Source: Pseudomonadota bacterium (GTDB lineage: Bacteria > Pseudomonadota > Alphaproteobacteria > Acetobacterales > Acetobacteraceae). From it: 33,959 bases of DNA. The notes under the pieces are model-generated. The model saw only the letters and a program-made list of their open reading frames with translations, made no database searches and had not been told where the DNA came from. Made by a program: the position numbers and the translations under genes. Where the stretch lies: positions 1 to 33,959 of the forward strand of contig JAFEFJ010000010.1 of NCBI GenBank assembly GCA_018240635.1. The letters run 5' to 3'. Numbering within the stretch: position 1 is the first letter of the stretch; every line of letters begins with the position of its first letter. Shown here piece by piece: positions 1 through 33,959 of the stretch.

Positions 1-1336
1 TATTGCCTTCCTGGATCAGATCCAGGAACTGCAGGCCGCGATTGGTGTATTTCTTGGCGATGGAAATCACCAGGCGCAGGTTCGCCTCGATCATTTCCTT
101 CTTGGCGCGCGCGCTGTCGCGCTCGCCGCGGTTCACGGTCGCATAGACGCGGCGGAACTCGCCGATCGGCAGGCCGGCATCGGTCGCCACCGCCGCGATC
201 TGCCCGCGCACCGATGCGATGTCGGCCGGGTGCTTGGTGGTGAACAGCTTCCAGCCCTTGCTGTTCAGCGCGGCCATGCGCTCCACCCAGCCCGGATCCA
301 GCTCGTGGCCGCGATACTGCTTCAGGAACTCGTCGCGCGGCACCTTGCAGCCTTCGGCCATCCGCATCAGCGAGCCTTCCAGCGCGGTCAGGCGCTGGTT
401 GAGCTGCTTGAGCTGCGTGACCAGCTCCTCGATGCGGTTGTTGTGCAGCCGCACCTGCTCGACCTTCGCGACCAGCTCCTCGCGCGCCTTCTCGTAGGTC
501 TTCTCCGAGCGGACGTTGACCGACTCGCCGCTGGTCATGGTCTCCAGGCGCTTGTGCTGCATCTTGTGCAGCTTCTTGTACAGCGCCTCGATCTCCTCGA
601 AGGTGGCGAGCACCTCGGGCTTCAGCTTCTCCTCCAGCGCCGACAGCGACATGCCCGGGCCTTCGCCGTCCTCGCCGTCCTCCATGTCGTCGCCGCCCTC
701 GAACGACGCCTCGGCCTCCGCGCCCGTCGCCTCGCCGTTGCCGAGCGCGGCGGCGCCCGGCTGGCCCGCGCCCTGCGTCGCCTCCAGGTCGATGATGTCG
801 CGCAGCAGCATCCGCCCGGCCTTGAGCTGGTCGTGCCAGGAGATGATCGCCTTGAAGGTCAGCGGGCTTTCGCACAGCCCGCCGATCATCATGTCGCGGC
901 CGGCTTCGATGCGCTTGGCGATGGCGATCTCGCCCTCGCGCGACAGCAGCTCCACGCTGCCCATCTCGCGCAGATACATGCGGACCGGATCGTCGGTGCG
1001 GCCGAGGCTTTCCTCGTCCACGTTGCCGGTCTGCTCTTCCTCGGCGTCCTCGGACTTCTCGACCTTGACGACGGGGCTTTCGCCGTCCTCGGTCTCCTCG
1101 CCCTCGACGACCTGGATGCCCATTTCGGACAGGTTGGCCATCACGTCCTCGATCTGCTCGGAGCTGTTCTGCTCCGAGGGAAGGACGGCGTTCAGCTCGT
1201 CGAAGGTGATGAAGCCGCGCTCCTTGCCGCGCGCGATCAGCCGCTTGACGGCCGCGGACTGCACATCCAGCAGCGTGGTCTCCACATCCTGGTCGGCGGT
1301 CACGGTATCGGTCGCAACGTTCGGCTTGGTCGCCAT
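1..1336 (-). CDS. rpoD: RNA polymerase primary sigma factor RpoD (sigma-70), 3' part outside window
   Basis: Primary sigma factor that directs core RNA polymerase to housekeeping promoters. About 445 residues are present, read from an ATG at 1334-1336 to the window edge. The N terminus is an acidic region 1.1. Region 1.2 ([12 protein letters not shown], near residue 112) is followed by the long non-conserved region with an acidic glutamate/aspartate stretch. The window ends just inside region 2.1 ([14 protein letters not shown], near residue 415, then FLDLIQEGN), so regions 2.2 to 4 are missing only because of the cut. A GGAGAG lies about ten bases before the ATG. It follows dnaG by 101 bp on the same strand, the usual dnaG-rpoD order. 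The identification rests on conserved region 1.2 and 2.1 motifs and is firm. Confidence 0.97.
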
Positions 1337-1437
1337 CGCTCAGGGCTCTCCGCAAAACAGGATCAGGGCGCAGTCCGCGTCGTGGCGGCCACGTCTGAAG
1401 AAAACATCAACGGCTGGGGCATCCGCCGCCGGCCGCG

Positions 1438-3258
1438 TCACGCGTCGGTATCCTCGGGCTGCTGTTCGCCCAGCATCAGGTCATCGCGGGCCCGGACCAG
1501 GGCGGTCAGGCGGGCTTCGGTGGTCCGGTCCGGCCGTTCGACGAAGTCGCGCTGCGCCTGCGCGATCTCCTCCTGCAGACGGCCACGATGCATCAGACCG
1601 AAAATGTGCCACCAGCCCGCCTCGGCTTCCGCCGGCATGGCATCGGGGGCGGCGCAGGCCGGAAGCGGCACGGGCACCGCCGAAAGGGCCTGCGCGGCCT
1701 CCGCCGCCAAACCAATTTCGGTCAGGTGGGTTATAGCGCCAGCAGAGTCAAGCGCTTCCGCGGCCTGCGCCCACTCCGTCAGGGCATGGCGCAGCCGGTC
1801 GAGCGGGGCGGGCAGCGCAAGCTCGGCGTAGGCGTGCTCCACGTCGCGCAGCAGGTCCGGGTGGCGCAGCAGGATCGCGGTCAGCACGCGCGCGCGCTCG
1901 GCGAGGGCGGACGCCTCGCCCGGCATGGCGCGGGGCGCGCGGAGCGGGCGCGCGGCCGCCGGGGGAAGGCCGGGCCGGGGGCGGGCCGCCGGCCGCGTCG
2001 CGCCCCGGCGGTCGGCGAAGAAACGATCCAGCAGGGCGTGGCGGTATTCGCTCGCCAGCGCCGGATGCGTGATCGACTTCGCCAGCGCCTCCAGCCGGGC
2101 GCGGAAGGCGGCCCGCTGTTCCGGCGTCTCGGCGGGCGCGGCCTCGCGCAGCAGGCCGAACAGCGCGTCGGCCAGCGGCAGGGCGGCCTCGATCTGGGCC
2201 TGGAAGGCGCCCGGCCCGCCCTGGCGCACCAGCGTGTCCGGGTCTTCGCCTGCGGGCAGGCGGGCGAAGCGCAGGGTGCGCTCGGGCGTGAGCAGCGGCA
2301 GCGCGGTCTCGGCGGCGCGGGCAGCGGCACGGGCGCCCGCGGCGTCGCCGTCGAAGCACAGCAGCGGCGCGGGATCGAGCCGCCACGCCTCCTCCAACTG
2401 CTCGGCCGTCAGCGCGGTGCCGAGCGGCGCGACCGCGCCCCGGAACCCGGCCTGATGCAGCGCGATCACGTCCATGTAGCCTTCGACCACGATCAGCGGC
2501 CCGCCGCTCCGCACCCCGTCGCGCGCCTGATCGAGCGCGTAGAGCGTGCGGCGCTTGGAGAAGACATCGGTTTCCGGGCCGTTGACGTATTTCGGCGGCG
2601 CGTCGCCCAGCGTGCGGCCGCCGAAGCTGATCGTGCGGCCGCGACGGTCGCGGATCGGGAACATCACGCGGTTGAAGAACAGCTCCGCCGTGCGGCCATC
2701 CTCGGTCTCCCGCAGCAGGCCGGAGCCGCGCAGCAGCTCGGCCGGCACGTCCTGCGCCGCCAGCTCGGCCGCCAGCCCGCCGCGACCGGCGCCGGACCAA
2801 CCGAGGCCGAAGCGCTCGATGGTTTCGTCCGACAGGCCGCGGCGGCGCAGATACGCAAGGCCCTCCCGCCCCTCCGGCTCGAACAGCAGGCGGCGGAAGC
2901 GCGCCTGCGCGGCGTCCAGCACGGAATGCAGGTCGTGTCGCCGTTTCTCGGCCGCCGCCGCCTCGGGGGTGGGCTTGGGCACATCCAGCCCGGCCTCGGC
3001 GGCCAACTGCTCCACCGCCTCCATGAAGCCGGCGCCCTGGCTCTGCATGACGAAGCCGATGGCATCGCCATGCGCGCCGCAGCCGAAGCAGTGGAAGTGG
3101 TCGTCGTAGACGTAGAAGCTCGGCGTCTTCTCGCCGTGGAACGGGCAGCACCCTTTCCACTGCCGCCCGGACCGGGCGAGGCGCACGCGCCGCCCGATCA
3201 CCCCGGCGAGCGGGGTGCGGGCGCGCAACTCCTCCAGGAAGGCGGCGGGAAGCGCCAT
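1438..3258 (-). CDS. dnaG: DNA primase DnaG
   Basis: Synthesises RNA primers at the replication fork. The 606-residue protein has a full-length primase layout. The N-terminal CHC2 zinc ribbon uses C38, H41, C57 and C60 (CCPFH then CFGC). The RNA polymerase core runs from about residue 120. A TOPRIM domain lies at about 255-335, with E259 in VVEGYMD and the DGD pair D303/D305. The C-terminal ~170 residues form the variable DnaB-interaction domain, rich in Ala and Pro. The start codon at 3256-3258 directly abuts the stop of the upstream YqeY gene (3259), so the two genes are probably co-transcribed and perhaps translationally coupled, with rpoD following. Nothing in the catalytic core looks altered. 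Confidence 0.97.
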   Translation of the reverse strand: MALPAAFLEELRARTPLAGVIGRRVRLARSGRQWKGCCPFHGEKTPSFYVYDDHFHCFGCGAHGDAIGFVMQSQGAGFMEAVEQLAAEAGLDVPKPTPEAAAAEKRRHDLHSVLDAAQARFRRLLFEPEGREGLAYLRRRGLSDETIERFGLGWSGAGRGGLAAELAAQDVPAELLRGSGLLRETEDGRTAELFFNRVMFPIRDRRGRTISFGGRTLGDAPPKYVNGPETDVFSKRRTLYALDQARDGVRSGGPLIVVEGYMDVIALHQAGFRGAVAPLGTALTAEQLEEAWRLDPAPLLCFDGDAAGARAAARAAETALPLLTPERTLRFARLPAGEDPDTLVRQGGPGAFQAQIEAALPLADALFGLLREAAPAETPEQRAAFRARLEALAKSITHPALASEYRHALLDRFFADRRGATRPAARPRPGLPPAAARPLRAPRAMPGEASALAERARVLTAILLRHPDLLRDVEHAYAELALPAPLDRLRHALTEWAQAAEALDSAGAITHLTEIGLAAEAAQALSAVPVPLPACAAPDAMPAEAEAGWWHIFGLMHRGRLQEEIAQAQRDFVERPDRTTEARLTALVRARDDLMLGEQQPEDTDA

Positions 3259-3717
3259 TCAGCCGCCGAGCTTGGCCCGGACAAGCGCCCCGGCGCGGGC
3301 CATGTCGAGCGTCGCGGCGTATTTCGCCTTCAGCACGCCCATCACCTTGCCCATGTCCTTGACGGACGCGGCCCCGGTCTCGGCCACTGCGGCGTCCACC
3401 GCCGCCGCCATCGCCGCCTCGTCCATCTGCTGCGGCAGGAAGCCCTCGATCACCGCGATCTCGGCTTCCTCCTTCGCCACCAGGTCGGGGCGGTTGCCCT
3501 GGGCGTAGAGCGCGACCGACTCGCGGCGGGACTTCACCATGCCGCGCAGCATGGCCATCACCTCCTCGTCCGGCACGGCGGTCACGCCCTTGGGGCGGGC
3601 GGCGATGTCCACGTCCTTCAGCTTGGCCATGATCATGCGGATGGTGGAGGTGCGGGCGGCGTCGCCCCCCTTCATCGCCGCCTTCAGTTCCGCGGTGAAC
3701 TGCTCCCGCAACGCCAT
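3259..3717 (-). CDS. GatB/YqeY domain-containing protein
   Basis: A 152-residue stand-alone YqeY-type protein, related to the tail domain of the GatB subunit of tRNA-dependent amidotransferase. Its cellular role is not settled; a link to tRNA or aminoacyl-tRNA handling is inferred from the GatB relationship. It starts MALREQFTAELKAAMKGGD and contains the typical conserved stretch AEIAVIEGFLPQQM in the middle and VMGVLKAKYA near the C terminus. Length is normal for the family. It ends one base before dnaG starts, so it is the first gene of a YqeY-dnaG-rpoD transcription unit, an order common in alphaproteobacteria. Confidence 0.92.
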   Translation of the reverse strand: MALREQFTAELKAAMKGGDAARTSTIRMIMAKLKDVDIAARPKGVTAVPDEEVMAMLRGMVKSRRESVALYAQGNRPDLVAKEEAEIAVIEGFLPQQMDEAAMAAAVDAAVAETGAASVKDMGKVMGVLKAKYAATLDMARAGALVRAKLGG

Positions 3718-3748
3718 TCCAGCCTCCGACGAGAAAAATACCCCTCTA

Positions 3749-4234
3749 TTATATGCGTGGTCCCCAACCGGGTGGCGTGTCGTGGTCGGGATGCTGGTAG
3801 CTCTCCACCTTCCGGTCCGGCAGCGCCTGCTGCGTGGTGCGCCCCGGCAGGGTTCCGCTGGTCAGCCGGTCGAGCCAGGGCATCCGGCTTTCCAGGCCGA
3901 ACTCCTCCACCGGCACCGCGTCCTGCGGGCGGTCCAGGCTGCCGGTGGTGACTTCCATGTGCGGCGCGTCGATGAAGCGGAAGGTCAGCGGCGTGCCGCA
4001 GGCGGCGCAGAACTCGCGGAACGCGAGGGGGGAGGAGCGGAAGCTGGCCGGTTCCCCGCGCGTCCAGGCGATGTCGGTCTTCTGGATCATCGACAGCGCG
4101 GCGAAGGGGCCGCCGACCGCCTTCTGGCACATGCGGCAGTGGCACACCGTGGGCTTCGGCGCGGCGAACAGCGCGTAGCGCACGGCGCCGCACTGGCAGC
4201 CGCCGGTCATCACGGGGGTACGGTCGTCGCTCAT
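3749..4234 (-). CDS. GFA family zinc-binding protein (CENP-V/GFA domain)
   Basis: A 161-residue member of the glutathione-dependent formaldehyde-activating (GFA) family. The zinc ligands are visible: CQC near residues 14-16, CHCRMC near 34-39 and CAAC near 80-83. Many family members have no proven glutathione or formaldehyde activity, so the enzymatic role here is not established. The start at 4234 is backed by a strong AGGAGG immediately upstream. It lies 31 bp before the YqeY gene on the same strand and is transcribed divergently from carA across a 92-bp gap holding two palindromes. No formaldehyde-metabolism genes are adjacent, so context gives no pathway. Confidence 0.88.
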   Translation of the reverse strand: MSDDRTPVMTGGCQCGAVRYALFAAPKPTVCHCRMCQKAVGGPFAALSMIQKTDIAWTRGEPASFRSSPLAFREFCAACGTPLTFRFIDAPHMEVTTGSLDRPQDAVPVEEFGLESRMPWLDRLTSGTLPGRTTQQALPDRKVESYQHPDHDTPPGWGPRI

Positions 4235-4248
4235 GGTTCCTCCTGTGC

Positions 4249-4313
4249 GGGAAATGATTTCCCAAATTCCCCGGTTGCATGGGTCGGCGTATTGTTCTGG
4301 GAAGTTTTGTCCC
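4249..4313. promoter_or_regulatory. Paired GGGA-N7-TCCC palindromes upstream of carA
   Basis: Two 15-bp inverted repeats lie between the GFA gene and carA. The first, GGGAAATGATTTCCC (4249-4263), is a perfect palindrome around one central base. The second, GGGAAGTTTTGTCCC (4299-4313), keeps only the outer GGGA/TCCC. Their centres (4256 and 4306) are exactly 50 bp apart, near five helical turns, so both would face the same side of the DNA. The second ends 13 bp before the chosen carA ATG. They could be operators for a dimeric regulator; the helix-turn-helix fused to CarA is a candidate by position only. Confidence 0.45.
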
Positions 4314-4326
4314 GTATTTGGTGGGC

Positions 4327-5682
4327 ATGCATGTAGATGACATCATCGACCGGCTGGGCGGCCTGGACGCGGCGGCGCGGCTGACCGGCGTGGGGACCGA
4401 GGCGGTCCGCAAGTGGCGGCAGGCCCGCGGCATCCCGGCCCGCCACTGGCCCGCGGTGATCGCCGCGACCGGGCTTTCCATCGACGATCTTCAGGGCGAT
4501 GCGGTTCCCGCCCCGGCGGTCCACGATCCCGCGCGCGCGCCCGACGGCGCCACCGCCGCGCTGGTGCTGGCCGACGGCAGCGTGTTCTGGGGCAAGGGCT
4601 TCGGCGCGCATACCGACGCCCCGGCCCCGGTGGGCGAGGTGTGCTTCAACACCGGCATGACCGGCTATCAGGAAACCCTGACCGATCCGTCCTATGCCGG
4701 GCAGATCATCACCTTCACCTTCCCCCATATCGGCAATGTCGGCGCCAACCCCGAGGATGTGGAGGCCGGGTTCGTCGCCGCCCGCGGGCTCGTGGTGAAG
4801 CAGGACGTGACCGAGCCCTCCAACTGGCGGGCGATGACCGACCTGCCGGACTGGCTGCGCCATCGCGGCATCCCCGGCATCGCCGGGGTGGACACGCGCG
4901 CGCTGACAGTCCGCATCCGCGACGGCGGCGCGCCCTCGGGCGTGCTGGCCTTCCCGGCGAACGGGCGCTTCGACATCCCCGCGCTGGTCGAGCAGGCGGC
5001 GGCATGGCCGGGGCTGGAGGGCATGGACCTCGCGAAGGACGTGACCTGCCGGCAGACCTACGAATGGGACCGCACGCGCTGGTCCTGGCCGGAGGGCGCG
5101 GGGAAGGTGTCCGCGCCGCGCCATCACGTCGTGGCGGTGGATTACGGCGCCAAGCACAACATCCTCCGCTGCCTCGCCTCCGCCGGCTGCCGCGTGACCG
5201 TGGTGCCCGCGACCGCGACGGCCGAGGACATCCTGCGCCATAAGCCGGACGGCGTCTTTCTGTCGAACGGCCCGGGCGACCCGGCGGCGACCGGAGCCTA
5301 CGCCGTCGCGCCGATCCGCGCGGTGATGGACGCGGGCATCCCGCTGTTCGGCATCTGCCTGGGCCACCAGTTGCTCGCGCTCGCGCTGGGCGGGCGCACC
5401 TACAAGCTGGCGCGCGGCCATCGCGGCGCGAACCAGCCGGTGAAGGACCTGACCACCGGCAAGGTGGAGATCACCAGCCAGAACCACGGCTTCGCGGTGG
5501 ACGAGACCTCGCTGCCCGCCGGCGTGACGCCGACGCATGTCTCGCTGTTCGACGGCAGCAACGAGGGCCTGGCCTGCGCCGACCGCCCCGTGTTCAGCGT
5601 GCAGTACCATCCGGAAGCCAGCCCCGGTCCGTCCGACAGCCGCTACCTGTTCGAGCGGTTCGTGGGGATGATGGGTGGGTAG
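4327..5682 (+). CDS. carA: Carbamoyl-phosphate synthase small (glutaminase) subunit with N-terminal helix-turn-helix
   Basis: Hydrolyses glutamine and passes ammonia to CarB for carbamoyl phosphate, which feeds pyrimidine and arginine synthesis. The chosen 451-residue reading starts at ATG 4327; an in-frame ATG at 4279 would run through the upstream palindrome region. The CarA small-subunit domain begins near residue 74 ([14 protein letters not shown]). The class I glutaminase triad is intact: C344 in GICLGHQ, H428 and E430 in HPEAS. Residues 1-50 ([16 protein letters not shown], then a [14 protein letters not shown] stretch) are extra and look like the short Cro-like helix-turn-helix known as the carph-isopro domain, joined through an Ala/Pro linker. 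I infer moonlighting DNA binding; the enzyme assignment itself is firm. There is no clear Shine-Dalgarno at normal spacing. Confidence 0.93.
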
Positions 5683-5725
5683 TTTGAAAGAGTTTACCGG
5701 AATTTCCGGTAAACTCGGATAAACT
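5681..5725. promoter_or_regulatory. Four-half-site symmetrical operator candidate before the AAA+ ATPase gene
   Basis: The core is a perfect palindrome with 13-bp arms, GAGTTTACCGGAA (5690-5702) and TTCCGGTAAACTC (5704-5716), around T5703. Outside it, AGTTT recurs at 5681-5685, ten bases before the inner AGTTT (5691), and AAACT recurs at 5721-5725, ten bases after the inner AAACT (5711). All four half-sites are therefore symmetrical about 5703 with one-turn spacing. The element begins in the carA stop codon and ends 8 bp before the ATPase ATG. It has no T-run, so it is better read as a protein-binding site, probably controlling the ATPase gene and, through it, carB. Confidence 0.65.
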
Positions 5726-5733
5726 CGATCAAT

Positions 5734-6939
5734 ATGGACGAGAACAGAAATCCATTCGTGCCGGGTGCCGGCACACAGCCGCCTGAACTGGCCGGCCGGT
5801 CCGACCTGATCAAACGCGCGGAAGTGACGTTAGAGCGTATGGCCGCCGGTCGCTTCTCTAAGAGCATGATCATCATTGGATTGCGTGGCGTCGGGAAGAC
5901 CGTACTACTCAATCGGTTTAGAGAAAGCGCGCGGGAGCGCGGATATGCCGACGCCTATGTGGAAGCTCATGAGCAAAAGCTGCTTCCAGAGCTACTCGTT
6001 CCGGAGCTTCGCCGCATAATCCTCGAACTTGATCGCCTGGGGGCCGTGGAGCAGACGGTCAAGAGGGCATTGCGTGGACTTCGAGGCTTCATGTCTGCGT
6101 TCAAGCTCTCTTACGCCGGCTTCGATCTTGGCATCGACCCGTTACATGGCGAGGCCGATTCAGGCGACTTGGAAGCCGACCTACCCAGCTTGTTCGCTCT
6201 TCTGGGCGAAGCTGCCCGGAGTCGTGGCCGTCTGGTGTCAATCTTCGTGGACGAAGTCCAATATCTTTCCGAGACGGACATGAGCGCGCTAATCATGGCG
6301 CTTCACCGGACTGCTCAGCAGAACCTTCCCGTCACCATGCTGGCTGCTGGTCTGCCGCAAGTCGTCGGCCTGACCGGACGCTCGAAATCCTACTCGGAAC
6401 GTCTGTTCGATTTCCCGGAAGCTGGGCCTCTTACACGAGAGGACGCGACAGCGGCTCTGACGGCGCCGACAGAAAGCCTCGGCGTTACTTGGTCCGCGGA
6501 CGCAGTGGCCACCGCCCTCGCAGCCACGCAAGGATATCCGTACTTCCTTCAGGAATGGGGCTATCAAACATGGAATGCCGCTCAAGGTAGTAGGATCGAG
6601 AAGGAAGATGTTGATCGTGCCACGAAAGAGGCAGTGAGCCGGCTCGATGCGTCCTTCTTTCGTGTACGTTTCGACCGACTTACGCCCGCGGAGCGAGAAT
6701 ATCTACGCGCGATGGCACAACTTGGGCCCGGACCACATCGATCAGGTGATGTCGCCGATGAGTTGGGCAAGTCCGTCATGCTCGTGGGGCCTCGCAGGGC
6801 AAAGCTAATCGCGAAGGGCATGGTGTACAGCCCTGCGCACGGCGATACCGCATTCACCGTTCCGATGTTCGATCAATTCATGGTCCGCGCCATACCGGAC
6901 TGGCCCATCGTGCAGCGGCGCCGAGGCGCCCGAGGATAA
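5734..6939 (+). CDS. AAA+ family ATP-binding protein with C-terminal winged helix, between carA and carB
   Basis: A 401-residue P-loop ATPase of unknown function. The N terminus (NPFVPGAGTQPPELAGR) is a signature I associate with a widespread group of stand-alone AAA/Orc-like ATPases. Walker A is GLRGVGKT (49-56) and Walker B is IFVDEVQYL (170-178). The last ~90 residues (LTPAEREYL to VPMFDQFMVR) resemble a winged-helix DNA-binding domain. There is no membrane segment or signal peptide. The gene has visibly lower GC and different codon choice (tta, aga, gta) than its neighbours, and it splits carA from carB; both suggest horizontal acquisition. It has no Shine-Dalgarno, lies 8 bp after a large palindrome and ends 3 bp before carB. 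A role in mobile-element control, stress or defence is possible but unproven. Confidence 0.85.
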   Translation: MDENRNPFVPGAGTQPPELAGRSDLIKRAEVTLERMAAGRFSKSMIIIGLRGVGKTVLLNRFRESARERGYADAYVEAHEQKLLPELLVPELRRIILELDRLGAVEQTVKRALRGLRGFMSAFKLSYAGFDLGIDPLHGEADSGDLEADLPSLFALLGEAARSRGRLVSIFVDEVQYLSETDMSALIMALHRTAQQNLPVTMLAAGLPQVVGLTGRSKSYSERLFDFPEAGPLTREDATAALTAPTESLGVTWSADAVATALAATQGYPYFLQEWGYQTWNAAQGSRIEKEDVDRATKEAVSRLDASFFRVRFDRLTPAEREYLRAMAQLGPGPHRSGDVADELGKSVMLVGPRRAKLIAKGMVYSPAHGDTAFTVPMFDQFMVRAIPDWPIVQRRRGARG

Positions 6940-6942
6940 CGC

Positions 6943-9900
6943 ATGCCCAAGCGCACCGACCTCTCCTCCATCATGATCATCGGCGCTGGTCCCATCGTGA
7001 TCGGCCAGGCCTGCGAGTTCGACTATTCCGGCGCGCAGGCCTGCAAGGCGCTGAAGGCCGAGGGGTACCGGGTGATCCTGGTGAACTCCAATCCCGCCAC
7101 GATCATGACCGATCCGGGCCTGGCCGACGCCACCTATGTCGAGCCGATCACGCCCGAGATGGTCGAGAAGATCATCGCGCGCGAGAAGCCCGATGCGCTG
7201 CTGCCCACGATGGGCGGGCAGACGGCGCTCAACACCGCGATGAAGCTCGCCGCCTCCGGTGCGCTGGAGCGACACGGCGTGGAGCTGATCGGCGCCAAGG
7301 CCGACGTGATCGACCGCGCCGAGGATCGCCTGAAGTTCCGCGACGCGATGGCGGAGATCGGCATCGAAAGCCCGCGCAGCGCCATCGCGCACACGATGGA
7401 CGAGGCGCGCGCCGCGCTCGCGCTCAGCGGCCTGCCCGCCGTGATCCGCCCCAGCTTCACGCTGGGCGGCACCGGCGGCGGCATCGCCTACAACCGCGAG
7501 GAGTTCGAGCAGATCGTCGCGGGCGGCCTCGAAGCCTCGCCCACCACCGAGGTGCTGATCGAGGAAAGCGTGCTGGGGTGGAAGGAGTTCGAGATGGAGG
7601 TGGTCCGCGACAGCGCGGACAACTGCATCATCGTCTGCTCGATCGAGAACGTCGATCCGATGGGCATCCACACGGGCGATTCCGTCACCGTGGCGCCCGC
7701 GCTCACGCTGACCGACAAGGAATTCCAGCGGATGCGCGACGCCTCCATCGCGTGCCTGCGCAAGATCGGCGTCGATACCGGCGGATCGAACGTTCAGTTC
7801 GCGGTCAATCCGGCCGACGGGCGCATGGTGGTCATCGAGATGAACCCGCGCGTCTCGCGCAGCTCCGCGCTGGCGTCGAAGGCGACCGGGTTCCCCATCG
7901 CCAAGATCGCGGCAAAGCTCGCGGTCGGCTACACGCTCGATGAGCTTGCCAACGATATCACCCGCGTCACGCCCGCGAGCTTCGAGCCCACCATCGACTA
8001 CGTGGTGGTGAAGATCCCGCGCTTCACCTTCGAGAAATTCCCCGGCACGCCCGCCCTGCTGACCACCAGCATGAAAAGCGTGGGCGAGGCGATGGCGATC
8101 GGCCGCTGCTTCGCCGAAGCCCTGCAGAAGGGCCTGCGCAGCATGGAGACAGGCCTGCATGGGCTCGATCCGGTGGAGCCGCCGGGCGATGGCGGGGCGG
8201 ATGCGTTCCGCGCCGTGCTGTCCGAGCCGCGCCCCGACCGGCTGCTGATGGCCGCGCAGGCGCTGCGCGCCGGTCTGTCGGTGGAGGACGTTCACGGCGC
8301 GACGAAGTTCGATCCCTGGTTCCTGCGCGAGCTTGCCCGCATCGTCGAAGCCGAGCAGGCGGTGGCCGCGACCGGGCTGCCCGCGCATCCGGCGGCGCTG
8401 CGGCGGCTGAAGGCGCTGGGCTTCTCCGACATCCAGCTTGCACGCATCGCCGACGTGCCCACCGCTGATGTCGCGGCGCTGCGCGAGCGGCTCGGCGTGC
8501 ATCCGGTCTACAAGCGCATCGACACCTGCGCCGCCGAGTTCGCCGCCGCCACGCCCTACATGTATTCCACCTACGAAGGCGGCTTCGGCGATCCGGTCTG
8601 CGAGTCCGATCCCACCGACAAGCGCAAGATCGTCATCCTGGGCGGCGGGCCGAACCGCATCGGCCAGGGAATCGAGTTCGATTATTGCTGCGTCCACGCC
8701 GCCTATGCGCTGCGCGAAGCCGGGTTCGAGACCATCATGGTCAACTGCAACCCGGAAACCGTCAGCACCGACTACGACACCTCCGACCGGCTGTATTTCG
8801 AGCCGCTGACCGCCGAGGACGTGATCGCGCTGGTCCGCCGCGAGCAGCAGCGCGGCACGCTGCTGGGATGCATCGTGCAGTATGGCGGACAGACGCCGCT
8901 GAAGCTGTCGCAGGCGCTGGAGAAGGCGGGCATCCCGATCCTGGGCACCAGCGCCGACGCCATCGACCTGGCGGAGGACCGCGAGCGCTTCCAGCAGCTA
9001 CTTCATCGGCTGGGGCTGTTGCAGCCGGAGAACGGCACCGCGCGCTCGGCCGATGAGGCGGAGGCGATCGCCGAGCGCATCGGCTATCCCGTGGTGATCC
9101 GCCCCAGCTACGTGCTGGGCGGGCGCGCGATGGAGATCGTCTACGACCGCGCCGGCCTGCACCGCTACATGCGGGAAGCGGTGCGCGTCTCGGGCGACAA
9201 CCCGGTGCTGATCGACCGCTACCTGAACGATGCGATCGAGGTCGATGTGGACTGCATCGCCGATGGCGAGAGCGTCTATGTCGCGGGCGTGATGGAGCAT
9301 ATCGAGGAAGCCGGCATCCATTCCGGCGATTCGGCCTGCGCCCTGCCGCCCTACACGCTGCCGCCTGCGATGGTGACCGAGCTGAAGGCCGAGACCGAGG
9401 CGATGGCGAAGGCGCTCGGCGTCGTCGGCCTGATGAACGTCCAGTACGCGATCAAGGACGACACGATCTACGTGCTGGAAGTGAATCCGCGCGCGAGCCG
9501 CACCGTGCCCTTCGTTGCAAAAGCGACGGGCGTTGCGGTCGCCAAGGTGGGCGCGCTGGTGATGGCCGGCCGCCGGCTGACCGAATTCGCGCTCGACGAC
9601 GAGGCGGTGGCCGCGCATGTCGCGGTGAAGGAAGCGGTGTTCCCCTTCGCGCGCTTCCCGAACGTGGACACCATCCTGGGGCCGGAGATGCGTTCCACCG
9701 GCGAGGTGATGGGGCTCGATCTCAGTTTCGAGCGTGCCTTCGCCAAGTCGCAGCTCGGCGCGGGGATCAAGCTGCCGGAATCCGGCACCGTGTTCCTGTC
9801 GATCCGCGACGCCGACAAGAAGGGCCTGCCCGCACTCGCGCGGCGGCTGACCGACATGGGCTTCGCCATCATGGCCACGCGCGGCACGGCGGCGCGCATC

Positions 9901-10185
9901 CGCGAGGCGGGATTGCCCGTCACCGTCGTGAACAAGGTGCTGGAAGGCCGGCCGCATTGCGTGGATGCGATCCTGTCCGGCGAGGTCCAACTGGTCATCA
10001 ACACCGCGTCCGGCCCGCAGTCGATCGCCGACAGCTTCGCCATCCGCCGCAGCGCGCTGACGCATGGCGTGCCGCACTACACCACCATGGCGGGCGCCCG
10101 GGCCGCGACGCATGCCATGGCCGCGCTGCGCGCGGGGACGCTTGAAGTCGCCCCGCTACAGTCCTACTTTCGAGGATCGTTCTGA
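6943..10185 (+). CDS. carB: Carbamoyl-phosphate synthase large subunit
   Basis: Makes carbamoyl phosphate from bicarbonate, ammonia and two ATP, with CarA supplying ammonia. The 1080-residue length is standard. Two homologous halves are visible. Each opens with a nucleotide/biotin-carboxylase-like segment ([19 protein letters not shown] near residue 11, and [19 protein letters not shown] near residue 565). Each has its own ATP-grasp core, including the glycine-rich loop [10 protein letters not shown] in the first half. The C-terminal methylglyoxal-synthase-like allosteric domain (about 940-1080) includes [13 protein letters not shown]. The start is only 3 bp after the upstream ATPase stop, so carB almost certainly shares that transcript. 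The sequence itself looks conventional and of host composition, unlike the gene before it. Confidence 0.98.
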
Positions 10186-10297
10186 CGCCAGCCCTCGCGG
10201 ACGGCCCGTAGGCCCCGGCGCCGGGGGGCCGCGCTGCGCCCGCAGCGTTGGCGGTGGCAGCAATCAAGCTCGTTTCAGACCATCGAAGGACCGTGCC

Positions 10298-10771
10298 TTG
10301 CAGAAGTTTCCGATGACCGGCCCCGGCTTGCAGCGGTTGGAAGAAGAGCTGCGGAACCTGAAGGCCACCGAGCGTCCCGCGGTGATCCGCGCCATCGCGG
10401 AGGCGCGCAGCCATGGAGACCTGAGCGAAAACGCGGAATACCACGCCGCGCGCGAACGCCAGTCCTTCATCGAAGGGCGCATCGCGGAGCTTGAGGAAAT
10501 CATTTCCTCGGCCGAGGTGATCGACCCGTCGATGCTGAGCGGCGAGCATGTGAAGTTCGGCGCGCATGTGAAACTTCTCGACGAGGAAACCGAGAAGGAA
10601 GCCACCTACCAGATCGTCGGCGTCCACGAAGCGGACATCAAGCTGCGCCGCCTGTCGATCTCCTCCCCGCTGGCGAAGGCGCTGATCGGAAAGAAGCCGG
10701 GCGATACCATTTCGGTGCCGGCGCCGGGCGGCGACCGGTCGTACGAGATTCTCAGCGTCACATTCTCCTGA
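10298..10771 (+). CDS. greA: Transcription elongation factor GreA
   Basis: Rescues backtracked RNA polymerase by stimulating transcript cleavage. I place the start at a TTG (10298-10300), giving a 157-residue protein beginning [18 protein letters not shown], the standard GreA length and opening. A GAAGGA at 10285-10290 lies seven bases upstream; no ATG gives a full-length N terminus. Residues 1-75 form the coiled-coil with the acidic tip region [16 protein letters not shown]. The rest is the FKBP-like C-terminal domain ending near [10 protein letters not shown], with the conserved [16 protein letters not shown] segment. It follows carB by 112 bp, the usual car-greA linkage in alphaproteobacteria. 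Confidence 0.95.
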
Positions 10772-10811
10772 TCGGCCGCGCCGCGTCACGGCGCCGGGGA
10801 CCGTTGCCTCG

Positions 10812-12008
10812 ATGATCGGACTGAACGACGTTCAGGACGCCGCGCGCCGCATCGCCGGCCGCGTTCTGCGCACGCCCGCGGTGCCGAGCGACGCGCTGTC
10901 CCGCGCGACCGGTGCCGAGGTGGTGCTGAAGCTCGACAACCTTCAGGCGACCGGCGCCTTCAAGGAACGCGGCGCCGCCAACCGGCTCGCGCTGCTGACC
11001 GAGGACGAGCGGCGGCGCGGCGTGATCGCGATGTCGGCGGGCAACCACGCGCAGGCGGTGGCGCGGCACGCCCATCTGCTCGGCATCGACGCGGTGATCG
11101 TGATGCCGCAGTTCACGCCCGCGACGAAGGTGACGCGCACCGCCGCCTGGGGCGCCCGCGTGGTGCTGCACGGCGAAAGCCTCGCCGAAGCCGCCGCCCA
11201 TGCCTGCGCGCTGGCCGAGGCCGAGGGGCGCGTCTTCATCCACCCCTACGACGATCCCGCCGTGATGGCAGGCCAGGGCACGCTGGCGCTGGAGCTGCTG
11301 GAGGATTTCCCCGATCTCGACACGCTCGCCATCCCGGTGGGCGGCGGCGGCCTCGTCGCCGGCTGCGCCGCCGCGGCGCGCGCGCTGCGGCCCGGCATCG
11401 CCGTGTATGGCGTGGAGGTCGATGCCTACGCGCCGATGGCGCAGCGGCTCGCGAACCAGCCGGTGCGCGTCGGCGGCGCGACCATCGCCGAGGGCATCGC
11501 GGTGCGCGACGTGGGCGAACTGCCGCTCTCGATGCTGCGCGCCTTCGGCATCGAGGTGCTGGTGGTGCCCGAGCGCGCGATCGAGGAAGCCATCGGCCTG
11601 CTCGCCGAAGGCGCGAAGCTGGTGGCGGAAGGCGCGGGCGCGGCCGGGGTGGCGGCGCTGCTGACCTACCCGCACCGCTTCCGCGGCAAGCGCGTGGGCA
11701 TCCCCGTCTGCGGCGGCAACATCGACGCGCGCATCCTGTCCAACGTGCTGGTGCGCAACCTGCTGCGCGACGGGCGGCTGCTGCGGCTGCACATGCAGAT
11801 CCCCGACCGCCCCGGCGTGCTGGCCGATATCGCGGGCCGCATCGGCGGGCGCGGCGGCAACATCATCGAGGTTTCGCACCAGCGCCTGTTCGCCTCCGCC
11901 TCGGTGCAGGCAGCGGAGCTGGAAGTGATGGTCGAGGCGCGCGACAAGGACCACGCCGACGCGATCGTCTCGGCGCTGGAGGATGCCTACGTCGTCCGCC
12001 GCGTCTGA
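10812..12008 (+). CDS. Threonine ammonia-lyase (PLP-dependent), ACT-domain form
   Basis: Deaminates threonine (and probably serine) to 2-oxobutyrate. The 398-residue protein is a fold-type II PLP enzyme: the Schiff-base lysine is K51 in ATGAFKERGA, the conserved SAGNHAQAVA loop is near residues 75-84, and the phosphate-binding glycine loop is in VGGGGLVAG near 177-184. Residues from about 325 on form one ACT domain (IPDRPGVLADIAGRIGG). This matches the short ~400-residue ilvA/tdcB type rather than the ~510-residue biosynthetic IlvA with two ACT-like modules. No other isoleucine genes are near, so a catabolic or anaplerotic role cannot be separated from a biosynthetic one. It lies 40 bp after greA. 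Confidence 0.92.
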   Translation: MIGLNDVQDAARRIAGRVLRTPAVPSDALSRATGAEVVLKLDNLQATGAFKERGAANRLALLTEDERRRGVIAMSAGNHAQAVARHAHLLGIDAVIVMPQFTPATKVTRTAAWGARVVLHGESLAEAAAHACALAEAEGRVFIHPYDDPAVMAGQGTLALELLEDFPDLDTLAIPVGGGGLVAGCAAAARALRPGIAVYGVEVDAYAPMAQRLANQPVRVGGATIAEGIAVRDVGELPLSMLRAFGIEVLVVPERAIEEAIGLLAEGAKLVAEGAGAAGVAALLTYPHRFRGKRVGIPVCGGNIDARILSNVLVRNLLRDGRLLRLHMQIPDRPGVLADIAGRIGGRGGNIIEVSHQRLFASASVQAAELEVMVEARDKDHADAIVSALEDAYVVRRV

Positions 12009-12083
12009 CGCATCCCCCCGCCGGGCTGGACGCGCCGCCGCCGCTTCGCTCCAATGGCGCGTGGCGACAGGAGGGAGGGAACC

Positions 12084-12962
12084 ATGCGGATCGTGCCCAG
12101 CGGCGAGATCCTTGGCGCGCGCATCGAAGACGTGGACCTGTCCGCGCCGCTGACCGACGGCGAATTCCGCACGGTGCTGCGCGCGCTCGGCGAGCACGGG
12201 GTTCTGTGCTTTCCCGATCAGCATATCGACGTCGCGGCCTTCGCCGCCTTCGGACGGCGTTTCGGCACGCTTGAAATCAACGTCGCCAACATGTTCCACG
12301 AACCGGATTTCCCGGAAGTGATGATCCTGTCGAACATGACGCGCGACGGGAAACCCATCGGCCTGGGCGACGCGGGCCAGGGCTGGCACACCGACATGTC
12401 CTACAGCCGCGAGATCGCGCTGGCGAACATCCTGCACGCGCAGCGCGTTCCGCATCGCGACGGCGCGCCGCTGGGCGATACGCAGTTCCGCAACATGCAT
12501 GCCGCGTACGACACGCTGCCGCAGGACCTGAAGCGCTCGCTGGAAGGCCGCACCGCGACGCACGACTTCGCGAAGTTCTGGGACATGATGCGCGCCCGTC
12601 CCGGCTCGGCCCGCCCGCCGCTGACCGAGGAGCAGCGGCGGCGCAAACCCCCTGTTTCGCAGCCGATCTTCCGCATCCACCCGATCACCGGGCGGCGCGT
12701 GCTGTACGCCAATCCCGGCTACACGATGCGCATCGACGGAATGCCGCAGGACGAGAGCGACGCGATCCTGGACTTCCTCTTCGCGCACCAGGCCGAGGAC
12801 CGTTTCCTGTACGCGCATCACTGGACGGAAAACGACCTGCTGATCTGGGACAATATCGGCACCACGCACAACGCGGTTGCCGACTACCGCGCCGACGAGC
12901 CGCGCTACATGCGGCGCGTGCAGGTGATGGCGACGCTCGACTACGCCGCGATGGCCGCCTGA
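12084..12962 (+). CDS. TauD/TfdA-family Fe(II)/2-oxoglutarate dioxygenase
   Basis: Oxygenase of the taurine/2,4-D dioxygenase family, coupling 2-oxoglutarate decarboxylation to oxidation of an unknown organic substrate. The start at 12084 (MRIVPSGEILGARIEDVDL) has an AGGAGGGAGG run upstream; the longer frame from 12054 is less likely. The 292-residue protein holds the iron ligands H102 and D104 (GWHTDMSY) and a distal H262 (TTHNAVADY). Arginines follow at about 277-278 for 2-oxoglutarate. The SDR start follows one base after its stop, so dioxygenase and dehydrogenase may act in sequence, for example hydroxylation followed by alcohol oxidation. Substrate cannot be read from sequence; sulfonate and phenoxyacetate side-groups are only family precedents. 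Confidence 0.9.
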   Translation: MRIVPSGEILGARIEDVDLSAPLTDGEFRTVLRALGEHGVLCFPDQHIDVAAFAAFGRRFGTLEINVANMFHEPDFPEVMILSNMTRDGKPIGLGDAGQGWHTDMSYSREIALANILHAQRVPHRDGAPLGDTQFRNMHAAYDTLPQDLKRSLEGRTATHDFAKFWDMMRARPGSARPPLTEEQRRRKPPVSQPIFRIHPITGRRVLYANPGYTMRIDGMPQDESDAILDFLFAHQAEDRFLYAHHWTENDLLIWDNIGTTHNAVADYRADEPRYMRRVQVMATLDYAAMAA

Positions 12963-12963
12963 G

Positions 12964-13695
12964 ATGGCGGACTTCACGGGCCGGCGCGTCGTCATCACCG
13001 GGGGCGCGGGCGGCATCGGCGTCGCGACCGCGCACGCCTTCCTTTCGGCGGGCGCGCATGTGCTGCTGATCGATCTGGACGAGGAACGTCTGTCCGCCGC
13101 GCGCGAGACGCTGGCGGGCGGATCGCGCGTCGTGACCTTCGCCTCCTCGATCGCGCGGCCCGACCAGTGCGCGCGCGCGCTCGACCGAATGCAGGGGGCG
13201 CTGCACGCGCTCGTGCATCTCGCGGGCGTATTCGAGCGCGATCCGCTCGATCCCGCCGATCACGGCGTGTGGGACCGCGCCATCGCGGCCAACCTGACGA
13301 ACGCCTACGACATGGCGGTGGCCTTCGCGCGGCGCATCGACAGGCGCGTGCCGGCCAGCATCGTGCTCGCCAGCTCCGTCGCCTACCGGCGCGGCAGCGG
13401 CGAGTATGCCGCCTACTCGGCCGCGAAGGGCGGCGTCGTCGGGCTTGCGCGCGCGCTCTCGCGCGGGCTCGCGCCCGATGTGCGGGTGAACGCGGTGGCG
13501 CCCGGCGTGATCACCACGAAAATGGCGGAACCGGTCATCGCGGCGCGCGGCGAGAAGATGCTGGGCGACATCCCGCTCAGGCGCTTCGGCAGCCCGGCAG
13601 AGGTCGCGGGGGTGATCCGCTTCCTCTGCTCGGACGATGCCTCCTACGTCACCGGCCAGACCATCACGATCGACGGCGGCCTGACCAACGCGTAG
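12964..13695 (+). CDS. SDR family NAD(P)-dependent oxidoreductase
   Basis: A 243-residue classical short-chain dehydrogenase. It has a Rossmann motif TGGAGGIG (12-19), an acidic residue after beta-2 (LLIDLDEE) that suggests NAD preference, catalytic S138, Y151 and K155 (YSAAK), and a C-terminal VTGQTITIDGGL typical of FabG-like members. The usual NNAG segment reads HLAG here, a departure in the active-site region that does not remove the catalytic triad. It begins one base after the stop of the TauD-type dioxygenase and is thus probably co-translated with it. The substrate is unknown; an alcohol product of the dioxygenase is the simplest guess. It converges with the next SDR across a 6-bp gap. 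Confidence 0.9.
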   Translation: MADFTGRRVVITGGAGGIGVATAHAFLSAGAHVLLIDLDEERLSAARETLAGGSRVVTFASSIARPDQCARALDRMQGALHALVHLAGVFERDPLDPADHGVWDRAIAANLTNAYDMAVAFARRIDRRVPASIVLASSVAYRRGSGEYAAYSAAKGGVVGLARALSRGLAPDVRVNAVAPGVITTKMAEPVIAARGEKMLGDIPLRRFGSPAEVAGVIRFLCSDDASYVTGQTITIDGGLTNA

Positions 13696-13701
13696 CCGGC
13701 G

Positions 13702-14472
13702 CTATGCCGCGACGTAGCCGCCATCGACGTTGTAGGCGGCGCCGGTCACGAACGACGCGCGGTCGGAGCACAGCCACACCACCATCTCCGCGATCTCCTC
13801 CGGTTCGCCCATGCGCCTGGCGGGGACTTTCGCGAGGATCTGATCGCCGCGGCGGCGCATCACGTCCTCCGTCATCGGCGTGGTGATGTAGCCGGGGCAG
13901 ACGGCGTTCACGCGGATGCCGTCCTCGGCGTATTCGATGGCGGCGGATTTCGTCAGCCCCACCACGCCGTGCTTGGCCGCGACATAGGCGCTGGAGAACG
14001 GGCCGCCCACCAGCCCGAGAACCGAGGCGGTGTTGACGATGGCGCCGCCGCCGCCCTGTTGCAGCATCAGCAGGATTTCCTGCTTCATGCAGAGCCAGAC
14101 GCTTTTCAGGTTCACTTCGATCATGCGGTCGAAGGCCTGCTCGCTCCATTCGGCGGTCTTCATGCCCGCGGCATCGACGTTCACGCCGCTGATGCCGGCA
14201 TTGTTGAACGCGCAATCGATGCGCCCGAACGCCGCAACCGTGGTCCGCATCATCGCCTCGACCTTCGCCGGATCGGTCACGTCGAGCGCGATGCCGATGG
14301 CCTGGCCGCCGGCGCGGTTGATCTCCGCGACCGTCGCGGCCGCGCCTTCCTCCGACTGATCGGCGACGGCGACGCGCGCGCCCTCGCGCGCCAGGGCGAG
14401 GCACGTGGCGCGCCCGATGCCCGACGCGCCGCCCGTGACCAGCGCCGATTTTCCCGCGACCAAGCCTTGCAT
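13702..14472 (-). CDS. SDR family oxidoreductase (divergent from TetR regulator)
   Basis: A 256-residue classical SDR. The start at 14470-14472 (MQGLVAGKSALVTGG) is preferred over the upstream ATG at 14529 because a GGGAGG sits just before it. The Rossmann motif TGGASGIG is at 13-20, NNAG at 90-93, the catalytic set S150, Y163, K167 (YVAAK), and the C terminus is VTGAAYNVDGGYVAA. The aspartate in VAVADQSEE suggests NAD(H). It is transcribed divergently from a TetR regulator across a 149-bp gap holding a promoter and palindromes, which makes it the most likely direct target of that regulator. Substrate unknown. Confidence 0.92.
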   Translation of the reverse strand: MQGLVAGKSALVTGGASGIGRATCLALAREGARVAVADQSEEGAAATVAEINRAGGQAIGIALDVTDPAKVEAMMRTTVAAFGRIDCAFNNAGISGVNVDAAGMKTAEWSEQAFDRMIEVNLKSVWLCMKQEILLMLQQGGGGAIVNTASVLGLVGGPFSSAYVAAKHGVVGLTKSAAIEYAEDGIRVNAVCPGYITTPMTEDVMRRRGDQILAKVPARRMGEPEEIAEMVVWLCSDRASFVTGAAYNVDGGYVAA

Positions 14473-14564
14473 GGTTGCCTCCCTGAACGAATTTTCGTGC
14501 TGTCGGCACTTTAGATTCGCTTTTCGCAAGCGGCCAGGGCGGCGGCGCGGCGCGCGCGCATTGC

Positions 14565-14611
14565 TTCACATCGAAAGGCGATAGCGGTAACATCGGCCAT
14601 TGGACCAACGG
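14565..14611 (+). promoter_or_regulatory. tetR promoter with overlapping palindromic operator candidate
   Basis: TTCACA (14565-14570), a 17-bp spacer and TAACAT (14588-14593) form a good sigma-70-like promoter pointing into the TetR gene, with a start expected near 14600. A 15-bp imperfect palindrome CCATTGGACCAACGG (14597-14611, twelve of fourteen paired positions match) covers that start point and ends 10 bp before the ATG. A smaller repeat ACGAA-TT-TTCGT (14487-14498) lies near the divergent SDR start. The arrangement suggests autorepression by the TetR protein. Confidence 0.45.
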
Positions 14612-14621
14612 ATGCCCAGCG

Positions 14622-15251
14622 ATGCGGGACGAGATCCTCGCCTACAAGCGTGAAAGGATTCTGCAGGAGGCGGTGGCGCTTTTTTACGAGCGCGGCTTCT
14701 CCGGCGCCACGCTTGACGATATCGCCGCCGAGCTTGGCGTGACCAAGCCGTTCATCTACTCGCATTTCCGCAGCAAGACCGATCTGCTTGCCGCGATCTG
14801 CAAGCCGACGATCGAGATGTCGGTCGCCGCCATCGCGGAGGCATCGAAGCTGCCCGGCACCGCGACCGAACGGCTGCGCCACGCCATCAACGACTTCACC
14901 CGCGTGGTGCTGCAGCGCCAGCCCAACATCGCGATCTATTTCCGCGAGGAGAAGAACCTCTCGCCCGAGGCGCTCGCGGAAATCAACGTGCTGCGCAAGG
15001 ACTTCGACCGCCTGCTGTCCAAGCTGCTGTCCGACGGCGTGGCGAGCGGGGAGTTCGCGATCCGCGACGTGAAGCTCGCGGCGCTCGCGATCGGCGGGAT
15101 GATCAGCTGGGCCTATACGTGGCACCGCCCCGCCGGACGCCTCGCCACCGACGAGATGTGCGAGGCGATGGCCGAGCTGACGCTGCAGATGGCAGGCGTG
15201 CGGCTCTTGCCGGGACGGGCCGGGAAGGAACAGGCGAAACTATCGGCGTGA
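14622..15251 (+). CDS. TetR/AcrR family transcriptional regulator
   Basis: A 209-residue TetR-type repressor. The N-terminal helix-turn-helix occupies about residues 10-56 (RERILQEAVALFYERGFSG, then TLDDIAAELGVTKPFIYSHF), which matches the family consensus closely. The C-terminal ligand-binding part is variable, with a tryptophan/tyrosine-containing helix (MISWAYTWHRPAG). The ATG at 14622 fits the family start, though no strong Shine-Dalgarno is visible. It is divergent to an SDR and convergent with an esterase/hydrolase/LLM operon, so it probably senses an intermediate of the surrounding catabolic genes. The ligand cannot be inferred. Confidence 0.93.
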   Translation: MRDEILAYKRERILQEAVALFYERGFSGATLDDIAAELGVTKPFIYSHFRSKTDLLAAICKPTIEMSVAAIAEASKLPGTATERLRHAINDFTRVVLQRQPNIAIYFREEKNLSPEALAEINVLRKDFDRLLSKLLSDGVASGEFAIRDVKLAALAIGGMISWAYTWHRPAGRLATDEMCEAMAELTLQMAGVRLLPGRAGKEQAKLSA

Positions 15252-15261
15252 GGCCGGTTGC

Positions 15262-15291
15262 CGTCAGGGCGGGGCCAAGCCCGCCATGACG
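15262..15291. terminator. Hairpin between convergent tetR and esterase genes
   Basis: CGTCA-G-GGCGGG (15262-15273) pairs with CCCGCC-A-TGACG (15280-15291) around a six-base loop GCCAAG. This makes 11 paired positions with one mismatch, 10 bp after the tetR stop and 7 bp before the esterase stop. The site between convergent genes suggests a bidirectional terminator, but neither side has a T-run. Its CGTCATGGC outer edge also matches the outer edge of the REP-like element at 33059-33146, so it may be a diverged copy of that family. Confidence 0.45.
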
Positions 15292-15298
15292 CCGTGGA

Positions 15299-16246
15299 TC
15301 AGCCCGCCGTCAGCGCCTTCCTGAGCGCCGCGCCCATCGCGTCCAGCAGCAGGCCGGATGCGGCGATCACCTTGCCCATCGTCAGGAAGCCGTGGATCTG
15401 GTCGGAGAAGTGCATGTGCAGCACGCGCACGCCTTCCTGTTCGAGCCGGCGCGCATAGGCGATGCCTTCATCGCACAGCGGATCGGCCGCCGCCGTGACC
15501 ACCAGCGCGGGCGGGGTGCCCGAGAGGTCCGCGGCACGGATCGGCGAGCCGCGCCAGTCGCTGCGCTGCGCCGGGTCGGGCGTGTAGAGATCGACGAAGT
15601 AGCGCATCGTCGCCGCCGTCAGCAGCACGCCTTCCGTCACGCGCTGATAGGACGGATAGGTCATGCCCAGATCGACGACGGGATAGATCAGCAACTGATA
15701 CGCCAGCTTCGGCAACCCGCCCCGCGCGGCGTGGATCGCGACGGCGGCGGCGAGGTTGCCGCCCGCGCTGTCGCCGCCCACCGCGATGCGCGCGGGGTCG
15801 ATGCCCAGCCGCGCGGCGTTCTCGAACGCGAAGCGCGTCGCCGCCACGGAGTCGTCGAAGGAAGCCGGGAAGCGGTATTCCGGCGCCATCCGGTAATCGA
15901 CCGACAGCACGCGGCAGCCGGAGGCGTTCGCCAGATGCCGGCAAACGACGTCATGCGAATCCAGATCGCCCAGCACCCAGCCGCCGCCGTGGAAATACAC
16001 GAGGCAGGGCTGCGCGCTGTCGCCGGCGACGCCCGCCGGCACGTAGAACCGCACCGGCACGTTGCCGTGCGGGCCGGGCGCGGCCATGTCGGTTACGGAT
16101 GCAACCTCCTGCGGCTCCGGCTGCGTCACCGCGCGCGATGCGCTGTAGGCGGCGCGCGCCTCGGCGGGCGGCAGCGATTCCAGTGGCGGGCGGCCTGCCT
16201 CGCGCACCATCACCAGCAGGCGTTCGGCGTCGGGATCGAGAATCAT
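15299..16246 (-). CDS. Alpha/beta hydrolase, HSL-type carboxylesterase/lipase
   Basis: A 315-residue esterase of the hormone-sensitive-lipase (family IV) type. The oxyanion-hole motif HGGGW is at 86-90, the nucleophile S160 is in GGDSAGGN, and the acid and histidine come near the C terminus (DPLCDEG and DQIHGF). There is no signal peptide, so it is cytoplasmic. Such enzymes hydrolyse short or medium acyl esters. It lies 10 bp after the second hydrolase and is the last gene of an LLM-hydrolase-esterase operon. A monooxygenase such as a Baeyer-Villiger-type or LLM enzyme could create an ester for it to cleave, but that is inference. Confidence 0.92.
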   Translation of the reverse strand: MILDPDAERLLVMVREAGRPPLESLPPAEARAAYSASRAVTQPEPQEVASVTDMAAPGPHGNVPVRFYVPAGVAGDSAQPCLVYFHGGGWVLGDLDSHDVVCRHLANASGCRVLSVDYRMAPEYRFPASFDDSVAATRFAFENAARLGIDPARIAVGGDSAGGNLAAAVAIHAARGGLPKLAYQLLIYPVVDLGMTYPSYQRVTEGVLLTAATMRYFVDLYTPDPAQRSDWRGSPIRAADLSGTPPALVVTAAADPLCDEGIAYARRLEQEGVRVLHMHFSDQIHGFLTMGKVIAASGLLLDAMGAALRKALTAG

Positions 16247-16256
16247 GCGTGAAAAC

Positions 16257-17039
16257 CTAGGATGTCCATGAAAGGATGGCGTCGGCGGCCTCGCGCGGGC
16301 GGTCGAGTTCGGCCAGATGCCCGGCGCCGCCGATCACGCGCGTTTCGTGCCGTCCGCCCAGCAGCGCGCCAATACGCGCCGCGTAACTGCGCGGCATCAC
16401 GCGGTCATGCTCGCCCCACAGCAGCAGCGTCGGCGCCGCGATGCGCGGCAGGCGCTTGGCAAGCTGCGTGTTGCCCATCGGCCAGAAGATGCGGGCTGCC
16501 GCTTCGTTCGCGCGCACCTGCTCGATGGGCCATTCGATCGAGTTGGCGCCCTCGGGCGGCGCCTTCAACGCCTTCCAAACCTCCGGATCGGCGCACATCA
16601 ATCCGGGCACGTCGTCGGCGCGCTGGGCCCAGGGATCGGCGGGCGGGTCCGTCTCGTCGTATAGGCCGAGCGGCGCGATCAGCGCGAGGCGGCGCACGTC
16701 GGCAGGCCACACCGCCGCCATCTCGGCGGCCATCGAGGCGCCGACGGAACTGCCCGCCAGATCGGCGCCCACCAGCCCGCTTTTCTCCATCAGCGTGCGG
16801 ACCGCGACGATCCAGTCCAGATGCGAATCGAGTACCGTGTGCCCGCGCTCGCCGCCCGGAAACCCTGGCAGCGACGGCACGATCACGGTGCGCCGTTCCG
16901 CGAGGTGATCCAGGAACGGCACCCAGCGCGGCAGCCCGCCATAGCCGGCGATGAAGCCCAGCACGGGGCCGCTGCCCTTCCGCCAGACGCGCGTCTGAAA
17001 TCCGTTGACGTCGACCGTCAACTCTTCGGGTGCGGACAC
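16257..17039 (-). CDS. Alpha/beta fold hydrolase
   Basis: A 260-residue alpha/beta hydrolase with nucleophile S98 in the elbow AGSSVGA, an acid in WGEHDRVMP near residue 213, and the catalytic histidine about 241 in GGAGHLAELDRP. The layout resembles C-C bond hydrolases of meta-cleavage routes and epoxide or ester hydrolases, so the exact class is open. The start is a GTG (17037-17039) with GGAGG six bases upstream. It sits 39 bp after the LLM flavoprotein and 10 bp before the esterase on the same strand, an operon. The nucleophile elbow reads G-S-S-V-G rather than the more usual G-x-S-x-G with small or aromatic residues, which is still a legal pattern. Confidence 0.9.
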   Translation of the reverse strand: MSAPEELTVDVNGFQTRVWRKGSGPVLGFIAGYGGLPRWVPFLDHLAERRTVIVPSLPGFPGGERGHTVLDSHLDWIVAVRTLMEKSGLVGADLAGSSVGASMAAEMAAVWPADVRRLALIAPLGLYDETDPPADPWAQRADDVPGLMCADPEVWKALKAPPEGANSIEWPIEQVRANEAAARIFWPMGNTQLAKRLPRIAAPTLLLWGEHDRVMPRSYAARIGALLGGRHETRVIGGAGHLAELDRPREAADAILSWTS

Positions 17040-17078
17040 GGAAGCCTCCGGTCGGTGCGGCGGATTATGTGGCGGGGA

Positions 17079-18359
17079 CTATTCGGCGGCGAGCTTCGGC
17101 AGGAAGGCTGGAATCTCGGCGCGCAGATTGTCCTCCATCGGCTTCGGCCACCACCGGTCTTCCCATTCCGAGAACAGGCCGGACAGAAGCGGCTTCACCT
17201 TGTCGGCGAACAGCTTGGTGTTGAAGCGGCACACCTCCTTGTTCATGTTGCCGAACTGCAACAGAAGCATCAGGTGGCCGACGTTCAGCGTGACGGCGAC
17301 CTCGCGCAACTGCTCGGCCACCTCGTCGGGCGAGCCGATGATGACGTAGCCGTTGTCCACGATGCCCTTCATGTCGCGCGCGGTCGCGGCCATGCGCTCG
17401 CCGGTCGATTTCCCGCGCACGATTGAATCCGCCGCCTGCTTCACCTGGCTTTCGATGCCGGCGCGCTGGCTGCCTTCGCTCGTGTAGCCGGGCGGCGTCG
17501 CCCATTTCGGATCGACATGCAGGCAGCGGCCGTAGAAATACTCGGCGGCCTCGCTGTAGAGATCGAGCGCGTGCTGGCGGCTTTCGCCGACGCCGACGAA
17601 TTGCAGGAATCCTGCGCGGTACGGGTTGCGGTCCTTCCCGAGCCGCGCCATTTCATTCCAGAATCCGTCCATCGTCGCGCGGCCGGCCTTGTAGCCGTAG
17701 TACGACAGGTAGCAGTAGACGTATTCCATCTCCGCGCACCAGCGCCACGTCTCCACCGATCCGCCGCCCGGAACCCAAACCGGCGGATGCGGCTGCTGGA
17801 TCGGGCGCGGCCAGATATTGACGTAGCGCTGCTGGTTGAAGCGGCCGTTGAAGGCGAAGGTTTCCTTCTCCTGCCAGGCGCGCATCACCAGGTCGTGCGC
17901 CTCCAGATAGCGCTGGCGCAGCATCGACGGGTTCTGGCCGTAGGCGTAGCACGTGTCCATCGGCGTGCCGACCGGGAAGCCCGCGATCAGGCGCCCGCCC
18001 GAGATCACGTCGATCATCGCGAATTCTTCGGCAACGCGCGTCGGCGGATTGTACAGCGCCAGCGAATTGCCCATCACGCACAGCGCCGTGTTCGTCGTGC
18101 GCCGCGCGAGCGAGGAGGCGATCAGGTTGGGCGAGGGCATCAGCCCGTAGCCGTTGGAATGGTGCTCGTTGACGCAGATCGCATCGAAGCCGCAATCGGC
18201 GGCGTATTCGAGCTCGTCCATGAAGTCGTTGTACATCAGGTGGGCGCGCTTCGGATCGAACAGCTCCGAATGGATGTCCACCCACACCGACGGATGGCGC
18301 TGCCGGAAATCGTCGGGCAGCTCCGTGTATGGCATGAGATGGAACCACATGAGCTTCAT
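17079..18359 (-). CDS. LLM class flavin-dependent oxidoreductase (luciferase-like monooxygenase)
   Basis: A 426-residue bacterial-luciferase-family protein that uses reduced FMN/F420-type flavin and oxygen to oxygenate an unknown substrate. The signature VNEHHSNGYGL is near residue 63, GNSLALYNPPTRVAEEFAMID near 100, and GGRLIAGFPVG follows it, all typical of the LLM core. A C-terminal extension of about 90 residues goes beyond the TIM barrel. A GGGGAG lies eight bases before the ATG. It heads the operon with two alpha/beta hydrolases and is divergent from an acyl-CoA-dehydrogenase-like flavoprotein. No flavin reductase is in the window, so reduced flavin would be supplied from elsewhere. Confidence 0.93.
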   Translation of the reverse strand: MKLMWFHLMPYTELPDDFRQRHPSVWVDIHSELFDPKRAHLMYNDFMDELEYAADCGFDAICVNEHHSNGYGLMPSPNLIASSLARRTTNTALCVMGNSLALYNPPTRVAEEFAMIDVISGGRLIAGFPVGTPMDTCYAYGQNPSMLRQRYLEAHDLVMRAWQEKETFAFNGRFNQQRYVNIWPRPIQQPHPPVWVPGGGSVETWRWCAEMEYVYCYLSYYGYKAGRATMDGFWNEMARLGKDRNPYRAGFLQFVGVGESRQHALDLYSEAAEYFYGRCLHVDPKWATPPGYTSEGSQRAGIESQVKQAADSIVRGKSTGERMAATARDMKGIVDNGYVIIGSPDEVAEQLREVAVTLNVGHLMLLLQFGNMNKEVCRFNTKLFADKVKPLLSGLFSEWEDRWWPKPMEDNLRAEIPAFLPKLAAE

Positions 18360-18592
18360 GGCGGCGCTCCCCTGGCGGCGTCCTCTGCCGGCCCTGATCG
18401 ACCCGGGCGGCCTGCCGCGCGGCGCCCGCCCAAAGGCCTGCCGCCGCGCCGTCCGCTTTCTTGGCCCTTTCCCCGGTCCTTGCCTGCGACCGGTCTACTG
18501 GCGAGTATTGAAGCCGACTTCCGGTCTCGTCAACGTCCGGGGGTTGGGTTTTCCGCCCCTGCGGCGGGGTGTAGCCTCGGCGGCGGGAGAAA

Positions 18593-19792
18593 ATGTGCAT
18601 GGACAGTCTGGAACCCATTGCGGCGCCCGGCATCGCGGACCCGGTCGCCGCTGCGCGGCGTGTCGCGCAGGTGCTCGTGGGGTGCGCGGCCGAGATCGAC
18701 CGCGACCGCGAACTTCCCCCGCGCGCGCTGGATGCGATGCACGAAGCGGGCATGTTCCGCCTGCTGCTGCCGCGATCCGTCGGCGGCGCCGAACTCGATC
18801 CCCTGACCTACAACATGGCCGTCGAGGAAATCGCCGCGGGCGACGCAAGCGCCGCGTGGTGCATGAACCAGGGCTCCGGCTGCTCGATGTCGGCAGCCTA
18901 TCTGCCCGCCGAAGCGGCGCGCACGATCTTCGGCGACGATCCGCGTGGCGTGATCGCCTGGGGGCAGGCGCCGGGGCAGGTTGCACGCAGGGCGCCCGGC
19001 GGGTGGCGGCTGACGGGCAAGTGGCCATTCGCCAGCGGCAGCCGCCACGCGACGTGGCTCGGAGCGCATATCCATCTCGCGGCGGAGGATGGCACGAAGC
19101 TGGCGGGGCCGGAGGGCAAGCCGGTCGAGCGCACGCTGCTGTTCCCGCGCTCGGCCGCGGCGATCACCGATGTGTGGCAGGTGATGGGGCTGCGCGGCAC
19201 CGGCAGCGACACCTACGCGGTCGAGGATCTGTTCGTGCCGGAGGCGTTCTCCCTCTCGCGCGACAACCCGGCCGAACGGCGAGAGCAGGGCCTGCTGTAC
19301 AGCTTCACGTCGGGGCAGATTTATGCGTCCGGGTTCGCGGCCGTGGCGATGGGGACGGCGCGCGCCGCGCTCGATGCGCTGATCGCGCTGGGGCGGGAGA
19401 AGACGCCGCAGCTTGCGACGACGGCGCTGCGCGACAATCACGCGGTGCAGGCGAAGGTGGCGATCGCGGTGGCTACGCTGAACGCCGCGCGCGCCTGGCT
19501 GCACCAGGTACTGCGCGACGCGATCGCCGAGGCGGAGCGGGCGGGCGCGCTGTCGCTCGATACCCGGATGTCGATCCGGCTGGCGTCCACCTACGCCATC
19601 CAGCAGTCGCGCGCGGTGGTGGACACCGCCTATCACGAGGCGGGGGCGACCGCGATCTTCGACGCCAACCCGTTCGAGCGCCGCTTCCGCGACGTGAACG
19701 CCGTCACCCAGCAGGTGCAGGGGCGGCACACGCATTTCGAGACGGTCGGCCAGTGGATGCTGGGCGGCGCGCCGGTGCTGCGCTGGGTGTGA
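18593..19792 (+). CDS. Acyl-CoA dehydrogenase family protein, flavin-dependent monooxygenase-like
   Basis: A 399-residue flavoprotein with the three-part acyl-CoA dehydrogenase fold: helical N domain (PPRALDAMHEAGMFRLLLP), beta middle domain (GWRLTGKWPFASGS, VWQVMGLRGTGSDTY) and helical C domain of the type-2 kind. The C-terminal part fits the HpaH/DszC-like hydroxylase group better than true dehydrogenases, since I see no typical catalytic glutamate segment. It is therefore more likely an oxygenase working with reduced flavin than a beta-oxidation enzyme. The ATG at 18593 follows GGGAGA; a second ATG at 18599 is possible. It is divergent from the LLM operon across 233 bp, suggesting a shared substrate pathway. 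Confidence 0.88.
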   Translation: MCMDSLEPIAAPGIADPVAAARRVAQVLVGCAAEIDRDRELPPRALDAMHEAGMFRLLLPRSVGGAELDPLTYNMAVEEIAAGDASAAWCMNQGSGCSMSAAYLPAEAARTIFGDDPRGVIAWGQAPGQVARRAPGGWRLTGKWPFASGSRHATWLGAHIHLAAEDGTKLAGPEGKPVERTLLFPRSAAAITDVWQVMGLRGTGSDTYAVEDLFVPEAFSLSRDNPAERREQGLLYSFTSGQIYASGFAAVAMGTARAALDALIALGREKTPQLATTALRDNHAVQAKVAIAVATLNAARAWLHQVLRDAIAEAERAGALSLDTRMSIRLASTYAIQQSRAVVDTAYHEAGATAIFDANPFERRFRDVNAVTQQVQGRHTHFETVGQWMLGGAPVLRWV

Positions 19793-19809
19793 GGCGGCCG
19801 CCCGATCCG

Positions 19810-21024
19810 TCAGGGCGTCACCCAGCAGCGCGTCAGCTTTGTCTGGGTCCGGTAGGTGATGCCCCATTTCGCCGCAGCGGGGAACCAGTCCAGTTCCGAT
19901 CCCGAACTGCGCGCGCTGACCTTCTTGTTGGCGCCGACGACGAGGGTGGTTCCGTTGGCGCTCACCGGGATGGTGTAGGAGCCCGAGCCGACGCCGTAGC
20001 GCACGAAATAGTCCAGCACGACCTGGGTGGCACTGGCAGCGCTGCGCAGGTGGCTGGTGTTCTTCGGAATCGTGACCTTGGCGACGCTGGTCAGTTGCGC
20101 GCCCGATCCGGGCTGCTGCCAAATGGTGAAGGTGCCCGGGGTTTCGTTGGTGAACAGCACCGGCGTGCCCGCCACCGGATGCATGGAACTGTCGAGGTCG
20201 GTCGCCCGCAGCAGCCCCGTCGAGGCGATCTGATCAAAGCTGCTGAGGCCGCCGGCGCCGTCGATCCTGGCTTGGTAGATGCCGCAGACGTTCGTGCCGA
20301 TTTTGCACGCGCTGACATAGACATACCCGTCCCAGGGCGCGAGGGTGGCGGCGAGCGTGGTGTAGCCGAGCGGCGACAGCACGAGGGCGAGGTCGGTGAT
20401 CTTGCCGGCGTTGTAGGCGCCGAAGCAGAAGCTCGTGCATGGCGGCTGGTATTGCAGAATCGTTGCGGCTTCCGCCGGCGGATGGGCTGGGTCCGCCGGA
20501 TAGTATCCGGGCGTCGTGTCGGGCAGCGGGGGCGGCGCGCCGAAGGCGGGCCGGCCCGCGTAGTCGTAAAGGAAATCGCTCCAGTTTGCCGGATGCGCGC
20601 TGCGGTAGAGGCCGTGAACGCCGTCCGCGTCCACATAGATGATTCCAAGGGAGCCTTCCGGCGTGCGCATCCATTCCGGGCCGTTCTGGTTGGAGTAGCC
20701 CGCAAAATTCGATGCGACCGTGGTCAGGGAACCGGAGATCATCACGCCGGTCTTGCCATTCAGGCGCGCGATCAACACGGGTTGCGGGGCGGGCGATCCG
20801 CCGGTTGCGTTCGATACGAACAGCATGTTCTGCGCCGGATCGTCGGGATCGGCGGCGAGTTCGAAGTCGCCGGTGATCGCCGTCAGCTGGGAAGCTGGGT
20901 CGGCGTCGATGCAGCCCGCCGGCAAGGCCAGACCAGCGTGCGGCACTGAAAGGACAAGCGCGGTCGCGAGCGAGAGGGCACCAGACGACCGTCGCGAAAG
21001 CGATTGCCGGATTTCCCGAGCCAT
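19810..21024 (-). CDS. Secreted protein of unknown function with six cysteines
   Basis: I do not recognise a family. The favoured start at 21022-21024 (MAREIRQSLSRRSSGAL) gives 404 residues with a clear Sec signal peptide: positive N region, hydrophobic core SLATALVLSVPHAG, and likely cleavage after GLA-LP. The mature part holds six cysteines (ALPAGC, PPCTSFC, SACKIGTNVC, and TRCWVTP at the very end), enough for three disulfides. It is rich in Gly, Ser, Thr and short beta-prone segments such as LGIIYVDADG and TGTP-like turns, compatible with a beta-propeller or beta-sandwich. The GC is somewhat lower than the neighbours. It stands alone, convergent with the flavoprotein gene, with its own promoter candidate. 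Confidence 0.75.
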   Translation of the reverse strand: MAREIRQSLSRRSSGALSLATALVLSVPHAGLALPAGCIDADPASQLTAITGDFELAADPDDPAQNMLFVSNATGGSPAPQPVLIARLNGKTGVMISGSLTTVASNFAGYSNQNGPEWMRTPEGSLGIIYVDADGVHGLYRSAHPANWSDFLYDYAGRPAFGAPPPLPDTTPGYYPADPAHPPAEAATILQYQPPCTSFCFGAYNAGKITDLALVLSPLGYTTLAATLAPWDGYVYVSACKIGTNVCGIYQARIDGAGGLSSFDQIASTGLLRATDLDSSMHPVAGTPVLFTNETPGTFTIWQQPGSGAQLTSVAKVTIPKNTSHLRSAASATQVVLDYFVRYGVGSGSYTIPVSANGTTLVVGANKKVSARSSGSELDWFPAAAKWGITYRTQTKLTRCWVTP

Positions 21025-21054
21025 GATAAAGAAAGTCCGTATGAAACCAAGACA

Positions 21055-21083
21055 ATAACATACGAAACCGACCAGTATTGCAA
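21055..21083 (-). promoter_or_regulatory. Promoter candidate for the secreted-protein gene
   Basis: On the minus strand TTGCAA (21083-21078), a 17-bp spacer and TGTTAT (21060-21055) give four of six matches at each sigma-70 hexamer. The predicted start near 21048 leaves a leader of about 24 bases to the ATG at 21024. The region is markedly AT-rich for this genome. The ribosome binding site is weak. Confidence 0.4.
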
Positions 21084-21353
21084 CCAGAATCTCGGCCGGT
21101 GTGCAGGAAAGCCGTGCGGTCAAGCGCAATCGGCGGGTGCCGCAACCGATACGGCGACGTTCGGTTGCGGTCGCGCCTTCAATTCAATCGAAAGGGGTCG
21201 TGCGCGGCTGACTGGCAATCTGCGGTTGTTCGGCGCGCCGGGGTCGGACGCGCCAGGGCCGGATGCGCGAGGTGTAGACGCGCATGGGCGCGCGGCGTCC
21301 GGGACGGAGTGCGAGGGAGAAGGGCGTCGGTCAGGCCGACGGGACGGGAAGCC

Positions 21354-21384
21354 GGCGCGGCGGACCAGGGCGGCCCGCCGCGCC
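21354..21384 (-). terminator. GC-rich hairpin after phaB, possible terminator
   Basis: A ten-base-pair stem GGCGCGGCGG (21354-21363) with CCGCCGCGCC (21375-21384) and an 11-base loop lies 6 bp beyond the phaB stop. No T-run follows on the minus strand, so intrinsic termination is only possible, not shown. Confidence 0.35.
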
Positions 21385-21390
21385 TGGCCG

Positions 21391-22113
21391 TCAGTACATG
21401 TGCTGGCCGCCGTTGATCGACAGCGTGGAGCCGGTGATGAAGTCGGCATCGTCGGCGGTCAGGAAGGCGACGCCGCGGGCGATGTCCTCGGCATGGCCGA
21501 GGCGGCCGACCGGGATGCGGGCGATGATCTTCTGCAGCACGTCCTGCGGCACCGCGCGCACCATGTCAGTATCGACATAGCCCGGCGCGATCGCGTTCAC
21601 CGTGATGCCGAAGCGCGCGCCTTCCTGCGCCAGCGCCTTGGTGAAGCCGTGGATGCCCGACTTCGCCGCCGCGTAGTTGACCTGCCCGTACTGGCCGGCC
21701 TGGCCGTTGATGCTGCCGATGTTCACCACGCGGCCGAACTTGGCCTGGCGCATCCCGTCGAAGGTCAGCTTGCAGAGGTTGAAGCAGGAGCCGAGGTTGG
21801 TGTCGATCACCGCGTCCCACATGTCGCGGGTCATCTTCGCCATCGTGGTGTCGCGCGTGATGCCGGCGTTGTTCACCAGGATCTCGATCGGGCCGAACTC
21901 CTTGGTGATCGTCTCGACCGCCTGCTTGCAGGCCTCGAAATCGCCGGCGTCGAACTTCATCACCTTGATGCCGGTGTCGCGGCTGAAGGCGGCGGCGGCT
22001 TCGTCGTTGCCGGCATAGCTCGCGACGACCGTGCGGCCTGCGTTCTTGAGGGCCTTGCTGATCGCGGCCCCGATGCCTCGGGTTCCGCCGGTGACCAATG
22101 CGACGCGCGCCAT
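21391..22113 (-). CDS. phaB: Acetoacetyl-CoA reductase (PHB synthesis)
   Basis: Reduces acetoacetyl-CoA to (R)-3-hydroxybutyryl-CoA, the monomer for PHB synthase. The 240-residue SDR shows the family-specific sequence: TGGTRGIG (8-15), NNAG (81-84), SINGQAGQYGQVNYAAAK with catalytic S134, Y147 and K151, and the ending GSTLSINGGQHMY, where the terminal HMY is diagnostic for PhaB. The basic residue in VVASYAGND rather than an acid after beta-2 fits NADPH use. The start at 22113 has an AGGGAGG nearby that is caught in a leader hairpin. It is not adjacent to phaA: a VOC gene and a CGNR regulator lie between. Confidence 0.95.
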   Translation of the reverse strand: MARVALVTGGTRGIGAAISKALKNAGRTVVASYAGNDEAAAAFSRDTGIKVMKFDAGDFEACKQAVETITKEFGPIEILVNNAGITRDTTMAKMTRDMWDAVIDTNLGSCFNLCKLTFDGMRQAKFGRVVNIGSINGQAGQYGQVNYAAAKSGIHGFTKALAQEGARFGITVNAIAPGYVDTDMVRAVPQDVLQKIIARIPVGRLGHAEDIARGVAFLTADDADFITGSTLSINGGQHMY

Positions 22114-22164
22114 GTCTGCCTCCCTGAGAGTCTTTGGAGCCCTTTCGAGCGACTCTAGGCAGAC
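22114..22164 (-). promoter_or_regulatory. Leader hairpin that would sequester the phaB ribosome binding site
   Basis: Read on the minus strand, GTCTGCCTAGAGTC (22164-22151) pairs with GACTCT (22132-22127) and AGGCAGAC (22121-22114), with a five-base bulge CAGGG (22126-22122) and an 18-base loop. All 14 stem pairs are perfect, and the stem ends directly at the phaB ATG (22113-22111). The Shine-Dalgarno AGGGAGG is split between bulge and stem. In this fold initiation should be hindered, so the element could act as a translational switch responding to a protein, an sRNA or temperature. Confidence 0.55.
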
Positions 22165-22188
22165 GGGACGGCGTTTGCCAGGGCCATC

Positions 22189-22204
22189 GTGACACGCCGG
22201 TCAC
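22189..22204. promoter_or_regulatory. Perfect inverted repeat GTGAC-N6-GTCAC upstream of phaB
   Basis: GTGAC (22189-22193) and GTCAC (22200-22204) flank six bases, between the VOC stop and the phaB leader hairpin. It could be a small operator for phaB or a weak hairpin ending the VOC transcript. The half-site spacing (GTGA-N8-TCAC) does not match the CRP/FNR-type N6 arrangement. Confidence 0.3.
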
Positions 22205-22229
22205 TACGGCCCCGGAACGCCTGGAATCC

Positions 22230-22598
22230 TCAGCCGCGGTATGCCTCGATCCGGTAGCCGTCCGGGTCGATGACGAAGGCGGCGTAGTAATTGGGATCGT
22301 ACTCGGCGCGGATGCCTGGCTTGCCGTTGTCGCCGCCCCCCGCGGCGAGCGCCGCCTTGTGGAAGGCATCCACCGCGGCGCGATCGGGCGCGGCGAAGCA
22401 GATGTGCAGGCCGGATTTGGGGTCGGCGGGAACCGGGCTGTCGGTCTTCAGCAGCCAGAGATTCGCCGCGTCGCCGCCGTAGCCGGCCGACTCCTCACCG
22501 GGGGAAAGGCAGCGGTAGCCCAGCGGCGCCAGCACCGCGTCGTAGAACTTCCGCGCCCGCTGCATGTCGCGCACGCCGATCGAGAGATGGTCGATCAT
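22230..22598 (-). CDS. VOC family protein (glyoxalase/dioxygenase superfamily)
   Basis: A 122-residue single-chain vicinal-oxygen-chelate protein with the paired beta-alpha-beta-beta-beta modules. Metal-site candidates are H4 (MIDHLSIGV), a histidine in SGLHICFAA near residue 68, and E118 near the C terminus (GYRIEAYRG). Similar small proteins include glyoxalase-like enzymes and drug-binding resistance proteins; the substrate here is unknown. The GGAGGAG before the ATG is strong. It is divergent from a CGNR-type regulator, and a consensus-like promoter (TTGACA-N17-AATACT) lies between twin operator candidates. It is likely controlled by that regulator and may neutralise its inducer. Confidence 0.9.
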   Translation of the reverse strand: MIDHLSIGVRDMQRARKFYDAVLAPLGYRCLSPGEESAGYGGDAANLWLLKTDSPVPADPKSGLHICFAAPDRAAVDAFHKAALAAGGGDNGKPGIRAEYDPNYYAAFVIDPDGYRIEAYRG

Positions 22599-22617
22599 GA
22601 GTTCGTCTCCTCCATAT

Positions 22618-22639
22618 AACCGTTCAGGCGGTTAGTATT
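22618..22639. promoter_or_regulatory. Operator candidate copy 1, AACC-N8-GGTTAGTATT
   Basis: AACC (22618-22621), eight bases and GGTT (22630-22633) form an inverted repeat, here extended to TAACCG/CGGTTA, followed by AGTATT. An identical framework recurs 43 bp away at 22661-22682. This copy covers the predicted transcription start and -10 of the VOC gene, so binding would repress it. Confidence 0.55.
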
Positions 22640-22662
22640 CTGAGGCCGCGCCGCCTTGTCAA
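22634..22662 (-). promoter_or_regulatory. Promoter of the VOC gene
   Basis: On the minus strand a perfect TTGACA (22662-22657), a 17-bp spacer and AATACT (22639-22634) form a strong sigma-70-type promoter. Start is expected near 22627, leaving about 28 leader bases that include the GGAGGAG ribosome binding site. The promoter is bracketed by the two AACC-N8-GGTT repeats. Confidence 0.6.
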
Positions 22663-22682
22663 CCTGTAATGGGGTTAGTATT
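22661..22682. promoter_or_regulatory. Operator candidate copy 2, AACC-N8-GGTTAGTATT
   Basis: AACC (22661-22664), eight unrelated bases and GGTTAGTATT (22673-22682) repeat the pattern of 22618-22639 in the same orientation, 43 bp (about four turns) apart. It overlaps the -35 edge of the VOC promoter and ends 8 bp before the GTG start of the CGNR regulator, so it could serve both directions. Confidence 0.55.
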
Positions 22683-22690
22683 TCATAGGC

Positions 22691-23374
22691 GTGACCTCTC
22701 CCCGCCGCCCGGCCGACGCCGTGCTTCTGGCGGCGCCTGCCGACGCGCTGGCGGCCGATTTCGCGAACACGCGGTACTGGCGCGGCAGCAAGGCGCCGAC
22801 CGAGACGCTGACCGGGCCGGACGCGCTGCTTGGCTGGGCCGGGGAGGCGGCGCTGGTGCCGTCCGCCGCGCTGGACGCGATCCGCGCGGCGTGGCGCGCC
22901 CGTCCCGCGGCAGGCGACGAGGCGTTCGCCGCCGCGCTGGCGTGGCGGGAGGCGATCTTCCGCAGCCTCGCCGCCGTGAGCCGAAACGAGACCCCGGCGG
23001 CGGCCGACATCGCGCTGCTGAACGCGGCGCTGGACCGCGCGCCCTCCCGCCGCAGGCTCGTCGCGGGTCCGGAGGGCGCGGGATGGGAGGTGGACGGACT
23101 GGACGCCGGGGCGCCGGCGCTGCTGGCGCCCGTCCTATGGTCGGCGGGCGATCTTCTGCTCGGCCCGCGCCGGGCGCGGGTGCGGCAATGCGCGAACCCG
23201 GCCTGCGGCTACCTGTTCATCGACGACAGCAAGACCGGCAACCGCCGCTGGTGCGCGATGTCGGCCTGCGGCAACCGCGCGAAGGCGCACAGGCACTATC
23301 TGAAGCGCAAGGCGGCGGAGCAGGGAACGGACCCCACCGGCGCGCCCCCCTCGGTCGAGACCGAGAGGGGCTGA
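22691..23374 (+). CDS. CGNR zinc-finger (ABATE-domain) transcriptional regulator
   Basis: A 227-residue protein with the two-part layout of CGNR regulators: an N-terminal ABATE-type ligand-sensing domain (LAADFANTRYW at 20-30, through about 155) and a C-terminal CGNR zinc finger. The zinc ligands are C167, C172, C188 and C193, ending in the name-giving CGNRAKAHRHY. These proteins are thought to be stress- or ligand-responsive transcription regulators. The start is a GTG at 22691 with no Shine-Dalgarno; the upstream operator copy ends 8 bp before, so translation may be leaderless. It is divergent from the VOC gene, its probable target. A hairpin lies over the last codons. Confidence 0.9.
   Translation: MTSPRRPADAVLLAAPADALAADFANTRYWRGSKAPTETLTGPDALLGWAGEAALVPSAALDAIRAAWRARPAAGDEAFAAALAWREAIFRSLAAVSRNETPAAADIALLNAALDRAPSRRRLVAGPEGAGWEVDGLDAGAPALLAPVLWSAGDLLLGPRRARVRQCANPACGYLFIDDSKTGNRRWCAMSACGNRAKAHRHYLKRKAAEQGTDPTGAPPSVETERG
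23347..23370. terminator. Hairpin at the end of the CGNR gene, convergent with phaA
   Basis: CCCC-TCGGT and ACCGA-GA-GGGG pair around a CGAG loop, with a two-base bulge, within the last codons of the regulator gene and 26 bp before the phaA stop. The convergent junction is only 21 bp, so this could act as a compact two-way terminator. No T-run is present. Confidence 0.35.
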
Positions 23375-23395
23375 GGCGGAAAGGGAAGCGGCGGC

Positions 23396-24568
23396 CTACC
23401 GCTCCAGGCACATGGCGACGCCCATGCCGCCGCCGATGCAGAGGGTGGCCACACCCTTGTGCGCGTCGCGCTTCTGCATCTCGTGCAGCAGCGTCACCAG
23501 CACGCGGGCGCCCGAGGCGCCGATCGGGTGGCCGATGGCGATGGCGCCGCCGTTGACGTTCACCTTGCTGGTATCCCAGCCCAGGTCCTTGTTCACCGCG
23601 AGCGCCTGCGCGGCGAAGGCCTCGTTGGCCTCCATCAGGTCGAGGTCGTCGAGCTTCCAGCCCGCGCGGGACAGCGCCTTGCGGGTGGCGGGGATCGGGC
23701 CGGTGCCCATCACCGAGGGATCGACGCCGGCGGTGGCGAAGGCGGCGATGCGGGCCAGCGGCTTCAGGCCGCGCTTGGCCGCTTCCGCGCCGCTCATGAC
23801 CACCACGGTCGCCGCGCCGTCGTTGATGCCGCTCGCGTTGCCCGCGGTGACGGTGCCTTCCTTCGAGAAGGCCGGGCGCAGCTTCGTCATCGCCTCGATC
23901 GTCGCGTCGTGGCGGATGTATTCGTCGTCGGCGACGACCACCTCGCCCTTGCGGCTCTTCACCGTGACGGGGACGATCTCGTCCTTGAAGCGGCCGGCCT
24001 TCTGCGCGGCCGAGGCCTTCTGCTGCGAGGCGAGCGCGAAGGCGTCCTGCTCGTCGCGGGTGATCTGGTAGGCCTTCGCCACGTTCTCGGCGGTGACGCC
24101 CATGTGATAGCCGTGGAACGTGTCCCACAGCCCGTCCTTCAGCATGGTGTCGATGAACTCGACGCCGCCCATCTTGGTGCCGGCGCGCAGATAGGCCGCG
24201 TGGGCCGACAGGCTCATGCTCTCCATCCCGCCGGCGGCGACGACGGCGCTTTCGCCCGTGCGCACCTGCTGCGCGGCCAGCGCCACGGCGCGCAGGCCGG
24301 AGCCGCAGACCTGGTTGATGCCGAACGCGGTCTTGCCGTCGGGGATTCCGGCCTCGCGGGCGGCCTTGCGGGCGGGGTTCTGGCCCTCGCCGGCGGCGAG
24401 CACCTGGCCCATGATCACTTCATCGACATCGCCCGCCTGCAACCCGGCGCGCTCGATGGCGGCGGTGATTGCGGTGGTGCCGAGGACATGGGCCGGCGTG
24501 GAGCCGAAGGCGCCGCTGAAGCTGCCGACAGGCGTGCGAACGGCGGAGACGATGACGACGTCGTCCAT
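23396..24568 (-). CDS. phaA: Acetyl-CoA C-acetyltransferase (beta-ketothiolase)
   Basis: Condenses two acetyl-CoA to acetoacetyl-CoA, the first step of PHB synthesis. The 390-residue biosynthetic thiolase has the acylated cysteine C88 ([10 protein letters not shown]), H347 (GHPIGASG) and the second cysteine C377 (CIGGGMG). Length and start ([17 protein letters not shown]) are standard, and GGGAG precedes the ATG. In many proteobacteria phaA directly precedes phaB in one operon; here both are on the minus strand but about 1.3 kb apart, with the VOC gene and an opposed CGNR regulator in between, so they need separate promoters. No PHB synthase or phasin is in the window. Confidence 0.96.
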
Positions 24569-24658
24569 TCTGGCTTCTCCCGAGATGCAGGGCCGATCCC
24601 GCGCCAGCCCATTTTGTGCGGTGCAGCCTACCGTGCGGCCGGAGTGAAAGAAAGGCAG

Positions 24659-26806
24659 TCAGCCCGAGGGTGGCGGCGGGCGCTTACCGTCCTGGATCGT
24701 GAGCGACCTCAGCAGCACGCCCGCGCGTCCCACCGGCGCGGCGAGCGACCGCTTGGTGGGGTCGATCGGATGGAAGATGTCGAACGCGATCCGCACGATC
24801 CCGTCCTTCGCCGCGCCCGCGGGGAGGGAGAGATCGACGGTCGCGGGCTTCAGGTCGGGCAGCGTCACCGGCTCTCCGTGGTTCCGGCCGGCGGTGATGA
24901 TGATGTCGCGGTCCTTCCCCGCCGAGGCGCCGACGCCTTCCAGCACCAGCCGCAGCGACAGGGCGCGCTCGGTCGGCGGCACCTGGAACAGCAGCGTGGC
25001 GCGCGGGCCCTCGGACCACGGCCGCCCGTCCGGCCCGTGCTTCCAGCCCCAGGACAGCACGCGGTCGAGCGCCTCGCCGGTCAGGACCGTGCCATCGGCG
25101 GCAAGCGCCACCTGCGGCAGCGGCGGGCCGGGCGGCACGGGCGCGCCCTGCGCCGGTTGCAGGCCGCGGGTGCAGACGATCATGTCGTGCGACCGGCGGC
25201 AGACCGTGTCGTCGCCGAGCACCGCCTGGCGGAACAGGTCGATGGCGGGCGGCGTCAGGAAGATGCGCATCTCCCCGTTGCGCAGCGGCAGCTCGGTGCC
25301 GTCGCTCATCACCTTCTCGCAGTTGAACCAGACCGGCAGGCGCGAGGTCTTCACGTCCGACAGCCGCGCGCCTGCGCGCATCGCCGCCAGCCGCTCGGTG
25401 GCGACGATGCGGGTCACGGGGCCGTCCCGCATGCAGACCGGCAGCGTGGTCAGCAGGCGCAGGCCGGGCGGGAGGGGGAATTCCACCTTCGCCTGATCGG
25501 CGCCCGCGAAGTAGTTGCGCGCGATGTCGCGCAGCGGGCCGGTGTCGATCCATTGCAGCACGACCACCACGGCGAGCGCGGGCGCCAGCGCTAGGCGCGG
25601 CAGCCGGGCTTCCAGGCAGGCGATGGAGCCGAGCAGGATCGCGTAGCCCACCACCCAGAAGGCCCGCCCCGCCGATTGCAGCGGGCCGAACACCTGGTCC
25701 CAGGGCCGCGCGCCGAGCAGCAGCAGCGGGCGGTGCCCGGCATAGACGTTGGTGGTCAGCGCCAGCAGCGTGAGGCAGACGAACATGATGAGCAGCCCGC
25801 GCCAGCGCCGCCAGAAGGCGCCGAACCGCGCGCCCCAGGCGCCGCCCGCCGCCAGCGACGCGAGCGCCAGCGCCACCAGCAGCAGCCCGCCGCCGCCCAG
25901 GTAGTTGAACCCCTCGTACTCGCCGCCCGTCGGGTCCAGGATCGGCAGGTCGGGGCCGAACAGGCCCGACATCTGCGGCCAGACCGGGGAGAGCAGGTTC
26001 ATCGAGTAGAAGGCGAAGCCGCGGTCGCCTCCGCCCAGCGTGCCGCTCAGGATGCGATAGATCAGCACCGGCAGCGCGGCGGAGAGCAGGAAATAGCCCG
26101 CCATCGCCCGTGCGCGGGGACGCTTCTCGATCAGGCCTTGCAGCGCCGGGGCGGCCAGCACCGCAGCCGCGAAGGCGAACAGATACGGATGGATCAGCAC
26201 CGCCGCGATCAGCAGCAGGCCAGGCGCGATCCAGTCGCGCGCGGCCAGCGCCGGGCGCGGCGTCATGCGCAGCGCCAGCCCGAGCGCGATCAGCAGCGTG
26301 AACTGGCCGCACAGGTTGATGTGCATCACCCGGTAGAGCAGCGCCGGGAAGATCGAGGCCACGACCGCGCCCGCCAGCGCCGAGACCCAGGACCGCGAGC
26401 CCATGCCGCGCAGCGCATAGACGGCGGCGGGCGGCTGCAGCAGCCAGCAGGCGGCGAACCAGAAGCCGAGCAGGTTGGCGGGATGGCCGCGGAACCCGGC
26501 GATCACCTTCGCGATCAACGACACCAGCGGATTGCTGTCGGTCATCGCGATGCTGAGGCCGTTCGGCCAGAACAGCGTCGGCGCCAGCAGCGGCGGCATC
26601 GTCCAGCCGGGCGCCTGGATGGCGAGATGGCCGGTGAGGTTCTGCGCCAGGTCGCCGGTCGGGCTGACCCACAGCGCGCCGGTGCCCAGGATCATCGCGG
26701 GCGGCATCAGGTAGGCCACGCCCAGCACGCCGACCGCGAGCGCGATCAGGTAGGGAACCGTCCGGCCGGTGCGGCCCTGTGCGGCGGCCGCCGGGGCGAT
26801 CGTCAT
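24659..26806 (-). CDS. Polytopic membrane protein, DUF6311-like
   Basis: A 715-residue inner-membrane protein. Roughly ten hydrophobic segments lie between residues 15 and 415 (for example YLIALAVGVLGVAYL and LALAPALAVVVVLQW). About 300 soluble residues follow, ending in a proline-rich tail, probably a periplasmic carbohydrate-binding-like or sandwich domain (SLRLVLEGVGAS). The layout resembles GT-C-type membrane glycosyltransferases, and I recall similar proteins under DUF6311; no acceptor is known. The start at 26806 overlaps the holC stop as ATGA, so it is the last gene of the pepA-pepA-holC operon and probably translationally coupled. The longer open frame to 27154 runs through holC and is not used. 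Confidence 0.7.
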   Translation of the reverse strand: MTIAPAAAAQGRTGRTVPYLIALAVGVLGVAYLMPPAMILGTGALWVSPTGDLAQNLTGHLAIQAPGWTMPPLLAPTLFWPNGLSIAMTDSNPLVSLIAKVIAGFRGHPANLLGFWFAACWLLQPPAAVYALRGMGSRSWVSALAGAVVASIFPALLYRVMHINLCGQFTLLIALGLALRMTPRPALAARDWIAPGLLLIAAVLIHPYLFAFAAAVLAAPALQGLIEKRPRARAMAGYFLLSAALPVLIYRILSGTLGGGDRGFAFYSMNLLSPVWPQMSGLFGPDLPILDPTGGEYEGFNYLGGGGLLLVALALASLAAGGAWGARFGAFWRRWRGLLIMFVCLTLLALTTNVYAGHRPLLLLGARPWDQVFGPLQSAGRAFWVVGYAILLGSIACLEARLPRLALAPALAVVVVLQWIDTGPLRDIARNYFAGADQAKVEFPLPPGLRLLTTLPVCMRDGPVTRIVATERLAAMRAGARLSDVKTSRLPVWFNCEKVMSDGTELPLRNGEMRIFLTPPAIDLFRQAVLGDDTVCRRSHDMIVCTRGLQPAQGAPVPPGPPLPQVALAADGTVLTGEALDRVLSWGWKHGPDGRPWSEGPRATLLFQVPPTERALSLRLVLEGVGASAGKDRDIIITAGRNHGEPVTLPDLKPATVDLSLPAGAAKDGIVRIAFDIFHPIDPTKRSLAAPVGRAGVLLRSLTIQDGKRPPPPSG

Positions 26807-27258
26807 GCGGCGGCGTCCTTGCGTTCCCAGCCGCGCGCGCCCTGCTGCCAGTAGGCGAGGTCGTGCCCCGCCTTCTTCGCCGCGACCCAGCGCGCGCGGG
26901 CGGCGGCGACCGCGGCCTCGTCGGCGCCGTCGAACAGGTCGAAGACGCGGGCGAAGGCGCCGAGCCGCGCGGTCTCCGCCCCGTCGAGCAGGAACAGGAA
27001 GGCCGCGCCGTTGGGCGCGCTGTCGTCGGTCGCGAGCCAGATCGGCTGCAGGTCGGCGTCGCCGTCGCGCGCGGTGCCGTGCGGCAGCCAGTCGGGCTGC
27101 GCGCAGGCCCACAGCGCCTCGTCGATCTCGGCCACGCGCGCCTCGGTCCGGCACAGCACGAGCGCGCGCTGCCCGGCCGCCAGCGTGCGGCCGAGAAGCT
27201 GCGGCAGCGCGGCGGCGTCGCTGGTGCGGGTCAGGTGGTAGAAGCCGATCTCGCTCAT
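26803..27258 (-). CDS. holC: DNA polymerase III subunit chi
   Basis: Chi subunit of the clamp-loader complex, which links DNA polymerase III to SSB on the lagging strand. The 151-residue protein begins MSEIGFYHLTRTSDAAAL and keeps the typical middle segment ALVLCRTEARVAEIDEALW and the ending region AYWQQGARGWERKD. Length is usual for alphaproteobacterial HolC. Its start overlaps the aminopeptidase stop by four bases (ATGA at 27255-27258) and its own stop overlaps the membrane-protein start in the same way, so it is translationally linked on both sides. The pepA-holC pairing is common in proteobacteria. Confidence 0.93.
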   Translation of the reverse strand: MSEIGFYHLTRTSDAAALPQLLGRTLAAGQRALVLCRTEARVAEIDEALWACAQPDWLPHGTARDGDADLQPIWLATDDSAPNGAAFLFLLDGAETARLGAFARVFDLFDGADEAAVAAARARWVAAKKAGHDLAYWQQGARGWERKDAAA

Positions 27259-28679
27259 GCCTCCGGGTCCTCGAAGCTCTGCGCGACCAGCCGGTCGAGC
27301 AGGCGCACGCCGAACCCGGTCGGGCCGCGGGGCGCGGTGTCGTCGGCCTCGGCTTTATCCTCCACGCCCGCGATATCCAAATGCGCCCAGGGCGTGTCGC
27401 CCACGAATTCGCGCAGGAAGGCCGCCGCTTGGCAGGCGTCGGGCTGCCGCCGGCCGGTCAGGCACTGGCGCAGGTCGGCCACGTCGGAGTCGAGATCGGC
27501 GCGGTGGCTGTCGCCGATCGGCATCCACCAGCAGGGCTCGCCCACCGCGCCCCCGGCGGCGGCGACCCGGCCGGCCAGTGCCGCGTCGTTGGCGTAGAGG
27601 CCCGCCATGTGGTGGCCGAGGGCGGTGACGACGCTGCCGGTGAGCGTCGCCAGATCGACGATGGCGCGCGGGTGCAGGCGCGCGACGGTGTAGGCGAGTG
27701 CATCGGCCAGAACGAGGCGGCCCTCGGCGTCGGTGTCTATCACCTCGACCGTGGTGCCCGGAAAGGTGCGCACGATGTCGCCGGGCCGGTAGCTCGCAGC
27801 GCCCGTGGCGTTCTCGGCGATCGCCAGGACGGCGACGGCGGGGGCGGGAGAGCGGCGCAGCGCGAGCGTGAGTATCGCGCCGGCACAGGCGGCAGCGCCG
27901 GCCATGTCGGCGCGCATGTCCTCCATGCCGTCCGCCGGCTTGATGCAGATGCCGCCGGTGTCGAATGTGATTCCTTTGCCAACGAAAGCAACTGGCGGCG
28001 CGTCGAACGCGCCCGGCCAGCGCAGCACGATCAGCCTCGGCGCGTAAGGCGAGCCGGCGCCCACCGCGAGCAGCGCGCCCATGCCGAGCGCGCGGAGTTC
28101 GGCGGCGTTCAGCACCTCCATGCGCACGCCCGCGTCGGTCAGGCGCGATAGATGCGCGGCGAAATTGCGCGGCGTGAGCTTGTTGCCGGGCGCGAGCACG
28201 AGGTTGCGCGCGAGGGCGACGCCGGCGACGCCCGCTTCGGCGGAATTCCACAGCCGAGCCGCCTCGTCGTGGTCGGCGGCCAGCACGTCGCAGGCGGCGA
28301 GCGCCGGCGCCTCCGGGTCCGACCGGGAGCGGTACCGCGCCGGATTCCAGGCCCGCAGCGCCGCGCCCTCCGCCACTGCCGCGACCAGGGCGGGCGGCAG
28401 CGCGGTGGCGTCGATCGCGATGCGGCGCGCGTCGGCCAGGTGATGCGCCGCGATGGCGCCCGCGTCGCGCGCCGCGGCTGCGTCCGGCGGATCGCCGACG
28501 CCGACGAGCAGGACGCGGCCGGGCGGCGCGTGGATCAGGCAGGCGGCGCCGCGCCGTCCGTCGAAACCGGCGGCGCGGGCGGCGTCGGCGTAACGCGCCG
28601 GGACCGCGTCCGCGCCGGCGACCGGGATCGCAACGGCCCGCGCGTTTCCTTCGGCCCGCCGCCTCACCCGCACCTTCAT
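27255..28679 (-). CDS. M17 leucyl aminopeptidase family protein (second copy)
   Basis: A 474-residue metallo-aminopeptidase. The two-zinc site and catalytic loops are complete: VGKGITFDTGGICIKPADGM (lysine and DTGG aspartate), the conserved MRADMAGAA aspartate, and DTDAEGRLVLAD. The N-terminal domain is short and arginine/alanine-rich. The start at 28677-28679 (MKVRVRRRAEGNAR) lies 11 bp after the stop of the other M17 gene, and its stop overlaps holC. It differs clearly from its neighbour in the N-terminal half, so it is an old paralogue rather than a fresh duplication; the specificity may differ. The frame extending to 30128 reads across the other gene and is spurious. Confidence 0.92.
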   Translation of the reverse strand: MKVRVRRRAEGNARAVAIPVAGADAVPARYADAARAAGFDGRRGAACLIHAPPGRVLLVGVGDPPDAAAARDAGAIAAHHLADARRIAIDATALPPALVAAVAEGAALRAWNPARYRSRSDPEAPALAACDVLAADHDEAARLWNSAEAGVAGVALARNLVLAPGNKLTPRNFAAHLSRLTDAGVRMEVLNAAELRALGMGALLAVGAGSPYAPRLIVLRWPGAFDAPPVAFVGKGITFDTGGICIKPADGMEDMRADMAGAAACAGAILTLALRRSPAPAVAVLAIAENATGAASYRPGDIVRTFPGTTVEVIDTDAEGRLVLADALAYTVARLHPRAIVDLATLTGSVVTALGHHMAGLYANDAALAGRVAAAGGAVGEPCWWMPIGDSHRADLDSDVADLRQCLTGRRQPDACQAAAFLREFVGDTPWAHLDIAGVEDKAEADDTAPRGPTGFGVRLLDRLVAQSFEDPEA

Positions 28680-28690
28680 GGAAAGGCGGA

Positions 28691-30217
28691 TCAGCCCTCG
28701 AAGTGCTCGGCGACCATGCGGTCGAGCAGGCGGACGCCGAACGCGGTCGCGCCCTTCGGGATGCAGGCGGAATCCTTCGTCGCCCAGGCGGTGCCGGCGA
28801 TGTCGAGATGCGCCCAGGGCTTGCCGTTGACGAAGCGCTGGATGAACTGCGCGGCGGTGATCGACCCGCCCGGCCGCCCGCCCACGTTCTTCATGTCGGC
28901 GATGTCGGAGCGGATCTGCCGGTCGTAGGCGTCGCCCAGCGGCATCCGCCACAGCTTCTCCCCGGTCTCGCGGCCCGCCGCCGTCAGCTTCTGCGCGAGA
29001 TCCTCGTCGTTGCTGAACAGGCCGGCGTGCTCGTGGCCCAGGCTGATGATGATGGCGCCGGTCAGCGTCGCGAGATCGACCATGAACTGCGGGTCGTAGT
29101 GATGCTGGCAGTACCAGAGCACGTCGGCCAGCACGAGGCGGCCTTCGGCGTCGGTGTTGATCACCTCCACCGTCTGGCCGGAGGCCGAGGTGACGACGTC
29201 GCCGGGGCGCTGCGCGGTGCCGGACGGCATGTTCTCCACCAGCCCGACCAGCCCGACCGCATCGACCTTCGCCTTGCGGCCCGCAAGCGCCGCCATGAGG
29301 CCCACGACGGTGCCGGCGCCCGCCATGTCCCACTTCATGTCCTCCATCCCGCCGGCGGGCTTGATGCTGATGCCGCCGGTGTCGAAGGTGACGCCCTTGC
29401 CGATGAAGGCGACGGGACGCGGCTTGCCGGCGGACTTCTTCGCGCCCTTCGCCCCGCCCTTCTCGGCTCCCTTGTCGCCGCCGGAGGCGCCGTGCCACTC
29501 CATCACCACCATGCGCGGCTCGACCGCGCTGCCGCGCGCGACGCCGAGCAGGCAGCCGAAGCCGAACTTCTCCATCTCCTTCGGGCCGAAGACGGAAATC
29601 TTCAGGCCCAGGCTGGAGAGTTTCTTGATCCGGTTGGCCATCTCCGGCGGGTTCAGCACGTTCGGCGGCTCGCTCACCAGGTCGCGGGTGATGAACACGC
29701 CCTCGGCCACCGCGCGCATCGGGGCGTATTCCGTTTTCGCCTTGGCATGATCCGCCAGCATCACGGTCGCCTTCGCGAGCTTCGGCTTGTCCTCGGCCTT
29801 CTCCTTCGTGCGGTAGCGGTCGAAGCGGTAGGCGCGCAGCGTGGCGCCGAGCGCGAGATGCGCCGCGAGCGCCGGCTTGTGCGCGAATACATCGGCGCAG
29901 ACCGCGATCGCGGGGACCGTGCCCATCGCGGCGGCGATGTGGCCGCCGGCTTCCTCGGCCGCGAGCGGCGTGATCGCATCCGCCTTGCCGAGCCCCACCG
30001 CCACCACGCGCGAAAGCCCCGCGCCGGGAGCCAGGATCGTCAGCGTCTTTCCCTTGCTCCAGGAAAACGACGCCGCCTCCAGCGCTCGGGAGACCGAGCC
30101 TCCAGTCGCGTCGTCGACCTGTTTCCATAGACCAACGGGCTTAGCGTTCTCGGTCGCCAGCAGGACTACCGCGCCGGACGACGGGAGGGCGGGCTTGGCG
30201 AAGGCGATCTCCAGCAT
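28691..30217 (-). CDS. pepA: Leucyl aminopeptidase PepA
   Basis: Releases N-terminal residues from peptides using two divalent metals; PepA homologues can also bind DNA. The 508-residue protein starts at 30215-30217 (MLEIAFAKPALPSSGAV). Catalytic motifs are FIGKGVTFDTGGISIKPAGG, MKWDMAGAG and NTDAEGRLVLAD. Between residues about 241 and 265 it carries a lysine/glycine-rich insert (GGDKGAEKGGAKGAKKSAG) just before the first active-site strand, which I do not expect in standard PepA; it may be a flexible nucleic-acid-binding loop. It heads the operon pepA, second M17 gene, holC, membrane protein, and is divergent from tsaC. Confidence 0.94.
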   Translation of the reverse strand: MLEIAFAKPALPSSGAVVLLATENAKPVGLWKQVDDATGGSVSRALEAASFSWSKGKTLTILAPGAGLSRVVAVGLGKADAITPLAAEEAGGHIAAAMGTVPAIAVCADVFAHKPALAAHLALGATLRAYRFDRYRTKEKAEDKPKLAKATVMLADHAKAKTEYAPMRAVAEGVFITRDLVSEPPNVLNPPEMANRIKKLSSLGLKISVFGPKEMEKFGFGCLLGVARGSAVEPRMVVMEWHGASGGDKGAEKGGAKGAKKSAGKPRPVAFIGKGVTFDTGGISIKPAGGMEDMKWDMAGAGTVVGLMAALAGRKAKVDAVGLVGLVENMPSGTAQRPGDVVTSASGQTVEVINTDAEGRLVLADVLWYCQHHYDPQFMVDLATLTGAIIISLGHEHAGLFSNDEDLAQKLTAAGRETGEKLWRMPLGDAYDRQIRSDIADMKNVGGRPGGSITAAQFIQRFVNGKPWAHLDIAGTAWATKDSACIPKGATAFGVRLLDRMVAEHFEG

Positions 30218-30288
30218 TCTCTCTGACTCCGGGTGGGTGCCCGGCGCGGATCGTGCCGGCGCCGGGACTGTAGCAGCGGGTCCGCGCT

Positions 30289-30318
30289 TTGCCATGCGTG
30301 GCTGTCTGGGACTATCAC
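30289..30318 (+). promoter_or_regulatory. Promoter for tsaC giving a leaderless transcript
   Basis: TTGCCA (30289-30294), an 18-bp spacer and TATCAC (30313-30318) match the sigma-70 hexamers at five and four of six positions. The start is expected at or next to the tsaC ATG (30326). No Shine-Dalgarno lies before that ATG, which fits a leaderless mRNA. Confidence 0.45.
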
Positions 30319-30325
30319 CCCGGCG

Positions 30326-31306
30326 ATGACCGAGGTGCTGACCGCCGATGCCGCCGGAATCGCCCGCGCCGCGGCGCTGCTGCGGGCCGGCGGGCTCGTC
30401 GCGTTCGGCACCGAAACAGTCTATGGCCTGGGCGCCGACGCGAGCAACCCTGCGGCGGTCGCCGCGGTGTTCGATGCCAAGGGGCGGCCGCATTTCAACC
30501 CGCTGATCTGCCACTACCCGGACGCCGAGGCGGCGTTCGCGCATGTGGAGGCGACGCCCGACGCGCGGCGGCTTGCGGCGGCGTTCTGGCCGGGGCCGCT
30601 GACGATGGTGCTGCCGCGCCGCCCCGGCTGCCCGGTCGCGCTGCTGGCGGGCGCGGGGCTGGAGACGCTGGCCGTCCGCGTGCCCGCCCATCCTGTGGCG
30701 CTCGCGCTGCTGCGCGCCGTGGGCCGCCCGGTCGCAGCCCCCTCGGCCAACCGCTCCGGGCAAGTCAGCCCCAGCACGGCCGAGCATGTGCTGGCCGGGC
30801 TGTCGGGCCGTATCGCGGCGGTGCTGGATTGCGGGCCGTGCCCGGTCGGCGTCGAATCGACGGTGCTGGACCTGACCGGCCCGCGCCCCGTCCTGCTGCG
30901 CCCCGGCGGGGCGGAGGCGGAGGCGATCGAGGCGCTGATCGGCAAGGTGGGCCGCCCGATCCCGCCCGCCGCCGCCGAGGCGGCGCGCGGCCTGCGCTCG
31001 CCCGGACTGCTCGTGTCGCACTACGCGCCGGGCCTGCCGGTGCGCATCGATGCGGCATCGGTGGCGGCGGACGAGGCGCTGCTGGCCTTCGGCCCGCCCT
31101 TGCCGGGTGCGGCGGTCGCGTTCAACCTGAGCGAGACGGGCGACCTGACCGAAGCCGCGGCGCGGCTCTTCGCGGGGCTGCGCTGGCTCGACGCCGAGGG
31201 AACGCGGCGCGGCCTCGCGCGCATCGCGGCGATGCCGGTGCCCGCGCGGGGGCTTGGGCTCGCCATCAACGACCGGCTTCAGCGCGCCGCCGCGCCGCGA
31301 AGCTGA
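30326..31306 (+). CDS. L-threonylcarbamoyladenylate synthase (Sua5 type)
   Basis: Makes threonylcarbamoyl-AMP for the universal t6A modification of ANN-decoding tRNAs. The 326-residue protein has the YrdC domain in the first ~200 residues: LRAGGLVAFGTETVYGLGAD near 15-34, the KGRP motif (DAKGRPHFNPL near 52-60), SANRSGQVSPST and SRS/VESTVLDL regions. A C-terminal Sua5 domain (about 220-326) follows, so it is a Sua5 rather than the short TsaC form. The start at 30326 (MTEVLTADAAGIARAAALL) fits the family; the longer frame to 30233 adds an unrelated basic tail. Divergent from pepA across 108 bp, with its own promoter. Confidence 0.94.
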   Translation: MTEVLTADAAGIARAAALLRAGGLVAFGTETVYGLGADASNPAAVAAVFDAKGRPHFNPLICHYPDAEAAFAHVEATPDARRLAAAFWPGPLTMVLPRRPGCPVALLAGAGLETLAVRVPAHPVALALLRAVGRPVAAPSANRSGQVSPSTAEHVLAGLSGRIAAVLDCGPCPVGVESTVLDLTGPRPVLLRPGGAEAEAIEALIGKVGRPIPPAAAEAARGLRSPGLLVSHYAPGLPVRIDAASVAADEALLAFGPPLPGAAVAFNLSETGDLTEAAARLFAGLRWLDAEGTRRGLARIAAMPVPARGLGLAINDRLQRAAAPRS

Positions 31307-31325
31307 CCAACGGGGGAACACGACG

Positions 31326-32204
31326 ATGATCCAGGCTCCGGCGCAGCAGATTCCGGGCGTCTATCACCGCCGCATCGGCGACATCGTGGTCAGCGCGATC
31401 AGCGACGGCTACCTGGACGGCTCGATGGAGGTGCTGCGCGGCATCTCGGTCGAGGAAGGCACGAAGATGCTGGCCGACGTGTTCCGCCCGGCGCGGCGCA
31501 CCTCGGTCAACACCTTCGCGATCTTCTCCGCCGGGCGCGTCGCGGTGATCGACGCCGGATCGGGCACCTACATGGGCCCGACGGCGGGCTGGCAGATCCG
31601 CAACCTGCGCGCCGCCGGCATCGATCCCGCCGCGATCGACACGGTGCTGCTGACGCACATGCACCCGGATCACTCGGCAGGGCTCGCGGACCGCGAGACG
31701 GGCGCGCGGTTCTTTCCGAATGCGGAACTGGTCGCGCACGAGAACGAGCCGCGCCACTGGCTCGACGACGCGGCGATGGCGCGCGCGACCGAGCGCGAGA
31801 AGCTGCTGTATTTCCAGTGCGCGCGCGAACAGATCGCGCCGTACCGCGACCGCACGCGGCTGATCACCGGCGGCGAGGTGTTCCCCGGCGTCACCGCCGT
31901 CCCCGCGCCCGGCCACACGCCCGGGCACACGATGTACCTGATCCAGTCGGGCGGGGAATCTCTGCTGGTGTGGGGCGACATCACGCATGTGCCCGACATC
32001 CAGATCCCGCGCCCCGAGGTGACGATCGCCTTCGACACCGATCCCGCGGGCGCCATCGCGTCGCGCCGCCGCGTGCTGGACATGGCGGCGACGGAGAAGT
32101 TCCTGGTCGCCGGAATGCACCTGCATTTCCCCGCGTTCTCGCGGATCGCGCGGCGCGGCGACGGCTATGCGCTGGTGAGCGAATCCTGGGTGCACCAGTT
32201 CTGA
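31326..32204 (+). CDS. MBL-fold metallo-hydrolase
   Basis: A 292-residue metallo-beta-lactamase-fold enzyme. The metal-binding signature HMHPDH is complete (H111, H113, D115, H116). A further histidine sits in PAPGHTPGH near 197, an aspartate in LVWGDITH, and a C-terminal histidine in GMHLHFPAF. The layout resembles quorum-quenching lactonases and related hydrolases; the substrate is not readable. There is no signal peptide, so it is cytoplasmic. The start at 31326 (MIQAPAQQIPGVYHRRIGDI) has a GGGG purine run upstream. It follows tsaC by 19 bp and is 14 bp before the LLM gene, so it probably belongs to a small catabolic unit with that gene and the FAD oxidase. Confidence 0.9.
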   Translation: MIQAPAQQIPGVYHRRIGDIVVSAISDGYLDGSMEVLRGISVEEGTKMLADVFRPARRTSVNTFAIFSAGRVAVIDAGSGTYMGPTAGWQIRNLRAAGIDPAAIDTVLLTHMHPDHSAGLADRETGARFFPNAELVAHENEPRHWLDDAAMARATEREKLLYFQCAREQIAPYRDRTRLITGGEVFPGVTAVPAPGHTPGHTMYLIQSGGESLLVWGDITHVPDIQIPRPEVTIAFDTDPAGAIASRRRVLDMAATEKFLVAGMHLHFPAFSRIARRGDGYALVSESWVHQF

Positions 32205-32218
32205 ACGGAGGCCGCGCG

Positions 32219-33022
32219 ATGCGCATCGGCATCGTCACCATCCCGCGCCCCTCGGCCGAGCCGGTGGGCGCGCGCGTCCTCGGCATCGCGCGGCGCGTCG
32301 AGGCGCTGGGCTTCGCGGGGCTGTGGGTCACGGACGCGTTCGGGCGCGGCTTCCCGACCATCGATCCGCTGGTGCTGCTCGGCGCCGTCGCGGGCGCGAC
32401 CGAGCGGATCGAGCTTGGAACCTGCGTCGTGCAGTTGCCGCTGCGCCATCCGGTGGAGCACGCCCACCGCGTGCAGTCGCTCAACCTGCTGTCGGGCGGA
32501 CGGCTGCGCTTCGGCATCGGCAGCGGCTCCACCAAGGCGGATTTCGACGTGGTGGGCGCCGACTACGAGCGCCGCTTCAAGACGCTGCCCGCCTATCTGG
32601 AGATCATGCAGCGCGCGTGGAAAGGAGAGGCCGGGATTTCCGTCTGGCCGGGCACCGAGGGCGGCCCGCCGGTGCTGCTCGGCGCCTGGCGCAGCGCGCG
32701 CTGGATCGATCTTGCCGCGCAGAAGTGCCAGGGCTGGATCGCGTCCGGCATCCACACCTCGTGGGAGGATCTGGAGATCGGCCTGCGGATGTACCGCGCC
32801 GCCGGCGGTGCGCGGGCGATCGTGGCGAACATCATCACCGACCTGCGCCCGGTGCCGACGCCGCATCCGATCGCAGGGCACGCCAAGATCGGCCTGTTCT
32901 GCTCGCCCGAGGAAGCGCGCGAGCGGCTTGCCCGCCTTGCCGCGCTCGGCGTGGACGACGCGCTGCTGATCTGCCCGGACGACGATCCCGGGCAGCTTGA
33001 GACGATCCGGACGCTGGTATGA
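32219..33022 (+). CDS. LLM class flavin-dependent oxidoreductase, short form
   Basis: A 267-residue luciferase-like TIM-barrel oxidoreductase, shorter than the 426-residue LLM protein at 17079-18359 and only distantly like it. The core is complete: GFAGLWVTDAFGRGFP, ATERIELGTCVVQLPLRHP, SGGRLRFGIGSGSTKADFDVVG and a C-terminal LGVDDALLICPDD. It probably uses reduced flavin (FMN or F420-like) on an unknown substrate. GGAGG lies about six bases before the ATG. It follows the MBL hydrolase by 14 bp. The longer open frame beginning at 31817 lies over the hydrolase and is not used. Confidence 0.9.
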   Translation: MRIGIVTIPRPSAEPVGARVLGIARRVEALGFAGLWVTDAFGRGFPTIDPLVLLGAVAGATERIELGTCVVQLPLRHPVEHAHRVQSLNLLSGGRLRFGIGSGSTKADFDVVGADYERRFKTLPAYLEIMQRAWKGEAGISVWPGTEGGPPVLLGAWRSARWIDLAAQKCQGWIASGIHTSWEDLEIGLRMYRAAGGARAIVANIITDLRPVPTPHPIAGHAKIGLFCSPEEARERLARLAALGVDDALLICPDDDPGQLETIRTLV

Positions 33023-33058
33023 ACGGCAGGAAAACGCGCGTGACCGCATCGATCCCCT

Positions 33059-33146
33059 CGTCATGGCCCGCGCAGGCGGGCCATCCACGTCTTTCTTCGG
33101 GTGGGCGCGGCAAGACGTGGATGGCCTGCCTGCGCAGGCCATGACG
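33059..33146. repeat. REP-like double hairpin (inverted pair of palindromic repeats)
   Basis: Two 35-bp arms in inverted orientation (33059-33093 and 33112-33146) flank an 18-bp spacer and match at 33 of 35 positions. Each arm is itself a hairpin: ATGGCCCGC-GCAG-GCGGGCCAT in the left, ATGGCCTGC-CTGC-GCAGGCCAT in the right. The two arm differences are partners in one stem pair, C-G on the left and T-A on the right, a compensated change. Outer ends CGTCATGG and CCACGTCTT resemble repeats I recall as abundant in alphaproteobacterial intergenic DNA. It is most likely a REP/MITE-type element between the LLM gene and the FAD oxidase. Confidence 0.75.
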
Positions 33147-33166
33147 GTCGGGGAGTGATGGCCCGA

Positions 33167-33959
33167 ATGGATGCCTTCCTTGCCGAAATCCGAAACATCG
33201 TCGGCGCTTCAGGACTGCTGACCGATCCCTCGGACACCGCGCCCTACGCGGAGGACTGGCGGCGGCTCTATCAGGGCCGCACGCCGGCCGTGGTGCGCCC
33301 CGCCGACGCTTCGGCGCTCGCCGCCGTCATGCGGCTCTGCTCCGAACGCGGCGTGGCGATCGTGCCGCAGGGCGGGAACACCTCGATGGTGGCGGGGGCG
33401 ACGCCCGATTCCGACGGCTCGCAGATCGTCGTCTCCACGTCGCGGATGAACCGCGTGCGCGCGATCGACACCGTCGATCTGACCATGACGATCGAGGCGG
33501 GCGTGACGCTGAAGGCCGCGCAGATCGCCGCCGACGAGGCGGGATGCCTGCTGCCGCTGTCGATCTCGTCCGAAGGCAGCGCGCAGATCGGCGGCGTGCT
33601 CGCGACCAACGCGGGCGGCAACAACACGCTGCGCTACGGAAACGCCCGCGACCTCGTGCTGGGGCTGGAGGTCGTGCTGCCCGACGGGCAGGTGTGGGAC
33701 GGGATGCGCAGCCTGCGCAAGGACAACACCGGCTACTGCCTGCGCCAGTTGTTTGTGGGATCGGAAGGGACGCTCGGCATCATCACCGCGGCCGTGCTGA
33801 AGCTGGCGCCGAAGCCGCGCGAATATGCGGTGGCGCTGTGCGCGGTGCCCTCGCCCGAGGCCGCGCTCGACCTGCTGGGCCGGTTCCAGTCGCACGATCC
33901 AGGACAGGTGCAGGCGTTCGAATACATGTCCGGCACCGGCATGGGCTTCGTGCTGCGCC
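33167..33959 (+). CDS. FAD-binding oxidase, GlcD/D-2-hydroxyacid dehydrogenase type, 3' part outside window
   Basis: FAD-dependent 2-hydroxyacid oxidase/dehydrogenase of the glycolate oxidase GlcD and D-2-hydroxyglutarate dehydrogenase group. About 264 residues are present. The PCMH-type FAD domain is clear: VRPADASALAAVMRLC near 40, PQGGNTSMVAGATPD near 67, EAGVTLKAAQ near 107, SISSEGSAQIGGVLATNAGGNN near 130, and GSEGTLGIIT near 201. The C-terminal substrate domain is beyond the edge. Two in-frame starts are possible: ATG 33158, only two bases after GGGAG, and ATG 33167 (MDAFLAEIRNIVG), chosen here with 11 bases of spacing. It follows the REP-like element on the same strand as the LLM gene. 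Confidence 0.92.
   Translation, partial: MDAFLAEIRNIVGASGLLTDPSDTAPYAEDWRRLYQGRTPAVVRPADASALAAVMRLCSERGVAIVPQGGNTSMVAGATPDSDGSQIVVSTSRMNRVRAIDTVDLTMTIEAGVTLKAAQIAADEAGCLLPLSISSEGSAQIGGVLATNAGGNNTLRYGNARDLVLGLEVVLPDGQVWDGMRSLRKDNTGYCLRQLFVGSEGTLGIITAAVLKLAPKPREYAVALCAVPSPEAALDLLGRFQSHDPGQVQAFEYMSGTGMGFVLR

Follow-up and report, generated by a model that had tools for sequence, protein, structure and literature searches.

Why does a gene for a AAA+ ATPase lie between carA and carB in an Acetobacteraceae genome, and what is its protein likely to do there? The question was raised by a preliminary description of the 33,959-nucleotide stretch of DNA analysed here (the window), in which the gene was taken for an acquisition lodged in an essential operon. 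The open reading frames and their spacing agree with an intact gene at this position: all three genes are encoded on the forward strand, the ATPase gene begins 51 bp after carA and its stop codon lies 3 bp before carB, and its reading frame contains no frameshift or premature stop (Table 1). Its deviating composition is also borne out, as GC content falls to approximately 0.60 over positions 5501-7000 compared to 0.65-0.74 on either side, and GC and GC3 are 0.60 and 0.63 for the ATPase gene, compared to 0.72 and 0.91 for carA and 0.69 and 0.92 for carB. The gene is the sole copy in its genome.

Table 1. Features of the carA-ATPase-carB locus, in window coordinates.
Feature	Position	Strand	Basis
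carA, carbamoyl-phosphate synthase small subunit, upstream neighbour	4279..5682	+	ORF
Putative leader operator, half-sites AGTTTG(5681)-AGTTTA(5691)-TAAACT(5710)-TAAACT(5720)	5681..5725	.	sequence, inverted repeat
Core palindrome GTTTACCGGAATTTCCGGTAAAC	5692..5714	.	sequence, RNA folding
AAA+ ATPase with C-terminal winged helix, 401 aa, ATG start	5734..6939	+	ORF
Beta-strand plus Walker A (MIIIGLRGVGKTV, residues 45-57)	5866..5904	+	sequence, family alignment
Walker B region, SIFVDEVQ (residues 169-176)	6238..6261	+	D173, E174 invariant
Winged-helix domain, proposed half-site reader (residues ~316-387)	6679..6894	+	AlphaFold secondary structure, conserved block
carB, large subunit, downstream neighbour	6943..10185	+	ORF

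The view that carA and carB are normally adjacent does not describe the family to which the window belongs (Acetobacteraceae-like), in which carA homologues are present in 99 of 100 genomes and the gap between the two genes is a variable slot occupied by several kinds of guest gene. Comparison of the car locus for empty sites, as had been proposed, found a gap of at most 50 bp in 26 of the 78 genomes with both ends resolved, a non-random sample made up of approximately one genome per genus together with genomes picked for carrying the ATPase. At 14 loci the gap is filled by an ORF of approximately 90 aa and at 12-13 loci by a pair of genes of 252 and 210 aa, with the ATPase or its remains found in a minority. 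This pair occurs in about a dozen related genera (L109-L112, L115, L120, L129, L132, L140 and L142); sequence reading alone suggests a short-chain dehydrogenase for the 252-aa product and a LysE-type exporter for the 210-aa one. Many genera also have a short conserved ORF (about 80-106 aa, motif IDEPxxxAxFxRF) immediately after carA, which sometimes precedes the ATPase (L050, L063, L064, L066, L071, L072 and L081). Across an even sample of 200 family genomes, the window's genome counted, 24 possess an ATPase homologue, with intact copies between carA and carB in 14 and fragments at that site in three more (G131, G138 and G195); in G098 and G198 an intact copy sits next to the remains of another. 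The gene is patchily distributed, in agreement with the preliminary description: most genera lack it, whereas that description would have been refuted by conservation throughout the order with normal composition.

Within this slot the ATPase appears to have a long history. In a tree of 103 homologues (constructed quickly, without bootstrap and with a midpoint root), all 30 car-located copies form a single clade with an SH-aLRT support of 99 and no member from elsewhere, which points to one entry into the slot. At least 15 genera carry the ATPase at the same carA-carB site within this one clade, ruling out a recent one-off capture and with it the one-off acquisition originally envisaged. Agreement between the ATPase tree and that of carA and carB extends over one entire genus together with its sister (L086 plus L094 and L190-L200). 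The two trees conflict at L002, at L082 and at L083/L085, a pair with 91% identity between its ATPases whose carAB genes are not sisters. We take these conflicts to mean that ATPases were exchanged in place now and then by way of the flanking genes, with hidden duplication and loss as the alternative. Together, these sequence comparisons argue for one old entry into the slot followed by many losses and some later exchange in place. Furthermore, the window copy occupies a long branch lacking close relatives, and of all 30 car copies it shows the largest GC3 deficit relative to the carA of its host, such that a later exchange in the window lineage is possible.

The encoded protein possesses the Walker A and B motifs noted previously (GLRGVGKT and IFVDEV), and the winged helix is recovered in an AlphaFold model generated from 39 homologues (pLDDT 90.8, pTM 0.88), in which an AAA+ core is followed by the winged helix and the fold stops with it at residue ~387, a C-terminal STAND sensor or repeat region being absent. 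Residues G49, L50, G52, G54, K55 and T56 are invariant across the 39 homologues, and the window ATPase has kept every family-invariant residue. A profile search of the 401-residue protein, suggested as a check, returned the generic Pfam domain AAA_16 (PF13191; E=1.2e-14; 55.7 bits, above the gathering cut-off of 32.6), and NCBIfam, PADLOC and PHROGs gave no match to a specific, named family. The archaeal ATPase_2 profile (PF01637) scored 27.1 bits, under its cut-off of 33.2 despite this group providing the closest folds, and ORC1/Cdc6 (TIGR02928) scored 27.1 bits, under a cut-off of 181.3. In the fold search the best matches were 2qen (Z 23.6), 2fna (Z 22.7) and ORC2 (Z 19.9), with STAND and TnsC proteins scoring lower.

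A further feature of the locus is the DNA preceding the ATPase. The window leader, AGTTTG-AAAG-AGTTTA-CCGGAATTTCCGG-TAAACT-CGGA-TAAACT (gaps N4, N13 and N4), places its half-sites at a 10-bp spacing inside each arm around a dyad centre at about 5703, and its first half-site opens with the closing AG of the carA stop codon (TAG, 5680-5682). As RNA, the core palindrome gives a hairpin of -18.9 kcal/mol (z -4.6), and the inverted repeat could work in this form in the window; an RNA element was nonetheless rejected, since the leader has no Rfam match and no U tract and the family-wide 10-bp phasing points to DNA. No second copy of the core was found at up to 3 mismatches in either the window or the 4.47-Mb assembly, the self site being the only hit, and hence there is no regulon backing a wider regulator role. 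A simple scan, not decisive for this host, detected no consensus sigma-70 promoter in the leader.

The same architecture recurs before homologues from many phyla. Among 91 leaders, from homologues with usable upstream DNA, mean GC is 0.34, dyad symmetry is significant (mean z of 3.0 compared to 0.3 for 11 leaderless copies), and self-similarity has a maximum at lag 10 (t 9.5) and another at lags 19-20 (t 5.9 and 5.5). The information content of a joint palindromic motif is 8.9 bits, whereas shuffled controls give ~4.1; its TTTA/TTA cores lie at distances of about 8, 17 and 27 bp from the centre. The letters of the half-sites vary by clade (e.g. GTTAG, TATAAC, GATAAGAT and GCTAG), and in a few clades the sequence of the winged helix changes along with the half-site type, an anecdotal correspondence that serves as a lead rather than a test. 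Host-level GC is regained beyond about -80 on the upstream side and immediately past the ATPase stop, so that the unit appears to comprise an AT-rich leader of about 50-75 bp and one ATPase gene, ending at the stop codon of the latter. The distance from the stop codon of the neighbouring gene to the ATPase ATG is 62-93 bp for 17 of 22 same-strand upstream neighbours, which indicates that the leader usually starts at the preceding gene's stop codon. The 11 leaderless copies are all car-located, belong to one genus and start about 9-21 bp past carA; in this genus, where the ATPase and carAB trees agree, the leader is dispensable for retention of the gene.

Homologues of the ATPase were found at 45-61% identity in many phyla (47 loci) and on 118 plasmids. 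The family is not characterised by linkage to an essential operon, most of its members residing in unrelated contexts, whereas the lack of a known partner holds more widely: no conserved partner gene was identified across 73 loci, in which no neighbour family occurs more than four times, and the annotated plasmid neighbours differ. In G155, a member of the window's family, a second insertion of leader and ORF separates genes reading as proS and lolC, which lie as close as ~13 bp in its sister species; no target-site duplication is visible in this comparison, the sister species being only 80-85% identical. At L178:3766-6021 a Vibrio homologue forms a 1.49-kb cassette between 127-bp repeats that occur many times over in the record, and this plasmid cassette looks like part of an integron-like array. 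A further core operon appears to have been entered at L205, where the ATPase lies between the apparent 3' part of a 2-oxoglutarate dehydrogenase E1 gene and the 412-aa ORF that follows it. At L203 the ORF preceding the ATPase on the same strand has a 3' end that reads as endonuclease III. Copies from separate branches of the ATPase family immediately precede a UvrD-like helicase gene at L005, L029 and L201, a hint that the same defence operon has been entered more than once. Among plasmids, those of Sphingobium offered no clean empty site, and the difference seen on a Stutzerimonas plasmid (H83) amounts to the replacement of a larger segment. A phage origin was rejected: the sole phage match is MT837995 ('Bacteriophage sp.', an unverified faecal scaffold of 5.9 kb) at 40% identity, and IMG/VR contained no match to the ATPase.

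Based on these findings, we consider it probable (at roughly 0.6) that the gene is a self-operated, single-gene unit that moves by horizontal transfer and encodes a DNA-binding ATPase of the SSO1545/ORC fold group, with its architecture suggesting both DNA binding and autoregulation. The winged helix would bind the half-sites in the unit's own leader, allowing AAA+ subunits to align on one face of the DNA helix along the 10-bp-phased sites, and the bound ATPase would set the expression of its own gene, most likely as a nucleotide-switched autorepressor. Such self-control through the leader would enable the unit to work at any landing site without a partner. The family spreads by ordinary horizontal transfer, on plasmids and in an integron cassette, and one clade would have settled between carA and carB in an Acetobacteraceae ancestor. 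The gap copy would then have been inherited, often lost and sometimes exchanged in place, recombination through the two flanking car genes being the probable route of exchange. In the leaderless genus the leader would have been lost, with the ATPase presumably read from the car promoter. The earlier suggestion of a selfish or defence gene divides: the selfish part gains some support from the wide horizontal spread and the self-contained leader, while the defence part gains little.

Selection on the protein bears on several competing explanations. Across 12 pairs (NG86), dN/dS of the ATPase is 0.012-0.092, and within the leaderless genus it is 0.013-0.059 compared to 0.045-0.101 for carA. The protein is therefore strongly constrained with or without its leader, which argues against dead cargo and also against any need for the leader in what selection maintains. 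The idea of a foreign insert without function that the operon tolerates, to which the low GC in the window and the decayed copies in several genomes might otherwise be attributed, is largely refuted and barely credible, given this strong purifying selection in relatives, the intact frame and the retention of every invariant residue. The same measurements could be taken to favour a host regulator of the car operon, in which a nucleotide-sensing ATPase controls carB via the carA-ATPase junction, as the operator sits within the operon and the gene is kept leaderless between carA and carB in one genus's clade with dN/dS as low as that of carA. However, the family is mostly not found near carAB, carAB lacks the ATPase in most Acetobacteraceae, and the operator moves with the ATPase rather than with carAB; because leader and gene travel together without carAB, we regard a car-specific regulator as very unlikely.

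Two further explanations were weighed. A single-gene anti-phage or anti-plasmid defence protein, that is, a STAND/ORC-like sensor ATPase transferred between hosts and kept by phage pressure, is consistent with a gene that is patchy, transferred and frequently lost while its protein is strongly conserved. In addition, a few copies lie inside apparent restriction-modification operons, as named from reading the sequences alone: the L005 copy between a type III-like methylase (before) and the UvrD-like helicase (after), those of L029 and L201 before related helicases, and that of L019 after an HsdS-like gene. PADLOC matches are nevertheless weak and generic (best E 4e-4, covering the P-loop region only), neighbours are mostly metabolic or plasmid genes, and no effector or sensor domain is present beyond the AAA+ and winged-helix domains; a defence role, though a fair competitor, is unlikely. 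A minimal transposable element, with the leader as a transposase-like binding end, might explain the compact insertions between adjacent genes, the occasional genomes with more than one unit and the TnsC- and MuB-like ATPases among the fold matches. We hold it to be highly improbable, since only the ATPase, with no nuclease or recombinase, lies between the host genes (car and proS-lolC-like), no linked DDE, serine, tyrosine or HUH recombinase was found and the 73 loci lack a widely shared neighbour, the symmetric DNA is confined to a single end, no target-site duplication is visible in the proS-lolC-like comparison, and none of the copies compared are near-identical to one another while lying at different sites.

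These findings have several implications. A widespread family annotated only as 'ATP-binding protein' bears a conserved 10-bp-phased DNA site before its own gene, and with a likely DNA target in hand its function becomes directly testable. The locus also offers a case of an accessory gene shedding its own control region yet being kept in an essential operon, and in carAB, across a whole family, a core operon clearly acts as a docking slot in which accessory genes settle. More tentatively, and on balance doubtfully, the family may represent a class of one-gene selfish or defensive units in which an ORC-like ATPase recognises only its own phased leader, travels between phyla without a recombinase, enters operons at gene junctions and spreads further by recombination through flanking core genes. 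We found no published account of the ATPase family or of its carAB insertion, in a search that covered subscription journals thinly.

In comparison to known systems, integron gene cassettes are resembled by the one Vibrio homologue but not by the window copy, where no attC was found downstream of the ATPase and the 3-bp gap to carB leaves no room for one. The TnsC and MuB target-selecting ATPases of transposons have the AAA+ fold in common with the family (Z ~14-16), which in contrast has no shared transposase partner in the contexts examined. STAND ATPases such as MalT and mycobacterial IniR possess a related ATPase domain and the logic of a DNA-binding regulator, while the window ATPase has only 401 aa and no sensor or repeat domain; the ATPase domain of IniR has itself been compared with SSO1545 (PMC5760070). 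ORC1/Cdc6 initiators combine AAA+ and winged-helix domains with repeated sites beside the gene (Z ~16-20), although the ATPase family, found on chromosomes and large plasmids, gives no sign of an initiator role there. The archaeal ATPases SSO1545 (2fna) and PABY2304 (2qen) of the ATPase_2 group, despite 16% identity to the window ATPase and a sub-threshold PF01637 score, match nearly its whole chain; their AAA+ core precedes a C-terminal domain, which can be superposed on that of the window ATPase.

Follow-up and report, generated by a model that had tools for sequence, protein, structure and literature searches.

Candidate operators with AACC half-sites at two spacings upstream of genes encoding CGNR regulators

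The divergent VOC/CGNR pair and its twin inverted repeats

The window, that is, the whole analysed stretch of 33,959 nucleotides from a genome of the Acetobacteraceae, contains a pair of divergent genes separated by a gap of 92 bp. The gene on the minus strand (22230..22598), the candidate target, encodes a protein of the VOC/glyoxalase superfamily (122 aa; PF00903, 1.1e-8). The gene on the plus strand (22691..23374, GTG start) encodes a CGNR regulator of 227 aa with an ABATE domain (PF07336, 1e-17; residues 19-159, 65.4 bits against the Pfam cut-off of 24.4) and a zf-CGNR zinc finger (PF11706, 2e-17; 63.1 bits against 24). It is the only zf-CGNR gene found in the 4.47-Mb genome. The pair is flanked by genes encoding a thiolase (23396-24568, minus strand) and an acetoacetyl-CoA reductase (21391-22113, minus strand), resembling phaA and phaB of polyhydroxybutyrate synthesis, and transcription of the VOC gene may read through into the phaB-like gene. 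Among the compared loci, the same flanking genes were observed in L033 only.

The gap contains two copies of an inverted repeat with the cores AACC-N8-GGTT at 22618-22633 and 22661-22676. The corresponding candidate operators, which are not assigned to a strand, are O1 (22617..22634), TAACC-GTTCAGGC-GGTTA, and O2 (22660..22677), CAACC-TGTAATGG-GGTTA. As originally predicted, the twin copies have the same repeat and the same N8 spacing: the 22-base copies occupy 22618-22639 and 22661-22682 without a mismatch, their starts are separated by 43 bp, and the second one ends eight bases before the GTG codon of the CGNR gene at 22691. With at most three mismatches to the 22-base pattern, three matches were found in the window, compared to 0.19 expected, and none of 100 shuffled sequences reached three. 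The same threshold yields 21 matches in the 4.47-Mb genome, the only exact ones being the two copies. The core AACC-N8-GGTT occurs in this genome at ten places, two inside the gap and eight others, and the extended form YAACC-N8-GGTTR has one further exact place, C176, which was considered in the context of a wider regulon.

The predicted VOC promoter (22634..22662, minus strand) was also found as described in the original prediction, with the -35 box TTGACA (22657-22662), a 17-bp spacer (22640-22656) and the -10 box AATACT (22634-22639). The proposed CGNR promoter (22656..22684, plus strand) would consist of TTGTCA (22656-22661), a 17-bp spacer and a weak -10 box TATTTC (22679-22684), and its -35 box shares five bases with that of the VOC gene. 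The proposed -10 box ends six bases before the GTG codon, and thus the CGNR mRNA may be leaderless. The right end of O1 and the VOC -10 box have one base in common, the first of that box. The left half of O2 overlaps both -35 boxes, and O2 fills the spacer between the proposed CGNR -35 and -10 boxes. Hence the candidate operators overlap the predicted promoters of both divergent genes, and this geometry, together with conservation of the sites, would fit a divergent autoregulated repressor.

The sites carry no direct information on the sign of control. CGNR could bind them and act as an activator, or activate one promoter and repress the other. This seems unlikely, as overlap of O1 and O2 with the -10 and -35 elements, and the placement of O2 in a promoter spacer, are usual for repressors. 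MerR-type regulators are known to activate from within the promoter spacer. However, the proposed CGNR spacer is 17 bp long and not stretched. Repression of both genes by CGNR is the preferred reading.

Divergent VOC/CGNR pairs are present in many alphaproteobacteria and in records of Burkholderia, Bordetella and Piscinibacter. After removal of three duplicates (L047, L048, L049), there are 30 distinct junctions at which the VOC gene adjoins a CGNR gene; L024 and L050 extend past the ends of their contigs, so that they were used for the junction count alone. The original prediction had staked itself on the motif being present at orthologous junctions, and the exact core AACC-N8-GGTT was found in all 30, O1 being among the sites kept in orthologues. 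Two or more sites are present in 22 junctions, or in 29 if one mismatch is allowed; L014 is the sole junction with a single site even at one mismatch. The distance between adjacent N8 sites, measured from their centres, falls within 37-55 bp in 29 of 31 cases and is most commonly 43-46 bp. In the Reyranella/Enhydrobacter-like group (L034, L037-L041, L043), successive half-sites at O1 make up two N8 sites that overlap and are offset by 8 bp. The combination of the -35 box and the operator, TGTCAACC-N8-GGTT, which places the VOC TTGACA on O2, is kept in 26 of the 30 junctions, and part of the conservation of TGTCAACC could stem from the -35 box alone. In many junctions the -10 boxes match only weakly, and TATTTC, proposed for the CGNR gene of the window, is a poor one.

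The original prediction also included an AGTATT tail in the repeat. The tail is indeed present in both exact copies, but as a part of the motif it was dropped: in 84 N8 sites the first A after GGTT is 95% conserved, whereas the commonest base at each of the next three positions accounts for only 39-56%. The tail of the first copy is the VOC -10 box read backwards, and that of the second copy runs into the proposed CGNR -10 box. Judging by these sequences, the tail belongs to the promoters and not to the operator, and the candidate family motif is [TC]AACC-N8-GGTTA.

Association of the site with the regulator

The VOC protein was searched against 299 genomes of the order, and 30 loci among the matches listed were compared. 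The site is present at all eight VOC homologues with a CGNR neighbour, and was not found within 250 nt of any of the 22 without one (Fisher p = 1.7e-7 for the listed loci). Sites with spacers 9, 18 and 19 were not found at these 22 loci either. Among the 22 genes, some at 50-60% identity may be paralogues; 14 encode proteins at least 60% identical to the window VOC protein, and these likewise have no sites. Thus the site follows the regulator rather than the enzyme. In the first set of CGNR loci described below, 12 CGNR genes that do not belong to the VOC group also have N8 sites. The divergent partner belongs to AzlC/AzlD, a family of branched-chain amino acid transport, in seven of the eight such genes tested, and L106 gave no family. 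In the tree of 107 CGNR proteins, the site is present throughout one supported group of 36 and also occurs in scattered members elsewhere.

A different regulator encoded elsewhere in the genome, for example of the TetR or MarR type, might bind the repeats and control the VOC gene, with CGNR as a bystander. The inverted-repeat form is, in general, common to many regulators. However, this explanation is very improbable given that the site is missing from VOC homologues without a CGNR neighbour, and that the same half-sites are found at CGNR genes adjoining AzlC/AzlD, EamA, MFS and alpha/beta hydrolase genes. Further, upstream of other long ORFs from the same loci sites were found in only 5 of 369 cases, a control set that includes spurious ORFs and accounts for the DNA and not for promoters alone. 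The CGNR protein itself remains the best candidate for binding the sites.

The zinc cysteines of this protein (C167, C172, C188, C193) are invariant across 55 sequences. The AlphaFold model, constructed with a 55-sequence alignment, has a pLDDT of 92.7, and its helix 190-210 bears CGNRAKAHRHY; the input to structure alignments was a hand-picked sample of 55 or 60 proteins from the 178 available. A Foldseek search with the model identified the fold of 3h0n (E 4.1e-6, TM 0.57/0.68) and no other match at E <= 0.001. The same entry, Jann_2411, is the sole match in PDB by sequence at E <= 0.01. Like the window protein, Jann_2411 combines ABATE with a treble-clef CGNR finger, although its own finger reads CQNR. 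In sections 3.1 and 3.2 of the Jann_2411 paper, a dimer was judged likely, the finger was considered probably DNA-binding, and a ligand was proposed for ABATE, with no operator given; from this one structure, the CGNR/ABATE family was predicted to consist of ligand-responsive DNA-binding regulators (PMC2954205). The inverted repeats would fit a CGNR dimer.

Spacer classes in the CGNR family

We analysed two sets of CGNR genes, with start codons assigned by rule. The first set was derived from 121 zinc-finger loci by removing 11 identical duplicates and three loci with less than 150 nt upstream (L016, L109, L135), leaving 107 genes. It is enriched in VOC relatives, as the query for part of it was either the window protein or the VOC protein. 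In the 58 genes of this set that have no N8 site, spacers k of 0-40 were considered between AACC and GGTT, and k=18 (16 sites in 12 genes) and k=19 (9 sites in 8 genes) stand out. Smaller numbers were observed at k=9 (4 sites in 3 genes), k=0 (4 in 4) and k=17 (3 in 3); the mean in shuffled sequences is about 0.2 per spacer.

As the 18/19 spacer was a discovery in the first set, a second set of 73 further CGNR genes was fetched, providing a fair test of this class. It comprises a phylum-wide draw and genes from Streptomyces, Embleya, Alicyclobacillus, Mesobacillus, Planococcus, Macrococcoides, Deinococcus, Pantoea and Chimaeribacter plasmids. The class was confirmed in these held-out data, with 15 sites in 11 genes at k=18 and 22 sites in 20 genes at k=19. 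Minor spacers are k=8 (5 sites in 4 genes), k=17 (3 in 2) and k=9 (2 in 2), and all other spacers up to 30 have 0-2 sites.

In total, among the 180 CGNR genes at k=1-30, there are 84 sites with k=8, 32 with k=18 and 33 with k=19, and 6 each with k=9 and k=17. AACC-Nk-GGTT with k = 8, 9, 18 or 19 is present in the region -250..+60 of 103 of the 180 genes. In shuffled upstream regions such sites were found in 2.2 genes on average and in seven at most, and within CGNR gene bodies in 2 of 180. Of the 103 genes, 47 have N8 sites only, 45 have N18/19 sites only, four have N9 sites only, and seven are mixed; the other 77 genes have no exact site at these four spacings. The proposal of a candidate motif for the CGNR family was correct but incomplete, as it lacked the second class with spacer 18/19, and its tail had to be abandoned. 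That the repeats are merely conserved promoter elements (-35 and -10), alike by chance, can be practically dismissed: TTGACA, TTGTCA and both AGTATT tails are promoter-like, but this leaves unexplained the mirror-image GGTT at exactly 8 bp, the presence of 84 sites at k=8 against one each at k=7 and k=10, and the absence of the site from VOC genes without CGNR.

N18/19 sites were found in records from Streptomyces tendae, S. griseorubiginosus, Embleya sp., Alicyclobacillus dauci, Planococcus lenghuensis, Deinococcus aetherius, Pantoea agglomerans, Chimaeribacter arupi and Rhizobium lentis, among others. Named records without such sites include those from Agrobacterium pusense, Sinorhizobium meliloti, Mesobacillus foraminis, Macrococcoides bohemicum, two other Deinococcus and several Streptomyces. 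With spacer 8 as with 18/19, both half-sites face the same side of the helix, and in the latter case they are separated by one more DNA turn. The centres of neighbouring N18/19 sites are separated by 36-57 bp in all 13 cases. These sites share an inner A/T pattern, approximately AACC-TGT-CAAA ... TTTA-GGTT, part of which resembles a -35 box. On a Streptomyces tendae plasmid (L154), the CGNR gene is divergent from a VOC-family gene and has two N18 sites in place of N8 sites.

With one mismatch allowed, the 77 genes without exact sites have 22 sites at k=18, 17 at k=19 and 15 at k=9 (mean 6.7, s.d. 3.9). However, the counts are raised also at k=0 (18), k=23 (15) and k=17 (12), and thus the support for k=18, 19 and 9 from these sites is rather weak. 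At spacer 0 there are 18 sites in the first set, and AACCGGTT recurs where half-sites abut. Longer perfect N9 palindromes with altered arms were observed in L095 (GTAACC), L114 (GGCACC-N9-GGTGCC), L120 (GGAACC-N9-GGTTCC) and others; these perhaps represent subfamilies with changed half-sites.

One position of the finger differs between the classes. The tenth residue after the cysteine of CGNR, which falls in the helix 190-210 of the model, is Y in 43 of the 47 N8-only genes (and also in L011), and in the N18/19-only class (45 genes, 44 of them readable) it is R in 32. As a determinant of the spacer, however, this residue was rejected: on supported branches there is one independent pair (sign test p = 1). 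Since the two traits co-change too rarely on the tree, we do not claim that it sets the spacing.

The candidate regulatory mechanism

It is highly probable that O1 and O2 are the operators of the adjacent CGNR protein, which would bind them as a dimer, repress its own gene and the VOC gene, and be released by a ligand. The sequence itself shows where the sites lie, how they are arranged and conserved, and that they are linked to CGNR genes; dimer binding, repression as the sign of control and the ligand are inferred. A CGNR dimer would bind to each of O1 and O2, with one zinc finger per AACC half-site. As the sites overlap the VOC -10 and -35 boxes and the second copy fills the proposed CGNR spacer, binding of a single repressor is expected to close both promoters. 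Occupancy of O2 alone should block transcription of both genes, and occupancy of O1 would add to repression of the VOC gene. The ligand, presumably related to the substrate of the VOC enzyme, would be sensed by the ABATE domain and release CGNR from the DNA.

In kind, the candidate mechanism is that of an ordinary local repressor. As with divergent repressors of the TetR/MarR kind, which frequently control a small enzyme or an exporter, the regulator and its target are divergent and have a common promoter region that contains inverted-repeat operators. Unlike them, the CGNR protein has no helix-turn-helix: a zinc finger is its predicted DNA-binding part. The half-site, AACC at spacings of 8-9 or 18-19, is different as well.

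For the family at large, it is fairly likely that CGNR proteins of Pseudomonadota, Actinomycetota, Bacillota and Deinococcota read the half-site AACC at 8-9 and 18-19 bp, often in twin operators approximately 40-50 bp apart at their own promoters, with the spacing set by protein geometry and the specificity of the finger retained. No CGNR operator was found in the literature searched; in a passage of PMC9976334, a CGNR gene is only listed in an expression table. The candidate operator of this uncharacterised family and its two spacings thus appear to be new, as far as searched.

A conserved operator turns the prediction of DNA binding by CGNR proteins into a simple test. It also indicates likely targets, namely VOC enzymes, AzlC/AzlD transporters, EamA and MFS proteins and hydrolases, and hence points to ligands. 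The same half-site at spacings one turn apart is an attractive case in which dimer geometry may change while the specificity of the finger stays. If one half-site, at two spacings and often at the gene's own promoter, is indeed the rule, then, for many CGNR genes, the sequence is sufficient to identify the operator.
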